Shown here piece by piece: positions 1 to 64,000 of a DNA stretch of 64,000 nt. Each line of letters opens with the position of its first letter. Positions within the stretch are counted from its first letter, which is position 1. Both the position numbers and the translations under genes were made by a program. This DNA comes from Flagellimonas meishanensis (GTDB lineage: Bacteria; Bacteroidota; Bacteroidia; Flavobacteriales; Flavobacteriaceae). The DNA lies in assembly GCF_019880545.1 (NCBI RefSeq), contig NZ_JAINVW010000001.1, positions 1,240,001-1,304,000 on the forward strand. The letters are read 5' to 3'. The notes below the pieces were generated by a model. That model was not told the DNA's origin. It saw nothing but the letters and a program-made list of their open reading frames with translations, and did no database searches.

Positions 1-468
1 CCAATTCTCCTTGGGGACGTAAGTGGCCCCCCAAAAAGGTCTGCCATCGGGTAGGGCCACAATGTTAAGGGGCCATCCCCCGTTACCAGACATCAATTGT
101 ATGGCATCCATATAGATCTGGTCCACATCGGGTCTTTCTTCCCTATCAATTTTAATATTGATGAAATTTTCGTTCATCATTTTTGCAACTTCCTCATCTT
201 CAAAACATTCCTCTTCCATTACATGGCACCAGTGACAGGCAGCATAGCCAATACTGATCAAAAGGGGCTTGTCCTCTTTTTGTGCACGTTCAAGCACTTC
301 CGGTTTCCATGCCTGCCAGTTTACAGGGTTGTGCGCATGTTGCAAAAGATAGGGACTGGTCTCATGGATCAGGTCGTTGGTATGCTTGTGGGTCACTTTG
401 TTCTTGTTTTGATTACAGCCCTGCAAAAGGAAAATCAGTAGGAAAATCTGAACGATATGTTTTATCAT
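1..468 (-). CDS. DUF255/YyaL-type thioredoxin-fold lipoprotein (partial)
   Basis: The gene runs off the left edge, so only its first 156 codons are present. The ATG at 468 opens a lipoprotein signal peptide with lipobox LLQGC (Cys18). It is followed by the hallmark N-terminal motif [19 protein letters not shown] (residues 33-51) and a thioredoxin-like active site CHWC at 78-81. This matches the DUF255 (YyaL, SPATA20-like) family. Full members are usually over 650 residues, with a C-terminal six-hairpin glycosidase-like region that would lie outside the window. The molecular role of the family is poorly defined; a redox or disulfide function at the outer membrane or periplasm is an inference from the CxxC and the lipobox. 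The downstream-facing neighbour dodecin is separated from it by a terminator hairpin. Confidence 0.9.
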
Positions 469-486
469 TTTCAGCCTTTTGAACAT

Positions 487-516
487 AAAAAAAGCGCCCT
501 TTTAGGACGCACTTTT
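487..516 (-). terminator. Rho-independent terminator after dodecin
   Basis: On the minus strand an imperfect stem (GCGTCCT paired with AGGGCGC, three-base loop) is flanked by AAAA before and a T-run after. It lies just beyond the dodecin stop codon and before the start of the DUF255 gene. Confidence 0.6.
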
Positions 517-532
517 GTTTTTGTCCTCAATA

Positions 533-733
533 TTATTTGACTTCAAAGGTAATTTTTACGTTGACCCTGTACTCGTCTATTTTTCCGTCCTTCACCGAGG
601 CACTCTGCTCGTTGATATAAACGGAACGGATGTTCTTTACCGATTTTGAGGCGTGGTCCAATGCATTTTTGGCTGCTTGTTCCCAGCTTTCATCAGAATT
701 TGCCAATACTTCTATTACTTTTAAAACTGCCAT
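533..733 (-). CDS. Dodecin family flavin-binding protein
   Basis: The 66-residue protein begins MAVLKVIEVLANSDESWEQA and has the usual dodecin layout: a first strand, one helix (DESWEQAAKNALDHASKSV), then two strands ending ITFEVK. Dodecins form hollow dodecamers that store riboflavin, FMN or related flavins and shield them from light. The conserved segment SVYINEQSASVKDGKIDEYRVNVKITFEV fits the family consensus. It is monocistronic, with its own terminator downstream and 71 bases to the Nfu gene behind it. Which flavin is bound cannot be read from sequence alone. Confidence 0.92.
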   Translation of the reverse strand: MAVLKVIEVLANSDESWEQAAKNALDHASKSVKNIRSVYINEQSASVKDGKIDEYRVNVKITFEVK

Positions 734-804
734 GACGATTGATTTTTAAATTTATTCAATGTAACAAAAATTGAGGAGAATATGTTTACCTGGGTGATTA
801 AAAA

Positions 805-1704
805 TCAACCGTTGATGGCCACTACCTCGTTCACTTTGTCGCCCATCATGTTCTTGAGCATGGTTTCTATCCCATTTTTTAGTGTGAACGTGGATGAGGG
901 GCAGCCACTGCATGCACCCTGAAGGATCACGTTAACCGTTTTGCTGTCCTCCTCGTAGGATTGAAAGAGGATATTACCTCCATCACTGGCCACGGCAGGT
1001 TTCACGTATTCTTCCAAAATGTCAATGATTTGCCTGGAGGTCGCATCATGGATGTGCTCCTGTGACACCTTTGTGCCGGCTTCGTTTATGGCTTTTTGAT
1101 AGGCCTCCGGTGAAACCACATCCTTTCCATCAGCCAAAAAGTTTCGGATAAATTCCCTCAACTCCATGGTAATTTCCTCCCAATTGGCCATATCATATTT
1201 GGACACGGAAATGTAGTTCTCATCAAAAAAAACCTCCTTTACAAACGGAAAATGGAAAAGTTCTTTTGCGAGCGGGGAATCTTTGGCCTCATCGATGTTC
1301 TTGAATTCGTAGGTAGCCGGAACAATACGCTTGTTGGAGACAAACTTCATGACCGCAGGATTGGGGGTCACTTCGGCATAGACCGTTATGGGTTGCTTTT
1401 TGCCCGCTTCCTTCTCATGTACAATCGGTTCTCCGGCATTCAAATACTCCACCAACTGTTGCGCCACCTCATCTTTTACATCTTGCCATTCCACAATATC
1501 AAAACGTTCCATGGCCACAAAGTTGCCCGAGATATAAACGGTTTTGATAAACGGAAGGTAGAACAACTGTTGGGCCAGGGGAGAATCCTTGGCCTCGTCT
1601 ATGTTTTTGTACTCATAACTGCCCTTCACAAGGAAGTCATTGGCCTCAAACTTCAATATTTTGGGGTTGTTTGTGGCAACCACGGTAATGTTGTATTCTT
1701 TCAT
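805..1704 (-). CDS. NifU-like Fe-S scaffold protein (Nfu type)
   Basis: The start is taken at the ATG at 1704 (MKEYNITVVATNNPKILKFEA). An in-frame extension back to 1812 exists but would run through the divergent promoter region. The 299-residue protein carries two tandem Nfu N-terminal domains (about 1-90 and 105-190), both containing EYKNIDEAKDSPLA-like or EFKNIDEAKDSPLA-like blocks. These are followed by a C-terminal NifU domain with the cluster-binding CSGC at 265-268. Nfu proteins carry assembled 4Fe-4S clusters to client enzymes. The duplicated N-terminal domain is a recurrent arrangement in Flavobacteriaceae. The gene is transcribed away from the PorP/SprF gene at 1832 across 127 bases. 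Confidence 0.93.
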   Translation of the reverse strand: MKEYNITVVATNNPKILKFEANDFLVKGSYEYKNIDEAKDSPLAQQLFYLPFIKTVYISGNFVAMERFDIVEWQDVKDEVAQQLVEYLNAGEPIVHEKEAGKKQPITVYAEVTPNPAVMKFVSNKRIVPATYEFKNIDEAKDSPLAKELFHFPFVKEVFFDENYISVSKYDMANWEEITMELREFIRNFLADGKDVVSPEAYQKAINEAGTKVSQEHIHDATSRQIIDILEEYVKPAVASDGGNILFQSYEEDSKTVNVILQGACSGCPSSTFTLKNGIETMLKNMMGDKVNEVVAING

Positions 1705-1831
1705 AGCGGTAGTTTCCACAAAAATACCAATTGTGAAGATGAGTAGCAAAAGATATAATAATGTATTGTTAAGACCGTTATTTAAATGTTTGCTTACTTT
1801 TAGTTTCAACAACTTAGCCCAAAACCGTCAC

Positions 1832-2827
1832 ATGAGACGCTATATAACCTCACTAATTCTTGCCCTGTTTTTTGGGCTATCGTCCAAGGCTCAGGAAGGT
1901 ATCCCTGTCTATTTTGATTATTTGGCGGACAATTACTATTTGGTGTATCCGTCTATGGCAGGAATCAGTGAAGGCACCAAAATAAGGTTGACGGCCAGAA
2001 AACAATGGTTCAATGTGGATGAGGCTCCTGCATTGCAGACCTTGAACTTGAACTTCAGGGCAGGCGAGCGCAGTGGTGTAGGGTTTATTTTGTTCAATGA
2101 TTCCAACGGGTATCACGCACAAACGGGTTTTAAGGGGACCTATGCACATCATTTGCAACTTGCAGGGGATTTCAGGACGCTTAACCAATTATCCTTTGGA
2201 CTTAGCGCGGGGGTTATACTTAGCAGTTTGGACGAAACGGAGTTTAGGTCAGTGATTCCCGATCCCGTGGTAACGGGAGTAAAGAACACAGCCAGTTACT
2301 TCAATGTTGACTTTGGGGTCTCCTACAGTCTGTTTGAATTTTATGCCCACGCAGCAGTTTTGAATGTGCTGGGAAGCGGCAGGGACCTATACACGGTAGC
2401 AGAGTTTGACAATTTGCGTAGATATCTACTTTCTGCAGGTTATGTCTTTGGAAGAAACTTGCGTGTTGAGCCCTCTGTGCTGTTTCAAATGACTGATTTT
2501 ACAAGGGAGAAAACCGTGGATATCAATGCCAAGGTATACAAAGATGTCAGTTTTGGTACCGTTTGGGCCGGGCTTTCGTACCGGAGGAGTTTTGATGGGG
2601 CCCAATTTCAGCAGAACGGCGGTTTTGGGGAACAGCGCTTGCAACTTTTCACCCCCATCATTGGCGTAAATTGGGACAGATTTCTTTTCTCCTATAATTA
2701 TTCCTACCAGTCTGGGGATATCCGTTTTGATAATGGCGGCTTCCATCAGATTACCTTGGGATACGACTTTGGTCAAAACGACCAGTCCAAACGCTACGAT
2801 TGTTATTGTCCCGCTGCCAATAACTAA
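1832..2827 (+). CDS. PorP/SprF family type IX secretion outer membrane protein
   Basis: The 331-residue protein starts MRRYITSLILALFFGLSSKAQ, a cleavable signal peptide ending in AQ. It then has the family opening PVYFDYLADNYYLVYPSMAGIS and a run of amphipathic beta strands ending in GYDFGQ. The ATG at 1832 is preferred over an upstream in-frame extension because it puts the signal peptide at the N terminus. PorP/SprF proteins are outer membrane partners needed for type IX secretion, often of one dedicated substrate with a type B sorting domain. Here no substrate gene lies next to it, unlike the paralogue at 11993. It converges with the VWA gene; a weak ATGGCC/GGCCAT dyad at 2829-2859 lies between them. 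Confidence 0.9.
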   Translation: MRRYITSLILALFFGLSSKAQEGIPVYFDYLADNYYLVYPSMAGISEGTKIRLTARKQWFNVDEAPALQTLNLNFRAGERSGVGFILFNDSNGYHAQTGFKGTYAHHLQLAGDFRTLNQLSFGLSAGVILSSLDETEFRSVIPDPVVTGVKNTASYFNVDFGVSYSLFEFYAHAAVLNVLGSGRDLYTVAEFDNLRRYLLSAGYVFGRNLRVEPSVLFQMTDFTREKTVDINAKVYKDVSFGTVWAGLSYRRSFDGAQFQQNGGFGEQRLQLFTPIIGVNWDRFLFSYNYSYQSGDIRFDNGGFHQITLGYDFGQNDQSKRYDCYCPAANN

Positions 2828-2876
2828 AAATGGCCCACAAGTTTCTGCAGGCCATCTTTCCAACAATGGGAATGGA

Positions 2877-4046
2877 CTAATCCCAAGTATAATTCTTCTT
2901 TGAAGCCTGGGTTTTAATGGCAGAGATCAGCGCATTTTCCAGCTCCCCTGTTTCCTGTGCTTGGTTTTCTGCGATATAAGCCTCACGCTTGGCATTCATT
3001 TCCTGGATTTGCTTTTGGATTTTTTCACGCTCCTTTTTCTTTTCGTCCACATAGGTTTTAATTTCGGATTCAGACTTTCCTTGCAGCTCAGCAGGCAGGT
3101 CATCCTCCTTCAATTCAGAAAGTTCCACAGCCTCTTCTTCAAACGCATCCACCAGGTCCCAATTGGAGTTTTTGTAGAGTCGGGAACTTTTGCTAACAGA
3201 CCTTTTAACGGCCACTCCGGGAGTCATGCCCTCGGCGTTACTGTCCTGTGCACTTTGCAACATTTTCTTTTCCCGCCCCAGGGAACCATAGGAAATATAG
3301 GTATTGTTCAATTTTGAGTTCAGTTTGATGATTACATCATCATAGGGAGTTTCTATATGAACCACCTGGCGGTTATGGTCGATGGCCATGTATTCCCCTC
3401 CCGTCAAGGTGGCCCCGTTTTTCCACATGGTGGAGATCCCTTGCTCGTAGTTGCCACAGAAAATGGTGTTGACGATGATATCCTTTTCCTTGGCATTCGC
3501 CACGGCTTGCCTATAATTTAGTTTGCCCTGAGTAAAAGGTTCGTTTCCCGCAATAAAGATCATTTTAAGGTCATCGGCATTTTTTCCCCAATCCAATTGC
3601 TTCAGGGAAGTGTGTATCACTTGTCCGCAATATTCCTCTCCGCCATTGGTGGTGAGGGAGAACAATTTTTCCGAAATTTCGTCCAGGTCGTTGCTAAAAC
3701 CGATTACCTGCCGAATGTAACCTTCGCTGGAAGATAGATTGTCGTTACCATATTCATACAGGGCAATTTGGAGCATGGGTCTGCTGTAGTTGCCACATTT
3801 GGCATGGGTAAATTCATTCACAATATCCCAAAGTTGCGCCTTGGCCTGGTTGATGAGCCCGTCCATACTGTTGCTGGTATCCAGGAGCAGCGCAATTTTC
3901 ACAAACTGCTTGGAGGGTTTTTCAGCGATGGATTGTGTGGCGTTTTTTTCCGTTTCCTTTGCATTGACCTTGCATGCGTGCATGGTTCCCAAAGAACAAG
4001 TGAAAACCAGAATTCCCAATAGATGTTTCAAATATTTCATGATCAT
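2877..4046 (-). CDS. VWA domain-containing exported protein
   Basis: The 389-residue protein has an N-terminal hydrophobic segment ending TMHAC (Cys25), so it is either a lipoprotein or cleaved by signal peptidase I. A von Willebrand factor A domain follows, with metal-ion-dependent adhesion motif DTSNS at 56-60. The C-terminal third is highly charged and likely coiled coil (EKIQKQIQEMNAKREAYIAENQAQ). A second ATG at 4040 (MKYLKHLLG) is an equally good start. VWA domains mediate protein-protein contacts, and the target here is unknown. It is divergent from the LytTR two-component operon, with a direct-repeat element in the shared 192-base gap, so it could be one of that system's targets (inference). 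Confidence 0.85.
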   Translation of the reverse strand: MIMKYLKHLLGILVFTCSLGTMHACKVNAKETEKNATQSIAEKPSKQFVKIALLLDTSNSMDGLINQAKAQLWDIVNEFTHAKCGNYSRPMLQIALYEYGNDNLSSSEGYIRQVIGFSNDLDEISEKLFSLTTNGGEEYCGQVIHTSLKQLDWGKNADDLKMIFIAGNEPFTQGKLNYRQAVANAKEKDIIVNTIFCGNYEQGISTMWKNGATLTGGEYMAIDHNRQVVHIETPYDDVIIKLNSKLNNTYISYGSLGREKKMLQSAQDSNAEGMTPGVAVKRSVSKSSRLYKNSNWDLVDAFEEEAVELSELKEDDLPAELQGKSESEIKTYVDEKKKEREKIQKQIQEMNAKREAYIAENQAQETGELENALISAIKTQASKKNYTWD

Positions 4047-4101
4047 TATTTTTTAAAGTTGGCCTAAAAGTAGGCGCAACATTTTCCAATTAAAATTGAG
4101 A

Positions 4102-4138
4102 ATGAGTGAAGAGTGCCTGTTGATGAGTGAACGGTGCC
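4102..4138. promoter_or_regulatory. Pair of 9-bp direct repeats, candidate LytTR operator
   Basis: ATGAGTGAA occurs at 4102-4110 and again at 4123-4131, and GTGCC follows each at the same offset (4113 and 4134). The repeat period is therefore 21 bp, with a 12-bp spacer between the 9-mers. LytTR-family regulators (AgrA, AlgR, VirR) are known to bind two 9-bp direct repeats with 12-13 bp between them. The element lies 101 bases upstream of the histidine kinase start and 56 bases upstream of the divergent VWA gene. Binding by the regulator at 6233 is an inference. Confidence 0.5.
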
Positions 4139-4238
4139 CTTGGCTTTGTAAACCCATAAAAAACAGTCTCTTTTTATGCGATTTGCCGCAAACACCATTT
4201 TTTAGTACGGAGGGGATGCACTAAGTTTACTGTAACGA

Positions 4239-6230
4239 ATGACACCAAGAATTTACATAGGACTTATTTTTTTGATGGTATGCCTAAGTGGTTTTTCCCA
4301 AGAAAATCCACAGCGTTCCAAATCAAGCGCCGGTGAAGCCGATAAAAAGGAAAAAAGGGCCAGTGCTGATTTTGGTAGTGTTGCCGATCATCAACGTTTT
4401 CTTGATTCGGCTAGGGTTAATAGGCAAACGGACCTGGAAAAGAGCATCGATTTTATTGCGAAGTCCATTTCCTCCTTGGGCGAGCAGGGTAACAAGACGG
4501 CTTTGTCGCAATCCCTGTCAACATTGGGTGAAATATATCTGTACCACCGGCAATATGATCTCGCCATTGCCAATTTTAAGGACGCATTGGTCGCAATGCC
4601 TTCCAACAGGACAAAGATTTTGTTGGGTAAGGCCTATGTATCCAATAATCAATTTGAAGACGCTGAAAACACGCTGTCACCTTTGATCGATATAAAAAAT
4701 ATGGTCCCTTACCAGCGCATTGAGCTATACGAAGCATTGGGAGATGCCAATAAGGGCCGTTCTGAGTGGAAGGAAGCCATTGATTACTATAAGGAGGGCC
4801 TTCGCATTGCGGAGAAGAACATGGTCTCCCCAAAGATCATCGATTTGAACTCAAAAATAGCCGATGCCTATGCCGGAGGGGATAAAAATATTGAGGCCGA
4901 AGGGTTCTATAACAATTCCCTGAACCTTTCCCGAACAGTGGCTCCGGAAAGGGTGATCCAAGAAAATGAGAAGGTGGCCGATTTTTATAACCAAAAAAAC
5001 CGTTTCCAGGACGAGATACAGCTACGCAAAAAAAGCCTTTCCGAACTACAGCAATTGGGCGATGCCAAGGGAGCACAAAAAGAAAGTGCGGGCCCTTCCG
5101 CGGATACCATCACCTCGCAGCGCATTAACTATAAAATTGCCAATGCCTACATTGCACAGGACAAATTGGATGAGGCCATACCCTATTTGGAGCGGAGCAT
5201 TGTGGAAGCCGATGCCGAGGACGATCTTGTGGTACAGAAAGATGCTACCAGAAAGCTTTCCGAGGTGTACCGTAACAAAGGCGATTTTTCCAAAGCTTTG
5301 GAATCCTATCAGGCTTACGTGACCGTGGTTGATAGTCTCTATGTTAGGAAAGAGGAGGAAATTTCGAGGGCGGCCCGATTGAGCCGGGATATTGCCAACA
5401 AGCAGAACCGGATTTCTAGTTTGGAGCAAGAAAGGGAACTTTCGCAAAGCAAATACAGTTTGGCCGTTACCGAACAAAAACTCTTCGCGGAAACCAGCAA
5501 GCGGCAACAATGGATCATTTATTCCCTGATTTTTGGACTATTGTTGATGGGGATAACGGCCCTGCTCTACTACCGTAGCAACAAACAACAAAAACTGGCC
5601 AACAACCTTTTGGCATTAAAATCGTTGCGCACCCAAATGAATCCGCACTTCATCTTTAATGCTCTGAACTCGGTTAACAATTACATAGCCAAAAGTGATG
5701 AACGGAGTGCCAATCGGTTTTTGAGCGATTTTTCAATATTGATGCGAAGCGTACTGGAGAATTCAGAAGAGGATTTCATCCCACTTTCCAAGGAACTGGA
5801 GCTCCTCGAGCTTTATGTGAAATTGGAGCATTCCCGTTTTGCCGATAAATTCGATTTCGAAATAAACATCGATAAAAGAATAGATATCGAATCCTTTCGA
5901 ATTCCGCCCATGCTGCTCCAACCCTATATTGAAAATGCCATTTGGCACGGTTTGCGATATAGGGAGGAAAAAGGATTTCTTCGAATAGGGGTGCAGCAGT
6001 TGACCCAAGATCTGCTGGAGGTGACCGTGGAGGACAATGGTATAGGCAGAAAAAAATCGGCCGAACTCAAAACCTCAAATCAGAAGAAGCAAAAATCAAA
6101 GGGAATGGGAAACATCAGAAAACGCATCCAGATCCTGAACGATATGCACAAGAATAAGGTGGAAGTGTCCATATCGGACCTTTATGATGACCAAACAGGG
6201 ACCAAAGTATCCCTAAAGCTGAAAAAATAA
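4239..6230 (+). CDS. TPR sensor histidine kinase of LytS/YehU type
   Basis: This is a 663-residue membrane kinase. A signal peptide (MTPRIYIGLIFLMVCLSGFSQ) is followed by a periplasmic array of tetratricopeptide repeats (about 60-390), a short coiled coil, and one membrane span at 425-445 (WIIYSLIFGLLLMGITALLYY). The His_kinase domain carries the phospho-acceptor His470 in RTQMNPHFIFNALNS. An HATPase domain follows with PPMLLQPYIENAIWHGL (N box) and DNGIGRKKS (G box). This architecture senses an external signal through TPRs and passes phosphate to a LytTR regulator. The partner starts two bases after the stop codon, so the two are almost certainly co-transcribed and translationally coupled. 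The ligand is unknown. Confidence 0.95.
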   Translation: MTPRIYIGLIFLMVCLSGFSQENPQRSKSSAGEADKKEKRASADFGSVADHQRFLDSARVNRQTDLEKSIDFIAKSISSLGEQGNKTALSQSLSTLGEIYLYHRQYDLAIANFKDALVAMPSNRTKILLGKAYVSNNQFEDAENTLSPLIDIKNMVPYQRIELYEALGDANKGRSEWKEAIDYYKEGLRIAEKNMVSPKIIDLNSKIADAYAGGDKNIEAEGFYNNSLNLSRTVAPERVIQENEKVADFYNQKNRFQDEIQLRKKSLSELQQLGDAKGAQKESAGPSADTITSQRINYKIANAYIAQDKLDEAIPYLERSIVEADAEDDLVVQKDATRKLSEVYRNKGDFSKALESYQAYVTVVDSLYVRKEEEISRAARLSRDIANKQNRISSLEQERELSQSKYSLAVTEQKLFAETSKRQQWIIYSLIFGLLLMGITALLYYRSNKQQKLANNLLALKSLRTQMNPHFIFNALNSVNNYIAKSDERSANRFLSDFSILMRSVLENSEEDFIPLSKELELLELYVKLEHSRFADKFDFEINIDKRIDIESFRIPPMLLQPYIENAIWHGLRYREEKGFLRIGVQQLTQDLLEVTVEDNGIGRKKSAELKTSNQKKQKSKGMGNIRKRIQILNDMHKNKVEVSISDLYDDQTGTKVSLKLKK

Positions 6231-6232
6231 CC

Positions 6233-6964
6233 ATGAAACTACGCACAATCATTGTTGAGGACGAGGCCAATAGTCGGGAGATACTTCGGAACTATTTGGC
6301 CAAGTATTGCAAGGAAGTGGAACTTTTTGGCGAAGCCGCCAATATCGCTGAAGGTTTGAAATTGATACAAAAAAATAATCCCGATCTGGTTTTTTTGGAT
6401 GTAGAAATGCCCTTTGGCAATGCTTTTGATCTTTTAGATCAGGTGCCGGACAGAAACTTTGAGATCATTTTCGTTACGGCCTACAACCAATATGCCATGG
6501 ACGCCCTCAATCAACATGCCGCCTATTATTTGATGAAACCCATTGACATAGATGAACTGGTAAAGGCGGTGGACTACGTCAGGGATGTCAAACAAAAAGA
6601 ACAGGCCCTCGAAGGCCAGGTACTTAAAGCCAAGACCGTTCATACAGAAGGTAAGATTACTTTGCCCCAACAGGATGGATTTCAAGTTTTGGAGGTAGGG
6701 GAGATCTATTTCTGCAAAGCAGATGACAATTACACAGAAATTTATCTGGAAAAAAGAAAGATTGTGGTCAGCAAAACACTGAAATATTTTGAGGATGCCC
6801 TAGCCCCTTATGCATTTGCAAGAATCCATAAATCCTATTTGGTCAATGTAGCGGAAGTGGTTAAGTACAAAAAGGGAAAGGGAGGCAGTGTGGTCCTGTC
6901 CAACGGGAAGGAACTATCCGTTTCAGCGGCTAAAAAATCCAACCTGTTGTCCTATTTTCAGTGA
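6233..6964 (+). CDS. LytTR family response regulator
   Basis: The 243-residue protein has a receiver domain (acidic pocket EDE near residues 9-11, phospho-acceptor Asp56 in LVFLDVEMP, and a conserved Lys in YLMKPIDIDELVKAV). A C-terminal LytTR DNA-binding domain (about 140-243) ends FARIHKSYLVNVAEVVKYKKGKGGSVVLSNGKELSVS, which is diagnostic for the fold. It is the cognate partner of the kinase at 4239. The candidate binding site at 4102-4138 upstream of the operon suggests autoregulation, possibly with control of the divergent VWA gene (inference). Confidence 0.96.
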   Translation: MKLRTIIVEDEANSREILRNYLAKYCKEVELFGEAANIAEGLKLIQKNNPDLVFLDVEMPFGNAFDLLDQVPDRNFEIIFVTAYNQYAMDALNQHAAYYLMKPIDIDELVKAVDYVRDVKQKEQALEGQVLKAKTVHTEGKITLPQQDGFQVLEVGEIYFCKADDNYTEIYLEKRKIVVSKTLKYFEDALAPYAFARIHKSYLVNVAEVVKYKKGKGGSVVLSNGKELSVSAAKKSNLLSYFQ

Positions 6965-7040
6965 TTTTAATAGTCACATCGTGTGCAGTGGAGATACTTT
7001 GGGACTTGTAGGATTCTAATTTGACAAATACTTTAAAAAG

Positions 7041-7568
7041 ATGATAATAAAATCGGTTAGGGGAAAATCCCCTCAGATGGGAGAAGACTGTTTTATTGCG
7101 GAAAATGCGACCATTGTGGGCGAGGTGATCATGGGCGATCAGTGCAGCGTCTGGTTCAATGCGGTGATCAGGGGCGATGTGCACTACATTAAAATGGGCA
7201 ATAAGGTTAATGTCCAGGATGGAGCAGTAATCCATTGTACCTATCAAAAATCGCCCACTAACATTGGCAACAACGTATCCATTGGGCATAATGCCATCGT
7301 TCATGGCTGCACCATCAAGGACAATGTGCTTATTGGGATGGGAAGCATTGTGATGGACGACTGCGTGGTGGAAAGCAATTCCATCATTGCGGCCGGGGCT
7401 GTCGTCACCCAAGGCACCCATGTGGAAGCAGGCAGCATTTATGCGGGCATGCCAGCACGAAAAATAAAGCAGGTGAGCCCGGAATTGAGTTCCGGTGAAA
7501 TTGACCGGATTGCCAACAACTATGTCAAATATTCCAGTTGGTTTAAGGAAGACCAGACAACCAAATAA
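7041..7568 (+). CDS. Gamma carbonic anhydrase-like left-handed beta-helix protein
   Basis: The 175-residue protein is built of hexapeptide repeats (IAENATIVGEVIMGDQCSVWFNAVIRGDV and onwards), the left-handed beta-helix of the gamma carbonic anhydrase/PaaY/YrdA family. Candidate zinc ligands are His65 (VIHCTY), His83 and His88 (IGHNAIVHG), all present. Bacterial members are trimeric metalloproteins; some have carbonic anhydrase activity and others have none detected. It precedes fabD by 33 bases on the same strand and may share a transcript with it. Assigning true carbonic anhydrase activity would be inference. Confidence 0.9.
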   Translation: MIIKSVRGKSPQMGEDCFIAENATIVGEVIMGDQCSVWFNAVIRGDVHYIKMGNKVNVQDGAVIHCTYQKSPTNIGNNVSIGHNAIVHGCTIKDNVLIGMGSIVMDDCVVESNSIIAAGAVVTQGTHVEAGSIYAGMPARKIKQVSPELSSGEIDRIANNYVKYSSWFKEDQTTK

Positions 7569-7601
7569 TCCCTATTTTAGCATCACCAAAAACTAAACGA
7601 A

Positions 7602-8483
7602 ATGAAGGCATACATATTTCCTGGCCAGGGAGCGCAATTTGTTGGTATGGGGTTAGACCTGTATGAAAACCATCCAGAGGCACAAGAACTTTTTGAAAAT
7701 GCCAATGAAATTTTGGATTTTTCCATTACCGATATCATGTTCGAAGGTACTCCCGAGGACCTAAAACAGACCAAGGTCACCCAACCGGCGATATTTCTTC
7801 ACTCCGTAATTCTTAGCAAGGTAATGGGAACCGACTTCAAGCCCAATATGGTAGCAGGCCATTCCTTGGGAGAGTTTTCCGCTTTGGTGGCCAATGGCGC
7901 CCTCAATTTTGAAGATGGCTTGAAACTCGTTTCCCAGAGGGCCATGGCCATGCAAAAAGCCTGTGAATTGAAACCAAGTACCATGGCGGCCGTTTTGGGA
8001 CTGGATGATGATGTGGTGGAGAGGATTTGTCAAGAGACCGAGGGCATTGTGGTGCCGGCCAACTATAACTGTCCAGGCCAATTGGTAATTTCTGGCGAGG
8101 TTGATGCCGTGAACACAGCCTGCGAAAAACTCAAGGAGGCGGGAGCGCGTAGAGCGTTGCTATTGCCCGTTGGTGGTGCCTTCCATTCACCATTGATGGA
8201 GCCTGCAAGGGAAGAACTTGCTGCGGCCATAGAGGCAACCGAATTTAAGAAACCCACCTGCCCCATATATCAAAATGTGACTACAACAGCGGTTTCTGAT
8301 CCTGATGAAATCAAGAAAAATTTAATATCCCAACTCACGGCTCCGGTAAAGTGGACCCAAAGTGTGCAGCAAATGATTCAGGACGGTGCCACAACCTTCG
8401 TGGAAGTAGGTCCGGGCAAGGTGCTGCAAGGCTTGGTTAAAAAGATAAACAACGAGGCTGAAACCACTTCGGCAGAGGTGTAA
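7602..8483 (+). CDS. fabD: Malonyl-CoA:ACP transacylase
   Basis: The 293-residue protein opens AYIFPGQGAQFVGMG and contains the active-site Ser88 in GHSLGEFSAL, the catalytic His in GGAFHSPLMEPA, the C-terminal QLTAPVKWTQSV block and a final VEVGPGKVLQGLVK. These are full-length FabD signatures. It transfers the malonyl group from CoA to acyl carrier protein for fatty acid chain extension in the cytoplasm. The 157-base gap downstream contains only a weak AAAGT/ACTTT dyad close to the stop codon. Confidence 0.97.
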   Translation: MKAYIFPGQGAQFVGMGLDLYENHPEAQELFENANEILDFSITDIMFEGTPEDLKQTKVTQPAIFLHSVILSKVMGTDFKPNMVAGHSLGEFSALVANGALNFEDGLKLVSQRAMAMQKACELKPSTMAAVLGLDDDVVERICQETEGIVVPANYNCPGQLVISGEVDAVNTACEKLKEAGARRALLLPVGGAFHSPLMEPAREELAAAIEATEFKKPTCPIYQNVTTTAVSDPDEIKKNLISQLTAPVKWTQSVQQMIQDGATTFVEVGPGKVLQGLVKKINNEAETTSAEV

Positions 8484-8639
8484 TGTTAAAGTTTTTTCGA
8501 CTTTAGGCATTTCAACCAAGAAACATAGATTTAATCCACAAAGTTGCTGCTTTCTGGTGATTTTTAGTGATATTGGTAGTTCCCAAATAGCCAACCAACA
8601 TGATACAAAAGAACAGCACTGAAAACTATTGAATAGGTA

Positions 8640-11600
8640 ATGCTATCAATCCTTAATACAACCTCACCTTCTTTTTTTTCCAGCTATGGAAAGGAAAGCA
8701 TACTGTTCTTAATAATCACGTTTTTTACTTTTAGTTTTGGGTTTGGGCAGTCGAGCATCAGCATAGACAGTCCCGCCCCGGTTGCGGAGGGCGACGGCCC
8801 GGGTGTTAGCACGATCGACTTCACGGTGAGCATCGACGCCTCGGACCCCCTGGCGGACATCACGGTGGACTATTTGATAAGCGGCGGCAACGAGGACGGC
8901 ACGGGCGGCACCCTGACATTTTTGGCTGCCACGGCGACATTGGCCCAGACCGTTAGCGTGACCACCAACGGTGACACTGTTGTGGAGGCCGACGAGCCGG
9001 TGAGCGTGACCCTGAGCAACGCGAGCGCGAACGCCACGATCGCCACCACTGTGGGTAACAGCTCCTTTACCGACGATGACCTGTCCAACATCGGCATAGA
9101 CAGTCCCGTCCCGGTTGCGGAGGGCGACGGCCCGGGTGTTAGCACGATCGACTTCACGGTGAGCATCGACGCCTCGGACCCCCTGGCGGACATCACGGTG
9201 GACTATTTGATAAGCGGCGGCAACGAGGACGGCACGGGCGGCACCCTGACATTTTTGGCTGCCACGGCGACATTGGCCCAGACCGTTAGCGTGACCACCA
9301 ACGGTGACACTGTTGTGGAGGCCGACGAGCCGGTGAGCGTGACCCTGAGCAACGCGAGCGCGAACGCCACGATCGCCACCACTGTGGGTAACAGCTCCTT
9401 TACCGACGATGATGTTGCCGCACTGACTATAGAGGATGTGAACGGTAATGAGGATGATGGTCCTATATTACTTGAAGCAGTTTTGAATAACGCCGTAGCA
9501 GGTGGTTTTTCTGTTCAGGTCTCAACTTCTGACGGAACGGCAACTTTGGCAGATAATGACTACAATGCATTGCTTCAGACGTTGACTTTTGTCGGAACGC
9601 CGGGAGAAATCCAAAACTTTGTGGTGACCCCAGTTGCTGATGCATTGATTGAGGTAGATGAGACTGTTTTGGTTTCAATGAGCAATCTAAATCCAAATGC
9701 ACTTTCAATAAATATTTTGGATACGGCAACGGTTACCATTGATAATGACGACACATGTGCCGCAGGAAATACAGCTCCTGTTTTGGACATAGATGAGACT
9801 ACGGAGTTTTGTGATGCCTTCACCCAAGATTTGGATGATTATACCAATACACCAGCACCACCGGGTTCCGTGCTACAATGGAGTACAAACCCGGACCCAT
9901 TACAAGTTGGGGATCATTTGGTCAATACTACAATTACTGACGACACACCAAGCACCTACTACGGATTTTTCTATGATGCTTTGAACGATTGTGCAAGTCC
10001 CATACTTACTGTTACCATTACCCAGAATTTCACTCCAAATCCTGGAAATACAACCGGGATTGCTCCGTGCAGTAATGCAGGGGATGGCAATACCATAATT
10101 GATTTAGATGATCAAATAGCCAACAATGATTTAGGTACTTGGGCTTTGACCAGCTCACAGCCTGGTTCATCAATCATAATCAACGCCAATAATATAATCA
10201 ACTTTGACGGACAGCCCGAAGGACCTTACATTTTTACCTATACCACCACTGGGGCTATGGCTCCTTGTGTAAACCAAAGTGTGGATTTAACTATAACCGT
10301 AACCGATTGTTCATTACCATGCGATGCTGGAAACTCGGCTCCTCTTTTGGATACTTCGGAACCCACTGAATTTTGCGATACCATCTTGGCCGACCTTGAC
10401 GATTATGTGACCAGCACGGCCCCTGCAGGGAGTGTATTGACCTGGAGTACCAACCCAGACCCGTTGCAAACAGCGGCGCATAGAAACAGTTTGGTCAATG
10501 CACCAGGGTCTTATTTTGGATTCTTTTATGATGATGCCAACGATTGTGCCAGTCCGGTATTGACTGTGTCCTTGATCCGAAACAATACACCAACCATAAC
10601 CGATACCACGGGCGATGTGCGCTGCGGGGAAGGAACGCTGACCTTAAGCGCCGTGGCAAGCGATGTGGTGACCATAAATTGGTATGCCAACCCTACGGGC
10701 GGACCTGTTTTGGGCTCCGGAGGCACTTTTGTGACCCCTTCCATTGCCACTACCACATCCTTTTACGTGGAGGCAACAGCCAATGGTTGCAGCTCTGCCC
10801 GTGTGGAGGTAGTAGCCACGGTAAACCAAAATCCTTCGGCGGGGACACCGACCAATATTGAGGCATGCAACGTTGCTGGAAACGGCGGACCCACCGTTAT
10901 AGATTTGGATGACACTTTAACCGGGGAGGATGCTGGCTCTTGGGCAGTGATAACTGATCCATCAAGTGGAAGTTTGACAATTGGTGCTGGGAACAGTGTT
11001 GATTTTGAAGGCTTGCCAGATGGAGAATACATATTTGAGTACACAACTACTGGGGCGGTGGCGCCATGTAGCAATACTTCGGTTCAGGTGACCATCTCCG
11101 TGAGTGATTGTGTGGTGGATACGGATGGCGATGGTTTGACCAACGGAGAAGAGAATGAATTGGGCACCAATCCCAATAATCCTGACACGGATGGTGATGG
11201 TTTGACAGATGGGGAAGAAGTTCTTGTAGTAGATGACCCGATTACGACGGCAGTTCCCGAAGGGGCCACGGATCCTTTGGATAGTTGCGACCCATTCCTA
11301 ACACCTTCTTGTAATCCAGAGCCCATCGATTTGGCCATAACAAAGGAAGTGAACCGCGAGGAACCTCTTTTAAACAGTAACCTAGCCTTTACCATAACTT
11401 TAGAAAATGCTACCATAGATCGTGTTTTGGACATTCAGGTAAGTGATTTGTTGGACAGCGGCTTTCAATATGTCTCCCATTCTTCCACAAAAGGGCTTTA
11501 TGATCAAATAACAGGAATCTGGTCTATTGATGAACTTAATCCTGAAGAATCCATCTCTCTTGTAATTGATGTGACTGTGGTGGCTTCTGGCCAGCTACAG

Positions 11601-11972
11601 AATACAGCAACCATTATTTCCTCTTTTCCCATTGACGGGGTAAATGATAACAATACAGCCACAGTATCCATTCAGGTAAATCGAAGTCAATGTGAAGATC
11701 CGGGTACAATCTGTAATATCTTTTCTCCCAACGGGGATGGCAAAAATGATTTTCTTGTTTTGGTCGGCCATGAAGGTTTTTCAAACAACAGCTTAGAGAT
11801 TTTCGATCGCTATGGAAACAGCGTTTTCCAAATGGATGCCTACGATAGTAGTTGGGACGGAACGGGAAGCAGTGGCGAGTTGCCCAAGGGCACCTATTTC
11901 TATATTCTGGATTTAGACAGGACCGATGATAACAATGAGGTGATAAAAGGTTGGATTCAAATCATTCGATAA
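8640..11972 (+). CDS. Large multidomain surface protein with type B T9SS sorting domain
   Basis: The 1110-residue protein has an N-terminal hydrophobic export segment ending FSFGFGQ. Two nearly identical Calx-beta-like repeats follow (about 41-151 and 152-262), then a diverged third copy (about 260-375). Next come two related modules opening SAPLLDTSEPTEFCD or TAPVLDIDETTEFCD, and an Ig-like module (TLSAVASDVVTINWYANPTGG). Thrombospondin type 3 calcium repeats (DTDGDGLTNGEE, about 827-862) precede a DUF11 domain (IDLAITKEVN...). The C-terminal gliding-motility/type B sorting domain starts at about 1023 (CNIFSPNGDGKNDFLVL). It should be exported by the type IX system and act at the cell surface, for example as an adhesin. 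The next two genes follow closely and complete a secretion cassette. The first repeats are more GC-rich than the rest of the gene. Confidence 0.93.
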   Translation: MLSILNTTSPSFFSSYGKESILFLIITFFTFSFGFGQSSISIDSPAPVAEGDGPGVSTIDFTVSIDASDPLADITVDYLISGGNEDGTGGTLTFLAATATLAQTVSVTTNGDTVVEADEPVSVTLSNASANATIATTVGNSSFTDDDLSNIGIDSPVPVAEGDGPGVSTIDFTVSIDASDPLADITVDYLISGGNEDGTGGTLTFLAATATLAQTVSVTTNGDTVVEADEPVSVTLSNASANATIATTVGNSSFTDDDVAALTIEDVNGNEDDGPILLEAVLNNAVAGGFSVQVSTSDGTATLADNDYNALLQTLTFVGTPGEIQNFVVTPVADALIEVDETVLVSMSNLNPNALSINILDTATVTIDNDDTCAAGNTAPVLDIDETTEFCDAFTQDLDDYTNTPAPPGSVLQWSTNPDPLQVGDHLVNTTITDDTPSTYYGFFYDALNDCASPILTVTITQNFTPNPGNTTGIAPCSNAGDGNTIIDLDDQIANNDLGTWALTSSQPGSSIIINANNIINFDGQPEGPYIFTYTTTGAMAPCVNQSVDLTITVTDCSLPCDAGNSAPLLDTSEPTEFCDTILADLDDYVTSTAPAGSVLTWSTNPDPLQTAAHRNSLVNAPGSYFGFFYDDANDCASPVLTVSLIRNNTPTITDTTGDVRCGEGTLTLSAVASDVVTINWYANPTGGPVLGSGGTFVTPSIATTTSFYVEATANGCSSARVEVVATVNQNPSAGTPTNIEACNVAGNGGPTVIDLDDTLTGEDAGSWAVITDPSSGSLTIGAGNSVDFEGLPDGEYIFEYTTTGAVAPCSNTSVQVTISVSDCVVDTDGDGLTNGEENELGTNPNNPDTDGDGLTDGEEVLVVDDPITTAVPEGATDPLDSCDPFLTPSCNPEPIDLAITKEVNREEPLLNSNLAFTITLENATIDRVLDIQVSDLLDSGFQYVSHSSTKGLYDQITGIWSIDELNPEESISLVIDVTVVASGQLQNTATIISSFPIDGVNDNNTATVSIQVNRSQCEDPGTICNIFSPNGDGKNDFLVLVGHEGFSNNSLEIFDRYGNSVFQMDAYDSSWDGTGSSGELPKGTYFYILDLDRTDDNNEVIKGWIQIIR
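8761..9412 (+). repeat. Near-perfect tandem duplication, 333-bp period, inside the surface protein gene
   Basis: Bases 8761-9079 recur at 9094-9412. Reading both copies side by side I found a single difference (C at 8776, T at 9109, changing Ala to Val). Each unit encodes 111 residues of a Calx-beta-like domain. Codons here are strikingly GC-rich (runs such as GCGGCGGCAACGAGGACGG) compared with the AT-rich sequence from 9420 onward. The near identity at silent sites points to recent duplication or ongoing gene conversion. Confidence 0.95.
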
Positions 11973-11992
11973 AAAGACAAATGCCCCAAATA

Positions 11993-12973
11993 ATGAAATA
12001 CAGATCAATGAAAATGTTTTTAGCCCTTTGGCTTTTGGCAATTACATTGGTCATAGCCCAAAAGGAACCCCAGTACACCCAGTACATGTACAATATAGGC
12101 AGTTTTAACCCGGCCTACGTGGGCACGGTGGAGAGCGCCGAGGCTGCAGGATTGTACCGGGCCCAATGGATTGACATTCCTGGGGCGCCGACAACCATCC
12201 GGTTTGGGGCCAACATTCCATTTGGGGACGACAGGACCGGTTTGGGACTTAATATTGTCAATGATGAACTGGGACCGTCCAACCAAACCTATATCGATGT
12301 TTCCTATTCCTACCAAATCAGCCTTTCTGATGACACAAAGCTTTCTTTCGGATTGGCCGCAGGTGGATCTTTGCTTAGTTTGGATTATTCCGAAGGGTCG
12401 TTCGTAGATCCTTCAGACCCTACAATCACAGGCGAAAATCTCAGCAATTTTTATCCGACAGTTGGAGCCGGATTATTTTTATATGGGGAAGAAGAATGGT
12501 ATTTGGGGGTTTCCGTTCCCAATTTTTTGACGAATGGTCTGTACAACGAGGAAGTGGCTACCATTGTTGAGGACAACCTGCAGTTCAATGCCATCGGCGG
12601 ATATGTGTTTCAATTGGCGGACCGAACCAAGTTCAAGCCCGCATTTTTGATCAATTATCTACAGGGATCTCCCGTAAATGTGAACCTATCGGCCAATTTC
12701 CAGTTTATTGACGCCCTTACCATTGGAGCCGCTTATCGATTTGACAATGCGGTGAGTGGACTGGCAGGGTTCCAGATTTCCAATGCGATGTTCTTGGGAT
12801 ATTCCTATGATTACAATACCAACGGGCTCGGAGAGTTCAGTGGGGGTTCCCATGAGGCCATCCTGAAATTTTATATTGGCCGTGGTGGATTTGGCGCGAG
12901 CAATAAATCGAAGACCAAGAGCAAAAAACTAAAAGGCAAACCAAAACAAATAGATTCCCCAAGATTTTTCTAA
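11993..12973 (+). CDS. PorP/SprF family T9SS outer membrane protein, partner of the surface protein
   Basis: The start is taken at ATG 11993 (MKYRSMKMFLALWLLAITLVIAQ); ATGs at 11981, 12008 and 12014 are alternatives. The mature part opens with the classic family motif KEPQYTQYMYNIGSFNPAYVGT and continues as a beta-strand-rich outer membrane protein (326 residues). A basic tail (KSKTKSKKLKGKPK) closes it. Family members are needed for secretion or attachment of one neighbouring T9SS type B substrate, as SprF is for SprB in Flavobacterium johnsoniae. It starts 20 bases after the surface protein gene and ends one base before the OmpA gene, a tight operon. Confidence 0.95.
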   Translation: MKYRSMKMFLALWLLAITLVIAQKEPQYTQYMYNIGSFNPAYVGTVESAEAAGLYRAQWIDIPGAPTTIRFGANIPFGDDRTGLGLNIVNDELGPSNQTYIDVSYSYQISLSDDTKLSFGLAAGGSLLSLDYSEGSFVDPSDPTITGENLSNFYPTVGAGLFLYGEEEWYLGVSVPNFLTNGLYNEEVATIVEDNLQFNAIGGYVFQLADRTKFKPAFLINYLQGSPVNVNLSANFQFIDALTIGAAYRFDNAVSGLAGFQISNAMFLGYSYDYNTNGLGEFSGGSHEAILKFYIGRGGFGASNKSKTKSKKLKGKPKQIDSPRFF

Positions 12974-12974
12974 C

Positions 12975-14918
12975 ATGGACCCGATAAAAAAAACAATTCC
13001 CCTATTTCTTGCCTTTCTTTTGGGTGCGGTGTTTGCTTTTGCCCAAGAAGGGTACTCCAAGGGGGATGGCCACTTTTTTCAGTATGACTACCAAAGCGCA
13101 GTAACAGCTTACGAGACGGATTTGCTCAAGCAGGGACTCACAGATCGGCAATGGTTCAATCTGGCGGAATCCTATTTCAAGACAAAACGCTATGAAAAAG
13201 CGGCCGAAGCATACATAAACCTCCATAAGAAAGGAGCGGTAATGGAACCACATCATTTGAACAAGATGATGCAGTGTCTATCAAAAACATCGGACAAGGA
13301 AAGAAAAAATGCCTTTCTGGCTACCCTGTCCACCAATTTTGACAAGGAGTTGTTGGAGAACATGGACTTCAATAACAACCTATTGGAGAACAGTTCCGGA
13401 AAAACCACGCTCGATTTTGAAGTTTTCAACCTGGAGGGGAACAGCGCACAAGCCGACTTTGCACCGGCCTTTTACAACAAAAAGTTGTTGTTTTCCAGTG
13501 GAAGGATACAACAAAAAAAGGGTAGGGCCACTTCCCAAGAAGGCTTTCTCAATATTTATGATGCCAATTTGAAGCCTAATGGTCAGGTCGGTACGGCACA
13601 GCCATTTGCCAAAATCCCTGCTTCCAAGTTCCATAAGGCCACACCCTATTTCTCCCAGGGCCTGAACAGTGTTTTGTTTGTGATGTCCAATACCGAGGAT
13701 GGGGAGCTAGCTTTTGATTCCAAAGGGAAAAATGCCTTGGCCATAGGTATGCAGACCCTGGACGGTTCTTTTCGCTTGTTGTTGAAGGACCTGAGCACCT
13801 CGTTCTATTATCCTTTTTATGATGAGGCAAGCGGCAAACTATATTTCGCGGCCAATTTCGACGATGGCTACGGTGGTACAGATCTGTATTTTGTGTACAC
13901 TAATAATGGACAGATCATGTCGGCACCCATCAACTTGGGGCCGAGGATAAATTCACCCGGAAACGAAATAGCCCCGTTTATTTTTGAGGACAGTTTTTAT
14001 TTTGCATCCGACATATTTTACGGTTTGGGGGGAATGGATATCTACAAATCCAATATTGAAGATGAATCCTTCAGTATTCCCATCAATTTGGGAGAGGGAA
14101 TCAACTCCCAGGAAGATGATTTTGGTCTGATCATGCGGAATGAAGGGGATGGACTTTTGGGGTATTTTGCATCCAATCGACTTGGCGGTAAGGGGAAGGA
14201 TGATCTGTACGGGTTCAAGGTGGACGAAAAACCCGGACTCAAAACACTGATCGTAAAGGGAAAGACGATAAAGCCGTACAAATCTTCCGAAACCATATCC
14301 AAGGCAGCAATTAGATTGTTGAAGCCCGACGGGACCTTGCTTTCCGAAACATATTCGGATGAAGAGGGAAATTATAGGTTGGAGATACCCTGGGAAAACG
14401 AAGTGGTGATTGAATCCTCCAAAGAGCGATATTCCCTTTTTAGAAAAAAGCTATCCGAAGAGGAACTGAACGCTTTGGAAAACAACGGATATGACATAGA
14501 AATTGCCCTTTACGATGATTTAGTGGAAGAAAAAGAGGGGCAAAAAGTGGTGAAAATGGACGATTTCTTTTTTGAGAAAGGCCAAACAACGCTTACTCCG
14601 CAGATCCAGCAGGAATTGGACAAAGTGGCATTCTTTGTGGAACAGTTTCCCTCTGTGCAGTTGCGTATTGAAACCTATACGGACAGTCGTGGAGGGAGCA
14701 GTACCAATTTTAGATTGACTCAGTCGCGCTCAGATGCCATTAAACAATATCTATTGAAAAAAGGGGTGTCTCCCACCAATATCATTTATTCCATAGGTTA
14801 TGGTGAGGAAAAAATCCTGAACAATTGCACCAATGGTGTCTTTTGCCTGGAAGTTCTTCACAAAAAGAACCAAAGGTCGTTGGTGGTGGTGCTCAATGAC
14901 AATGTGCTCTTCGACTAG
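12975..14918 (+). CDS. OmpA family protein with TPR and PD40 repeats
   Basis: This 647-residue envelope protein has a signal peptide (IPLFLAFLLGAVFAFAQ), an N-terminal TPR region (about 25-130), WD40-like PD40 propeller repeats (about 150-410), and a carboxypeptidase-regulatory-like beta sandwich (about 425-490). A C-terminal OmpA peptidoglycan-binding domain (about 530-647) contains ETYTDSRGGSSTNFRLTQSRSDAIKQYL, including the Asp and Arg that bind diaminopimelate. Such proteins anchor T9SS-associated complexes to the cell wall. It is the third gene of the cassette begun at 8640. It converges with the Nramp gene with no gap at all, so the two stop codons abut. Confidence 0.94.
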   Translation: MDPIKKTIPLFLAFLLGAVFAFAQEGYSKGDGHFFQYDYQSAVTAYETDLLKQGLTDRQWFNLAESYFKTKRYEKAAEAYINLHKKGAVMEPHHLNKMMQCLSKTSDKERKNAFLATLSTNFDKELLENMDFNNNLLENSSGKTTLDFEVFNLEGNSAQADFAPAFYNKKLLFSSGRIQQKKGRATSQEGFLNIYDANLKPNGQVGTAQPFAKIPASKFHKATPYFSQGLNSVLFVMSNTEDGELAFDSKGKNALAIGMQTLDGSFRLLLKDLSTSFYYPFYDEASGKLYFAANFDDGYGGTDLYFVYTNNGQIMSAPINLGPRINSPGNEIAPFIFEDSFYFASDIFYGLGGMDIYKSNIEDESFSIPINLGEGINSQEDDFGLIMRNEGDGLLGYFASNRLGGKGKDDLYGFKVDEKPGLKTLIVKGKTIKPYKSSETISKAAIRLLKPDGTLLSETYSDEEGNYRLEIPWENEVVIESSKERYSLFRKKLSEEELNALENNGYDIEIALYDDLVEEKEGQKVVKMDDFFFEKGQTTLTPQIQQELDKVAFFVEQFPSVQLRIETYTDSRGGSSTNFRLTQSRSDAIKQYLLKKGVSPTNIIYSIGYGEEKILNNCTNGVFCLEVLHKKNQRSLVVVLNDNVLFD

Positions 14919-16172
14919 TCATATCAAAAGCATCCAACAATAATAAAGGGCGAAAAAGGAAAGGAACACGATGCCCAAATAGGTCAGGAGGGTCAGGCCC
15001 ATCTTTGGTCTGAACTCCTTAGGGACATCATTCCCTGTAACCGTCTTCAGGTTCATCCACCCCAGCAAAGGCGCCAAAACAAAACTGACAAAAGTGGCCA
15101 GAGCAACGAGCTGGGCCATATTGGCACTGAAAAGTGCAATGACCACCCAATTCACCACGGCCATGAAAACTACGGCCACACCAAACGCTTTATTGCTCTT
15201 AAAGGCCTTGTTCCTTGGGAACAGTTTTTCCAGCACGTCAATGCTTACGCGTGAAACCGCATCGTGGGCGGTCATGCAGGTGCTGAACATGGTGGCAAAG
15301 GCAGCTATGGCTATCAAGATATAGGCCCAATTGCCAATATGGGCAGTAAATAAATTTACCACCTGATCGGCAAAGACCACGGCATTCCCGCTCAGTTCCG
15401 TACCTGTTCCGTATAGCGTCATCCATCCAATGATTAAAAAGAACACGGCCAGCAAAGCCGTTAGAAAATAGCCCAGATCAAACTCTTGCAAGACGAGTTT
15501 TAGGGAAGGCTTTTCTTTCATGGTCTTGAAGTTTTCAATGGACCATAGACTTACCCAACCGGAAGCTTCAACCGCTGTGGGCATCCATCCCATTAGTCCA
15601 ATTAAAAAAAGTATGCCAACTTCGTTAAAAATCTCCGGCCGCTGATAGTTTTCCGCACCCGGGACGGGACCTTTGTCAATAACCAATATGGTGGTTATTA
15701 CGAGCGCCACAAATAAAATGGAAATGACCGCTTTCAAAGAGTTTTCCAGAAAGCGATATTTGCCAATGATCAGCAACAGGCCAATGAAAGCAAATAGTCC
15801 AAGGGCTACCATCCCCGTGCCCACACCGGATATTTGGAACAAATTCATGAAAAGTCCCGCAGTGACCACATAAAGTGCTGCCAGAATGGTAAAAGTGGAT
15901 ACCAAGGTGACAAAGGCATATATCCACAGGTATTTTTTCCCCATGCGGAGGTAACCCTCTACAAGACTCTTGCCCGTTACCGTGGTATAGCGCATGCCAA
16001 ACTCAAAAAATGGATATTTGAAAAGATTGGCCAATATGATGGGAATGACCATGACCCATCCATATTGCGCACCAGCCTTTGTGGAAAGGACCAAATGTGA
16101 AGTGCCTATCGCCATACTGGCAAACAAAAGGCCAGGCCCCAATGCGTTTAACAGGGTTTTCAGTTTTGTCAT
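14919..16172 (-). CDS. Divergent Nramp-family transporter lacking the DPGN motif
   Basis: The 417-residue protein has about eleven hydrophobic spans. It opens GPGLLFASMAIGTSHLVLSTKAGAQYGW, which aligns along its length with the Nramp first span. The metal-binding Asp-Pro-Gly-Asn is replaced by GTSH at residues 23-26. The sixth-span MPH motif appears as MPTA at 197-200 (LMGWMPTAVEASGW), keeping Met but losing His. Canonical Nramp proteins import Mn2+ or Fe2+ with protons. Loss of the Asp/Asn ligands suggests a different substrate or mechanism (inference). It is monocistronic, convergent with the OmpA gene and divergent from a hydrolase. Confidence 0.88.
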   Translation of the reverse strand: MTKLKTLLNALGPGLLFASMAIGTSHLVLSTKAGAQYGWVMVIPIILANLFKYPFFEFGMRYTTVTGKSLVEGYLRMGKKYLWIYAFVTLVSTFTILAALYVVTAGLFMNLFQISGVGTGMVALGLFAFIGLLLIIGKYRFLENSLKAVISILFVALVITTILVIDKGPVPGAENYQRPEIFNEVGILFLIGLMGWMPTAVEASGWVSLWSIENFKTMKEKPSLKLVLQEFDLGYFLTALLAVFFLIIGWMTLYGTGTELSGNAVVFADQVVNLFTAHIGNWAYILIAIAAFATMFSTCMTAHDAVSRVSIDVLEKLFPRNKAFKSNKAFGVAVVFMAVVNWVVIALFSANMAQLVALATFVSFVLAPLLGWMNLKTVTGNDVPKEFRPKMGLTLLTYLGIVFLSFFALYYCWMLLI

Positions 16173-16261
16173 GGAAAGTGAAAGTACGTTGGCCTAAAAT
16201 AGTATATTTATGCCACACGGTAAAAACCAATTCTTGGCTCCATACCGCTTTATAAACATTG

Positions 16262-17287
16262 ATGAAAATCCTATTTAAATTTATTAAGGCACTTATTTTT
16301 CTATTAGGCCTTTTTTTGCTGGTCTACCTTTTAGGTCCCAGGGTAGAAAAGCCCAATTTGGATACTGGCCTACCTAAGGTAAGCACGGATTTAGTAGATC
16401 TGGAACACTGGATACGCAGCAAGGAAGCATCCATTTCCAATATAAAGCCCAACAACGAAGCGCGCATTATTTGGTTTGATAGCATCCCTAAAAAAACCGA
16501 ATACAGCATAGTCTATTTACATGGATGGTCGGCCAGCCAAATGGAGGGCCATCCGGTGCACATCAACATGGCAAAAAAGTTTGGATGCAACCTGTATCTG
16601 CCCCGTTTGGCGGGCCACGGACTAAATGAAGAGGAAGCCATGCTAAACATTACCTCGGATCAGGTGCTGGCATCGGCCAAAGAGGCCATCTCCGTGGCCA
16701 AAAACTTGGGGAAAAAGGTTATTGTAATGGCAACTTCCACGGGGGGTACCCTGGCGCTGCACCTGGCCGGTGGCGACAAGGATGTGGCGGCCATTCTATT
16801 GTATTCCCCCAACATTGAAATCTACGATCCCAATGCCAAGTTGTTGGCAGGGCCTTGGGGCCTTCAATTGGCCAAAATGGTGAAAAAAAGTGATTATCAT
16901 GAGTTCGATGCCAGTCCGGAAAAACAAAAATATTGGACCACCAAATACAGGGTAGAGGCCCTGACCCACCTGCAGGCTTTGGTGGATAACACAATGACCC
17001 CGGAGACTTTCGAGAAGGTAACACAGCCAGTCTTCATGGGTTATTTTTACAGAAGCGATTCTATTCAGGATAAAGTGGTCTCTGTGCCGGCCATGCTGAC
17101 CATGTTCGATCAGTTGGGAACCCCGTCGGAACTAAAACGAAAAAAGGCATTCCCCGATTCGGGAGACCATGTGATTACCTCGCAGATCACTTCAAAAGAT
17201 TTGGAGTCCGTGCAACGGGAAACCGAGAATTTTTTACGGCAAATAGTGAAATTGGATCCAGTAGCTACCGAAGCCATCTCATTTTAA
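16262..17287 (+). CDS. Membrane-anchored alpha/beta hydrolase
   Basis: The ATG at 16262 is used; the TTG directly before it is less likely. The 341-residue protein has one N-terminal membrane anchor (residues 3-25, ILFKFIKALIFLLGLFLLVYLL). An alpha/beta hydrolase domain follows: oxyanion region YLHGWSASQ, nucleophile Ser159 in MATSTGG (a GxSxG elbow whose first Gly is Ala), and a late His in PDSGDHVIT. It resembles lipases and thioesterases of the Hydrolase_4 type. The substrate is unknown. It stands alone between divergent and co-directional neighbours. Confidence 0.88.
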   Translation: MKILFKFIKALIFLLGLFLLVYLLGPRVEKPNLDTGLPKVSTDLVDLEHWIRSKEASISNIKPNNEARIIWFDSIPKKTEYSIVYLHGWSASQMEGHPVHINMAKKFGCNLYLPRLAGHGLNEEEAMLNITSDQVLASAKEAISVAKNLGKKVIVMATSTGGTLALHLAGGDKDVAAILLYSPNIEIYDPNAKLLAGPWGLQLAKMVKKSDYHEFDASPEKQKYWTTKYRVEALTHLQALVDNTMTPETFEKVTQPVFMGYFYRSDSIQDKVVSVPAMLTMFDQLGTPSELKRKKAFPDSGDHVITSQITSKDLESVQRETENFLRQIVKLDPVATEAISF

Positions 17288-17439
17288 TGCGAAAACCCAA
17301 ACACATCACTTCCGCGTCTTTAGGATGGAAGGCACTTTGGCTTATTCCAATAGAAAGTAAAAAGGGCAATAATACCATTTTTTCCTTCGTTATTGTAAGT
17401 ATTTAGTTACATATAGAGGTTTTTATCTAAATTAGTGCC

Positions 17440-19632
17440 ATGATTGCCAACCAGGTCTATTTTCAAGGATTCCCGGTGCCGGTTGCCCTACTCGATGCCC
17501 ATTTGTCCTATGTTGATTTTTCCAATCTATGGATTGATAAGTTCGGATTGTCCCAAGACATTAAGGGGCAGTCTTTTTTCCAGAGCATGCCGGAGCTGCC
17601 CGAGGAGTTGAAGATGGATATCCAATATTGCCTGGAGGGGGTGGTCGATAACCGATCGGACCAAGCTAAGGTGGTTGTTGCCAATGGGGACAGCATTTGG
17701 TATGAATGGAAGATAAGCACCCTTAGATCGGAGGAAAAGGAAATTCAGGGCGTTATTTTGGTATTGGATAACATCACCGAAAAGAAGCTGGAAGAACTGT
17801 TGCTTACCAAATCCCAGGAGGTGGCGCGTATCGGTGGATGGGAAGTGGATCTGGTGAACAGTAAGCTTTATTGGTCCAAGATTACCAGGGAAATCCATGA
17901 GGTACCCGTGGATTATATTCCTGATGTTGCCAAAGGGATTTCTTTTTATAAAGAAGGATATAGTAGGGACACAATAGCAAGATTGGTCCAAGAAGGAATA
18001 GAAAATGGCACTTCTTGGGATACTGAATTGCAGCTCATGACCGCAAAGGGAAATGAACTTTGGGTCAGGGCCATTGGCGAACCGGAAATAGTGGAAGGCA
18101 AATGTGTACGCATTGTCGGCACCTTCCAGGATATAGATAGAAGCAAAAGAGCGGAAATCGCTTATAAGAAAGTGAGTGATCGACTTGCCATGGCCACACG
18201 ATCGGCGGGAATAGGCATTTGGGAATTTGATATCCCTAAAAATGAACTCTACTGGGATGCCAACATGTATAGATTATACGGTATCAAGGAATCCGATTTT
18301 GAAGGCGTCTATAGCGCATGGGAATCCTGTGTATTGCCAGAAGATCAGGCGGAATCTGCCAAGGCCGTAAGCGATGCCATTGCAGGGAAGGGAAATTTCG
18401 ACACCAATTTTAGGGTGCGTTGGCCCAATGGAGAAATACGTTGGATCAAGGCCGAGGCCGTCGTCATTCGGGATGAAAAAGGGAAAGCACGAAGGATGAT
18501 CGGTGTGAACCAGGACATAACCGAGCTCAAAACTACAAAGCTACAATTGGTCCAAAGTGAGGAATCACTACAAGGCGCTTTTGAAAACTCTTCAGTAGGA
18601 ATGGCCTTGGTCGCTCTGGACGGTAGTTTCATCAAAGCAAATCAAAGTCTTTGTAAGAGTTTGGGTTACAGCGCTGAAGAATTGTCGAAACTTTCTTTTC
18701 AGGACATAACACATCCAGAGGACCTTGAAATTGATCTGGCCTTGCTGCAAGAGGTTATAGATGGTAAGCGTACCAACTATCAAATAGAAAAGCGCTATTT
18801 CAATAAAAAAGGACAGGTGGTCCACATTTTCTTGACTGTCACCGCTGTTAAGAAGATCAATGGGGAACTATCGCATTTCATTTCCCAAATCGTGGATATG
18901 ACCTCTAAGGTGGAAGCTTCCAATAAGCTAAAGGGACTGCTGGAGCTCACCACGAGTCAAAACAACAGCTTATTGAATTTTGCGCACATCGTATCGCATA
19001 ATCTGCGATCCCATACCGCAAATTTATCCATGATCACCAGTTTTCTTTTGGACAATGAAACCAGTGTAGAGGAGCATCAGGAGTCGTTAAAAATGCTGAA
19101 AAGGGCCGCAGGTGGCCTTGATGAGACCATAGCGCATTTGAATGAGGTGGTACAGGTGAAACTGGAAACTGGAAAAAGAATGAAACCGATTTCACTGTCC
19201 AAAATGGCGAACAAGGTGTTGAAGGATGTGGCTGCCCTGATCAATGAAAACAAACAACACCTAACCTTGGATATTCCCAAAGAACTAGAAGTCCAAGGGG
19301 TGCCGGCCTATGTGGAAAGTGTAATCCTGAATTTGATTACCAACGCCATTAAGTACAGAAATCCAGAAAGAAACGGAAAAATCAGTATTAAGACGCAACA
19401 AACAGGGGAACACGTAGTGCTACAGGTCAAGGACAACGGACTGGGCATAGACCTGGATAGGCATGGTCAAAAGCTGTTCGGTATGTATAAAACCTTCCAT
19501 GGCAACAGTGATGCCAGGGGAATCGGACTTTTTATTACCAAGAACCAAGTGGAGTCCATGGGTGGGTCAATAGCGGTGGAAAGCAAAGTAGGCGAAGGGA
19601 CCACGTTCAAGGTAAAATTCTTAATGGCATAA
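17440..19632 (+). CDS. Multi-PAS sensor histidine kinase
   Basis: The 730-residue protein has no signal peptide or membrane span, so it is cytoplasmic. Four PAS domains are visible (about 1-115, 125-240, 250-370, 380-500), with PAC-type ends such as VRIVGTFQDIDRSKRAE and RMIGVNQDITELKTTK. The dimerisation helix carries HIVSHNLRSHTANLSMI, a variant H box lacking the usual Pro. The HATPase domain ends with DNGLGIDLDRHGQKLFGMYKTFHGNSDARGIGLFI (N and G boxes). It is followed six bases later by a receiver-only regulator. PAS domains imply sensing of redox, light, gas or a small ligand; which one cannot be told. Confidence 0.94.
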   Translation: MIANQVYFQGFPVPVALLDAHLSYVDFSNLWIDKFGLSQDIKGQSFFQSMPELPEELKMDIQYCLEGVVDNRSDQAKVVVANGDSIWYEWKISTLRSEEKEIQGVILVLDNITEKKLEELLLTKSQEVARIGGWEVDLVNSKLYWSKITREIHEVPVDYIPDVAKGISFYKEGYSRDTIARLVQEGIENGTSWDTELQLMTAKGNELWVRAIGEPEIVEGKCVRIVGTFQDIDRSKRAEIAYKKVSDRLAMATRSAGIGIWEFDIPKNELYWDANMYRLYGIKESDFEGVYSAWESCVLPEDQAESAKAVSDAIAGKGNFDTNFRVRWPNGEIRWIKAEAVVIRDEKGKARRMIGVNQDITELKTTKLQLVQSEESLQGAFENSSVGMALVALDGSFIKANQSLCKSLGYSAEELSKLSFQDITHPEDLEIDLALLQEVIDGKRTNYQIEKRYFNKKGQVVHIFLTVTAVKKINGELSHFISQIVDMTSKVEASNKLKGLLELTTSQNNSLLNFAHIVSHNLRSHTANLSMITSFLLDNETSVEEHQESLKMLKRAAGGLDETIAHLNEVVQVKLETGKRMKPISLSKMANKVLKDVAALINENKQHLTLDIPKELEVQGVPAYVESVILNLITNAIKYRNPERNGKISIKTQQTGEHVVLQVKDNGLGIDLDRHGQKLFGMYKTFHGNSDARGIGLFITKNQVESMGGSIAVESKVGEGTTFKVKFLMA

Positions 19633-19638
19633 CATAAT

Positions 19639-20049
19639 ATGGATATGAGCAAATTGGAAAGAGCATGTATTATTGACGATGATCCCATTCACCAATTTGG
19701 GATGAAGGTATTGATGAAGAAATTGGATTTTACCAAGGAGGTTTTGGTGTTCCATGACGGGCAGGAGGCCATTGATGCTCTGTTGGACCTACTTAATGTG
19801 GGGGATCAACTGCCATCGGTGATTTTCTTGGATTTGAACATGCCCATAAAGGATGGTTGGGGATTTCTTGATGATTTTGTAAAAATACCCCATCATAATC
19901 GCGAACGGGTGACCATCTATGTGGTGAGTTCCTCCATAAACCCGTCAGATAGGGAACGGGCTGTACAGTACGAAATGGTAAGCAATTACATAGTAAAACC
20001 AGTTGATGAGCGCCAGTTAAGGAAGCTTTTGGAGGAAGTTGGGGAATGA
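19639..20049 (+). CDS. CheY-like single-domain response regulator
   Basis: The 136-residue protein consists only of a receiver domain: an IIDDDPIHQF acidic pocket near residue 12, the phospho-acceptor Asp in VIFLDLNMPIKDGWGFLDDF, a switch Ser in VVSSSINPSDRERA and a Lys in YIVKPVDERQL. There is no output domain, so it should act by protein contact or in a phosphorelay. It sits six bases after the PAS kinase and is almost certainly its partner. The flavobacterial combination of a PAS kinase with a receiver-only protein resembles the phytochrome-linked Rcp1 type. A bidirectional terminator follows. Confidence 0.95.
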   Translation: MDMSKLERACIIDDDPIHQFGMKVLMKKLDFTKEVLVFHDGQEAIDALLDLLNVGDQLPSVIFLDLNMPIKDGWGFLDDFVKIPHHNRERVTIYVVSSSINPSDRERAVQYEMVSNYIVKPVDERQLRKLLEEVGE

Positions 20050-20086
20050 AAGGCCCCATGTCGTTCAGCATCTGGGAGCAAAAATA

Positions 20087-20114
20087 AAAGCCGAGAAGCA
20101 ATTCTCGGCTTTTT
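20087..20114. terminator. Bidirectional Rho-independent terminator
   Basis: An 11-bp stem (AAAGCCGAGAA / TTCTCGGCTTT) closes a 4-base loop, with T-runs on the 3' side in both directions. It ends the plus-strand kinase-regulator operon and the minus-strand tRNA-Leu transcript. Confidence 0.88.
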
Positions 20115-20116
20115 GG

Positions 20117-20201
20117 TACTCGAGGCGGGACTTGAACCCGCACGGGCATAATGCCCACAGGATTTTAAGTCCGGCGTGTCTACCAATTCCACCACTCGAG
20201 C
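20117..20201 (-). tRNA. tRNA-Leu (anticodon TAA)
   Basis: The 85-base cloverleaf on the minus strand has acceptor arms GCTCGAG / CTCGAGT with discriminator A, a D arm with TGGTAGACA, the anticodon loop CTTAAAA (anticodon TAA), a long variable arm (TGGGCATTATGCCCG) and the T loop GGTTCAAGTCC. The long variable arm and the A discriminator confirm leucine. Confidence 0.96.
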
Positions 20202-20234
20202 TTGTCTGCCGTGGCATGACAGGACTTAAACAAA

Positions 20235-20256
20235 AAAACGCTGCAAGCAGCGTTTT
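20235..20256 (-). terminator. Terminator hairpin directly after tRNA-Gly
   Basis: A 10-bp perfect stem (AAAACGCTGC / GCAGCGTTTT) with a two-base centre is followed on the minus strand by seven T. It begins two bases after the 3' end of tRNA-Gly and lies before tRNA-Leu. Confidence 0.85.
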
Positions 20257-20257
20257 G

Positions 20258-20330
20258 AGCGAAAAACGGGATTCGAACCCGCGACCTCCACCTTGGCAAG
20301 GTGATGCTCTACCAACTGAGCTATTTTCGC
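20258..20330 (-). tRNA. tRNA-Gly (anticodon GCC)
   Basis: The 73-base cloverleaf on the minus strand has acceptor arms GCGAAAA / TTTTCGC with discriminator T, D arm AGCTCAGTTGGTAGAGC, anticodon loop TTGCCAA (anticodon GCC) and T arm GCGGGTTCGAATCCCGT. It lies downstream of mutS on the same strand. Confidence 0.96.
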
Positions 20331-20345
20331 ATTTTAAAGAACCCA

Positions 20346-20388
20346 GCGCTTCGTAAAGCGCGGACCTGCCCGTTCGGCATAGGCAGGT
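20346..20388. repeat. Two adjacent palindromic dyads between mutS and tRNA-Gly
   Basis: Dyad one is GCGCTT / AAGCGC at 20346-20361 with a four-base loop. Dyad two is ACCTGCC / GGCAGGT at 20364-20388 with an eleven-base loop. They occupy the mutS 3' flank without a T-run. They may be a short repeated palindromic element or RNA processing stems, but no second copy was identified in this window. Confidence 0.6.
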
Positions 20389-20427
20389 GCAAATTTAATA
20401 TATTTCTATAAAATAGAAAGAAATTTT

Positions 20428-23058
20428 TTAGGAAGAAGCCTTTTTCTTCTTGCTCAAAAGCCGCTTGATCTCGTTCAACTTCATAAGCGCCTCCACAGGG
20501 GTCAAGGTGTCAATGTCCAAATGCAGTATCTCATCCTTGATTTCTTCCAACAGCGGATCATCCAGATTGAAAAAGCTCAACTGCATTTCCTGTCCTTCAT
20601 TTTGGGTTTGTTGGAGCTTGTCCGACATTTCCTCACTGGAATGGGACTTTTCCAGTTTCTTCAATATTTTATTGGCTTTCTGGATTACTTGTTGGGGCAT
20701 TCCCGCCATTTTGGCCACATGGATTCCAAAACTGTGCTCGCTCCCACCGGGAACCAATTTTCTGAGAAAAAGTACATTGTCCTTCAATTCCTTCACCGAA
20801 ACATTATAGTTTTTGATTCGCGAAAAGGTGGTGGACATCTCGTTAAGCTCATGGTAATGGGTCGCAAAAAGAGTCTTCGCCCTTGCCGGATGCTCATGGA
20901 GGTACTCCGAGATGGCCCAGGCAATGGAAATGCCATCATAGGTACTTGTACCCCGCCCAATTTCATCCAACAGCACCAAACTCCGCTCGGATAGATTGTT
21001 GAGTATGGAAGCGGTCTCGTTCATTTCAACCATAAAGGTTGACTCTCCCATGGAAATATTGTCACTGGCGCCGACGCGCGTGAAAATCTTGTCCACGACC
21101 CCAATGCGGGCCGCTGAGGCCGGCACAAAACTGCCCATTTGTGCCAGGAGCACGATTAGGGCAGTTTGTCGCAAAAGAGCCGATTTACCGCTCATATTGG
21201 GCCCGGTGATCATGATGATCTGTTGCTCGTCCCGATTCAAGACCACGTCGTTGACCACATAAGATTCGCCCAGGGGCAACTGTTTTTCTATAACGGGGTG
21301 CCTGCCTGCTTGTATGTCCAACACTGTGGAGTCGTTTACCTCCGGTTGCACATAACCATTTTCCATCGCCAATTGTGCAAAACCACAAAGACAGTCCAAT
21401 TGCGCAATCAAGTGGGCATTTTGTTGCACCGGGGCAATATACTCCTGCATCCAAACCAACAACTGGTCAAACAATTGCTGTTCCAGGGCATGGATGCGTT
21501 CCTCTGCCCCCAATATTTTCGATTCGTATTCCTTTAGCTCCTCCGTAATGTACCGTTCCGCATTCACCAAGGTCTGTTTGCGAATCCAATTATCGGGAAC
21601 TTTGTCCTTATGGGTGTTTCTCACCTCTATGTAGTATCCAAACACATTGTTGGAAGCTATTTTGAGGGAAGTGATTCCTGTAAGCTTGGTTTCCCGCTCC
21701 AGCATCTGGTCCAAATAATCCTTACCTGAAAATGCCAGTCCCCTTAGTTCATCAAGCGCTGTGGAATGTCCTTGTGCTATTGCATTTCCCTTGGCAATCT
21801 GGATTGGGGCATCTTCATTGAGCACCTGTTTTATTCTGGTCCGCAGCATTTCGCAACCATCCAATTGCTGTCCCATTTTTTCTAAGGATGCATTGCCACT
21901 TTCTTGGGCAAGCTGCTTTATGGGAACAATGGCTTCCAATGAATTTTTGAGAAAAATGACTTCTCTCGGATTGATTTTTCCCGTTGCCAACTTGGAGATC
22001 AATCGTTCCAGGTCGCCCATTTTTCCTATCCACTGCTGTGTTTTTTGGAGCAGTGTATTTTCACTCTTGAAGAAAGCAACCGTTGCATGGCGGTGCCTTA
22101 TCTTTTCTATGTTTTTCAACGGCAGGGCCAACCAACGTTTCAAAAGCCTTCCGCCCATGGGGGAAAGGGTCTTGTCAATGACCTCCAGAAGGGTAACAGC
22201 ATTTTGGTGGGGAGATTGGTACAGTTCAAGGTTTCGGATGGTGAATCGGTCCATCCAAACATATTCTTCTTCCGCAATCCGTTGAATTTTGTTGATGTGC
22301 TGTAATCGGCTGTGTTGGGTCTCGGACAAATAGTGCATTACAGCGCCCGAGGCAATGATGCCATGGTTCTGATGTTCAATGCCAAAACCCTTCAGGGTCT
22401 TGGTTTTGAAATGGTTGGTCAAGCTTTCGTGGGCATAGTCTTCCTGAAAGATCCAATCCTCCAAATAAAAGATATGGAACTGGTTTCCAAATAGTTCGGT
22501 AAAATCCTTTTTATGGTTTTTGGATACCAACACCTCATTGGGTCCAAAGTTTTGGAGCAGTTTGTCCACCTGTTCCGCGGTGCCCTCGGAGGTCAGGAAC
22601 TCCCCTGTGGAAATGTCCAAAAAGGAAACACCGATTTTGCTCCTTCCGAAGTGCAGGGCACTCAAAAAGTTATTGCTTTTGGAAGAGAGGATGTCATCAT
22701 TGAGTGCCACTCCTGGAGTGACCAGTTCTGTTACCCCTCGCTTGACAATGGTTTTGGTCTGCTTGGGATCCTCCAACTGGTCGCAGATGGCCACACGTTG
22801 CCCTGCCCGAACCAATTTGGGCAGATAGGTGTTCAGGGAATGATGTGGGAATCCCGCCAATTCCGTTTGGTCACCGCCGTTGTTCCTATGGGTAAGCACA
22901 ATCCCCAGGATTTTGGCCGCCTTTACGGCATCCTCTCCAAAGGTTTCATAAAAGTCACCAACGCGGAACAAAAGCAGGGCGTCCGGGTGCTTGGTTTTGA
23001 TGCTGTTGTATTGCTGCATCAAAGGGGTGACTTTCTTGGATTTTGAAGTGGCTGCCAA
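20428..23058 (-). CDS. mutS: DNA mismatch repair ATPase MutS
   Basis: The 876-residue protein has the mismatch-reading motif GDFYE with Phe36 and Glu38, connector, lever and clamp domains, and a C-terminal ABC ATPase. The ATPase shows Walker A GPNMSGKS, Walker [14 protein letters not shown] and the [13 protein letters not shown] signature. It binds mismatches and small loops and recruits MutL. The start appears to be a TTG (23058): it gives the conserved N terminus [11 protein letters not shown], whereas the first ATG (23019) would cut this off. The C-terminal helix-turn-helix region is present. tRNA-Gly lies about 100 bases downstream on the same strand. Confidence 0.98.
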
Positions 23059-23074
23059 AGCGATTTAATTGGAT

Positions 23075-23082
23075 TATTTTTG
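23075..23082 (+). promoter_or_regulatory. Candidate -7 promoter element for the RNA methyltransferase gene
   Basis: TATTTTTG fits the Bacteroidota -7 consensus TAnnTTTG exactly and lies 85 bases upstream of the methyltransferase start, in the divergent gap with mutS. No good -33 TTG was seen at the usual distance. Confidence 0.3.
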
Positions 23083-23167
23083 CACGATAAGGTAAAGTCA
23101 CGAATGTATCGTTTTTGGGATACTTCCAAAATTTTTGTTGATATTTTAGGTAAAATGGTTGAAAAAT

Positions 23168-23737
23168 ATGGGGCGTAAACTGGAAAATAGCGAACTGGGA
23201 CGTTTGGATGTGGATACATTCAAGCAGGCGGGGAAGTCGCCCATCATCTTGATTCTGGACAATATCCGCAGTCTTAACAATATCGGCTCCGTTTTCAGGA
23301 CAGCGGATGCTTTTTTGGTGAAAAAAATCTATCTATGTGGCATTACGGCCACCCCACCGCACAAAGATATCCGTAAAACCGCCCTTGGTGCCACCGAAAG
23401 CGTGGACTGGGAATATCGGGAAAACATAGTGGAACTCATTACGGAATTGCAGCGCGCTGGGGCGCAGACCATTGCCGTGGAACAGGCCGAGGGGTCCATT
23501 ATGCTCAATGATTTTGAGGTGCCAACGGATATTGAAATGGCATTGGTCTTTGGCAACGAGGTAAAGGGTGTTTCCCAAGAGGTGGTATCCACCTGCGACT
23601 CCATTTTGGAAATACCCCAGTTCGGCACCAAGCATTCCCTGAACATAGCCGTTAGTGTGGGGGTAGTGGTGTGGGACGTTTGGAACAAAATCCAAAAAAG
23701 TCCGATAAATAAAAAGCCCCGAAAAAACGGGGCTTGA
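23168..23737 (+). CDS. SpoU/TrmH family RNA 2'-O-methyltransferase
   Basis: The ATG at 23168 gives MGRKLENSELGRL, matching the usual family start; a TTG at 23159 is also in frame. The 189-residue protein shows the three SpoU motifs: LDNIRSLNNIGSVFRTADAF (motif 1), ALVFGNEVKGVSQEV (motif 2) and IPQFGTKHSLNIAVSVGVVVWD (motif 3). These form the knotted SAM-binding site. It should methylate a ribose 2'-OH in tRNA or rRNA; the target base cannot be assigned. Its last codons overlap a terminator hairpin that serves the convergent gene. Confidence 0.95.
   Translation: MGRKLENSELGRLDVDTFKQAGKSPIILILDNIRSLNNIGSVFRTADAFLVKKIYLCGITATPPHKDIRKTALGATESVDWEYRENIVELITELQRAGAQTIAVEQAEGSIMLNDFEVPTDIEMALVFGNEVKGVSQEVVSTCDSILEIPQFGTKHSLNIAVSVGVVVWDVWNKIQKSPINKKPRKNGA
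23714..23735 (-). terminator. Terminator for folK-dNK, embedded in the methyltransferase 3' end
   Basis: An 8-bp stem AAGCCCCG / CGGGGCTT with a six-base loop is followed on the minus strand by a T-run (TTTTTATT). It lies inside the last codons of the plus-strand methyltransferase (KKPRKNGA). It lacks a T-run in the plus direction. Confidence 0.8.
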
Positions 23738-23826
23738 TATATAGTTTGAGTTAGTTAGTTTCTCACTACGAGACGGCTAATAAAATAAAACCATTCGTTA
23801 TATCCAAACAATTCCTAAAAATTTTC

Positions 23827-24969
23827 TTAAAAGTAAGTGAAGAGCACGTGGTCCTCAATTTGGTCCAGAATGGCCGTATAATCCGATGGGTTGTCCACAA
23901 AATCAAGGTCGTTCATGTTCAAAATCAGGCTGTTCTGTTGTGGGTGGCTTTTTAGAAAATCCATATAGCCCCGGTTTATTTTTTCCAAATAATCGGCGCT
24001 AATATTTTGTTCATAATCCCGCCCCCTTTTTTTGATATTTGCCAAAAGTTGGTCGGTATCCTGATAAAGATATAGGTATACTTTAGGCTTTTTCACCTCC
24101 CTGTACATGAAATTAAAAAGCTTTCGGTATAGTTCAAACTCATCCGCTTTCAAGGTAATCTTGGCAAAGATCAGCGACTTAAAGATGTCGTAATCACTGA
24201 CCATGAAATTCTTGAACAGGTCAAATTGGGAGGTATCATCCATAAATTGTTGGTAACGATCTGCCAAAAAGGACATTTCCAAGGGGAATGCATAGCGTGT
24301 TTGGTCGGCATAGAACTTGGGAAGAAAAGGATTGTCCGCAAATCGTTCCAAGACCAACTTGGCATTGAAATCGGCCGAGATCATTTTGGCAAGGGTGGTC
24401 TTTCCGGCGCCGATGTTTCCCTCGATGGCCACGAACTGCAAATGCGAAAAAAGTTCCAATCGGTTTTTAAACAGCTTTTGCTTGGTTTTGGTCAAGGTAT
24501 TTCGATCCCTGCACTGCTGAAGCAGATTGCGGATATCCCTACCCAGTGTGGGATGATACATTTGTGGTGCAATGTCAGCCAACGGCCTGAGCACAAAATT
24601 CCGCTCCTGCATGAGGGGGTGTGGAATCTTCAAATTGTTATCCTGCAACACCACATCATCATAAAAAATTATATCAATGTCCAAGGTCCTGGATTGATAC
24701 CCATCACTTTTCCTATTCCGTCCAAAATCCTTTTCCAACTGTAAAATGAGCAAGAGGAGTGCCTGGGGTGAAAGATCCGTTTCCAAAGCCACGGCAACAT
24801 TCAAAAAGTCCTGACCTTCAAAACCCACTGCAGGATTTTCATAGACATGGGACACGGCCACGACCTCTCCCGCCATTTTCTGCAGAAAAAGAATGGCTTT
24901 TTGGAGCAGGGCGAAGCGATTCCCCATATTGCTTCCCAGCGAAAGATATGCCCTATGTTTAAATTCCAT
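23827..24969 (-). CDS. folK: Fused HPPK (FolK) and deoxynucleoside kinase
   Basis: The ATG at 24969 gives MEFKHRAYLSLGSNMGNRF; an upstream TTG extension is unlikely. Residues 1 to about 160 are 6-hydroxymethyl-7,8-dihydropterin pyrophosphokinase, with SLGSNMGNR, YQSRTLDIDIIFYDD and HPLMQERNFVLRPLADIAP. It makes the activated pterin for folate. Residues about 175-380 are a deoxynucleoside kinase with P-loop EGNIGAGKTT (near 181), LERFADNPFLPKFY, FLADRYQQ and the lid RGRDYEQNIS. It phosphorylates salvaged deoxynucleosides. The fusion is known in Bacteroidota and links folate synthesis to DNA precursor salvage. The total of 380 residues fits two complete domains. Confidence 0.95.
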   Translation of the reverse strand: MEFKHRAYLSLGSNMGNRFALLQKAILFLQKMAGEVVAVSHVYENPAVGFEGQDFLNVAVALETDLSPQALLLLILQLEKDFGRNRKSDGYQSRTLDIDIIFYDDVVLQDNNLKIPHPLMQERNFVLRPLADIAPQMYHPTLGRDIRNLLQQCRDRNTLTKTKQKLFKNRLELFSHLQFVAIEGNIGAGKTTLAKMISADFNAKLVLERFADNPFLPKFYADQTRYAFPLEMSFLADRYQQFMDDTSQFDLFKNFMVSDYDIFKSLIFAKITLKADEFELYRKLFNFMYREVKKPKVYLYLYQDTDQLLANIKKRGRDYEQNISADYLEKINRGYMDFLKSHPQQNSLILNMNDLDFVDNPSDYTAILDQIEDHVLFTYF

Positions 24970-25008
24970 GGTCAATGGGCAAAATAAAGAAAACAATGGA
25001 ACAATGGT

Positions 25009-25016
25009 TATATTTG
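25009..25016 (+). promoter_or_regulatory. Candidate -7 promoter element for sppA
   Basis: TATATTTG is an exact match to the Bacteroidota -7 consensus TAnnTTTG, 24 bases before the sppA start codon. This would leave a very short leader. A clear -33 TTG is not visible. Confidence 0.4.
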
Positions 25017-25039
25017 CTCCCGAATAAAATTATAAGTGA

Positions 25040-26800
25040 ATGAACTTTTTGAAAAACGTTTTAGCGGCAATTTTGGGGTGTTTGGTGGCGTTTGGGCTGC
25101 TTTTGGGCATGTTCTTCATTTTTATCGCCCTTTTGGGCCAAGCCGATGATGGGGTGGTAGTGCGCGAAAACTCCATATTGGAATTGGCTTTTGCCGAACC
25201 CATCAAGGATTATGTGGGTAAGGATGATACCGATCCTTTTGCTGGCCTCTGGGATGAAGAGATAGGGTTGGATGAAATAATCCATGCCATACAGGTGGCA
25301 AAGAATGATCCTAAAATTGAAGGAATCAGCATAACCACGGGCTTCTTGCAGGCAGGAATATCCCAGGTTAAGGAGATTCGTGATGCCCTATTGGACTTTA
25401 GGTCCGAAGGGAAGTTTATTTATGCCCATTCCGATTTCTTGACTCAAAAAGATTACTATTTGACCAGTGCAGCGGACGAAATCTATCTGAACCCGGTAGG
25501 GGGCTTGGATTTTAAAGGACTATCTGCTGAAGTGCTATATTTCAAAGATCTACAGGAAAAATCGGGTATCAAGATGGAAGTGGTTCGCCATGGCAAGTAC
25601 AAAAGTGCCGTGGAACCATTCTTGACCAATACCATGAGCCCCGAGACCCGTTTTCAGATCCAGGAGTTGATCGGCTCGATTTGGGAGGTGATGGTGGAAG
25701 AGATTTCGGCCACTAGGGACATTGCCCCAGCGGACTTGAATCAAATTGCGGATACCTTGGGTGGAAGGACCCCTGAGCTGGCCGTTGCCAATGGATTAAT
25801 TGATGGCCGACTGCATTTTGATGAATACGAGGATCTTTTGCGAAAGAAAACCGGCGTTATGGATGATAAAGACCTCCAGTATGTCAAGTTTCGGGATTAT
25901 GTTAGATTGGCCAGCAACAAGAAAATTGCCACAGGAGCTGATAAAGTGGCCATAATCTACGCACAGGGCGAGATTTATTATGGGGAAGGAGATCAGGATT
26001 TCATCGGACAGGGAATAATGGTTGAAGCCTTGCAAAAGGCGGTAAAGAATGAAAAGGTCAAGGCCATTGTCCTACGCGTGGACTCTCCAGGGGGTAGCTC
26101 CCTGGTTTCCGATATCATTTGGAGGGAGATCCAGGTGGCCAAAAAGGTCAAGCCTGTTGTGGTTTCCTTTGGAAACATTGCAGCTTCGGGAGGCTATTAC
26201 ATTGGGGTTGGCGGTGACAAGATATTTGCCGAGCCAACCACCATAACAGGTTCCATTGGAGTGTTTGCCACCATTCCCAATATCAATGAATTGGCAGATA
26301 ACATCGGAATAAATGCCGAACAGTTGGGAACCAACAAAAACTCAGTGGATTATTCGCTGTTCGAGCCTATGAGCGATTCCTTTCAGCGTGTATTGCAGGA
26401 AGGGGTAGATGCCACCTATCAAACCTTTTTGGAGCGCGTGGCCGAGGGACGGAACATGACCCTTGCGGAAGTGGATTCCCTTGCCCAAGGACGTGTATGG
26501 AGTGGTGTGGATGCGAAGGCCAATGGGCTAGTGGACGAGCTCGGAAATCTGGAGGATGCCATAGCCGCAGCAGCCGAAATGGCCGGGATGGATACGTACG
26601 GCATCAGAAAATATCCGAAGTACAAGTCCGGTTTTCAGCAGTTTATGGAAGACATGGGCGGAATGAAGGCCAAGATTGGCAACTGGGCAATACAGGAACA
26701 ATTGGGCCCCGAAGCCTATGGATTGCTACAGGAGCTGAAACAAATGACGCAGCGGGAGGGCATTCAGGCCAAAATACCTTTTAGCATAAACATAAGATAG
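25040..26800 (+). CDS. sppA: Signal peptide peptidase SppA, 67K type
   Basis: The 586-residue protein has an N-terminal membrane anchor (VLAAILGCLVAFGLLLGMFFIFIALL) and two tandem S49 peptidase halves. The catalytic Lys188 lies in the first half (GKYKSAVEPFL), and the catalytic Ser383 in the second (NIAASGGYYIG). The block VDSPGGSSLVSD lies just before it. The full-length duplicated form matches E. coli SppA. It degrades cleaved signal peptides left in the membrane. The next gene starts four bases after its stop, suggesting co-transcription. Confidence 0.97.
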   Translation: MNFLKNVLAAILGCLVAFGLLLGMFFIFIALLGQADDGVVVRENSILELAFAEPIKDYVGKDDTDPFAGLWDEEIGLDEIIHAIQVAKNDPKIEGISITTGFLQAGISQVKEIRDALLDFRSEGKFIYAHSDFLTQKDYYLTSAADEIYLNPVGGLDFKGLSAEVLYFKDLQEKSGIKMEVVRHGKYKSAVEPFLTNTMSPETRFQIQELIGSIWEVMVEEISATRDIAPADLNQIADTLGGRTPELAVANGLIDGRLHFDEYEDLLRKKTGVMDDKDLQYVKFRDYVRLASNKKIATGADKVAIIYAQGEIYYGEGDQDFIGQGIMVEALQKAVKNEKVKAIVLRVDSPGGSSLVSDIIWREIQVAKKVKPVVVSFGNIAASGGYYIGVGGDKIFAEPTTITGSIGVFATIPNINELADNIGINAEQLGTNKNSVDYSLFEPMSDSFQRVLQEGVDATYQTFLERVAEGRNMTLAEVDSLAQGRVWSGVDAKANGLVDELGNLEDAIAAAAEMAGMDTYGIRKYPKYKSGFQQFMEDMGGMKAKIGNWAIQEQLGPEAYGLLQELKQMTQREGIQAKIPFSINIR

Positions 26801-26804
26801 ACGG

Positions 26805-27512
26805 ATGACGCCAAAGGACAAGAAAGCTGCGTTTTCCATTTATCTATATCTGGGAGCACTTTTCATTACCTCCTTGGTGGTCTCCAATCTCATTTTTCAA
26901 AAGTTCTTTTATTGGCAACCTTTTGGGGATGTGACCATTTTTGGGGCTCCCCTTTTTGAACTGTCCGTAGGTATCCTTCCCTATCCCATTACCTTTCTCA
27001 TCACAGACCTTATTTCGGAGGTTTATGGGAGAAAAAAAGCCAATCAGGTGGTCACCGCAGGTATTTTTGCCTCTGTATTTTCCATGCTGATCATTTTCGT
27101 CTCCAATGGGGCCCCTGCCATTCCATCCTCCCCAGTGGATGACGGAACCTTTACCAAGGTATTTGGCCTGTCGCCATTGGGGGTTTTGGCATCCATGTTG
27201 GCCTATCTTTTTGCCCAGTACATCGATATTTCCATCTACCACTTCTGGAAACGGGTAACAGATGGCAAAATGTTGTGGTTGCGCAATAATTTTTCCACCT
27301 TTTCATCCCAGTTTGTGGATACTTTCACCGTAGTGGGTTTGCTTTGTCTCTTCGGGGTGCTTCCCTGGGATAAATTTTATGGATTGGTGCTCAGTGGGTT
27401 CATTTTCAAGGTAATGATCGCCCTTTTCGATACGCCCCTGCTTTATCTCTTCGTGTACCTGATTCGGAAAAGATTTAACTTAAAAATAGGGGAAGAGATA
27501 TCATTAGATTAG
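26805..27512 (+). CDS. Queuosine precursor transporter (YhhQ/VUT family)
   Basis: The 235-residue membrane protein has about six spans and the family core YPITFLITDLISEVYGRKKANQVV, followed by LAYLFAQYIDISIYHFWKRVTDGKMLWLRNNFSTFSSQFVDT. This is the diagnostic DUF165/YhhQ region. YhhQ of E. coli imports preQ0 and preQ1 for queuosine tRNA modification. Substrate choice (preQ0, preQ1 or queuine) cannot be read from sequence. It follows sppA closely and precedes the AsmA-like gene by 36 bases. Confidence 0.95.
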   Translation: MTPKDKKAAFSIYLYLGALFITSLVVSNLIFQKFFYWQPFGDVTIFGAPLFELSVGILPYPITFLITDLISEVYGRKKANQVVTAGIFASVFSMLIIFVSNGAPAIPSSPVDDGTFTKVFGLSPLGVLASMLAYLFAQYIDISIYHFWKRVTDGKMLWLRNNFSTFSSQFVDTFTVVGLLCLFGVLPWDKFYGLVLSGFIFKVMIALFDTPLLYLFVYLIRKRFNLKIGEEISLD

Positions 27513-27548
27513 CAACTTCTGCTTTATTTTGTAGCAAAATCCCAAATT

Positions 27549-30236
27549 ATGAAAAAAAGAGCCCTAAAGATAGTTGGCCTTATCCTACTGTTTGTCGTTG
27601 CCCTAGTGGTGGCACTGCCCTGGTTCCTAGAGGGTAAAATTGCACAGATTGTCAAGAACAAAGTGAACAACAACATCAACGCCACGCTGGATTTTGATGA
27701 GGCCCAGCTCAGCTTGATCAAAAGCTTCCCAAATGCCCATGTGTCCCTAAAGGGAATTTCCTTGGTGAACAATGCACCTTTTGAAGGTGATACCCTGTTC
27801 GCATCGGATGAAGTGGCACTGAGTATGTCCATAAAGGAACTGTTCAAATCACAAGAAGAGCCCATCGCGATAAAGCGGCTGCGTATTGATGGGGCAAAGC
27901 TTCACATTAAGGTGGATGCAGAGGAAAACGCCAATTATGATATTGCAAAACCAACCGAGGGCGAAACAGGTGCCCCAACTGAAACAGGAGACAATTTCAC
28001 CTTTGCAATGGACGAGTATACCATCAGCAATTCGAGGATCATCTATGATGATATGGCCACTGGCCTTCGCTTGGATATTTCGGAGATGAACCATTCGGGA
28101 ACGGGGGACCTTTCCCTGGAAACATCACAACTGGATACCCATACGGATGCGTTCATGTCCCTGGAGATGGACAGCACCAACTATTTAAGGAACCATAAAA
28201 TAAATTTGGATGCCCTGTTGAACATTGATTTGACGGCGAACAAATATTCCTTTATGGAAAACAAGGCCATGGTGAACAAGTTACCGTTGGTTTTTGATGG
28301 ATTTGTAAAAGTGAACGAGGAAAACCAGGAAGTGGATATCACTTTTGAGACGCCTTCTTCCGATTTCAAGAATTTTTTGGCAGTAATCCCAGAAGAATAC
28401 TCCAAGAACATCGAGGAAGTCCAGACCACAGGCGATTTTGTGGTTCGGGGACAGTTAAAGGGCATTGTGGACGAGGAACACATTCCCATGTTCAACATCA
28501 AGATAAACTCGGACAATGCTTCCTTTAAGTATCCACAGTTGCCAAAATCTGTCAAGAACGTATTTATTGACACTGAAATAAACAATACAACCGGGGTTAC
28601 TGAGGATACCTACGTGGAAATCAAAAAAATGTCGTTTACCATTGATCAGGATAAGTTCAACCTAAATTCCCGTATAAGTGATCTGATGGGGAATACCAAA
28701 GTGCGTGCGCATATGGATGGCAAGATCAATTTGGCCAATATATCTCAGGCTTATCCCGTGCCCGACAACTATAACCTAAAAGGGCTTTTGGATGCCAACG
28801 TAACCACTTCCTTTGATATGGAATCTTTGGAGAAGAAGCGTTATCAAAATACCAAAACCGAAGGGAAGATGACCATTTCCGGATTTGAATATGCATCGGA
28901 AGAACTGAAAAACCCCATGATCATCAACACCGCCTCGTTGACTTTTAATCCAACCACAGTGACGGTCAACTCCTTTGATGGAAAAACCGGGGGCACCGAT
29001 TTCAAGGCCACGGGAACTTTGACCAATCTGCTTGGGTTTTTGTTCAATGAAGAAAACATGGAGGGTAATTTTAAGGTCAATTCCAATCGTTTTTCTCTGA
29101 ATGATTTTATGGTGGCCGATGTTCCGGAAGAGGAATCCAAGACCGAAATCCCCTCTGGAGGTGAAGAGCGCATCAAGATTCCATCAATTTTGGACTGCAC
29201 CATTGATGCAGAGGCCAATACGGTGGTTTATGACAACCTGAACCTGAAAAATGTAAAGGGCACATTCATTATAAGGGACGAGACCGCCACGGTCAAAAAT
29301 TTGACATCCGATTTGTTTGGGGGTGATTTGGGACTTTCCGGAGCGGTTTCCACAAAAGGGGAAGCCTCAACTTTTGAAATGAATTTGGGGATGACCGATT
29401 TCAACATCGATGAGTCGTTTGCTGCCTTGGAGCTGTTTCAGGTGTTGGCACCACTCGCCAATGCCCTGCAAGGAAAGCTAAACTCCCAAATACAGATTTC
29501 GGGAAACCTGAAGGATGATCTTACTCCAAGCCTTACCTCAATTTCGGGTAATTTGTTGGCGGAACTTTTATCCACCAAGGTGAATCCGGAAAAAGCCCCA
29601 CTGCTTTCCTCCCTGGATAGTAAATTGGATTTTCTAGACACCAAGGACATCATTTTTGACAACCTTAAAACGGCGTTGAGTTTTGACAACGGAACCGTTC
29701 AGGTGAAGCCTTTCAGTTTAAACTATAAGGATATCGCCATTAAGGTTGATGGCAGCCATACTTTTGATCGTCAAATGCAGTACAAAGCCACACTAGATGT
29801 CCCCACGAAATACCTTGGGGCCGAGGTGAACAAGCTCATTGCGCAAATAAATGAACCGGGCTTGCAGGATTTGACCATTCCGGTGACGGCGAATATAGGG
29901 GGTAATTATACCAGCCCTACGGTGAGTACAAATCTGACTTCTGGTGTAAAAAACCTGACCAACCAATTGGTGGAGATTCAAAAACAAAAATTGGTGAACA
30001 AAGGAAAGGACAAAGCGAAAGATTTGTTGTCCGATGTTCTGAAAAAAGATGAAGGAACCGATTCCACAGCAACAACATCGCCGGGAGTAAGGGAAACGTT
30101 GGGCACGCTATTGGGTGGAAACAAGACAGAGGAGAAAGACACTGTGAAGACCGAACAGCAGGATCCGGTCAAAAGCACGGCCAAATCCATTTTGGGTGGC
30201 CTTTTGGGCAAAAATAAAAAGGATACGATAAACTAA
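27549..30236 (+). CDS. AsmA-like envelope protein
   Basis: The 895-residue protein has an N-terminal membrane anchor (about 7-27, IVGLILLFVVALVVALPWFL). The AsmA N-terminal pattern VKNKVNNNINATLDFDEAQLSLIKSFPNAHVSLKGISLVN follows. The long remainder is repetitive beta structure and the C-terminal AsmA-like region. A low-complexity Lys/Asp/Thr-rich tail closes it (GKDKAKDLLSDVLKKDEG onwards). AsmA-like proteins are thought to form periplasm-spanning grooves that move phospholipids to the outer membrane. It may be the last gene of the sppA transcript and converges with the DUF6090 gene with only six bases between stops. Confidence 0.88.
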   Translation: MKKRALKIVGLILLFVVALVVALPWFLEGKIAQIVKNKVNNNINATLDFDEAQLSLIKSFPNAHVSLKGISLVNNAPFEGDTLFASDEVALSMSIKELFKSQEEPIAIKRLRIDGAKLHIKVDAEENANYDIAKPTEGETGAPTETGDNFTFAMDEYTISNSRIIYDDMATGLRLDISEMNHSGTGDLSLETSQLDTHTDAFMSLEMDSTNYLRNHKINLDALLNIDLTANKYSFMENKAMVNKLPLVFDGFVKVNEENQEVDITFETPSSDFKNFLAVIPEEYSKNIEEVQTTGDFVVRGQLKGIVDEEHIPMFNIKINSDNASFKYPQLPKSVKNVFIDTEINNTTGVTEDTYVEIKKMSFTIDQDKFNLNSRISDLMGNTKVRAHMDGKINLANISQAYPVPDNYNLKGLLDANVTTSFDMESLEKKRYQNTKTEGKMTISGFEYASEELKNPMIINTASLTFNPTTVTVNSFDGKTGGTDFKATGTLTNLLGFLFNEENMEGNFKVNSNRFSLNDFMVADVPEEESKTEIPSGGEERIKIPSILDCTIDAEANTVVYDNLNLKNVKGTFIIRDETATVKNLTSDLFGGDLGLSGAVSTKGEASTFEMNLGMTDFNIDESFAALELFQVLAPLANALQGKLNSQIQISGNLKDDLTPSLTSISGNLLAELLSTKVNPEKAPLLSSLDSKLDFLDTKDIIFDNLKTALSFDNGTVQVKPFSLNYKDIAIKVDGSHTFDRQMQYKATLDVPTKYLGAEVNKLIAQINEPGLQDLTIPVTANIGGNYTSPTVSTNLTSGVKNLTNQLVEIQKQKLVNKGKDKAKDLLSDVLKKDEGTDSTATTSPGVRETLGTLLGGNKTEEKDTVKTEQQDPVKSTAKSILGGLLGKNKKDTIN

Positions 30237-30242
30237 GATTGC

Positions 30243-31007
30243 CTATTCTTTTATTTCGGATTCTATGAGTTCTAAAATGGAATTCAAGTTTTCCATTAAT
30301 GGAATGTAATGCGCCATTTCCGTGGCTTGACCTGTGATGATAAACAACAATATGTTGTTTTCAAACGCAATTGATTGCAATGCTGATAAATTGCTGACAG
30401 GCTTTTTGCCCATCGGAATTCCCAATTGGGATGCCATTCCGGTGTTATCCAAAATAGTGCGGATACTGTGACCTCCATCTCTAAAAGCATTGACCGTATT
30501 GCTGCGCTGCTCGCTGAGCATTTTTTCCTGATTGGCAACATCATCAATTGTGGAGATCCAGTTGGTCAATTGAATGCGCAACGTATCGTTGGAAATATCC
30601 TTAAGACTGCCGGAATTGATCATTTCGTTCAATAGGGAGTTGTTCGCATTGAAGAAAATATCGTAGGCAAAAGCGGTAACGAACAGTTCCGAAAGTTTTT
30701 CTTCCGAAGGTTCGCCTGGTTGGTCCATCAAAATGGCAATTTGGGTCGCGGCCTCATAGCTTTCTCTATTTACCCTGATCAATTCTTCCAATTTTGTCTT
30801 ACTGGTCCCAAACTCATCCCTCAGGCCCATCAAATAGACCTGCTCTTTGTCTCTTTTTATCCTATCCTCGTTATTGTTGTTGATGGCGAGGGCAATCAAA
30901 ATGCCGATGACCACCAAAACAATCTCTCCAATGGCATATAGCAGGTAGTTGCCAATTTTTTTATCGGCAATCATTTTTCTACGGATTTTTCTAAAGAGTT
31001 TTAGCAT
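30243..31007 (-). CDS. DUF6090 family single-span membrane protein
   Basis: The 254-residue protein begins MLKLFRKIRRKMIADKKIGNYLLYAIGEIVLVVIGILIALAINN. This is the diagnostic N terminus of DUF6090, a family widespread in Flavobacteriaceae. The basic start, one membrane span (about 20-42) and a helical soluble remainder are all seen. Function is unknown. The family often occurs in many paralogues per genome. Only one copy is in this window, next to a DUF2797 gene on the same strand 36 bases upstream. Confidence 0.88.
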   Translation of the reverse strand: MLKLFRKIRRKMIADKKIGNYLLYAIGEIVLVVIGILIALAINNNNEDRIKRDKEQVYLMGLRDEFGTSKTKLEELIRVNRESYEAATQIAILMDQPGEPSEEKLSELFVTAFAYDIFFNANNSLLNEMINSGSLKDISNDTLRIQLTNWISTIDDVANQEKMLSEQRSNTVNAFRDGGHSIRTILDNTGMASQLGIPMGKKPVSNLSALQSIAFENNILLFIITGQATEMAHYIPLMENLNSILELIESEIKE

Positions 31008-31043
31008 AGCACAGCTTCATTTCATACAAAGTTTCTTGGATAT

Positions 31044-31838
31044 TTATTTGATTTCAAGTCCCACATAATATCCTTCATTGCCTCTTATGTTGAACACGGT
31101 GCCATCATCAAAAATGAGGTATTGCCCTTTTATTCCTTTTAGTATTCCTTGATAATTGGGTGTTTTATCGAGATTGAGGCTTTTGACCTTCAGGGGATAT
31201 TGAAGAACGGGAAAATGCAAATGGGTTTCTGTGTTTGATTCGATAAAATAGTCCGACACCTCATCTGGAATACTGGTTTTCAGCCTATTGCGCCATTCGA
31301 CCAAATCCACATCCTCAATGCGATTGGTAAGCATTTTTTGCCAACTGGTTTTGTCGCTAACGTGCTCTTTTAGCGCCACCTCGGTGATTCCTGCCAAATA
31401 TCGGTTGGGCACTTCCACAATTTCGATGGCTTCGTGTGCCCCTTGATCAATCCATCGGGTGGGAACCTGGGATTTGCGTGTTACCCCTACTTTGACATTA
31501 CTGGAGTTTGCCAAATATACGATGTGCGGTTGCAGTTGCATTCTTTTTTCATACTCCAGATCACGGTCTTCCTTGTCCAAATGGGCGGTGCTCAGTTCGG
31601 GTTTCATGATCCATTCTCCGGCAGATGGGGTTTCATAAAAACAGGTTTTACAGAAACCCTGACGATAGATTGGCCGTTCCTCACCACAGTTAAGGCATTG
31701 GAACTTAATGAAATCGATGTGGACTTCCCTGTCCAAAGCCTGGTTCAGGTGTAGAAAATTGTTTTCAAAGACCAAAAAGTATTGGATCGGATTTCCGTTT
31801 TCCGTTTGCATTTTTCGCAGAACTCCTTCGTACAGCAT
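31044..31838 (-). CDS. DUF2797 zinc-ribbon protein
   Basis: The 264-residue protein carries two CxxC pairs in CLNCGEERPIYRQGFCKTCF (about 48-67), a likely zinc site. A conserved central block follows, HIVYLANSSNVKVGVTRKSQVPTRWIDQGA, which resembles the start of GIY-YIG-type folds. This combination marks DUF2797. Function is not established; nucleic acid binding is a guess from the ribbon. It is divergent from the GH3 gene across a 97-base gap, so the start at 31838 is well placed. Confidence 0.85.
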   Translation of the reverse strand: MLYEGVLRKMQTENGNPIQYFLVFENNFLHLNQALDREVHIDFIKFQCLNCGEERPIYRQGFCKTCFYETPSAGEWIMKPELSTAHLDKEDRDLEYEKRMQLQPHIVYLANSSNVKVGVTRKSQVPTRWIDQGAHEAIEIVEVPNRYLAGITEVALKEHVSDKTSWQKMLTNRIEDVDLVEWRNRLKTSIPDEVSDYFIESNTETHLHFPVLQYPLKVKSLNLDKTPNYQGILKGIKGQYLIFDDGTVFNIRGNEGYYVGLEIK

Positions 31839-31935
31839 ACTGGGATGGATGTTTTTTACTTATCTTGATAATGAATGCCAGAAAAGCTATTTTAGCCGTT
31901 GCACCCAACTAAACACTTGGTTAAATATACCTAAA

Positions 31936-33447
31936 ATGCCAATACCGTTATTCAATTCCATTGCTTCTTGGTTGTTGAAGAAGCGCTACCACCAAATAGA
32001 ACTTTTCCTAAAATATCCTTTGGATGTTCAGGGCGAGGTACTTCGGTACTTGGTGGATTTTTCCAAGGATACCATGCTTGGAAAACAATACGGGTTTGGC
32101 GAACTGCCCAAGTATGAAGATTTTGCCAATAGAGTGCCCATAGTGGCCTATGAAGATATTGCGCCTTTAATAGAGCGCACGCGCAGGGGCGAACAAAAGC
32201 TTTTTTGGCCCACGCCCATTAAATGGTTCGCAAAGAGCAGCGGCACCACCAACGCAAAGAGCAAATTTATACCGGTAAGCACCGAGGCTTTGGAAGACTG
32301 TCATTATAAGTCCAGCAAGGATTTGCTCTGTCTATACCTGAACAACAACGAAAACTCGCAACTTTTTATAGGCAAAAGCTTGAGATTGGGTGGCAGCAAA
32401 GAGCTTTATGAGGACAACGGCACTTTTTTTGGCGACCTTTCCGCCATTTTGATTGATAACATGCCCTTATGGGCGGAGTACAGCAGTACGCCCAGTAACA
32501 AAGTATCCTTGATGAGCGAGTGGGAATCCAAGATGGAGGCCATTATAGAGGAGAGCATTCATGAAAATGTCACCAGTTTGGTCGGGGTGCCTTCCTGGAT
32601 GTTGGTTTTGTTGAATGAAGTGTTGGAAAAAACAGGCAAGAACCATTTGTTCGAGATATGGGAGAACCTGGAAGTGTATTTCCACGGTGGGGTTAGCTTT
32701 ACGCCTTACAAAAATCAATACAAGAAACTTTTGCCCAGAAAAAAGTTCAACTACTATGAAACCTATAATGCCTCGGAAGGGTTTTTTGGTATACAGGATA
32801 GGAATGACGCCGATGATTTGCTGTTGATGCTGGACTATGGCATTTTCTATGAATTTATTCCTATGGATACCACGGGCGGGGAGGAGAGGGCTATTCCTCT
32901 TTGGGATATAGAACTTGGGGTAAATTATGCCATGGTCATTACCACCAATGCCGGACTTTGGCGGTACAAGATTGGGGATACCGTCCGTTTCACTTCCAAA
33001 AATCCATATAGAATAAAGATTACCGGCCGCACAAAGCATCATATCAACGCTTTTGGAGAGGAATTGATCATTGAGAATGCTGAGGAAGCCCTGAAGAGGG
33101 TCTGCCAAAAAACAGATTCGGAGATTATGGACTATACGGCGGCGCCAATCTTCATGAGCGGTAGCGACAAAGGGGGACATGAATGGATCATTGAGTTTAG
33201 AAAACCGCCAAAGGATATTGCCCACTTCACCGAATTCCTGGATAACGCCCTCAAATCCTTGAACTCTGATTATGAGGCAAAGCGGTACAACAACATGACC
33301 TTAAAGATGCCCACGGTGCATTTGGCAAGGAAGAATCTATTCCATGACTGGCTCAAATCACAAAATAAATTGGGTGGTCAGCACAAGATTCCCAGGTTGT
33401 CCAATGAGCGCAACTATTTGGAGGAATTACTTCAACTCAATCAATAA
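31936..33447 (+). CDS. GH3-family acyl-acid amide synthetase-like protein
   Basis: The ATG at 31936 (MPIPLFNSIASWLLKKRY) is chosen; the frame is open back to 31708 but that part is opposite the DUF2797 gene. The 503-residue protein has the GH3 motifs KSSGTTNAKSKFIPVS (nucleotide-binding loop), GVPSWM, FNYYETYNASEGFFG and a C-terminal TGRTKHHINAFGEELIIENAEEAL. Plant GH3 enzymes adenylate an acid (auxin, jasmonate) and join it to an amino acid. Bacterial members, common in Bacteroidota, have the same adenylating core but no proven substrate here. No plant hormone function is implied. Confidence 0.92.
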   Translation: MPIPLFNSIASWLLKKRYHQIELFLKYPLDVQGEVLRYLVDFSKDTMLGKQYGFGELPKYEDFANRVPIVAYEDIAPLIERTRRGEQKLFWPTPIKWFAKSSGTTNAKSKFIPVSTEALEDCHYKSSKDLLCLYLNNNENSQLFIGKSLRLGGSKELYEDNGTFFGDLSAILIDNMPLWAEYSSTPSNKVSLMSEWESKMEAIIEESIHENVTSLVGVPSWMLVLLNEVLEKTGKNHLFEIWENLEVYFHGGVSFTPYKNQYKKLLPRKKFNYYETYNASEGFFGIQDRNDADDLLLMLDYGIFYEFIPMDTTGGEERAIPLWDIELGVNYAMVITTNAGLWRYKIGDTVRFTSKNPYRIKITGRTKHHINAFGEELIIENAEEALKRVCQKTDSEIMDYTAAPIFMSGSDKGGHEWIIEFRKPPKDIAHFTEFLDNALKSLNSDYEAKRYNNMTLKMPTVHLARKNLFHDWLKSQNKLGGQHKIPRLSNERNYLEELLQLNQ

Positions 33448-33487
33448 TTATAGAAAATTTAGGGTAGGTCCATTATAATCCCTAGTT

Positions 33488-33507
33488 TTACGAAAACGTT
33501 TTCGTAA
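33488..33507. promoter_or_regulatory. Perfect 20-bp palindrome, LacI/PurR-like operator candidate
   Basis: TTACGAAAAC is followed directly by its reverse complement GTTTTCGTAA. The core ACGAAAACGTTTTCGT has the central CG and flanking A/T tracts typical of LacI-family operators such as the PurR box. There is no loop and no T-run, so a terminator for the GH3 gene is unlikely. It lies 117 bases before the hydrolase start. No LacI-type regulator gene is in this window. Confidence 0.55.
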
Positions 33508-33623
33508 GGTTTGACCATTCATCGAACAAAGGTTTGTTTTGAACAAATAAAAGTGACTTTTCTGCGTTATTTGATGAAATTTCCCCCATCAAATCTTTGA
33601 TAAACCAAAAACCAATAAATAAT

Positions 33624-34163
33624 ATGGCAAATAAACTTGTTGTTGTTTCGGATATGTGGGGCGCCAAAAAAGGACTCTGGATAGCTTCTTATTTTGGGTA
33701 TTTACAACAATATTTTGACATTACCTTTTACGATTGCCAACAGTTGGGCGACATTGATGTGCCCATTTCTTCTGAGGAAAACATTCATGCAGCCTTTGTG
33801 AATGGAGGCATTGACGCTGCCGTTGCCAGTTTGCTTCGCAAGGAGACCGAACCGGCGCATTATCTGGCATTCAGCACCGGAGGCACCATTGCTTGGAAAG
33901 CTGCGCTCAGAGGTCTTCCCATGCAATCATTGACTACAATTTCATCCACTAGGATACGGCTGGAAGAACAGACGCCCGATGTTCCCATGAACCTTATTTT
34001 TGGTGAATGTGACGAACACAAACCAGATTTGAAGTGGGCAATGAAACATGGGGTCGCTTTGGAGATTGTCCCCAGCTTCGGACATCATCTATACACTGAT
34101 GAAAAAATTATTGCCGATGTCTGTCTAAGACTCTTGGAAAAAGTGACAAAAAAAGTCGTTTGA
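33624..34163 (+). CDS. Small alpha/beta hydrolase-like protein
   Basis: The ATG at 33624 gives MANKLVVVSDMWGAKKG; the upstream TTG is less likely. At 179 residues it is shorter than most alpha/beta hydrolases and has no lid domain. A nucleophile-like elbow is seen in LAFSTGGTIAWKA, an acidic candidate in FGECDEHKPD and a His in FGHHLYTDEK. This suggests a small serine hydrolase of RBBP9-like size. Substrate unknown. The perfect palindrome at 33488 lies in its leader. It converges with clpX, with four bases between the stop codons. Confidence 0.75.
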   Translation: MANKLVVVSDMWGAKKGLWIASYFGYLQQYFDITFYDCQQLGDIDVPISSEENIHAAFVNGGIDAAVASLLRKETEPAHYLAFSTGGTIAWKAALRGLPMQSLTTISSTRIRLEEQTPDVPMNLIFGECDEHKPDLKWAMKHGVALEIVPSFGHHLYTDEKIIADVCLRLLEKVTKKVV

Positions 34164-34167
34164 ACCG

Positions 34168-35403
34168 TTAGGATACCACTTTTAACTTTTTAATGGTCTC
34201 ATAGCTGAGTTTTTCCTCGGCGTAGGCCTTGCTTACCTTGAACTCATTTTCGTCGCTGCTGGGCAGGTTAAACATGGCATCCGTGAACACCGCTTCGCAA
34301 AGCGAGCGGAGACCGCGGGCCCCCAATTTATATTCCACCGCTTTTTCAACAATATAATTCAGCGCCTGTTCGGTAATGGTAAAGGTAATACCGTCCATGG
34401 CAAAGAGTTTTTCATATTGCTTTATGATGGCGTTCTTGGGCTCAGTTAAAATGGCACGGAGCGTTTTGGCATCCAGCGGATTCATGTGCGTTAGAACGGG
34501 TAGCCTTCCGATAATCTCGGGAATGAGCCCAAAATCCTTAAGATCTTTGGGTATGATGTATTGAAGGATATTCTCATTGTCCAACCTATCCTCAGCTTTG
34601 GAAGCACTATAACCCACCGCCTGCATGTTCAAGCGTTTGGTGATGATGCGCTCAATGCCATCAAAAGCACCACCGGCAACAAATAGGATGTTTTCCGTGT
34701 TGACCTCAATAAACTTTTGGTCGGGATGTTTTCGGCCTCCCTTTGGTGGCACATTGACCATTGTTCCCTCCAAAAGTTTCAAAAGTCCCTGTTGTACCCC
34801 TTCCCCGGAAACATCACGGGTTATGGATGGGTTGTCACTTTTTCGGGCTATTTTATCGATTTCATCAATAAAAACAATACCCCTTTCTGCTTTTTCCAGG
34901 TTGTAATCCGCAGCTTGCAACAGTCGGGTAAGAATGCTTTCCACATCTTCCCCCACATAACCGGCTTCGGTAAGTACAGTGGCGTCCACAATGGCCAAGG
35001 GTACGTTGAGCATTTTGGCAATGGTCTTGGCGATCAGGGTCTTTCCGGTCCCAGTCTGGCCCACCATAATGATGTTGCTCTTTTGTATCTCTACGTCATC
35101 GTCCTTTCCCTTGGGCTGTAAAAGTCGTTTGTAATGATTGTAGACAGCGACGGACATTACTTTTTTGGTTCTTTCCTGTCCGATCACGAAGGTATCCAGG
35201 AAATCCCGTATTTCCACTGGTTTTTTCAGCACCAATTCCGAGGAAAGATCCTGGTTCTTGGACTGTTTGGATTCCTCGGCCACTATGCTATGGGCCTGTT
35301 CTATACAACGGTCACAGATATGGGCATCCAACCCAGCGATCAAAAGATTGGTCTCTGGTTTTTTTCTGCCGCAAAAAGAGCATTCCAAGTTTTCCTTTGC
35401 CAT
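34168..35403 (-). CDS. clpX: ATP-dependent Clp protease ATPase subunit ClpX
   Basis: The ATG at 35403 gives [18 protein letters not shown], placing the four zinc-binding cysteines at 8, 11, 30 and 33 as in the family; the ATG at 35421 adds six residues. The 411-residue AAA+ unfoldase has Walker A GQTGTGKT, the GYVGED pore loop, Walker [12 protein letters not shown], the RKHPDQ loop and a C-terminal sensor 2 region (GARGLRS). It unfolds substrates and feeds them to ClpP. clpP lies upstream on the same strand, but a terminator-like hairpin separates them. Confidence 0.98.
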
Positions 35404-35434
35404 ATCAACTGCTATGTTCAACCACTAATAACGC

Positions 35435-35467
35435 AAAAAAAAGGCATTTGGTTCATAAATTGCCTTT
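35435..35467 (-). terminator. Terminator-like hairpin between clpP and clpX
   Basis: On the minus strand AAAGGCA pairs with TGCCTTT across a long loop and is followed by a run of eight T. It lies between the clpP stop (35491) and the clpX start (35403). Confidence 0.6.
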
Positions 35468-35490
35468 GTTTTGGTCGTTTTGGTCGTTTT

Positions 35491-36171
35491 TTAGGACTTA
35501 TCCCTTACTAAAATCTCATCGATCATGCCATACGCTCTGGCTTCATCGGCCTTCATCCAATAGTCCCGGTCACTGTCCTCGTAAACCTTATCAAAACTCT
35601 GTCCGGAGTGCTTGGCTATGATCTGGTAGAGCTCATCTTTTATTTTCAGCACTTCCTTTGCTGCTATTTCTATGTCGCTCGCCTGGCCCCTGGCCCCAGA
35701 GAGGGGTTGGTGGATCATCACCCGGGAATGGGTAAGACCGCTACGTTTCCCTTCATGACCCGCGCAAAGGAGCACTGCTGCCATGGAGGCCGCAATACCG
35801 GTGCAAATGGTGGCCACATCGGGTTTTATGAACTGCATGGTATCGTAAATGCCCAAACCGGCATAGACGCTTCCGCCTGGAGAATTGATATAGATTTGGA
35901 TGTCCTTGGAAGCATCCGCGCTTTCCAAAAACAGCAATTGGGCCTGCACTATATTGGCAACCTGATCATTTATCCCCGTACCCAGAAAGATGATCCTGTC
36001 CATCATCAATCGGGAAAAGACATCCATTGCAATGGCGTTCAACTGCCTTTCCTCGATGATATTTGGGGTCATGCTCACAGGATACAGACTGCTCATTATC
36101 TGATCATAGTGCATGCTGTTGATCCCATGATGCTGGGTAGCATATTTTTTGAATTCTTTTCCGTAATCCAT
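35491..36171 (-). CDS. clpP: ATP-dependent Clp protease proteolytic subunit ClpP
   Basis: The 226-residue serine protease has the catalytic triad in its family contexts: Ser129 in TGIAASMAAVLL, His154 in SRVMIHQPLSGARGQASD and Asp203 in DRDYWMKADEARAYGMID. The N-terminal part, about 25-30 residues longer than the mature E. coli form, probably includes a propeptide that is cleaved on assembly. It forms the tetradecameric chamber used by ClpX. It follows tig on the same strand, the usual tig-clpP-clpX order. Confidence 0.98.
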   Translation of the reverse strand: MDYGKEFKKYATQHHGINSMHYDQIMSSLYPVSMTPNIIEERQLNAIAMDVFSRLMMDRIIFLGTGINDQVANIVQAQLLFLESADASKDIQIYINSPGGSVYAGLGIYDTMQFIKPDVATICTGIAASMAAVLLCAGHEGKRSGLTHSRVMIHQPLSGARGQASDIEIAAKEVLKIKDELYQIIAKHSGQSFDKVYEDSDRDYWMKADEARAYGMIDEILVRDKS

Positions 36172-36193
36172 AGGATTTTCTTCGAGTTATCTT

Positions 36194-36229
36194 AAAAAAA
36201 AGGTGCCGAAAACTTAGCTTTTCGGCACC
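36194..36229 (-). terminator. Strong terminator after tig
   Basis: An 11-bp perfect stem (GGTGCCGAAAA / TTTTCGGCACC) with a six-base loop is followed on the minus strand by seven T. It lies between tig and clpP, so most tig transcripts should end here. Confidence 0.88.
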
Positions 36230-36261
36230 GTAAAGATACTTATTTTTCTTTTAGCCGCTAT

Positions 36262-37584
36262 TTAACTATAGGCCTCCTTCACAAAGTTGTCATAGGTGAC
36301 CTCTTTTACCTTAAGGTTGGCTTTTTCCTTGTAAAGATCCAATAACTTCTGACTCATCAGCTGTTCCGACAGTCTTTTCACCTCATCTTGGTTGCCCATA
36401 ACTCGGTTGGCAATGTTTTCCAATTCCTGTTCTTCAGGGTTCAAATGGCCATATTGGGCCATCTGCGATTTGATGAATCCTTTGGCAAACTCCTTTAGTT
36501 CATCAAATTGCACCTGCAGGTTGTTCTCCTTGATGATTTTCCCCTCGATGAGTTGGTAACGAAGTCCTTTTTCAGATTTTTCAAATTCTTCCTTGGCCTC
36601 GTCTTCGGTCAGCATTTTATCCCCGCTGATCTGGATCCATTTTTTTAGGAATTCCGAAGGCAGTTCAAACTTAATGTCCTCTATCAACTTTTCGGTCACA
36701 TCATTCAGCAACTTTTGGTCGGACTGTTGCTCAAACTGTTTTTCAGAATCTTCCTTGATGCGCTCCTTAAGTTCTTTTTCTGATTTGACATTGTCCTTGC
36801 CGAACAATTTGTCGAACAACTCTTGGTCCAACTTGGCCGGTTGGCGCTCATTAATTTCCCCAATGGTGAAATTGACATCGAGGTTCAGTTTTTCCGCTTT
36901 TTCCCTAGAAATTCCCAATCCACTGGAAAGCAGGTAATCCTCTTTAAAAAGGCCTTTAGTGGAAATTGAAATGGATTCTCCCACTTTTTTGCCAATAAGG
37001 GCGCTTAGTGCCTTTTTGCTCTTGATCTTGTCCAGCTCCAGGGTAGTTTTGTGGTCTATTTCAGCCTCCTCGTTAAAAAAAGTGCCGATTACCTCGTCAG
37101 TTTTCCCCACCTCATTTTTTGAGACCAATTTTCCGTATTGCTTTTGGATACGTTCCACTTGGTCTTCAATCATTTTTTTGTCGGCCACTATTTTGTAGTG
37201 CACTATGGGCTTTTTGGTCTTTAGGTTGACATCAAAGTTCGGTGCCAATCCCAGTTCAAACTCAAAATCGAGGTTTTCCTTGTCCCAATCAAAGTTTTCC
37301 TGTTGTCTGGGCAGTGGATTTCCAAGAACGTCCAGTTTTTCCTCTGTCAAATATTTGTTGAGATTGTCCTGCAACAGCTTGTTCACCTCATCCACCAATA
37401 CCGCTTTTCCGTATTGCTTTTTTATCAGTCCCAAAGGCACTTGACCTTTTCTGAAACCAGGTATATTGGCTTGTTTTCGGTAATCGTTGAGAATCTTGTT
37501 TACCTTATCCTGATAATCTTCCTTGCTGATGGCGACTTTTACAACTGCATTTAGTGCATCAATCTGCTCTTTAATAATATTCAT
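36262..37584 (-). CDS. tig: Trigger factor
   Basis: The 440-residue protein has an N-terminal ribosome-binding domain with the signature ANIPGFRKGQVPLGLIKKQYGKAV. A middle region corresponds in position to the FKBP-type PPIase but is clearly diverged. The long helical chaperone domain ends NLKVKEVTYDNFVKEA. Trigger factor meets nascent chains at the ribosome exit and delays misfolding. The weak PPIase signature is common in Bacteroidota. A strong terminator follows. Confidence 0.95.
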   Translation of the reverse strand: MNIIKEQIDALNAVVKVAISKEDYQDKVNKILNDYRKQANIPGFRKGQVPLGLIKKQYGKAVLVDEVNKLLQDNLNKYLTEEKLDVLGNPLPRQQENFDWDKENLDFEFELGLAPNFDVNLKTKKPIVHYKIVADKKMIEDQVERIQKQYGKLVSKNEVGKTDEVIGTFFNEEAEIDHKTTLELDKIKSKKALSALIGKKVGESISISTKGLFKEDYLLSSGLGISREKAEKLNLDVNFTIGEINERQPAKLDQELFDKLFGKDNVKSEKELKERIKEDSEKQFEQQSDQKLLNDVTEKLIEDIKFELPSEFLKKWIQISGDKMLTEDEAKEEFEKSEKGLRYQLIEGKIIKENNLQVQFDELKEFAKGFIKSQMAQYGHLNPEEQELENIANRVMGNQDEVKRLSEQLMSQKLLDLYKEKANLKVKEVTYDNFVKEAYS

Positions 37585-37684
37585 CTCCTAACTTAGTTTG
37601 CTGTTCAAAAATGGGACGCAAAAGTAATGCATTTTTCGTTTGACGGCAACTTTTAAAGCATTGAATGCCAAAGAAAAAAAAGCG

Positions 37685-38029
37685 CTATTTGTCCTCCTTG
37701 AGCAATGAATGAAGGAAGGATTGCAAAAAGGATAGCAAAAGGCTGAACAGTATGGCCCACCATACGCTTGAGACTTCGAATCCCGGAACAAAGTGTGCCG
37801 TTATAAGAATGATGATGGCGTTAATGACCAGAAGGAAGAGTCCCAGTGTAATGATCGTGATAGGGAGTGTGAGGATGATAAGAATAGGCTTGACCAAAAG
37901 ATTGAGCAGACTCAACACGATGGCAACGAGTATTGCGGTGATCATAGAGTCCACCCCAACCCCGGGAAGCAAGTAGGATAATATGATAACGGCCAGGGCA
38001 CTCAGCAGTAGTCTTAAAATCATTTTCAT
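37685..38029 (-). CDS. Small four-span membrane protein (phage holin family 4-like)
   Basis: The 114-residue protein is nearly all hydrophobic, with four predicted spans and the conserved block LLPGVGVDSMITAILVAIVLSLLNLLVKPILIILTLPITIITLGLFLLVINAIII. This is the pattern of Pfam family Phage_holin_4_2. Despite its name the family is mostly chromosomal, and no phage gene is nearby. Function unknown. It lies between GDSL lipase and tig on the same strand. Confidence 0.85.
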   Translation of the reverse strand: MKMILRLLLSALAVIILSYLLPGVGVDSMITAILVAIVLSLLNLLVKPILIILTLPITIITLGLFLLVINAIIILITAHFVPGFEVSSVWWAILFSLLLSFLQSFLHSLLKEDK

Positions 38030-38048
38030 ATAGGATTGTTTCTGTAAA

Positions 38049-38074
38049 TAAAAAAGGCACCAATTTGGTGCCTT
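38049..38074 (-). terminator. Terminator after the GDSL lipase gene
   Basis: A perfect 10-bp palindrome (AAGGCACCAA / TTGGTGCCTT, one-base centre) is followed on the minus strand by TTTTT. It lies 23 bases beyond the GDSL stop codon. Confidence 0.8.
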
Positions 38075-38096
38075 GAAGATATGAAAATTAGTTTGT

Positions 38097-39596
38097 CTAA
38101 TTGATATAGAGTCCTGTAAAATCCAAAGGATTTACCCCTGGAAGATTGGAACCAAATTTTGTATTGATCGCTGCTACAAATGCATTGGCCAAAATGGCGT
38201 ACCCTCTAGGTGCCGGGTGTACACCATCCAATGAAAAACCACCACCGGTGCCGAAATTTGCGGTAACCACACTTCCATCCGTTTGTGGGAAACCGGTTGC
38301 CTTGAGTTCATTTAGCAGCGCATTGGCATCGACAAAGGCCAAATCATAGGCCGTTGCCAAGGTCTCAATGGTTTGATTATAGGCATTCAATGCGGTTTCC
38401 ACGGCTTGTTGCTCCTCCGGGGTCAAAACCCATTGATCAGCCAAAGGAATAGCCACGCCATTAATGGAAGTTGGGTCGGCCGGATTTGCCAATGTGCCAA
38501 TGAAAGACCTAGAAGTAAGCACCATCAAATCCTCCGCGGTCGCCTGTCGCATGTTTATCAGTGCAGGGTTTACTCCGGTTAAGTCCGTTAGGTCCTCATC
38601 CAAGATGACCACTGCATTTCCTTCTCCCGGAGAGAAAGAAATTGTTCTTTTCGCCACTTCATCGGCATCTATAAGTAAAAAACTCTGGGCCAATAACAAT
38701 CCTTGATTGTATGCGTCATAGGCTCCGTTCAAAAGCGTGGCGGTCGCTTCATCCAGGGGAACGGGGTTATGGGGCACTGTGGTGAAATAGGGAATGTCCG
38801 TTACATTGGGCAGGTTTGCAATAACCCCTTCAGCGTCATTAGCGGTCATGGCCTGTAAAATGGCATCCAAGGAACCGGCAAATACAATTGGATCAGTGAT
38901 ATCGTTTCTGGAATAGGTGGCTGGGTTCAAGTTACCTGTTTGATCAACACCAGAACCACCATTCGTTGCATACAATAAGATGTCGTTGGCACCTGCCCAT
39001 ACCGAGAAAAAGGTCGGACTTTGCGCTGCAGCATCACCAATCACCGTGGCGGATTCGGAAGAGGAAAATCTTGCAAAATAAGGATTGGCTGTGCCCAAGG
39101 CCACTCCAGCTACGCTTCCATAGCCTGGGGCCAACAATTCATAGCTTTTGGCACCGGGAACTCCCATATTATTGAACGGGCCTGACAATTTTGTGGAAAC
39201 TTCGGTGCTTCCTTGACCAGCCACGGGGGTAGGTGAGGGGCCGGTTGGCAAAAAAGCCAAGAAAAGCCTGTTTCCGGAAATTGGATTGCCTCCAAGAGTC
39301 ATCCCTCCCAAATTATCAGCCATAAAGGGTATTTCGAAACTACCTCCGCCGGCCAAGGCAAAATTCGAGGCCAACATATTTGGTAAGGAGGCTTCCTGAC
39401 CATCAATAAAAAGGGCGTTGTCTGAGAATCCAGCGGTCAACGAATTTCCAACGGCAACATAGTTGGAAAAATTAGCAGTTCCCGAGGTGTAAACAACGGG
39501 ATCTGGGTCGGGGGTTGTATCTACAACAGTGTCATCTTCTTCACATGCAATAAAGAAAAAGCCTAAAAAAAGAAATAAGGCATAAAACTTTTTCAT
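38097..39596 (-). CDS. GDSL/SGNH-family lipoprotein esterase
   Basis: The 499-residue protein begins with a lipoprotein signal peptide (FLFLGFFFIAC, Cys18) and an acidic linker. The SGNH hydrolase block I follows with Ser52 in VAVGNSLTAGF, block III-like GANDILLY, and block V with the catalytic pair in SLDGVHPAPRGYAIL near the C terminus. It likely hydrolyses an ester at the outer membrane; the substrate is unknown. The large middle region between blocks III and V is longer than in minimal SGNH enzymes, which is typical for this flavobacterial group. Confidence 0.92.
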   Translation of the reverse strand: MKKFYALFLFLGFFFIACEEDDTVVDTTPDPDPVVYTSGTANFSNYVAVGNSLTAGFSDNALFIDGQEASLPNMLASNFALAGGGSFEIPFMADNLGGMTLGGNPISGNRLFLAFLPTGPSPTPVAGQGSTEVSTKLSGPFNNMGVPGAKSYELLAPGYGSVAGVALGTANPYFARFSSSESATVIGDAAAQSPTFFSVWAGANDILLYATNGGSGVDQTGNLNPATYSRNDITDPIVFAGSLDAILQAMTANDAEGVIANLPNVTDIPYFTTVPHNPVPLDEATATLLNGAYDAYNQGLLLAQSFLLIDADEVAKRTISFSPGEGNAVVILDEDLTDLTGVNPALINMRQATAEDLMVLTSRSFIGTLANPADPTSINGVAIPLADQWVLTPEEQQAVETALNAYNQTIETLATAYDLAFVDANALLNELKATGFPQTDGSVVTANFGTGGGFSLDGVHPAPRGYAILANAFVAAINTKFGSNLPGVNPLDFTGLYIN

Positions 39597-39700
39597 ATCT
39601 AAAATCTGTTAGAGTTAGTTTAAGTTAAATATATGGATATCCCAGAATTAACCAAAACTATGTCAAATTTGTTATACAGCCAATAAAATGCCCAAAAAAA

Positions 39701-39714
39701 TTATGCATGCATAA
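39701..39714. promoter_or_regulatory. 14-bp perfect palindrome upstream of the GDSL gene
   Basis: TTATGCATGCATAA reads the same on both strands. It lies 105 bases upstream of the GDSL start and 17 bases after the esterase stop. On the minus strand it is followed by seven T, so it may be a weak terminator rather than an operator. Confidence 0.4.
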
Positions 39715-39730
39715 TAAAAAGGGGTCAATT

Positions 39731-40501
39731 TTACGAATTTAGAAAGTCCATCGTTTTTTGAAAAAACTGAGTTGGATTCTCTGCATGCAGCCAATGTCCA
39801 GCATTGTCAACGGTTTCAAGGACGGCATTTGGGAAGTGTTTTTTGATCTCCTGAAAGTCACTTGGCATGATGTATTCCGATCTATCACCGCGAATGAAAA
39901 GTGATGGCCCTTCATATAGTGCAGTGGCCTCAATATTTTCTCCAATTTCCTCCATTTTGTTCTTCAAAACGTCCAAATTGAATCGGAAAGCAAGTTTTTC
40001 CTTGTCTTTCCAATATAGGTTTTTCAGCAAAAATTGTCGTATGCCGAAGTCGGATAGGTGTCGGGAAAGCTGTTCGTCGGCTTCTTTTCGGTTGGCAATG
40101 GCGCCAAAATCCAGTTGGGTAACGGCATCGATAATATACTGATGGTGGGGAGGATAAAACTTGGGCGCAATATCGGCCACAATAAGTTTTGATACCAGTG
40201 CGGGGCATGAGGTGGCCAACTGCATGGCTGTTTTGCCACCCATGGAATGGCCCAAAACACAGGCCTCTTCCAGAGTGTGGTATGCCATGTAAGCTACAAC
40301 GTCCTCACTTAACAAGGTATAATCAAAATCAGGGGAATGAAAACTTTTTCCATGGTTGCGCTGGTCAATCAGGTGGACTTCAAATCCTTGTTCCGCATAT
40401 TGACTTCCCAGTGTCTTCCAATTATCGGACATTCCCAAAAAACCATGTAGAATGATAAACGGGCGTCCCATACCCAAAATATTTGAATGCAATACTTCCA
40501 T
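39731..40501 (-). CDS. Alpha/beta hydrolase, YbfF-type esterase
   Basis: The 256-residue protein has the oxyanion HGFLGMSDNWK, the nucleophile elbow CVLGHSMGGKTAMQLA and the catalytic His in DNAGHWLHAENP, the layout of the YbfF/ABHD11 esterases. E. coli YbfF hydrolyses acyl-CoA and short esters; the substrate here is untested. Its ATG overlaps the pdxJ stop codon by one base (TAATG), so translation is probably coupled to pdxJ. Confidence 0.9.
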   Translation of the reverse strand: MEVLHSNILGMGRPFIILHGFLGMSDNWKTLGSQYAEQGFEVHLIDQRNHGKSFHSPDFDYTLLSEDVVAYMAYHTLEEACVLGHSMGGKTAMQLATSCPALVSKLIVADIAPKFYPPHHQYIIDAVTQLDFGAIANRKEADEQLSRHLSDFGIRQFLLKNLYWKDKEKLAFRFNLDVLKNKMEEIGENIEATALYEGPSLFIRGDRSEYIMPSDFQEIKKHFPNAVLETVDNAGHWLHAENPTQFFQKTMDFLNS

Positions 40502-41217
40502 TACTTCAATCGGTGCAAATACATGTTGATAACATTTTCCAGGCCAAGATATATCGACTCACAGATAAGGGCATGGCCTATGGATACCTCCAATAAGTGA
40601 GGGATGTTTTCCTTGAAAAACTTGATGTTTTCCAGATTAAGGTCATGGCCGGCGTTTATTCCCAGCCCCAGTGCATGGGCCATTTTTGCTGCATCGGCAT
40701 AGGGCTGGATTCCTTTTTCGCCTTTGCCTTTGGAAAACATTTGGGCATAGCTTTCCGTATAAAGTTCAATTCGGTCCGTCCCAGTTTTTGCAGCACCTTT
40801 GATCATATTTATGTCTGAGTCTACAAAAATAGAGGTGCGAATGCCATGTTCTTTGAAAGTTTTGATCACATCGACCAAAAAGTCTTTGTGTTTATTGGTG
40901 TCCCAGCCTGCATTGGAGGTAATGGCGTCCTCCGCATCGGGAACCAAGGTTACCTGGGTAGGTTTTACCTCGAGCACCAAATCGATAAACTTGGGAACGG
41001 GATTGCCCTCAATGTTGAACTCTGTGGTCACCACATTTTTTAGGTCTCGGGCATCCTGATATCGGATATGGCGTTCATCGGGTCTGGGATGAACGGTGAT
41101 GCCCTCGGCGCCAAAAGCTTCGATATCCAATGCGGAGGTAATCAGGTTGGGTTGGTTGCCTCCCCGCGAATTTCGCAAGGTGGCCAATTTGTTGATGTTG
41201 ACACTCAACTTTGTCAT
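40501..41217 (-). CDS. pdxJ: Pyridoxine 5'-phosphate synthase
   Basis: The ATG at 41217 gives [20 protein letters not shown], which matches the family start; the ATG at 41226 adds three residues. The 238-residue TIM barrel keeps [27 protein letters not shown] and [12 protein letters not shown], the substrate-binding blocks of PdxJ. It condenses 1-deoxyxylulose 5-phosphate with 3-amino-1-hydroxyacetone phosphate to make vitamin B6. It is divergent from the CBS gene across 84 bases. PLP made here would feed, among others, the class V enzyme at 50328. Confidence 0.97.
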
Positions 41218-41301
41218 GGAGTACATTTAGAGCGTCAAAAATAAGAATTAGGCACACCTTTTGCGATTTAAAATTAGTATTTTGCACCTAATTGAAATAT
41301 C

Positions 41302-41958
41302 ATGCAGATTCAAAATCAAATATTGACCACCATTCCCATTTTTGAGGTCTCAGAGACCTTGGAGGAAGTGATCCGTTTTTTTGAGGAGACTACTTTCTCC
41401 CATGTCGGGGTCACCGAAAACGGAATTTATATTGGATTGCTTTCCGAAAACGATCTGGCCTGTTTTGAGCCCAAGAAAAAGATCGAGGACTTTCGGTACG
41501 AATTGGAAACCTTTTTTGTGACCAAAGAAACGGCATGGCTTGATGTTTTGGAGATGTTCTCGAGAAATGAAGCGAACATTTTGCCCATTTTGGATGAGGA
41601 TGAGACCATTATTGGTTACTATGACCTTGAGGATATTGTGGGAATGTTCATCGATACACCTTTCTTTAAGGAACCGGGAGCAATTTTGGTGGTTGCAACC
41701 GGCATCAAGGATTATTCCTTTAGTGAGATTGCGCAGATAGTGGAAAGCAACAATGCCCGACTTCTTGGGGCGTTTATCACCGATTCGCAGAATGATCTGG
41801 TACAGATCACCCTAAAAATTGGCACTCAGAACCTCAACGAAGTAGCCCAGACTTTTAGAAGGTACAACTATACCATTGTTTTTGGGAACAGTGATGACCA
41901 GTTTTTGGAAGACTTGAAACAGCGATCGGACTACTTGGAAAAATACCTTAACGTGTAG
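41302..41958 (+). CDS. CBS domain-containing protein
   Basis: The 218-residue cytoplasmic protein has two CBS motifs. The first is at about 5-65 (SETLEEVIRFFEETTFSHVGVTENGIYIGLLSENDL); the second is at about 70-125 (WLDVLEMFSRNEANILPILDEDETIIGYYDLEDIV). An ACT-like C-terminal region follows (AILVVATGIKDYSFSEIAQIVESNNARLLGAFI). CBS pairs bind adenine nucleotides and act as energy sensors. It ends one base before nadK, an order conserved in Flavobacteriaceae, so regulation of NAD kinase or co-expression is plausible but unproven. Confidence 0.92.
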   Translation: MQIQNQILTTIPIFEVSETLEEVIRFFEETTFSHVGVTENGIYIGLLSENDLACFEPKKKIEDFRYELETFFVTKETAWLDVLEMFSRNEANILPILDEDETIIGYYDLEDIVGMFIDTPFFKEPGAILVVATGIKDYSFSEIAQIVESNNARLLGAFITDSQNDLVQITLKIGTQNLNEVAQTFRRYNYTIVFGNSDDQFLEDLKQRSDYLEKYLNV

Positions 41959-41959
41959 C

Positions 41960-42841
41960 ATGAAAATTGCCATTTACGGTCAGGCCATTCAAGAAGGGGA
42001 TATCCGCTGTTTGAAGGATCTGTTGGAGGAACTGCATAAAATTGACGCCCGTATTTTTTTTGAGGCCCATTTTGCCAAAAAGATTTCCGGACACTTTCCA
42101 GAATTGATTTACAAAACATTTACCCAGGACAATGGCCTTGATGGTTCCTTTGATATTTTCGTAAGTTTCGGGGGAGATGGCACCATGCTCAGGGCAGTGA
42201 CGTTCATTAAGGATTTGGGTATACCCATTGTAGGGGTCAATACGGGACGATTGGGTTTTCTATCCACCTTTAAAAAAGAAGATGTCCGCAAAGTGGTCAC
42301 CGAGTTTGTGGCCGGGCACTACACCATTGAGGAAAGGACCTTGCTGGAGGTGGAACACACGGAAGAATTTGATGAGTTCGGGGACATGAACTTTGCCCTT
42401 AACGAAGTGACCGTAAGCCGTAAGGATACCACATCCATGATTACGGTGGAGACCTATTTGAACAACGAGTACCTGACCTCGTATTGGGCCGATGGACTCA
42501 TTGTATCCACACCCACAGGCTCCACGGGATATTCATTGAGCTGCGGTGGTCCCGTAATCGCGCCCAATGCAAAATCATTGGTGCTCACCCCCATTGCCCC
42601 ACACAACCTCAACGCCCGCCCATTGGTCATTGATGATGGCACCCGGATCCGCCTTAAGGTTTCCGGTAGGGAACAAACGCATTTGGTATCCCTGGATTCA
42701 AGAATTGCGGATATCTCCAACGGAAAGGAAATCAACATCAGAAAATCCAATTTTGCCATCAAAATGATAGAGTACAAATCCGAAAGCTTCTTAAAAACCC
42801 TTAGGAACAAATTGCTCTGGGGCGAGGATAAGCGCAATTGA
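41960..42841 (+). CDS. nadK: NAD kinase
   Basis: The 293-residue protein carries the catalytic GGDGTMLRAV (Asp73), VGVNTGRLGFL, the NE/D region FALNEVTVSR, and the conserved YWADGLIVSTPTGSTGYSLSCGGPVIAPN. It phosphorylates NAD to NADP with ATP. It follows the CBS gene by one base and probably shares its promoter at 41227-41301. Confidence 0.97.
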   Translation: MKIAIYGQAIQEGDIRCLKDLLEELHKIDARIFFEAHFAKKISGHFPELIYKTFTQDNGLDGSFDIFVSFGGDGTMLRAVTFIKDLGIPIVGVNTGRLGFLSTFKKEDVRKVVTEFVAGHYTIEERTLLEVEHTEEFDEFGDMNFALNEVTVSRKDTTSMITVETYLNNEYLTSYWADGLIVSTPTGSTGYSLSCGGPVIAPNAKSLVLTPIAPHNLNARPLVIDDGTRIRLKVSGREQTHLVSLDSRIADISNGKEINIRKSNFAIKMIEYKSESFLKTLRNKLLWGEDKRN

Positions 42842-42955
42842 ACATATCAAAAACAATAAAAAGGGCCAAAAACTGTTTATCAAAGGAGAACATTCATAAC
42901 CACGTATCTATTGACCTTCCTTTACTCCTAAACTTGCGTAATTTTTTTAGATAGT

Positions 42956-43639
42956 ATGAGAATAGTATTGGCTATTTTTCTTTGCTGTATGGTCAAATTG
43001 AATGCCCAGACCTATGAGGTCGGCGTTTTTTTGGGAGGGGCCAATATGATCGGCGACGTGGGCCGTACCAACTATATTCTGCCTTCCGGGCCTGCCTTTG
43101 GCGGCATTTTCAAATGGAACAAGAGCAAGAGATACGCTTGGCGAGCCAGCGTGCTATACGGCGATATCACGGCAGATGATTCTAAATCCAGCAAATCTTC
43201 ACGGCAGCAGCGCGACTACGTGGTGAAAAATTCCGTGTTGGAGGCCTCTTTGGGATTGGAATTCAACTTTGTTGAATATAACCTACACAAATTGGGACCT
43301 GCCTTTACCCCCTATCTCTACACAGGATTTACATACTTTAGATACGATTTTAATTATATTGATGCCCTTCAGGTGCAGGATATTAACCAAAAAGAAGGTA
43401 GTTTTGCAATTCCAATGACGGTTGGGGCAAAGTATCGGTTAAACCAATACCTGATTCTTGGTGCCGAAATTGGGGCCAGATACACGTTTACGGACAATTT
43501 GGACGCAAGCAACCCTGAAGGTTCCAATTTTGAGCAGTTTAGATTCGGCAATATATTGAGCGATGACTGGTATGTCTTTTCAGGTTTTACGTTGACGTAT
43601 ACCTTTGGACGCAAGCCCTGCCAGGATTGTTTTCAATAA
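42956..43639 (+). CDS. DUF6089 outer membrane beta-barrel protein
   Basis: The 227-residue protein has a signal peptide (MRIVLAIFLCCMVKLNAQ). The DUF6089 opening TYEVGVFLGGANMIGDVGRTNYILPSGPAFGGIFKWN follows, then alternating amphipathic strands ending GFTLTYTFGRKPCQDCF. It is probably a small eight-stranded barrel. Function unknown, but it lies right before uppS and bamA in many flavobacterial genomes. The distance to uppS is one base, so the envelope operon may start here. Confidence 0.88.
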   Translation: MRIVLAIFLCCMVKLNAQTYEVGVFLGGANMIGDVGRTNYILPSGPAFGGIFKWNKSKRYAWRASVLYGDITADDSKSSKSSRQQRDYVVKNSVLEASLGLEFNFVEYNLHKLGPAFTPYLYTGFTYFRYDFNYIDALQVQDINQKEGSFAIPMTVGAKYRLNQYLILGAEIGARYTFTDNLDASNPEGSNFEQFRFGNILSDDWYVFSGFTLTYTFGRKPCQDCFQ

Positions 43640-43640
43640 C

Positions 43641-44381
43641 ATGCATACGCTAGAGAACCTAAACAAGGATAAACTTCCAAAACATGTTGCCATTATTATG
43701 GATGGCAATGGCCGATGGGCCAAACAAAGGGGCAAACTTCGCATTTTTGGACATGAAAACGGGGTTGAAGCCGTACGAAACACCGTGGAGAGCTGTGCCA
43801 AGCTCCAGATTGAATACTTGACACTTTACGCTTTTTCCACCGAAAACTGGAACCGTCCCAAAATGGAAGTGGAAACTTTGATGCGGCTGTTGGTGGCTTC
43901 CCTGAGGAAAGAGATGAAAACTCTAAGCAAGAACAATATTCGGTTGAAGGCAATCGGTAAAATCGACTCCTTGCCATCCAAGGCCCAAAAAGAACTTTCA
44001 GAAGTTATTTCAAAAACATCCAAAAACACGGGAATGACCTTGACCCTGGCCTTGAGCTACGGTTCCCGGGAGGAGATAAAATCGGCCGTCAAGGAAATTG
44101 CCGCCAAAGTTAAAAATAATATAATTTCACCTGAAAATATTGACGAAACCGTTATAAATACTCATCTTTACACGCATTTCATGCCAGATGTGGACTTGCT
44201 TATCCGGACCAGTGGGGAACGTAGGATAAGCAATTTTTTGCTTTGGCAGATAGCATACGCTGAATTATATTTTATTGATGTATTTTGGCCCGATTTTAGA
44301 GAGCATCATTTGGTAGAAGCAATATTAAGTTACCAAAACAGAGAACGACGATTTGGAAAAACTAGCGAACAACTCAACTAA
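43641..44381 (+). CDS. uppS: Isoprenyl transferase (undecaprenyl diphosphate synthase)
   Basis: The ATG at 43641 gives MHTLENLNKDKLPKHVAIIMDGNGRWAKQRG with catalytic Asp21. An in-frame extension into the DUF6089 gene is rejected. The 246-residue enzyme also keeps LTLYAFSTENWNRP, ALSYGSREEI and RTSGERRISNFLLWQIAYAELYF. It makes the C55 lipid carrier for cell wall and O-antigen building. bamA begins inside its last 29 bases. Confidence 0.97.
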   Translation: MHTLENLNKDKLPKHVAIIMDGNGRWAKQRGKLRIFGHENGVEAVRNTVESCAKLQIEYLTLYAFSTENWNRPKMEVETLMRLLVASLRKEMKTLSKNNIRLKAIGKIDSLPSKAQKELSEVISKTSKNTGMTLTLALSYGSREEIKSAVKEIAAKVKNNIISPENIDETVINTHLYTHFMPDVDLLIRTSGERRISNFLLWQIAYAELYFIDVFWPDFREHHLVEAILSYQNRERRFGKTSEQLN

Positions 44382-47028
44382 AGGTACAAAGCACTTCACT
44401 CGGCCTTACCTAACACTACTACTTCCCATATTGCTTTTAACCGTCCAAGCCTTTGCCCAGGACACCTCTTTTGAGGATGGAAAACAGTACATTTTGGGCG
44501 GACTTGAGGTAACGGGCCTACAGAGTTACAACGAGCAGACCGTAAAGACATACACCGGACTTCGTGTGGGCCAAGCCATCACCGTACCGGGAGATGAAAT
44601 CAGTGCCGTGATAAAAAAACTGTGGGGCCTTGAGCTCTTCAGCAATGTGGAAATGTACTATACCAAAATCGAGGGAGACCAAATATTCTTGGAACTCAAT
44701 ATTCTGGAACGCCCCACGCTGACCAATGTCACCATTTATGGGGTCAAAAAACGCAAGGTTGAGGATATAATAGACGATACCGACCTCAAAAAAGGCAAGA
44801 AAATAACCGAAAGCCTCATCGCCAACACCAAAAACTACCTTCAGAACAAATACAAAAAACAGGGCTATCTGAATGCCCGGGTAAACATTGCCACCGCTGT
44901 GGATACCTCCGAGGCCAACTCCCAGAGCATGGTGATCAATGTGAACAAAGGAGATAAGGTCAAAATAAGGAAGATTGTATTTGAGGGCAACGAAAAGCTC
45001 TCGGACAAGAGGCTCCAAAAGTCGTTGAAAAATACCAAAAAGAAGAAATTTTACCGGTTTTGGAAGAAGTCAAAATACATAGACGAGGACTATCAGGAAG
45101 ATCTGAAAAGTCTTGTTGATGCCTATGCGGAGCGGGGGTACCGCGATGCACGTATACTATCCGATACATTTACAAAGGTTGACGAGAACAACATCGACCT
45201 GAAAATAAAGGTTGAGGAAGGCAATAAATACTATTTTGGGGAAATCGATTTTGTGGGCAACTCCGTTTATACCGATAGGCAGTTGAGCCAGGTATTGGGT
45301 ATCAGAAAGGGACAGACTTACAATGGCGTGTTGTTGAAGGAACGAATTGCGGACGACTCCAAGCCCGATGCACAGGATTTGACCAATCTATATCAGAACA
45401 ATGGGTACCTTTTTTCGAGCATCAACCCCGTGGAGGTTTCAGCGGCCAATGATACCATCAATTTTGAGATCAGGATCATTGAGGGAAAAGAGACCTTTTT
45501 GGATCACGTGACCGTGGTTGGAAACGACAAGACCAACGACCACGTTATTTTTAGGGAACTGCGCACCCGACCTGGACAGAAATACAGTAAGGACAACCTA
45601 GTGCGTAGTATTCGGGAATTGGGGCAATTGGGCTTTTTTGATGCAGAGCAGATTGTGCCGGACATTCAAAACCCGGATCCCAATGCAGGGACAGTGGACA
45701 TAAAATATAGCCTTGTGGAAGCGGGCTCCAGCCAAATTGAATTGCAGGGAGGCTTTGGTGGTGGAGGATTCATTGGAACCTTGGGGCTTTCGTTCAGCAA
45801 TTTTTCATTGAAGAACATCTTTAATGGGGAAGCCTACAAACCGGTGCCGATGGGAGATGGGCAGACCTTTGCCCTCCGCTTGCAGGCCAGTAGGACATTC
45901 CGTGTGTATAGCCTGAACTTTGCCGAACCCTGGTTGGGAGGTAAAAAACCTGTGCGTTTCAACTTAAGCCTTTCACGGACCCAACAGTTTGCCACAAGTT
46001 TCAACAATAGCAACAGATTGGATGTGGACAGAAGCAGGGGATTTGCCATTACCGGAATATCTATGGGCTTGGCCAAAAGGGTACAGTGGCCGGATGATTT
46101 CTTTACCATATCCCATTCCCTTAGCTATCAACTTTACGACTTCAACAACTTCAACAACGGTCTTTTCAACTTTGGAAATGGAAGTTCCAACTCGTTGAAC
46201 TATACCATAGGAATATCAAGAAGTTCTCAAGGACCAAGTAGGATATTCCCATTGACAGGTTCCAACTTTGAGCTTACGGCCAAGTTTACCCCACCATACT
46301 CCTTGTTTGGCTCTAAGGATTTTAAACAGCTTCGGGAAGATATTGAAAGTACCACCGAAAGACTTTTTGAGATTGGGGGCCCCAATATAGGAAGTGTAGA
46401 GGAGCAAGCGGAATTTAACCAATTGAGTGACGATCTGGAAAGATTGGAAGAGGAACGATTCAAACTTTTGGAATTCTATAAGATCAAGTTCCGGGGCGAT
46501 TGGTATACCAACTTGGTTGATAAATTGGTGTTGCGTACCAATGCGGAGTTTGGATTTCTGGGAAGTTACAATCAGGATATTGGAAATGTACCTTTTGAGC
46601 GGTTCTTTGTGGGAGGTGATGGTTTGGGTAACTTTACTTTGGACGGTAGGGATGTCATCCAGTTAAGGGGATACGAGAACAGCTCGTTGACCCCTGTCAG
46701 TGTAAACCCTATCACCAATAGGCAGGAACAGGATGGAGGCACCATCTACAATAAGTTCTCCTTGGAGTTGCGCTATCCATTGACCTTAAAACCATCGGCA
46801 TCCATCTACGCCCTTTCGTTTTTGGAGGCAGGAAACGCATTCAACAATTTTAACGACTTTAATCCGTTTGAATTAAAAAGATCTGCCGGAGTGGGGCTAC
46901 GTATTTTTATGCCGGCATTTGGTCTCTTGGGTATTGATTTCGGCTATGGATTTGATCAGGATGCCAATCCATCTTCCACCGGACCAAGCGGCTGGCAAAC
47001 GCACTTCATCATCGGACAGCAGTTTTAA
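44353..47028 (+). CDS. bamA: Outer membrane protein assembly factor BamA
   Basis: The 891-residue protein appears to start at a TTG (44353) that overlaps the end of uppS by 29 bases; no ATG lies before the signal peptide (LTLLLPILLLTVQAFAQ). Five POTRA repeats span about 50-440 (for example VTIYGVKKRKVEDIIDD, EIDFVGNSVYTDRQLSQVL and VTVVGNDKTNDHVIFRELRTRPGQ). A 16-strand barrel with a final GWQTHFIIGQQF follows. A charged, helix-like insertion of about 60 residues (650-710) interrupts the barrel. It folds and inserts outer membrane proteins, presumably also the PorP/SprF and DUF6089 barrels here. Confidence 0.96.
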   Translation: MEKLANNSTKGTKHFTRPYLTLLLPILLLTVQAFAQDTSFEDGKQYILGGLEVTGLQSYNEQTVKTYTGLRVGQAITVPGDEISAVIKKLWGLELFSNVEMYYTKIEGDQIFLELNILERPTLTNVTIYGVKKRKVEDIIDDTDLKKGKKITESLIANTKNYLQNKYKKQGYLNARVNIATAVDTSEANSQSMVINVNKGDKVKIRKIVFEGNEKLSDKRLQKSLKNTKKKKFYRFWKKSKYIDEDYQEDLKSLVDAYAERGYRDARILSDTFTKVDENNIDLKIKVEEGNKYYFGEIDFVGNSVYTDRQLSQVLGIRKGQTYNGVLLKERIADDSKPDAQDLTNLYQNNGYLFSSINPVEVSAANDTINFEIRIIEGKETFLDHVTVVGNDKTNDHVIFRELRTRPGQKYSKDNLVRSIRELGQLGFFDAEQIVPDIQNPDPNAGTVDIKYSLVEAGSSQIELQGGFGGGGFIGTLGLSFSNFSLKNIFNGEAYKPVPMGDGQTFALRLQASRTFRVYSLNFAEPWLGGKKPVRFNLSLSRTQQFATSFNNSNRLDVDRSRGFAITGISMGLAKRVQWPDDFFTISHSLSYQLYDFNNFNNGLFNFGNGSSNSLNYTIGISRSSQGPSRIFPLTGSNFELTAKFTPPYSLFGSKDFKQLREDIESTTERLFEIGGPNIGSVEEQAEFNQLSDDLERLEEERFKLLEFYKIKFRGDWYTNLVDKLVLRTNAEFGFLGSYNQDIGNVPFERFFVGGDGLGNFTLDGRDVIQLRGYENSSLTPVSVNPITNRQEQDGGTIYNKFSLELRYPLTLKPSASIYALSFLEAGNAFNNFNDFNPFELKRSAGVGLRIFMPAFGLLGIDFGYGFDQDANPSSTGPSGWQTHFIIGQQF

Positions 47029-47126
47029 TCAAGGAAAAAGAGTGTCTTTACAACATATAAATGGCTCATTTTAAATAAATTAGTTATTTTGGCACGATAT
47101 TTTCTATATAAAATGCGGAACCAAAA

Positions 47127-47963
47127 ATGAGTACCAAAGTTCTTTTGTCGTTAGTTGTTTTGATGTCATTCTCGTATGGCTTTTCCCAGCGTGGTGTTCG
47201 GATAGGTTATGTGGACATGGAATACATTCTGGAGAATGTGGAGGAATATAGGGATGCCACAGAGCAGCTCAACAAGAAGGCCGAAAGGTGGAAACAGGAA
47301 ATTGAGCTCAAGCTTAGCACCGTTGAGCAAATGAAAAAGGACCTTTCTGCGGAAAAGGTATTGTTGACCGATGAGTTGATTGCCGAACGGGAGGAGGAAA
47401 TCCAAATTTTGGAAACGGAAATGCTGAAATATCAGCAGGACCGTTTTGGCCCACAAGGAGATTTGGTGCTGCAGAAACAATTGCTGATACAGCCCATACA
47501 GGACCAAGTGTTCAACGAGGTGCAAAAAATAGGAGGAAATAAAAGATATGATTTTATTTTCGATAAATCGGCAGATGTCGTAATGTTGTACTCCGAAAAA
47601 AGACACGACATCAGTGATTTGGTTTTGAGGGAAATAGGACGCACCAGAAAAGTGAGTGCATCCAACAAAAAGGCCAACGATAAGAGTCGATTGGAGCAGT
47701 TTAAGGAAGAAGAGGGCGAAGCGGAAGAAGAAATTAGCGAGGCACTGCAAGAAAGACAGGCCAAGGCCGAGGCAACACGGGAAGCCAATGCCAAGGCGGC
47801 CGAGGATAGGAGAACGGAGCAGTTAAAGCTAAGGGAGGAAAGGAAAAAGGCATACGAAGCCAGGAGAAATAAATTATTGGAAGAGCGCGAGGCCAAACGT
47901 AAAGCCAAATTGGACGAACGTGAAAAAGCGCAGGAACAACCAAAAGATTCAATACAACAATAA
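47127..47963 (+). CDS. OmpH/Skp-like periplasmic chaperone with long charged tail
   Basis: The 278-residue protein has a signal peptide (MSTKVLLSLVVLMSFSYGFSQ) and the OmpH start RVGIRIGYVDMEYILENVEEY in slightly different form (RGVRIGYVDMEYIL). A coiled-coil arm and the closing NKRYDFIFDKSADVVMLYSEKRHDIS follow. The OmpH domain ends near residue 170. The last 100 residues are an Arg/Lys/Glu/Ala-rich extension absent from the paralogue at 48009. It should escort outer membrane proteins to BamA. Confidence 0.93.
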   Translation: MSTKVLLSLVVLMSFSYGFSQRGVRIGYVDMEYILENVEEYRDATEQLNKKAERWKQEIELKLSTVEQMKKDLSAEKVLLTDELIAEREEEIQILETEMLKYQQDRFGPQGDLVLQKQLLIQPIQDQVFNEVQKIGGNKRYDFIFDKSADVVMLYSEKRHDISDLVLREIGRTRKVSASNKKANDKSRLEQFKEEEGEAEEEISEALQERQAKAEATREANAKAAEDRRTEQLKLREERKKAYEARRNKLLEEREAKRKAKLDEREKAQEQPKDSIQQ

Positions 47964-48008
47964 ATATTGAAACACTAAAATTAACATTCAAAATAGTAAC
48001 TTAGAATC

Positions 48009-48518
48009 ATGAAAAATGTAAAGAAGATTGCTGTAGCCCTAGTTTTATTTGTAGCAGCTACTGGGTTTGTAAATGCACAGAGCAAGGTTGCCCACATCAA
48101 TGTGCAGCAGCTGTTGTCTGACATGCCGGAGATGAAAGCAGCGCAAGCAGAATTAAAAAAATTACAAGAAACATACAGAGCGGATATCGAGAGTTCCATG
48201 ACCGAACTGAGGAACAAGTATACCCAATATTCCAACGAGGCTACATCAAAATCTGAGGAGGAAAATCAAAAAAGGGCTGTAGAGCTTCAAGGTTTTGAAA
48301 AGAACATTCAAGAAGCCGAACAAGCAGCTGTTCAGGAAATGCAGAAAAAACAACAAGAGCTTTTTGCACCAATTTCCGATAAGGCCAAAGCAGCAATCGA
48401 AAAAGTGGCCGCTGCCCAAGGTTTCGACTACGTAATCGATGCCAGCCCAGGATTGAGTCTTATTGTGGCAAAAGGAAAGGACCTATTGCCAGCAGTAAAG
48501 CAAGAATTGGGTTTCTAA
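48009..48518 (+). CDS. OmpH/Skp-like periplasmic chaperone
   Basis: The 169-residue protein starts with a signal peptide (IAVALVLFVAATGFVNAQ), then SKVAHINVQQLLSDMPEMKAAQAELKKLQETYRADIESSM, a helical arm, and the closing AAAQGFDYVIDASPGLSLIVAKGKDLLPAV-like strand region. This is a standard-length Skp/OmpH chaperone. It follows the longer paralogue by 45 bases in the same direction and is followed by a clear terminator. Confidence 0.95.
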   Translation: MKNVKKIAVALVLFVAATGFVNAQSKVAHINVQQLLSDMPEMKAAQAELKKLQETYRADIESSMTELRNKYTQYSNEATSKSEEENQKRAVELQGFEKNIQEAEQAAVQEMQKKQQELFAPISDKAKAAIEKVAAAQGFDYVIDASPGLSLIVAKGKDLLPAVKQELGF

Positions 48519-48543
48519 AAGCTACATAACACCATATTTTAAG

Positions 48544-48576
48544 ACCGCTTTATCCAAAGGACAAAGCGGTTTTTTA
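48544..48576 (+). terminator. Rho-independent terminator after ompH
   Basis: An 8-bp stem (ACCGCTTT / AAAGCGGT) with an eleven-base loop is followed by TTTTTT. It ends the uppS-bamA-ompH transcript before murI. Confidence 0.85.
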
Positions 48577-48608
48577 TTTTTGTTCCGAATTAGCCGTTAT
48601 TTTTGAAC

Positions 48609-49388
48609 ATGCTGGGACCTATTGGCATCTTTGACTCGGGAGTGGGAGGAACATCCATTTGGAAGGAAATCATCAGAAAACTCCCCTTGGAGGACACCCT
48701 GTATTTGGCAGACAGTGCCAATGCCCCCTATGGCAACAAGACCAAACATCAAATTCTTGCCCTGAGCATAAAGAACACCGAGTTTCTTTTGAATAGTGGG
48801 TGCAAGATCATAGTGGTGGCCTGCAATACGGCGACCACCAATGCCATAGACCACCTAAGAACCCATTACAAAGTCCCTTTTATTGGTATCGAGCCCGCCA
48901 TAAAGCCCGCCGCACTCCAGACCAAGACCAAAAGAGTAGGGGTATTGGCCACCAAGGGGACCCTTTCCAGCAGTTTGTTCCACAATACCTCAAAGCTTTT
49001 TGCTCAAGGGATAACCATCATCGAACGCGAGGGAACAGGGCTGGTGGAACTTATAGAAACCGGACAGACCGATTCCAATCAACTACGGGAACTGCTTATG
49101 GAATACATTCATCCCATGCTCAAGGAAAATATAGATAGTCTGGTTCTCGGCTGTACCCATTATCCCTATCTAATACCCATTTTGCGGCAAATACTTCCCG
49201 ATAACATCAAAATCATTGATTCAGGAGAAGCAGTGGCAAGACAGACCCACGCCATTCTGGAAAAAGAAGGATTGCTCTGCCACGAAAATAGAGCCCCGAG
49301 ACATGTTTTTTACAGTAATTCGGATATTACCACACTTCAAAAACTTGTGGGCACGGACAAGGCGGATGTATCCTATTTGGATTTTTGA
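48609..49388 (+). CDS. murI: Glutamate racemase
   Basis: The ATG at 48609 (MLGPIGIFDSGVGGTSIWKE) is chosen over a TTG two codons earlier. The 259-residue enzyme has Asp9-Ser10, catalytic cysteines in VVACNTATTNA and VLGCTHYPYLIP, and the YGNKTKHQI block. It makes D-glutamate for peptidoglycan. Two TATTTTTG boxes upstream (48575 and about 48599) could serve as a -7 element for its own promoter. It converges with folA with four bases between stops. Confidence 0.97.
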   Translation: MLGPIGIFDSGVGGTSIWKEIIRKLPLEDTLYLADSANAPYGNKTKHQILALSIKNTEFLLNSGCKIIVVACNTATTNAIDHLRTHYKVPFIGIEPAIKPAALQTKTKRVGVLATKGTLSSSLFHNTSKLFAQGITIIEREGTGLVELIETGQTDSNQLRELLMEYIHPMLKENIDSLVLGCTHYPYLIPILRQILPDNIKIIDSGEAVARQTHAILEKEGLLCHENRAPRHVFYSNSDITTLQKLVGTDKADVSYLDF

Positions 49389-49392
49389 GGAC

Positions 49393-49884
49393 TTATTTCC
49401 GGACGTACGTTAGGTAAGTGAACGAATGGGCATGTCTGTCATCCTTTGGATGGTGCTCCTCTTTGACCAACGTCCATTGGTTCCCATCAATTTCAGGAAA
49501 AAAAGTGTCCGCTTCAAAAGAAGCATGTATTCGCGTAAGTTCAATATCCGTGGCAACATCCATGGCCTGGTGATAGATCTCTCCCCCTCCAATGATATAG
49601 GCCGTCTCCGTTTCGCCAACAAGGGCCAGAGCTTCTTCAAGCGAGTTTACCACCTTACAAGGAAATTTTGGCGCATAATCCCTTTCCCGCGTAATGGCAA
49701 TATGCTCTCTATTTGGCAGTGGTTTGGGAAAGCTCTCCAAAGTCTTTCTGCCCATAATGATCTTATGACCGGAGGTCAATGCCTTAAAACGTTTAAAATC
49801 ATCGGGAAGGTGCCAAGGTAGGTCATTGTCCTTGCCCAAGGCGTTGTTCTCACCCGCAGCGGCAATAATGACAAGTCTCTTCAA
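49393..49884 (-). CDS. folA: Dihydrofolate reductase
   Basis: The 163-residue protein reads MKRLVIIAAAGENNALGKDNDLPWHLPDDFKRFK with catalytic Asp29 (E. coli Asp27), IIMGRKTLESFPKPLPNR for NADPH and AYIIGGGEIYHQAM. The start codon appears to be TTG at 49884. It overlaps the stop codon of the upstream 2TM gene by three bases inside TTGA, and there is no ATG in range. It reduces dihydrofolate. Together with folK at 23827 it covers two steps of the folate pathway in this window. Confidence 0.96.
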   Translation of the reverse strand: MKRLVIIAAAGENNALGKDNDLPWHLPDDFKRFKALTSGHKIIMGRKTLESFPKPLPNREHIAITRERDYAPKFPCKVVNSLEEALALVGETETAYIIGGGEIYHQAMDVATDIELTRIHASFEADTFFPEIDGNQWTLVKEEHHPKDDRHAHSFTYLTYVRK

Positions 49885-50273
49885 AGCTCTTTTTTTTTAT
49901 TCACCTTGGAAAGCGGAAAGTCCGTTTCAATTTCCTTCTGGATTTCGGAAATACGCTGCTTTTGCTTGGCCACTAGGCGCTCACGCTGCTTTCGTTCCCA
50001 TTCTTGCCCCATGAACTTTTGCGTAACGAACACATTAAAGGCATGCAAAACGAACAAAAAAGACCATAGCAGAATGGCCCACAAAAACCAATCATAGTCC
50101 TCCCCATATTTTAGGATTTTGTTGATCAATACCAAAAAAACGCTTCCAATCAAAAAAATGACAAGGTGTGTGAACAAACGTTTTTTCTGTTTGATGCGTT
50201 TTTGGGCATTTTCCAACAGTTCGTGTTGCTCAAGATCAATGGATGGTTCTTTCTTTTTTCCGAAGGACAACAT
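49881..50273 (-). CDS. 2TM domain-containing membrane protein
   Basis: The ATG at 50273 gives MLSFGKKKEPSIDLEQHELLENAQKRIKQKKRLFTHLVIFLIGS; a TTG extension to 50333 would overlap the divergent PLP gene. The 130-residue protein has two membrane spans (about 35-55 and 65-87) between basic helices. This is the 2TM family fold often found next to LytTR-type histidine kinases in Bacteroidota; here it is coupled to folA instead. Function unknown. Confidence 0.85.
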   Translation of the reverse strand: MLSFGKKKEPSIDLEQHELLENAQKRIKQKKRLFTHLVIFLIGSVFLVLINKILKYGEDYDWFLWAILLWSFLFVLHAFNVFVTQKFMGQEWERKQRERLVAKQKQRISEIQKEIETDFPLSKVNKKKEL

Positions 50274-50327
50274 GTAATGGCTATCTTTAATAACAAATAT
50301 AATTGAATTGATTCCAATACCCGTGTG

Positions 50328-51410
50328 ATGCAAAACTTAAGAAAAAAGTTTCCCGTCCTCAACCAATGCATCTATGCCAACACCGCTGCCACCGGTTTGA
50401 TGAGCGAGGATTTGATGGAATGGAGGCAAGGACATGATTTGGATTACCTCATAGGTGGGAGCGAAATAAAGATGAAGAATTTTGAGGAGATGCCCCAAAT
50501 CAGGAAAACAATTGGCAATTTTTTCTATTGCAATGCCGACAATGTAGCCCTGGTCCCCAATTTCAGCATGGGGTTAAACATATTGTTGGAGGGGCTGGAC
50601 AAAAACCAAAGGGTGTTGTTGCTGAAGGGGGATTACCCATCGTTGAACTGGCCTTTTGAATCTAGAAATTTTACAAGGGAGTACGTTGAAATCGACGAAC
50701 AGTTGGAAGAGCGCATTTATGATAAGGTGTCCGGTGAACAATTTGATGTACTGGCCCTGAGCCTGGTACAATGGATCAATGGACTTAAAATAGATCTTGA
50801 ATTTCTAAAAAAGTTAAAAAAAGACTTTCCCGATTTGATGATAATAACCGACGGCACCCAATTTTGCGGCACGGAGCAATTCAATTTTGAAACGTCGGGA
50901 ATTGATGTACTGGGCACCAGTGCCTACAAATGGCTGCTGGCGGGTTTTGGCAACGGATTTTTTTTGGTAAAGGATGAAGTAAAGGAGAGGTTCAATCAGA
51001 AGTTCACGGGATATGGCTCCGTGGCTGGAGATCTGAGCAAAAAGGACAACATCCATTTTTGTGGGCACCTACAACCGGGCCATCTGGATTCATTGAACTT
51101 TGGCAGTCTTCGGTTTGCCCTGGATTTTTTGGATGAAATAGGGATGGAGCATATAGAGGCGCACCTAAAACGATTGTCCAAAAAAGCCACGGAAGAGTTT
51201 TCTTCGTTGGGACTTTTGGAAAATGATGTGATACGGAGAAAGCACCACAGCACCATATTTAATGTAAGGGGGGACAAAGCTTTCTATAAACGATTAAGGG
51301 AGAATGAGGTGGTCTGTTCGCCCCGTGGAGGGGGAATTCGTCTGAGTTTTCATTTTTATAACACCGAAGATGAGATAAAGGCCATTGCGAATATTATCCG
51401 AGGCCAGTAG
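50328..51410 (+). CDS. Class V PLP-dependent aminotransferase-fold enzyme
   Basis: The ATG at 50328 follows a GTG by one codon. The 360-residue protein opens LRKKFPVLNQCIYANTAATGLMS and has the PLP region IITDGTQFCGTEQFNF. The lysine that forms the Schiff base is Lys201 in GTSAYKWLLAGFGNGFFLV, and the C terminus carries CSPRGGGIRLSFHFYNTEDEI. It belongs to the fold-type I class V group, with cysteine desulfurases, kynureninase and C-S lyases. The exact reaction is unknown. Its position near egtB/egtD makes a role as ergothioneine C-S lyase (EgtE) possible, but other roles fit equally. Confidence 0.88.
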   Translation: MQNLRKKFPVLNQCIYANTAATGLMSEDLMEWRQGHDLDYLIGGSEIKMKNFEEMPQIRKTIGNFFYCNADNVALVPNFSMGLNILLEGLDKNQRVLLLKGDYPSLNWPFESRNFTREYVEIDEQLEERIYDKVSGEQFDVLALSLVQWINGLKIDLEFLKKLKKDFPDLMIITDGTQFCGTEQFNFETSGIDVLGTSAYKWLLAGFGNGFFLVKDEVKERFNQKFTGYGSVAGDLSKKDNIHFCGHLQPGHLDSLNFGSLRFALDFLDEIGMEHIEAHLKRLSKKATEEFSSLGLLENDVIRRKHHSTIFNVRGDKAFYKRLRENEVVCSPRGGGIRLSFHFYNTEDEIKAIANIIRGQ

Positions 51411-51465
51411 GCAAAATTGTGATTTATAAAAAAAAACTCTCCAAATTTATAAAGGCACCGCTATT

Positions 51466-51504
51466 GTTAAGTGTATTTTATCAATATGATAAATCGAACT
51501 TAAC
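51466..51504. promoter_or_regulatory. 39-bp nested dyad in the CBM48 gene leader
   Basis: Outer arms GTTAAGT (51466-51472) and ACTTAAC (51498-51504) enclose inner arms TTTATCA (51477-51483) and TGATAAA (51487-51493). The two pairs are separated by equal four-base gaps, and the loop is ATA. A further CTTATT / AATAAG dyad follows at 51504-51518. No T-run follows. It may be an operator or a leader RNA hairpin. Confidence 0.6.
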
Positions 51505-51565
51505 TTATTGTAAATAAGAGGTTTTATATTTTGCTTTGCCATGAAATTTTAAAAGAACTGAAACC

Positions 51566-51862
51566 ATGGCAATTAAAAAACAATATCTAAAAAGCAAACC
51601 GGTATGTAAAGTAACCTTTACAGTACCTGCTGAAGAGGCAAAGAAAGTAGCGGTAGTTGGTGATTTCAACAACTGGAACCCAAAGGGAAGCATGCTAACA
51701 AAGCTGAAAAACGGAACTTTCAAGGGAACTTTTGACCTTCCTATGGAAAATTCCTATGAATTCCGATACATTGTGGACGGTAGCTATATCAATGATGATG
51801 CAGCCGATCGTTACCAATGGAACGATTTTGCAGGTGTAGAGAACGCCGTTATCGAACTATAA
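51566..51862 (+). CDS. Small CBM48 / isoamylase early-set domain protein
   Basis: The 98-residue protein is a single glycogen-binding-like domain: KPVCKVTFTVPAEEAKKVAVVGDFNNWNPKGSMLTKLKNGTFKGTFDLPMENSYEFRYIVDGSYINDDAADRYQWNDFAGVENAVIEL. The GDFNNWNP and YEFRYIVDG motifs are those of CBM48 (also the AMPK beta-subunit). It has no enzyme domain, so it may bind glycogen or act as an adaptor. A large dyad lies in its leader. Confidence 0.92.
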   Translation: MAIKKQYLKSKPVCKVTFTVPAEEAKKVAVVGDFNNWNPKGSMLTKLKNGTFKGTFDLPMENSYEFRYIVDGSYINDDAADRYQWNDFAGVENAVIEL

Positions 51863-51870
51863 AACCTAAG

Positions 51871-51901
51871 TCGCCATTGGGGATCTATTCCTCAATGGCG
51901 A
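51871..51901. terminator. Hairpin between convergent CBM48 and DUF427 genes
   Basis: A 9-bp stem (TCGCCATTG / CAATGGCGA) is extended by G/C pairs around a short loop. It lies across the 3' end of the DUF427 gene, between converging genes. The T-run is weak on both sides, so termination is plausible but not certain. Confidence 0.45.
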
Positions 51902-52166
51902 TTCCTTTCCAAAAGGCAACCCTTCCTTTAATGGCCCTCGCAAGTTCACTGGTCTCCGGATAGTACCAGGCCGCATCGGGGTTTTGTTTGCCATTCACTT
52001 CAACGGTGTAGTACGATGCGACGCCTTTCCACGGACATGTGGTATGTGTTCCGCTAGGCTTGAAAAAATGCTTTTTTAGACTTTCTGGGGGAAAATAGTG
52101 GTTGTTTTCAATGATCACCGTATCATCACTTTCTGCAATTACGGTGTTGTTCCAAATGGCTTTCAT
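51885..52166 (-). CDS. DUF427 domain protein
   Basis: The 93-residue protein is one DUF427 domain: MKAIWNNTVIAESDDTVIIENNHYFPPESLKKHFFKPSGTHTTCPWKGVASYYTVEVNGKQNPDAAWYYPETSELARAIKGRVAFWKGI. The conserved Cys-Pro-Trp-Lys-Gly and Ala-Trp-Tyr-Tyr-Pro segments are characteristic. Biochemical function is not established. Its ATG overlaps the egtD stop codon (ATGA), so it is translationally coupled to egtD, which suggests a related job. Confidence 0.88.
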   Translation of the reverse strand: MKAIWNNTVIAESDDTVIIENNHYFPPESLKKHFFKPSGTHTTCPWKGVASYYTVEVNGKQNPDAAWYYPETSELARAIKGRVAFWKGIAIEE

Positions 52167-53140
52167 GGGCTATTTTTTTTGAATACGTAGTTTTTATAGT
52201 TTTCCTCTGGGTCGGAGAAAGAAGTCACAATTTTTAGCCCCGATTTTTTCGCCAGCCATTCCACTACATCATCGTCATACTTTTGTGAAATCTCCGTATG
52301 GATGGTCTCCCAGGTCTTAAAATGCACTTTTAGCCCCAATGCCTCAATCTCCACGATTTGATCCTTCTTGGAAACCAAATAGCTTTTTGCCGTCCCGCTC
52401 TGTGGGTCATAAACCTCCCAGTGCAGGAATTGGTCCGTATTGAAGTTCCCACCCATTTCCTTGTTGATCCTGTCAAGTATATTCTTGTTGAAAGCCTCAG
52501 TAATACCAGTTTTGTCATTATAGGCATCCAATATGGTCTGTGGGTTCTTTTTTTGGTCAAAACCCATGAAGATCAGGTCCTTTTCATCAATGGAATCCTT
52601 GAGATTACCCAAAAACTCGATGGCCATCGGATGAAGTAAGTTTCCAATATTGGACCCTAGAAATAGAACTACCTTCCTTCGGCCATTGGTTTCGCCGATG
52701 TTTCGCAAAGTCTCAAAGTAAGTGCCCTGTAGTGGGTGTATGATCACTTCGGGAATCTCCTTTTTTAACGATTTGGCAAGTAGTTCCAGCGCATTATGGC
52801 TGATGTCAATCGGGCGATAGTCAAAATCAGCGTCCTGATCAACAAGATGCTGCAATAATATCTTGGTCTTTCTTCCATCGCCGGCACCCAATTCAAAAAG
52901 ACTAAAAGGACTTTCATTGTGGACGAAGAGAGACACGATTTCTTCCTTGTGGGTTTCAAGAATATCAAATTCGCAGTTGGTCAGATAATACTCTGGCATG
53001 GCCATGATATCTTGAAAAAGTTTGTCCCCAATCGCGTCGTAAAAATACTTGGAGGACAAATATTTTGGAAATGCCGTAAGGCCTTCATACACTTCTTGTT
53101 CAAAAGTCGAGGTAAAAAGGGCGGTATCTTTATTTTGCAT
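52163..53140 (-). CDS. egtD: L-histidine N(alpha)-methyltransferase EgtD
   Basis: The 325-residue protein has YLSSKYFYDAIGDKLFQDIMAMPEYYLTNCEFDIL at the start. The SAM motif LFELGAGDGRKTKILL, RPIDISHNAL, FLGSNIGNL and MGFDQKKNP follow. These are the EgtD/DUF2260 signatures. It trimethylates histidine to hercynine with three SAM. Length fits the family. It follows egtB by 16 bases on the same strand. Confidence 0.95.
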   Translation of the reverse strand: MQNKDTALFTSTFEQEVYEGLTAFPKYLSSKYFYDAIGDKLFQDIMAMPEYYLTNCEFDILETHKEEIVSLFVHNESPFSLFELGAGDGRKTKILLQHLVDQDADFDYRPIDISHNALELLAKSLKKEIPEVIIHPLQGTYFETLRNIGETNGRRKVVLFLGSNIGNLLHPMAIEFLGNLKDSIDEKDLIFMGFDQKKNPQTILDAYNDKTGITEAFNKNILDRINKEMGGNFNTDQFLHWEVYDPQSGTAKSYLVSKKDQIVEIEALGLKVHFKTWETIHTEISQKYDDDVVEWLAKKSGLKIVTSFSDPEENYKNYVFKKNSP

Positions 53141-53156
53141 AGAAACTGTGTCGTAA

Positions 53157-54317
53157 TTATTTGGCCAACCTTATCCCAGTGAACTGCCAACGTAATTGCG
53201 GGTGGAAAAAATTTCTGTAGGTATGCCTTGTGTGTTTTGATGGTGTGGCCACCGAGCCACCACGGAGTACTTTTTGATTGACCATGAACTTCCCGTTGTA
53301 CTCACCAAGTGCCCCTTCGGCTTTTTGGAAGTTCGGGTAGGGCAGGTACGCACTTTCCGTCCATTCCCAACGTTTGCCCCAGGGAAAAAAGCCTTGCGCA
53401 ACTTCCCATTCAAATTCGGTGGGAAGACGATGGCCCTTCCATTGTGCATAGGCGAAGGCTTCAAAATAGGAAATATGGGTGACTGGTACGGAATCATCAA
53501 TTTTTTGAAGGCCGTTTGCGGTATAGTGATACCATGTGCCATCAACATTATGCCAATACAGGGGCGCAGAAACTTTGTGCTGGTTCACCCAATCCCAACC
53601 TTCCGCATGCCAAATATTGAAACGTTGGTATCCACCTTCTTCTATAAATTCCAAAAACTCTCCATTGGTGACCAGTTTATTGGAAATTTCGTAGGAATGT
53701 AAATAGACTTTATGGCGGCCAAGTTCATTGTCGTAGCAAAAATCGGTTGAATTGTGACCTATTTCATAGTTTCCCGATGCTATGGAAATCCAATCCTGCT
53801 GATGCGACTCGATGGGATGGTCTTTGAAAGAATTGGAATATTTGGGCAATAAAGGATTGTTTCCCAATATGTATTTGATGTCCGTCAGCAGTAATTCTTG
53901 ATGTTGTTTCTCATGATGGATGCCAATCTCGAGCAAGGCATTCAACTCGTCGTTCTGAGTCTCTGAAAATAGCTTTTTAATGCCTTCGGTGACATAGTTT
54001 CGATATTCATACACTTTTTTTACCGAAGGTCTCGACAGGTTCCCACGGTCTGAACGGACCACCCGCTTGCCCACGGTTTCGTAATAGCTATTGAACACAA
54101 ACGAAAAATCTGCGTTGAATTCAGTATAGTTTGCTGCATGTGGCTTAAGGATGAACTCTTCAAAAAACCAGGTGGTGTGCCCCAAATGCCATTTGGGCGG
54201 ACTCACGTCGACCACGGGCTGGACCACGTAGTCCTCAATTTCCAGCGGTTCACAAATGGCTTCAGTATGGGAGCGGGTTTCCAGAAAGAAATCCAGCAAT
54301 GAATCGGTTATTATCAT
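53157..54317 (-). CDS. egtB: Hercynine oxygenase / sulfoxide synthase EgtB
   Basis: The ATG at 54317 (MIITDSLLDFFLETR) is preferred to an upstream GTG. The 386-residue protein has a DinB-like domain followed by a formylglycine-generating enzyme-like domain. The iron ligands are visible as His47 (WHLGHTTWFFEEF) and His135/His139 in HEKQHQELLLTDIKY. The C-terminal FGE part has RLPTEFEWEVAQGFFPWGKRWEWTESAY and LRGGSVATPSKHTRHTYRNFF. It joins a sulfur donor to hercynine with O2. Whether cysteine or gamma-glutamylcysteine is used cannot be told; no egtA or egtC is in the window. Confidence 0.95.
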   Translation of the reverse strand: MIITDSLLDFFLETRSHTEAICEPLEIEDYVVQPVVDVSPPKWHLGHTTWFFEEFILKPHAANYTEFNADFSFVFNSYYETVGKRVVRSDRGNLSRPSVKKVYEYRNYVTEGIKKLFSETQNDELNALLEIGIHHEKQHQELLLTDIKYILGNNPLLPKYSNSFKDHPIESHQQDWISIASGNYEIGHNSTDFCYDNELGRHKVYLHSYEISNKLVTNGEFLEFIEEGGYQRFNIWHAEGWDWVNQHKVSAPLYWHNVDGTWYHYTANGLQKIDDSVPVTHISYFEAFAYAQWKGHRLPTEFEWEVAQGFFPWGKRWEWTESAYLPYPNFQKAEGALGEYNGKFMVNQKVLRGGSVATPSKHTRHTYRNFFHPQLRWQFTGIRLAK

Positions 54318-54355
54318 AGTAGGTTTTTGCACCCTTAAAGATAAGGAATATCTAT

Positions 54356-55849
54356 CTAGCCCATGTGGTAAACCGGAAGACTGAAACTGAATGAAGTTCC
54401 CACTTCGGGCCCGCTAAGGACTTTAATGCTGGAATCGTGGATTTCCATGATTTTTTTCACAATGGCAAGTCCAAGACCAGATCCCTCTTTTTCCTGCCCA
54501 ATTTTTGTCTGCCTGTACCGTTCAAATATCAACGATTGATTCTCTTTTTTGATTCCCGGACCGGAATCCTGGACAGTTGTCTCTACCATGGTATTTTGAA
54601 CCTCGATTTTTACGATAACCTCACCCCCATTTGGAGTAAACTTCAGGGCGTTGTCCATTAGGTTTTGTATGGCCCTTTCCACTAGTGAGATATCGGCAAA
54701 AACCAACGGTATGTTTTCGGCCATGGAAAGTTTCAGGGCAATATTCTTTTTTTCTGCCAACAATAGATAATTTCGGTGGATATCGTTTGCGAGTTCGCTA
54801 ATCAAAAAGGGCTCTTTTTCAGGTTGTATCTGATTGGCCTCTAACTTGGAATACTCAAACAATTGGGAAACAAGCTTGGAAAGCCGTTCGCTGCTTTTGG
54901 TTACCGTTTTTAGGTAGTCCTCACGTTCTTGTGGCGTCAGCTCGGAATTTTTCATATAAAGCGTTTCTATATAGCCTTGTATTATTGAGAGAGGCGTTCT
55001 AAGATCATGGGAAATATTGGTGATAAGCTCTCTCCGAAACTGCTCTACTGACTTTAATTTTTCTATATCCGAAAGGATAGTGTCCGCCATACCGTTATAT
55101 GTGATAGCCACGTTGGAAAGGTCCGTTTTTTCCGCATTTTCAATGCGGTAGTGCAGGTCGCCCTGTTGAAAGCGTTTTGCGGCATGGATGATTTGTCTTA
55201 AACTTCGGGTTAGATACCAAATGGCAAGGATCCCAAGCAAAGTGGCAAAAATGAGTGTCAAAATGGACCCGCCCAATCCCAAACGCATAAAATAACTGTT
55301 GAAGAGGTCGCTCCGGGTGGCCAAAAAATCCTCTCCTGCCAGAATGATGTAGATGTAACCCTCATGTCCTTTCGCATTGAACCGTGCTGCGGAGAAAATA
55401 GTTTGTTTCGTCAAGTCCTTTGGATCATCACCCAAGATATAGCTAGCTCCTTTTTCAAGTATAAATTTTTCGATAGGAGCCAAATTCACACGTTTCTCCC
55501 TGATCTCAGGAGCGTCATGGTCAAGAACCACCGAGTATTGTACACGCCCTTCAGAATCCAACAGATATACCTCGATAGCGCGATTTACAGCCATCATATC
55601 GTGCATAATATCACCAAACAATGCTTTGTTCACAGCTCCGGTTGAATCGAAGGGTTGGGTCACCCGAAATTTCTCATCGATGAGATCTTGGGCCAAATTG
55701 GCATGGAGCTTTTGGGTGGTCTCATAAAAGTATTTGTTGGACAAATAAATGGAAGTAACTGTATACCCGATTCCTGCCAGTAGCAGAATGGCAAAAAAGG
55801 AAAGGGTGAGCTTTAGAATGAACTTGATGGACAGGATATTATCTTTCAT
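54356..55849 (-). CDS. Membrane sensor histidine kinase with HAMP domain
   Basis: The 497-residue kinase has two membrane spans (about 10-32 and 190-212) around a periplasmic sensor region. A HAMP linker (RSLRQIIHAAKRFQQGDLHYRIENAEKTDLSNV) follows, then HisKA with His281 in ITNISHDLRTPLSIIQGYIE. The HATPase carries NALKFTPNGGEV, DSGPGIKKENQSLIFERYRQT and GLGLAIVKKIMEIH. It follows the regulator at 55864 by 14 bases, the usual order for a PhoR-type pair. egtB starts 38 bases after its stop codon. Ligand unknown. Confidence 0.96.
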   Translation of the reverse strand: MKDNILSIKFILKLTLSFFAILLLAGIGYTVTSIYLSNKYFYETTQKLHANLAQDLIDEKFRVTQPFDSTGAVNKALFGDIMHDMMAVNRAIEVYLLDSEGRVQYSVVLDHDAPEIREKRVNLAPIEKFILEKGASYILGDDPKDLTKQTIFSAARFNAKGHEGYIYIILAGEDFLATRSDLFNSYFMRLGLGGSILTLIFATLLGILAIWYLTRSLRQIIHAAKRFQQGDLHYRIENAEKTDLSNVAITYNGMADTILSDIEKLKSVEQFRRELITNISHDLRTPLSIIQGYIETLYMKNSELTPQEREDYLKTVTKSSERLSKLVSQLFEYSKLEANQIQPEKEPFLISELANDIHRNYLLLAEKKNIALKLSMAENIPLVFADISLVERAIQNLMDNALKFTPNGGEVIVKIEVQNTMVETTVQDSGPGIKKENQSLIFERYRQTKIGQEKEGSGLGLAIVKKIMEIHDSSIKVLSGPEVGTSFSFSLPVYHMG

Positions 55850-55863
55850 GGTAGTCTTATACG

Positions 55864-56577
55864 TCAGGCTTCCGCCAGTTCTTCGTTGAATTTGTAGCCT
55901 ACACCCCAGGTGGTCAAAATAAATTTTGGATTGCCCATGTCGGGTTCAATTTTGGAGCGGAGGCGATTGATATGTGAATTGACGGTATGCTCATATCCGC
56001 GGAAATCATATCCCCAGATCATGTTGAGCAACTGGGTACGGTCATAACTTTTGCCAGGGTTTGACGAAAGTAGGACCAAGAGCTCGAACTCTTTTGGGGA
56101 AAGTTCCACTTTTTGACCGTCCAGCAGCACTTTTCGCATTTCAATGTCGATGGAAAGTATGTCAAATTGCATCCTTTTAGGATCTTTTGTGCTTTTGGGC
56201 AGGGCATCATCCATTTTTTGTCTTCTAAAAATGGCTTTTACCCTTGCTATGAATTCACGTACGCTAAAAGGTTTGGTCAAATAGTCATCCGCCCCCACTT
56301 CAAGTCCCAATACCTTGTCAATTTCTTCTGAACGGGCGGTTAACATCATGATAGGGGAAGTGATATTGTTGGCCCTTATTTTTTGACATACTTCCACACC
56401 ATCCATTTCGGGCAACATTACATCCAGAATGATTAGATCTGGATTTTCGTTCACCGCTCTGCGTAGACCATCTCCTCCACTCGTGGCACTTAGTACCAAG
56501 CAGCCTAGATCTTTTAGGTGTATTTGCAACAGCCTTACGAGCTCTGGATCATCCTCAATAATCAGTACTTTTTTCAT
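55864..56577 (-). CDS. OmpR/PhoB-family response regulator
   Basis: The ATG at 56577 gives MKKVLIIEDDPELVRLL; ATGs at 56583 and further upstream are alternatives. The 237-residue protein has a receiver with phospho-acceptor Asp52 (LIILDVMLPEMDGVEV) and DDYLTKPFSVREFIARVKAIFRR. A winged-helix output domain follows: VELSPKEFELLVLLSSNPGKSYDRTQLLNMIWGYDFRGYEHTVNSHINRLRSKIE. It is the cognate partner of the kinase behind it. The divergent gene at 56802 and the downstream egt genes are plausible targets (inference). Confidence 0.96.
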   Translation of the reverse strand: MKKVLIIEDDPELVRLLQIHLKDLGCLVLSATSGGDGLRRAVNENPDLIILDVMLPEMDGVEVCQKIRANNITSPIMMLTARSEEIDKVLGLEVGADDYLTKPFSVREFIARVKAIFRRQKMDDALPKSTKDPKRMQFDILSIDIEMRKVLLDGQKVELSPKEFELLVLLSSNPGKSYDRTQLLNMIWGYDFRGYEHTVNSHINRLRSKIEPDMGNPKFILTTWGVGYKFNEELAEA

Positions 56578-56714
56578 AGGCATACGAAGTAAATGGTAAA
56601 GTATCACGAAAAGTTCACCGGTTTCCATTAAAAATGTCCGGTGTACCGTTTAAAAAGTCCATTTTTTGCCTAAATCTTTACAAAAACGCAAGTTTTTTGA
56701 TGTAAAAAATTGAT

Positions 56715-56739
56715 AATCAACATGTAATGAAAGTTGATT
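56715..56739. promoter_or_regulatory. Inverted repeat AATCAAC-N11-GTTGATT
   Basis: Seven-base arms AATCAAC (56715-56721) and GTTGATT (56733-56739) form a 25-bp dyad in the 224-base gap between the response regulator and the repeat lipoprotein. Two ACTTCC copies 12 bases apart (56750, 56762) follow. The element lies 63 bases upstream of the lipoprotein start. Operator function is inference. Confidence 0.4.
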
Positions 56740-56801
56740 TTTACGTGATACTTCCGTAACAACTTCCTTCTTCATTTGTAGTGTAATTTTAAAAACACAC
56801 A

Positions 56802-58211
56802 ATGAACAACTTAAAATCTTTATTATTTGTTTTGGGGTTGGGTATTTTTCTCACTTCTTGTTCGGAGGACGACAATGGCCAACCGCTCGTTTTGGATGCC
56901 GGGACCCTTTCTGGTGGCCCCTTCACATTTGTAGTGGATGGAAATCCCGATATGGTAAGCGGAATTGGTTTAGATGCCAGTAATTTGGTTGGTAGCGAAC
57001 AAACGTTTGTAATTACGGATGATGCTGGGAACATTTTGGGTATTCCACCAACTTTGGCCGCAGTGGAAGGAGTAAATTTTGATGAAGCTGGACCAGGCGT
57101 TTGTCTGATATGGCATTTGGTCTTCGAGGATGATTTTTTAGGGCTGGATGTTGGAGCCAACACGAGCAGTTTTTCTGGAACTTACGACCTATCAAATTCA
57201 TTGACGGTTAATCGAAACGCCCTGAGTGCGGGTATGCTGCTAGGCGGTCCATTTGACTTCTCTGTCGATGGAAATCCTGATATGGTAAGTGGAATCACTT
57301 TGGATAACTCCAACTTGAATGGAAGCAATCAGACCTATCTTATCACGGATGATTTGAACAACATTTTGGGTATTCCACCAACCCTGGAAGCGGTAGAAGG
57401 GGTAAATTTTGATGAAGCCGGACCGGGCACATGCCTAATTTGGCACTTGACCTATGAAGATGATTTAACAGGACTTGAACCGGGGATGAATGTTTCGGAT
57501 TTTGGCGGAACCTATGCACTATCCAACGCAATTACAGTAAATCGAAATGCGCTGAACGCAGGAACTATTTCCGGGGGACCATTTATTTTTACAGTTGATG
57601 GACACCCGGACATGGTCAGCGGAATCATATTGGACAATACCAATATAAGCGGTACATCCCAAGGATGGATAATCACCGATGACCAAAACAACATTTTGGG
57701 CCTTCCACCGACTCTGGAGGCAGTGGAAGGGGTGGACTTTGATGAGGCTGGTGTTGGCGTATGCTTAATTTGGCACATCACATATGAACCAGGCCTGGAA
57801 GGATTGATGGCCGGGTCCAATGTTGCTGATTTAGACGGTTTTTATGCACTTTCCAATTCGATAATGGTCAGCCGAAATGGATTGAATGCTGGGATGTTGT
57901 CCGGCGGGCCTTTCACCTTTGCGGTTGACGGATTCGCCGATATGGTCAGTGGTATTGCATTGGATGACTCCGATTTGACAGGAAGCAAGCAAACATTTGT
58001 GATCACCGATGACCAAAACAATATTTTGGGACTTCCCCCGACCCTTGAGGCTGTAGAAGGCGTAAATTTCGATGCCGCCGGAGTGGGGGTGTGCCTAATT
58101 TGGCATTTAACCTATGAAGAAGGCCTTACGAATTTGGCGCCTGGTAAAAATGTATCGGATTTTGAAGGCTTTTATGCGTTGTCAAACTCTATAATGGTGA
58201 CCCGGGAATAA
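56802..58211 (+). CDS. Lipoprotein with four tandem 110-residue repeats
   Basis: The 469-residue protein begins with a lipoprotein signal peptide (LLFVLGLGIFLTSC, Cys20). Four copies of one domain follow at 31-140, 141-250, 251-360 and 361-469. Each carries GGPF-x-F-x-VDG, DMVSGI, an ITDD-x-x-NILG-x-PPTL-x-AVEGV core and FD-x-AG-x-G-x-CLIWH near the middle, with a single Cys per repeat. This repeat is seen in secreted proteins of marine Bacteroidota, but I know of no assigned function. It has no C-terminal sorting domain. It is divergent from the two-component regulator. A surface binding or cell-envelope role is inferred from the export signal. Confidence 0.88.
   Translation: MNNLKSLLFVLGLGIFLTSCSEDDNGQPLVLDAGTLSGGPFTFVVDGNPDMVSGIGLDASNLVGSEQTFVITDDAGNILGIPPTLAAVEGVNFDEAGPGVCLIWHLVFEDDFLGLDVGANTSSFSGTYDLSNSLTVNRNALSAGMLLGGPFDFSVDGNPDMVSGITLDNSNLNGSNQTYLITDDLNNILGIPPTLEAVEGVNFDEAGPGTCLIWHLTYEDDLTGLEPGMNVSDFGGTYALSNAITVNRNALNAGTISGGPFIFTVDGHPDMVSGIILDNTNISGTSQGWIITDDQNNILGLPPTLEAVEGVDFDEAGVGVCLIWHITYEPGLEGLMAGSNVADLDGFYALSNSIMVSRNGLNAGMLSGGPFTFAVDGFADMVSGIALDDSDLTGSKQTFVITDDQNNILGLPPTLEAVEGVNFDAAGVGVCLIWHLTYEEGLTNLAPGKNVSDFEGFYALSNSIMVTRE
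56892..58208 (+). repeat. Four-unit coding repeat, 330-bp period
   Basis: Units begin at 56892, 57222, 57552 and 57882. They are clearly diverged at DNA level, unlike the duplication at 8761, so they are old. At protein level the block from ITDD to CLIWH is the most conserved part. Confidence 0.9.
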
Positions 58212-58252
58212 TGAAAAAGAAGATTAGCTAGTATTTTCTAAGAAGGTCATTA

Positions 58253-58287
58253 AAAAAGCACCCGAAGCTTTGCTTGGGTGCTTTTTT
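58253..58287. terminator. Bidirectional terminator
   Basis: The stem AAGCACCC / GGGTGCTT, with an inner AAGC/GCTT extension, is flanked by A-rich and T-rich runs (TTTTTTT on the plus side, TTTTTTAA on the minus side). It lies between the converging repeat lipoprotein and DUF5694 genes. Confidence 0.85.
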
Positions 58288-58308
58288 TACACATTGATTA
58301 TGCTGGTT

Positions 58309-59169
58309 TTATTGAAATTGCATAATTTCCTTTAACTCTTTGGTGGACCAATTCGCGTTACTGTCCACAAAATCTTTGATTAGCGCAATATGGCTGGCAC
58401 CCATAAGTACCATTATCCGTCGGTCATCGGTATGGGTTCCCTTTTGGACCAAAGACCACATGTACAGATTTCGGCGATACCATTCCGAGGCCAGATATGG
58501 ACCGATGAAGTTGTCCGAGCCCCCGACCAAAAGCGGTATTTGGGTATGGAATAGGTTGCTTACCTCACGATCTTGCTCTGAGTTAAGATGATAAGTAAGA
58601 TCTAATAAGGAAATGCCTTGCTCAACTTTCTCGTCAAAATCCTTGCTAAAACTCTCGATTCCCTTTAGGATTACATTTTGTAAATCGGTTTGTCCGGAGG
58701 TGGCCACAACGGTCATCAAGCTATCAAAAGGGAACACGGTATTTCTATAATCCACGGCTTTTATTGACTTTAGCCCTGACTTTTTAGCGGCCCGAAAGGC
58801 CAATTGAAAAATTTCATTTTTCAAATAAAAACCGGAAAGACTATCATTGTTGAAATAGGTGCCGCTTAAATATATTTGGTACAAAGAATCCAGTTCTTTC
58901 TGTTGGTCATAAGGCCATTCCACAAAAATTTGGTCTGGTTTAAAATCCTTGATCTTTTCAGTAATGGCTTCCAGCTCCATTTGGGATTTTTCAGATAATA
59001 TGTCAAAACTTTTGGTTTTTGCCACATCAGCTCCCGGGTTGTGGTAATGGAATGTGCCAATAAGCAAAGCTTCCTTGGTATTGGGGTTCTTTTCGGTTTG
59101 CTGAGCCGTAATTGCCACGCTGGTTGTGACAAGCAAAATGGATAGGGCTTTGGTCAATCTTGTTTTCAT
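58309..59169 (-). CDS. DUF5694 exported protein (TraB/EreA-like fold)
   Basis: The 286-residue protein has a signal peptide ending ITAQ. The family blocks EALLIGTFHYHNPGADVAK, PDQIFVEWPYDQQKEL, EIFQLAFRAAKKSG, YLASEWYRRNLYMW and VLMGASHIALIKDFV follow. The GTFHYH and GASH motifs recall TraB/ChaN-like folds, where they line a metal or active site. Function unknown; a hydrolase role is only a suggestion. It follows no operon partner closely. Confidence 0.82.
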   Translation of the reverse strand: MKTRLTKALSILLVTTSVAITAQQTEKNPNTKEALLIGTFHYHNPGADVAKTKSFDILSEKSQMELEAITEKIKDFKPDQIFVEWPYDQQKELDSLYQIYLSGTYFNNDSLSGFYLKNEIFQLAFRAAKKSGLKSIKAVDYRNTVFPFDSLMTVVATSGQTDLQNVILKGIESFSKDFDEKVEQGISLLDLTYHLNSEQDREVSNLFHTQIPLLVGGSDNFIGPYLASEWYRRNLYMWSLVQKGTHTDDRRIMVLMGASHIALIKDFVDSNANWSTKELKEIMQFQ

Positions 59170-59260
59170 TGGTAAAGTTTCGTTGTTTTTTAAAAAGATG
59201 ACCGAATACTACATTTGTTACATTTGGCAAATAATTTTTTGTTGGCCCTTATCTGACTTT

Positions 59261-59497
59261 CTAAACTTCGGGAAGTGCTTCAAACTCCTTTCTTTTGTTC
59301 TCAAACCATTCTTGCATCAATTCGGGTGAATTCATCAATTGCCTCATTTTCTCCATTGCCGCGAGGTGTGCCTGATCTCCTTTTTGAAACATATCCATTC
59401 CATGTTTCTTGCTCAATTCGGCAATTTCCTCAAAGGTTTCAGCTTGAAATTTTTTATCACAGGCGCCTCCCAATTGTTCACATGTCATTGTTTTCAT
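59261..59497 (-). CDS. Small DUF1059-like protein
   Basis: The 78-residue soluble protein reads MKTMTCEQLGGACDKKFQAETFEEIAELSKKHGMDMFQ and onward, ending WFENKRKEFEALPEV. The CEQLGGACDK-x-F-x-A-x-TFEEI-x-ELSK-HG pattern matches DUF1059-type proteins of flavobacteria. Two cysteines near the N terminus may bind metal. Function unknown; the gene stands alone. Confidence 0.8.
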   Translation of the reverse strand: MKTMTCEQLGGACDKKFQAETFEEIAELSKKHGMDMFQKGDQAHLAAMEKMRQLMNSPELMQEWFENKRKEFEALPEV

Positions 59498-59592
59498 GGC
59501 TTTTTTATTTATTGGTTCTGTTTTAAAAATAAGGGAAAACCACTAAACATTGCTTCGCCTCCGTTAAGTCCATTAATTTCATAATGCTAGGC

Positions 59593-59943
59593 TTAAGAAT
59601 CCCCACGTCCCAAATACGCTCTTATCGAGGTGATTTTTCCAGTGGAATTGAATGTTATCACATCGACCACAAAGAGTTCCTCTTTCCCGTCAACCGTAAT
59701 TTTCAATTCAGCGGCCACCGTGTCCTCATTTTCGTAGGTGGATAGCACATCAATTTCAATGGATGCAGCGGCTTCAAAGTTTTTCTTGGTTTCCCTTAGC
59801 GCTTCCTGTTTTCCAACCACCCGGATTTTCCAATCACGGAGGACAATGCCGTCCGAAAATAGATCTTCCATTGCTGTAAGGTCTTTTGCGGCATATTTTT
59901 CCAGGTAGTACAGACACAAATCCTTGTTGGTTTTTAGCGGCAT
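59593..59943 (-). CDS. SnoaL-like / NTF2-fold protein
   Basis: The 116-residue protein fits the SnoaL-like cone fold: CLYYLEKYAAKDLTAMEDLFSDGIVLRDWKIRVVGKQEALRETKKNFEAAASIEIDVLSTY, then ITVDGKEELFVVDVITFNSTGKITSIRAYLGRGDS. Such proteins include small isomerases, ligand binders and many unknowns. No function can be assigned. It lies 16 bases downstream of the S41 peptidase gene on the same strand, probably in one transcript. Confidence 0.85.
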   Translation of the reverse strand: MPLKTNKDLCLYYLEKYAAKDLTAMEDLFSDGIVLRDWKIRVVGKQEALRETKKNFEAAASIEIDVLSTYENEDTVAAELKITVDGKEELFVVDVITFNSTGKITSIRAYLGRGDS

Positions 59944-59959
59944 AAGGCTCTATGAAAGG

Positions 59960-61345
59960 TTAGCTTTTGTTGTTGATTTTTTCCAAAAGACCATCCAAAA
60001 CCTCGTCTTCCTCGTCCAGCAAATAATCTTTGATGAAGATATCAGGAATTACACCTTCCTCTTGCGTGCTGCCATTAACTCGAACTATTTTTCCTTTGGA
60101 AACGTTGACCGAAATTCTCGTATTGGGCAATTGGTATTGAAAAATAGAGGCATATAATGACGGATAGTCCCCTGTTTCTTCCCCAACAATAGTCCCAAAT
60201 CCATAATCCTGGATCTGGGCAGCGGTCACCGCCGACTGGGAATGGGATTGCCGGTTTGCCAAAACATACACCTGACCATGAAAACGTTTTTCTTCCGGTT
60301 GCGGTTGATGGGCCTCAAACGGATAATCGTAGATTTCACCATTTTCGTGGGATACTACCGATTTCCAGAAGGGCTGCGTGGTATCATATTTTTTCTGCAC
60401 ATGATCTTTTAAAAATTGACTGGTCTTAAGGGTGAAACTGGAGTTCCATTTAAACGGTTTGTCTGCAAAATAGGCAACCATATAATCACTGAAAGAATCA
60501 TCCCCTCCACCATTGTTCCTCAGATCAATGATAAGGTTCTGCATCTTTTTTTGGTTGATTTCAACAAAAGCGGAATCGATGAAACGTTGATACTTTGCTT
60601 CATCCCCAGAAAAGTTTCCTGGGTTCAGATAAGCTGCATTCTCAAAAAACTTCAGTTGCATGGAGGCGTTGAGCACTTCTTCGCGTTTCATTTCAAAATC
60701 TTCGATCAGGCCAATCGCCTTGAGCGTATACTGTTGTATTTCTCCATCAGTACGAATATCGACCTCAAAGACATCTTGCTTTCCGAACACCTGCCAATAC
60801 AATCTAGGGAAAGAATACATTTCAATTTTAGTGTTTTTGAAATAGGGACGTTCTGCAGAAATCTGTGGATAGATTTGTGACAGAATTTCCGGCATTGGCA
60901 CCCCATTGATGCCAACTACCTCAGCACCTATTTTGATTGAGTCGTTTTCTGACCAATTTTTTCTGACCAAAGCCCTATCATATTCAAAAGCAACTTCAAA
61001 CGGGAAGAGGGTTCCACCGGATTGGGCATATTGTATGTAGGATTGGATTGGAAAATCGATATTGGTGTGTCCATTATTGGATTTGGAGATCAGTTTCTGA
61101 AATAAATTCGTGGTTTCCAATAAAGTCAAGCTGTCTTGTGATATGGACTTTTTCAACATGTTGAAGGCAGTGTCAAACTCTTGTTTTGGAGTATAGGCAA
61201 AGAGGTCATAATGTGCTTCATCCAAGGAGCTGTAGAGATATTCAAAATCCGCTGAAATGTCCTCCTTGGAAAATTTACTGGGGGATTGACTAAAGGTAAT
61301 AGATGATACAATTAAGAATAAAAAGGCTGAAAAATAGTGCTTCAT
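59960..61345 (-). CDS. S41 family peptidase
   Basis: The 461-residue exported protein has a signal peptide ending ITFSQ and a C-terminal processing peptidase-like domain. The core has NNGGGDDSF, VYVLANRQSHSQSAVTAA with the likely nucleophile Ser371, and GTIVGEETGDYPSLY. Unlike CtpA-type proteases, no clear PDZ domain stands out; the middle region VVGINGVPMPEIL is a reduced or diverged one. It probably cleaves periplasmic proteins or peptides. Substrate unknown. Confidence 0.9.
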   Translation of the reverse strand: MKHYFSAFLFLIVSSITFSQSPSKFSKEDISADFEYLYSSLDEAHYDLFAYTPKQEFDTAFNMLKKSISQDSLTLLETTNLFQKLISKSNNGHTNIDFPIQSYIQYAQSGGTLFPFEVAFEYDRALVRKNWSENDSIKIGAEVVGINGVPMPEILSQIYPQISAERPYFKNTKIEMYSFPRLYWQVFGKQDVFEVDIRTDGEIQQYTLKAIGLIEDFEMKREEVLNASMQLKFFENAAYLNPGNFSGDEAKYQRFIDSAFVEINQKKMQNLIIDLRNNGGGDDSFSDYMVAYFADKPFKWNSSFTLKTSQFLKDHVQKKYDTTQPFWKSVVSHENGEIYDYPFEAHQPQPEEKRFHGQVYVLANRQSHSQSAVTAAQIQDYGFGTIVGEETGDYPSLYASIFQYQLPNTRISVNVSKGKIVRVNGSTQEEGVIPDIFIKDYLLDEEDEVLDGLLEKINNKS

Positions 61346-61472
61346 GGTTGTTTTAAATGGTTTTCTCCTAGACGAGAGGGTCCATGTCTTGTTACAATTT
61401 TTTGCGAATTTATCGCTTTCAATTGGGATAGGAAATAAAACGGAATCTTGTTGAAAAACCTATACGATTGTA

Positions 61473-63035
61473 TTAGGATTTCACCAATTGCGCTTCCAAT
61501 TCTTCCAAGGATTTTCCTTTAGTCTCCGGAATCACACGGATGATGAAAACAAGCCCTACCAATGCAAACAATCCGTAGATCAAGAATGTCCAGGCGCTGC
61601 CAATATTGGACAATTCCCAAGGGAAAATAAACTGTACCCCGGCTGAAACGGCTGAATTTACAAACCCGACAAAGGAGATGGCTATTCCCCTGACTTTTAG
61701 TGGGAAAAGTTCCGAAAACAGAACCCACATTACGGGCCCCAGTGAAATGGCAAAACAGGCCACAAAACCGATGATCCCGATAAGGATCAAAGAGGGATTC
61801 ATGTCTATAGCAGCGGTAATCAATTCCGATTCATATTGCTTTGCCCTTTCATTTCCGAGCAATGCCTTTATTTCGTTTTTGTATTGTACATCATTTTTAA
61901 ATGATTTTCCTGCCAACATGGAGACCTCTGTCCTTAGTTTTGCGTCCGAAAGTTGGTCAATCTTATCCTGGGTGAGGGTATAGTTGGCCGCACTGAATCC
62001 ATAGGCCAGCAAGGCCATGAACACGGCTATTCCACCAACTCCGAAGGCTAATAAGGGCTTTCTTCCCAATCTATCAATCAAGAGCATGGCCAAAATGGTA
62101 AAGACCAAATTGGTCACCCCCACCAGAATGGCTTGGATAAAAGAGGCATCGGTACCGATTCCCGATTGCTCAAAGATCATGGGCGCATAGAAAAAGACCG
62201 AATTGATGCCCGTGATCTGCTGCAAGATACCGACCACCAAACCGATGGTGATCACCAAGCGCATGGCAGGTTTGAACAATTCCGCAATTCGGGTTTTTTC
62301 CTGATTGGCTGTGCTTTTCAAGGATTCTGTAACTGCTATAAGGTCTTTTTCGGCTTGCTCGGGAGAACAAAACTTACACAGGACCAGTTTGGCCTCGTCC
62401 AATCGTGATTTCATGATAAGCCAGCGTGGGCTTCTAGGCACGGTCATGAGACCAAAAAGGTATAGGACGGCTGGAAATGCTTCAACTCCCAGCATCCAGC
62501 GCCAGTTGTTTTCGGCAATCCCCAGTGACTTTACCCAACCCAGGTCCGAATCTCCCAGGGAAAGGATGAAGTAATTACTAAAAAATGCAATGGTGATACC
62601 GAGAACTATATTCAACTGGTTGAAGGAAACCAATTTCCCGCGCTGTTTGGGAGGCGCAATTTCAGCAATGTACATTGGGGCCAGAATCAGCGAAGCCCCT
62701 ACGCCGATACCTCCAAGCATCCTGAAAATCAAGAAAAGTGCAAAGTTGGGAGCCAAGGCCGATCCTACTGCGGATATAAAGAAGACAATGGCGCAAATCT
62801 TTAGCACTACCCTTCTTCCAAAACGGTCACTCAATGGCCCGGAAAACATCATGGCCAGGGCCGCGACAATGGTCAGGGAACTGACTGAAAAACCAAGTTC
62901 CAAATCGGTGAGATTGAAGTCTATTTGCACGAATTTGTTCACCCCGGAAATCACGGAGGCATCAAACCCCATCAAAAAACCACCCAAAGCCACAATCAGG
63001 GCAATGCGGGTGGTAAAAAGTGTCTCTTTGGTCAT
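61473..63035 (-). CDS. Sugar porter family MFS transporter
   Basis: The 520-residue protein has twelve spans and all sugar porter signatures: GFDASVISGVN, DRFGRRVVLK, PRSPRWLIMKSRLDEAK, GINSVFFYAPMIFEQSG, DRLGRKPLLA and a final PETKGKSLEELEAQL. It should import a monosaccharide such as xylose, glucose or galactose with H+ or Na+. A hydrophilic loop of about 70 residues separates spans nine and ten (DKIDQLSDAKLRTEVSMLAGKSFKND onward), seen in other Bacteroidota members. No catabolic enzyme genes are adjacent. Confidence 0.95.
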   Translation of the reverse strand: MTKETLFTTRIALIVALGGFLMGFDASVISGVNKFVQIDFNLTDLELGFSVSSLTIVAALAMMFSGPLSDRFGRRVVLKICAIVFFISAVGSALAPNFALFLIFRMLGGIGVGASLILAPMYIAEIAPPKQRGKLVSFNQLNIVLGITIAFFSNYFILSLGDSDLGWVKSLGIAENNWRWMLGVEAFPAVLYLFGLMTVPRSPRWLIMKSRLDEAKLVLCKFCSPEQAEKDLIAVTESLKSTANQEKTRIAELFKPAMRLVITIGLVVGILQQITGINSVFFYAPMIFEQSGIGTDASFIQAILVGVTNLVFTILAMLLIDRLGRKPLLAFGVGGIAVFMALLAYGFSAANYTLTQDKIDQLSDAKLRTEVSMLAGKSFKNDVQYKNEIKALLGNERAKQYESELITAAIDMNPSLILIGIIGFVACFAISLGPVMWVLFSELFPLKVRGIAISFVGFVNSAVSAGVQFIFPWELSNIGSAWTFLIYGLFALVGLVFIIRVIPETKGKSLEELEAQLVKS

Positions 63036-63258
63036 AAGGCGCGGTTGGTTTTATCGCATATTGGTTTGCAAGTTCAAGATACTATAAATCTTTTAAAGCT
63101 TTTAAAGGAGAATGAGTTCGGGTTTGATGCAATGGGACCTTGGACATAAGGATGGATCCCAACCTGAAATTGTTAGCCCACACGGGCCAATAATGGAAAG
63201 GATTTCTGGAAATTCGTTGGTACGCACGATCACAGATAGCCCTGGCAATCAATCGAAA

Positions 63259-63642
63259 TCAATTTCCGGTAAAAACTGTTTTTGCATCAACAAAGCAAAT
63301 TGGGTTTCCAAAAGGGTCGTTTGCGTAGAATAGTGTTTCACCCCAGGGCATATGTTCAATTTCGCCAAGGAATTGGCACCCCAGATTTCCCATTTTATTG
63401 TGGACACCCTGCAGATCGGGTACTGAAATATAGATATATTGATTTTCGTGAAATTTCCATTCCGTTTGGGCGTCTCCATCGGATTTTGGGTCATAGCAAG
63501 CTAGGATGGTTCCCCCAATGTCAAAATAGTGTCGTCCAGGGGAAACCCGAATTCCTTTTTCAGCCAGAACTTGTGAGTAGAATGCCGCAGCTTTTTCAAT
63601 ATCGGCTACTGGGAAAATTATTCTATAGAGTTTTGCTGTCAT
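63259..63642 (-). CDS. VOC family (glyoxalase/bleomycin-resistance fold) protein
   Basis: The 127-residue protein has the VOC pattern IIFPVADIEKAAAFYSQVLAEKGIRVSPGRHYFDIGG and a closing LFYANDPFGNPICFVD. A metal-binding set is plausible: the His in GRHYFDIGG and a Glu. Typical one-domain VOC proteins form dimers. Substrate unknown; it stands alone and lies next to a decayed gene. Confidence 0.88.
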   Translation of the reverse strand: MTAKLYRIIFPVADIEKAAAFYSQVLAEKGIRVSPGRHYFDIGGTILACYDPKSDGDAQTEWKFHENQYIYISVPDLQGVHNKMGNLGCQFLGEIEHMPWGETLFYANDPFGNPICFVDAKTVFTGN

Positions 63643-63757
63643 GATTTGATACGTTGCCAGCGGTTTAAAATCACCGTCAGTTACCGGTTTTAAATTACTA
63701 ATTTTCGGTTTACTGGGGGTAGAAACTCCGAGTTGCTCCCATGCGAAGTTGGATCTG

Positions 63758-63947
63758 CTACCATTGTGGTTGAAATTGTTGTGTGAGGTTTTTATTTTTC
63801 AATGCTCCGATAGTTATCAAAACCTTCAAAGCCCACAAAGTCTGTATTCCGGCCCATTCCAATTTTGTCCCTTCGCTGATGCCGTACCAAGTATCCTATC
63901 GCCCATCTTCTTTTTGTCAGCCAATTAATTCTTGAATCGCTGAGGCT
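63758..63947 (-). pseudogene. Decayed remnant with two in-frame stops, possibly from a QW-repeat protein
   Basis: Read on the minus strand in one frame, this stretch gives AIQELIG-stop-QKEDGR-stop-DTWYGISEGTKLEWAGIQTLWALKVL and ends at a TAG (63758). The two internal stops are TGA at 63917-63919 and TAG at 63896-63898. Each differs by one base from TGG, and a Trp fits the context (QKEDGRW recalls the Q-x-x-DG-x-W motif of prenyltransferase-type barrels). The upstream part also holds stops. The family is not certain. Confidence 0.4.
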
Positions 63948-64000
63948 TTATGGCAAGCAAACGATTTTATGGGCTAAAGGTTTTAAAGATGCTTATGCTC

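Follow-up and report, generated by a model that had tools for sequence, protein, structure and literature searches.

Periscope proteins, as described in passages of PMC8201768 and PMC9704523, are surface proteins which, like the one analysed here, carry long series of tandemly repeated domains with very high identity at the DNA level, in variable copy number; recombination is proposed as the cause of this variation, and short reads fail on such arrays. A second point of reference within the Bacteroidetes is SprB and related proteins with a type B C-terminal domain (CTD), which share with the present locus a type B sorting domain and an adjacent PorP/SprF gene; according to parts of PMC9143113, SprF is bound to SprB, PorP to PG1035, and the type B cargo of other Bacteroidetes to PorP-like proteins. 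As for base composition, Lassalle et al. 2015 (PMC4450053, in the passages concerned) found that GC3 goes up with recombination via non-optimal GC-ending codons, against AU-ending optimal ones; GC-biased gene conversion in bacteria is disputed (passages of PMC8223754 and PMC6867656). The dispute arises chiefly from the many other differences between genes that recombine and genes that do not.

In the window (the whole stretch of 64,000 nucleotides of Flagellimonas meishanensis DNA that was analysed), TRF identifies a sole array, located near the 5' end of a surface-protein gene. The features of this region are:

7602-8483, + strand: fabD, the conserved upstream neighbour in the genus (TIGR00128, 349 bits, cut-off 260.9)
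8640-11972, + strand: surface-protein gene, 1110 aa, with a T9SS type B sorting signal (ORF; TIGR04131, 62.9 bits, cut-off 35)
8640-8750, + strand: probable signal peptide, residues 1-37 (translation judged by eye)
8756-9412, + strand: homogenised tandem array (TRF: period 333 bp, 2.0 copies, 99% matches)
8761-9093, + strand: Calx-beta unit 1 (319-bp block plus 14-bp spacer, GC3 0.83)
9094-9412, + strand: Calx-beta unit 2 (1 base off unit 1)
9423-9752, + strand: third, diverged Calx-beta domain, residues 262-371 (PF03160; GC3 about 0.35)
10587-10826, + strand: Ig_7 (CHU_C-associated) domain (PF19081)
11328-11672, + strand: DUF11 domain (PF01345)
11712-11969, + strand: T9SS type B C-terminal sorting domain, residues 1025-1110 (TIGR04131)
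11951-12973, + strand: PorP/SprF-family membrane protein (TIGR03519, 253.8 bits, cut-off 90.55; PF11751)
12975-14918, + strand: OmpA-domain protein (PF00691; PorE and CHU_0125 models below their cut-offs)

A gene for a LytR-type response regulator (6233-6964; best models below cut-offs) lies two genes before fabD.

The 1110-residue protein has Pfam matches to CHU_C, DUF11, Ig_7, Calx-beta and TSP3_bac, with PF13585 scoring 91.3 bits, and it combines two features of T9SS type B cargo, namely the C-terminal sorting domain (TIGR04131) and a PorP/SprF gene next door (TIGR03519), whose product is likely to be the anchoring partner of the surface protein. PF03160 scores 48.9 bits on the whole protein and 25.4 on the two near-identical units alone, against a cut-off of 27. 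The relationship to the Calx-beta domains of Na/Ca exchangers is visible both in a profile match to 3us9 (E 2.9e-11, 20% identity) and in the structure that AlphaFold predicts for the unit (pLDDT 85.6), whose best PDB matches are NCX/CALX CBD domains, led by CBD1 (calcium-binding domain 1) of 3gin (TM 0.71); as modelled, the repeat unit has a Calx-beta fold. The units begin about 5 residues past the probable signal peptide, and the two copies belong to a Calx-beta array of variable length, located N-terminally in this T9SS type B surface protein.

Blocks 8761-9079 and 9094-9412, described as near-identical in an earlier note on this DNA, indeed differ by a single base out of 319, position 8776 being C in copy 1 and its counterpart T in copy 2, which changes Ala to Val in the translation. 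The GC excess of both copies that was noted at the same time is equally clear: GC is 0.636 and GC3 0.824 over the array (8763-9410), as against 0.458 and 0.416 over the remainder of the gene 3' of it, and GC3 of the diverged third copy (9414-9755) is 0.35. Followed in 25-codon steps, GC3 is 0.36 at 8640, 0.68-0.92 over 8790-9389 and 0.28-0.44 from 9465 to 9764; sliding 333-bp windows over the 20 other ORFs of the window have a mean GC3 of 0.52 (sd 0.055) and a maximum of 0.66. When the 652-bp array stretch is searched as DNA against its own genome it matches itself only, and the assembly has neither a contig break nor an N inside the gene, one or the other being found in 30 of the 70 gene-carrying genomes of the genus.

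Flagellimonas/Allomuricauda is a largely marine genus. The C-terminal part of the protein is found in 70 of its 71 genomes, as is fabD, the one genome without either match (G059) being 71% complete, and the two genes stand side by side in all 47 unsplit loci. Unit DNA is recognisable in 15 of the 71 genomes, our own counted. By unit profile, the 47 unsplit genes hold 0-12 full units each, some of these numbers being minima because eight of the genes contain runs of 86-155 N; two unsplit genes that lack these units have a different type of repeat, and both period (297-369 bp) and copy number differ in the arrays of other species. The adhesin length variation that had been suggested between strains is accordingly borne out at the level of species, among which copy number at this fixed locus is not constant.

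The assembly is split inside the gene in 22 of 70 genomes (a count that leaves out G054, whose break lies in fabD), with the fabD contig stopping soon after fabD and the remainder of the gene opening another contig. Among the 40 genomes with 20 contigs or fewer, 11 are split at the gene, compared with 0.39 expected if breaks were even (contig numbers being rounded). Split ends are richer in GC3 than the last 500 codons on 20 of the 22 5' sides and on 20 of the 22 3' sides, again without G054; moreover, the two ends overlap exactly, over 55-304 bp, in five of the 22 pairs, and 11 pairs include an end that is 90% or more repeated. In many of the genomes, though not demonstrably in all, the splits are probably due to long identical arrays.

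Across the genus, GC follows homogenisation, measured as the best identity of each 99-bp stretch to another stretch, not overlapping it, within its gene, with N masked. GC3 is 0.38, 0.36 and 0.39 at best in-gene identities of <0.5, 0.5-0.6 and 0.6-0.7, respectively, and 0.48, 0.59, 0.66 and 0.68 at 0.7-0.8, 0.8-0.9, 0.9-0.97 and >0.97, averaging 0.69 in near-identical and 0.39 in diverged stretches; GC at positions 1 and 2 also climbs with in-gene identity, reaching 0.54 from a starting level of 0.48. When parts of one gene are compared with each other, GC3 is higher in the homogenised part in 34 of 36 gene pieces, corresponding to 32 of 34 genomes (p 2e-9, a kind of value that overstates independence because the genomes of the genus are related), with the reverse direction in two genomes, G007 and G042, and the remaining 36 of the 70 having too few homogenised or diverged stretches. 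The same holds in 20 of 22 cases when only unsplit genes without N runs are considered and, when whole units are compared, in 18 of 19 genes. At 50% amino-acid identity, the homogenised units of 22 genes make up six families, and all five testable ones agree, the weakest (GC3 0.44 vs 0.35) being that of the G007 and G042 arrays; parsimony places 21 changes of the homogenised state on a tree of 247 units. In the array of G049, unit GC3 runs in order 0.25, 0.74, 0.72, 0.69, 0.62 and 0.35, the 0.62 unit being just 75% like its neighbour, and GC-rich units without an assembled partner exist in G055 (0.79) and G051 (0.69). Among the variable third positions within arrays, 185 have G/C in the majority and 112 have A/T, adjacent sites being non-independent and such a majority being expected alike under GC bias, selection or decay.

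Elsewhere in the genus, 26 further loci were analysed, of which 19 hold no homogenised array and seven do (Calx-beta, HYR and others). All seven of these arrays exceed the remainder of their gene in GC3, by +0.36 on average; orthologous pairs are probably among them, which leaves fewer than seven independent arrays. In eleven long repeat ORFs of 2973-3526 aa that lack homogenised stretches, their repeats being at most 71-83% alike, GC3 is 0.25-0.42. In other genera, 55 loci yielded 26 arrays, 16 of them richer in GC3 and 10 not (mean +0.06, p 0.014), with ten above +0.1 and one below -0.1; relative to neighbouring genes, 10 of 23 are richer. A class-wide Calx-beta sample contributed one usable array among 20 loci. 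Because it is weak and mixed outside the genus, the strong effect is to be taken as a feature of Flagellimonas as sampled and, for the same reason, the mechanism as one that we infer.

Some of these loci can be described further. L211 (G038:C1:437000-456900) covers part of an ORF of 5591 aa in which HYR arrays are nested, with periods from 249 to 2484 bp and a GC3 of 0.72 vs 0.22; L212 (G028:C54:1-6500) is a contig-start gene whose homogenised repeat is of a different kind, 225 bp long (GC3 0.78 vs 0.35); and L213-L223 are eleven paralogous T9SS-type ORFs of other species with diverged repeats. In another genus, the homogenised 207-bp repeat of L252 (G398:C6:1-10083) lies at the opposite extreme, being much richer in AT than its gene (GC3 0.09 vs 0.21).

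The two copies have almost certainly been homogenised within the genome, judging from sequence comparison: copies resemble one another much more closely within a genome than between sister species, with 1 of 319 bp different inside the array while the unit of the sister species is 86% identical at the DNA level. This result supports active homogenisation (by gene conversion or unequal exchange), active gene conversion being one of the two origins that the earlier note had considered. The evidence on recombination consists of homogenisation as its sign, no recombination event itself having been observed. We propose that RecA-type recombination between adjacent repeats would add, remove and overwrite copies through unequal exchange and gene conversion, and that each exchange would produce heteroduplex DNA with mismatches repaired towards G:C; because of this repair, a stretch in continued recombination would climb to a GC3 of about 0.7-0.8, and copies out of exchange would gradually return to the gene's own AT-rich composition. 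That GC-biased repair, i.e. GC-biased gene conversion, is what causes the GC of the array is the novel part of this explanation, and we regard it as evenly balanced between right and wrong. The general proposition, that Flagellimonas tandem coding repeats act as hot spots for gene conversion with a strong GC bias, raising GC3 from about 0.4 to 0.7-0.8 and overriding codon preference, is put forward tentatively, as one that falls somewhat short of an even chance.

A shared recombination motif was considered as well and rejected, for the 7-10-mers common to the arrays look like common codons of conserved residues (examples occur in 17 of 22 genomes in the case of arrays and in 6 in that of diverged units).

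The strongest rival is selection on composition, which could keep recombining arrays GC-rich for the sake of, for example, stable pairing in repair, mRNA structure or slow translation, and would make array GC an adaptation and no by-product of repair; we hold it to be rather unlikely, and codon usage bears on it from both sides. The GC-rich copies do use other codons, as had been pointed out, and the array codon shift follows GC-ending (r 0.79) and runs away from ribosomal-operon usage (r -0.50; GC3 0.40, in an uncurated set of all ORFs of at least 90 aa in 14-kb stretches around rplB from 19 genomes). Array codons are rare in ribosomal-operon genes, as selection could have it, and this includes the Ile codon ATA, whose share increases against the GC trend (0.24 in window ORFs, 0.30 in diverged units and 0.46 in the homogenised units of 22 genus genes, 8763-9412 among them), a rise that runs against the prediction of GC bias. 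However, the rare codons TTA, TCA and TCT do not rise in arrays and CTA does so slightly, whereas AAC, common in ribosomal-operon genes, does rise; GC-ending alone explains 62% of the shift, ribosomal frequency 25%. A published GC-tethering idea, which in the relevant part of PMC6867656 ties DNA breaks to selection for GC, lends selection some plausibility, as does an effect strong in one genus and weak elsewhere, like a lineage-specific trait; against this, the shift is present in domains as unrelated as Calx-beta, HYR and the 225-bp repeat. Codon selection for high expression, a separate candidate, is rejected because ribosomal-operon genes prefer the opposite codons.

Reverse causation, whereby units that are GC-rich by chance would recombine more readily and hence stay identical, predicts the same within-gene correlation, but leaves unexplained both where a GC3 of 0.7-0.8 comes from in genes that are otherwise at 0.39 and how high GC persists through heavy synonymous turnover, and we consider it improbable.

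Recent import of a module as the cause of high GC, one of the two possibilities that the earlier note had raised, finds no support. Under such a scenario, GC-rich modules would have been imported and then duplicated, the diverged copies being older and ameliorated, and young copies would likewise be GC-rich; but a GC-rich unit family occupies the same locus in relatives (GC3 0.81 in the sister species G026, 0.71 in G045, 0.74 in G063 and 0.72 in G040). Between our own unit and that of G026, 24 of 53 fourfold sites differ (about 45%), so that these sites are near saturation with GC still high (GC3 >0.8 in both), and third-position changes on the two branches are balanced, seven to GC and six to AT. 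In the wider unit family, parsimony counts 118 GC-to-AT vs 63 AT-to-GC changes, an excess that at face value speaks for import. Its ratio of 1.87 is, however, covered by a simulation on the same tree with stationarity at 0.71, which yields 1.99 (1.22-3.10), whereas simulated decay models yield 1.12 (0.74-1.70), 1.11 (0.80-1.55) and 1.32 (0.77-2.30), the third of which (to GC3 0.50) also covers it, and arrive at a mean tip GC3 of 0.62-0.66 vs 0.70 observed. No close GC-rich donor of the unit was found in a sample of 395 genomes of the phylum, where six other genomes have any match and the nearest unit outside our own genome, in G396 from another genus of the family, has 57% aa identity; this homologue, listed with one match (a single copy), has a GC3 of 0.24, with 0.34 and 0.29 beside it. 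A search of the unit against a plasmid collection gave no match. Import would furthermore require repeated GC-rich arrivals at several loci of one genus. Recent import as the main cause of GC is therefore rejected, with the caveat that the decay model to GC3 0.50 fits the ratio; import followed by duplication is very improbable overall, and there may have been an import older than the genus.

That the duplication or its copy number is an assembly artefact, as the 22 of 70 assemblies split in the gene and the eight more with N runs might suggest, is hardly credible, since such failures imply that the true arrays are long and identical, and genomes assembled into one or two contigs have arrays as well (ten copies in G013, seven in G034).

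If tandem coding repeats are hot spots of GC-biased gene conversion, each adhesin gene is its own controlled experiment, in which recombining and non-recombining copies of the same domain lie next to each other and are subject to one promoter, one mutation rate and the same selection; genera would then vary in how strong the bias is, possibly according to the mismatch-repair enzymes that they have. High GC in part of a repeat protein does not on its own indicate foreign DNA, and the failure of short-read assemblies at such arrays is a warning. Among the titles listed by term searches of one open-access library, none deals with the GC of homogenised bacterial coding repeats, an absence that such searches leave unproven.

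In summary, the surface protein works like a periscope protein, having near-identical tandem repeats whose number varies between species, yet it is not classed as one because its units start right after the probable signal peptide, with no distinct N-terminal ligand-binding domain before them: in periscope proteins, according to the passages cited above, the repeats project such a domain, whereas here the array itself follows the probable signal peptide, and anchoring is through LPXTG there and the T9SS here. The passages on periscope proteins in PMC8201768 are silent on GC. Despite its type B sorting domain and PorP/SprF neighbour, the protein is not SprB by any test made. With regard to GC-biased gene conversion, GC rises with homogenisation in 32 of 34 genomes and at 7 of 7 other loci, and optimal codons do not explain the shift, ATA being the one exception; while the portion of PMC4450053 cited above compares genes of a species, the comparison here is between repeats within single genes, and its effect is large and recurs, at a fixed locus as well as at others, in dozens of species.
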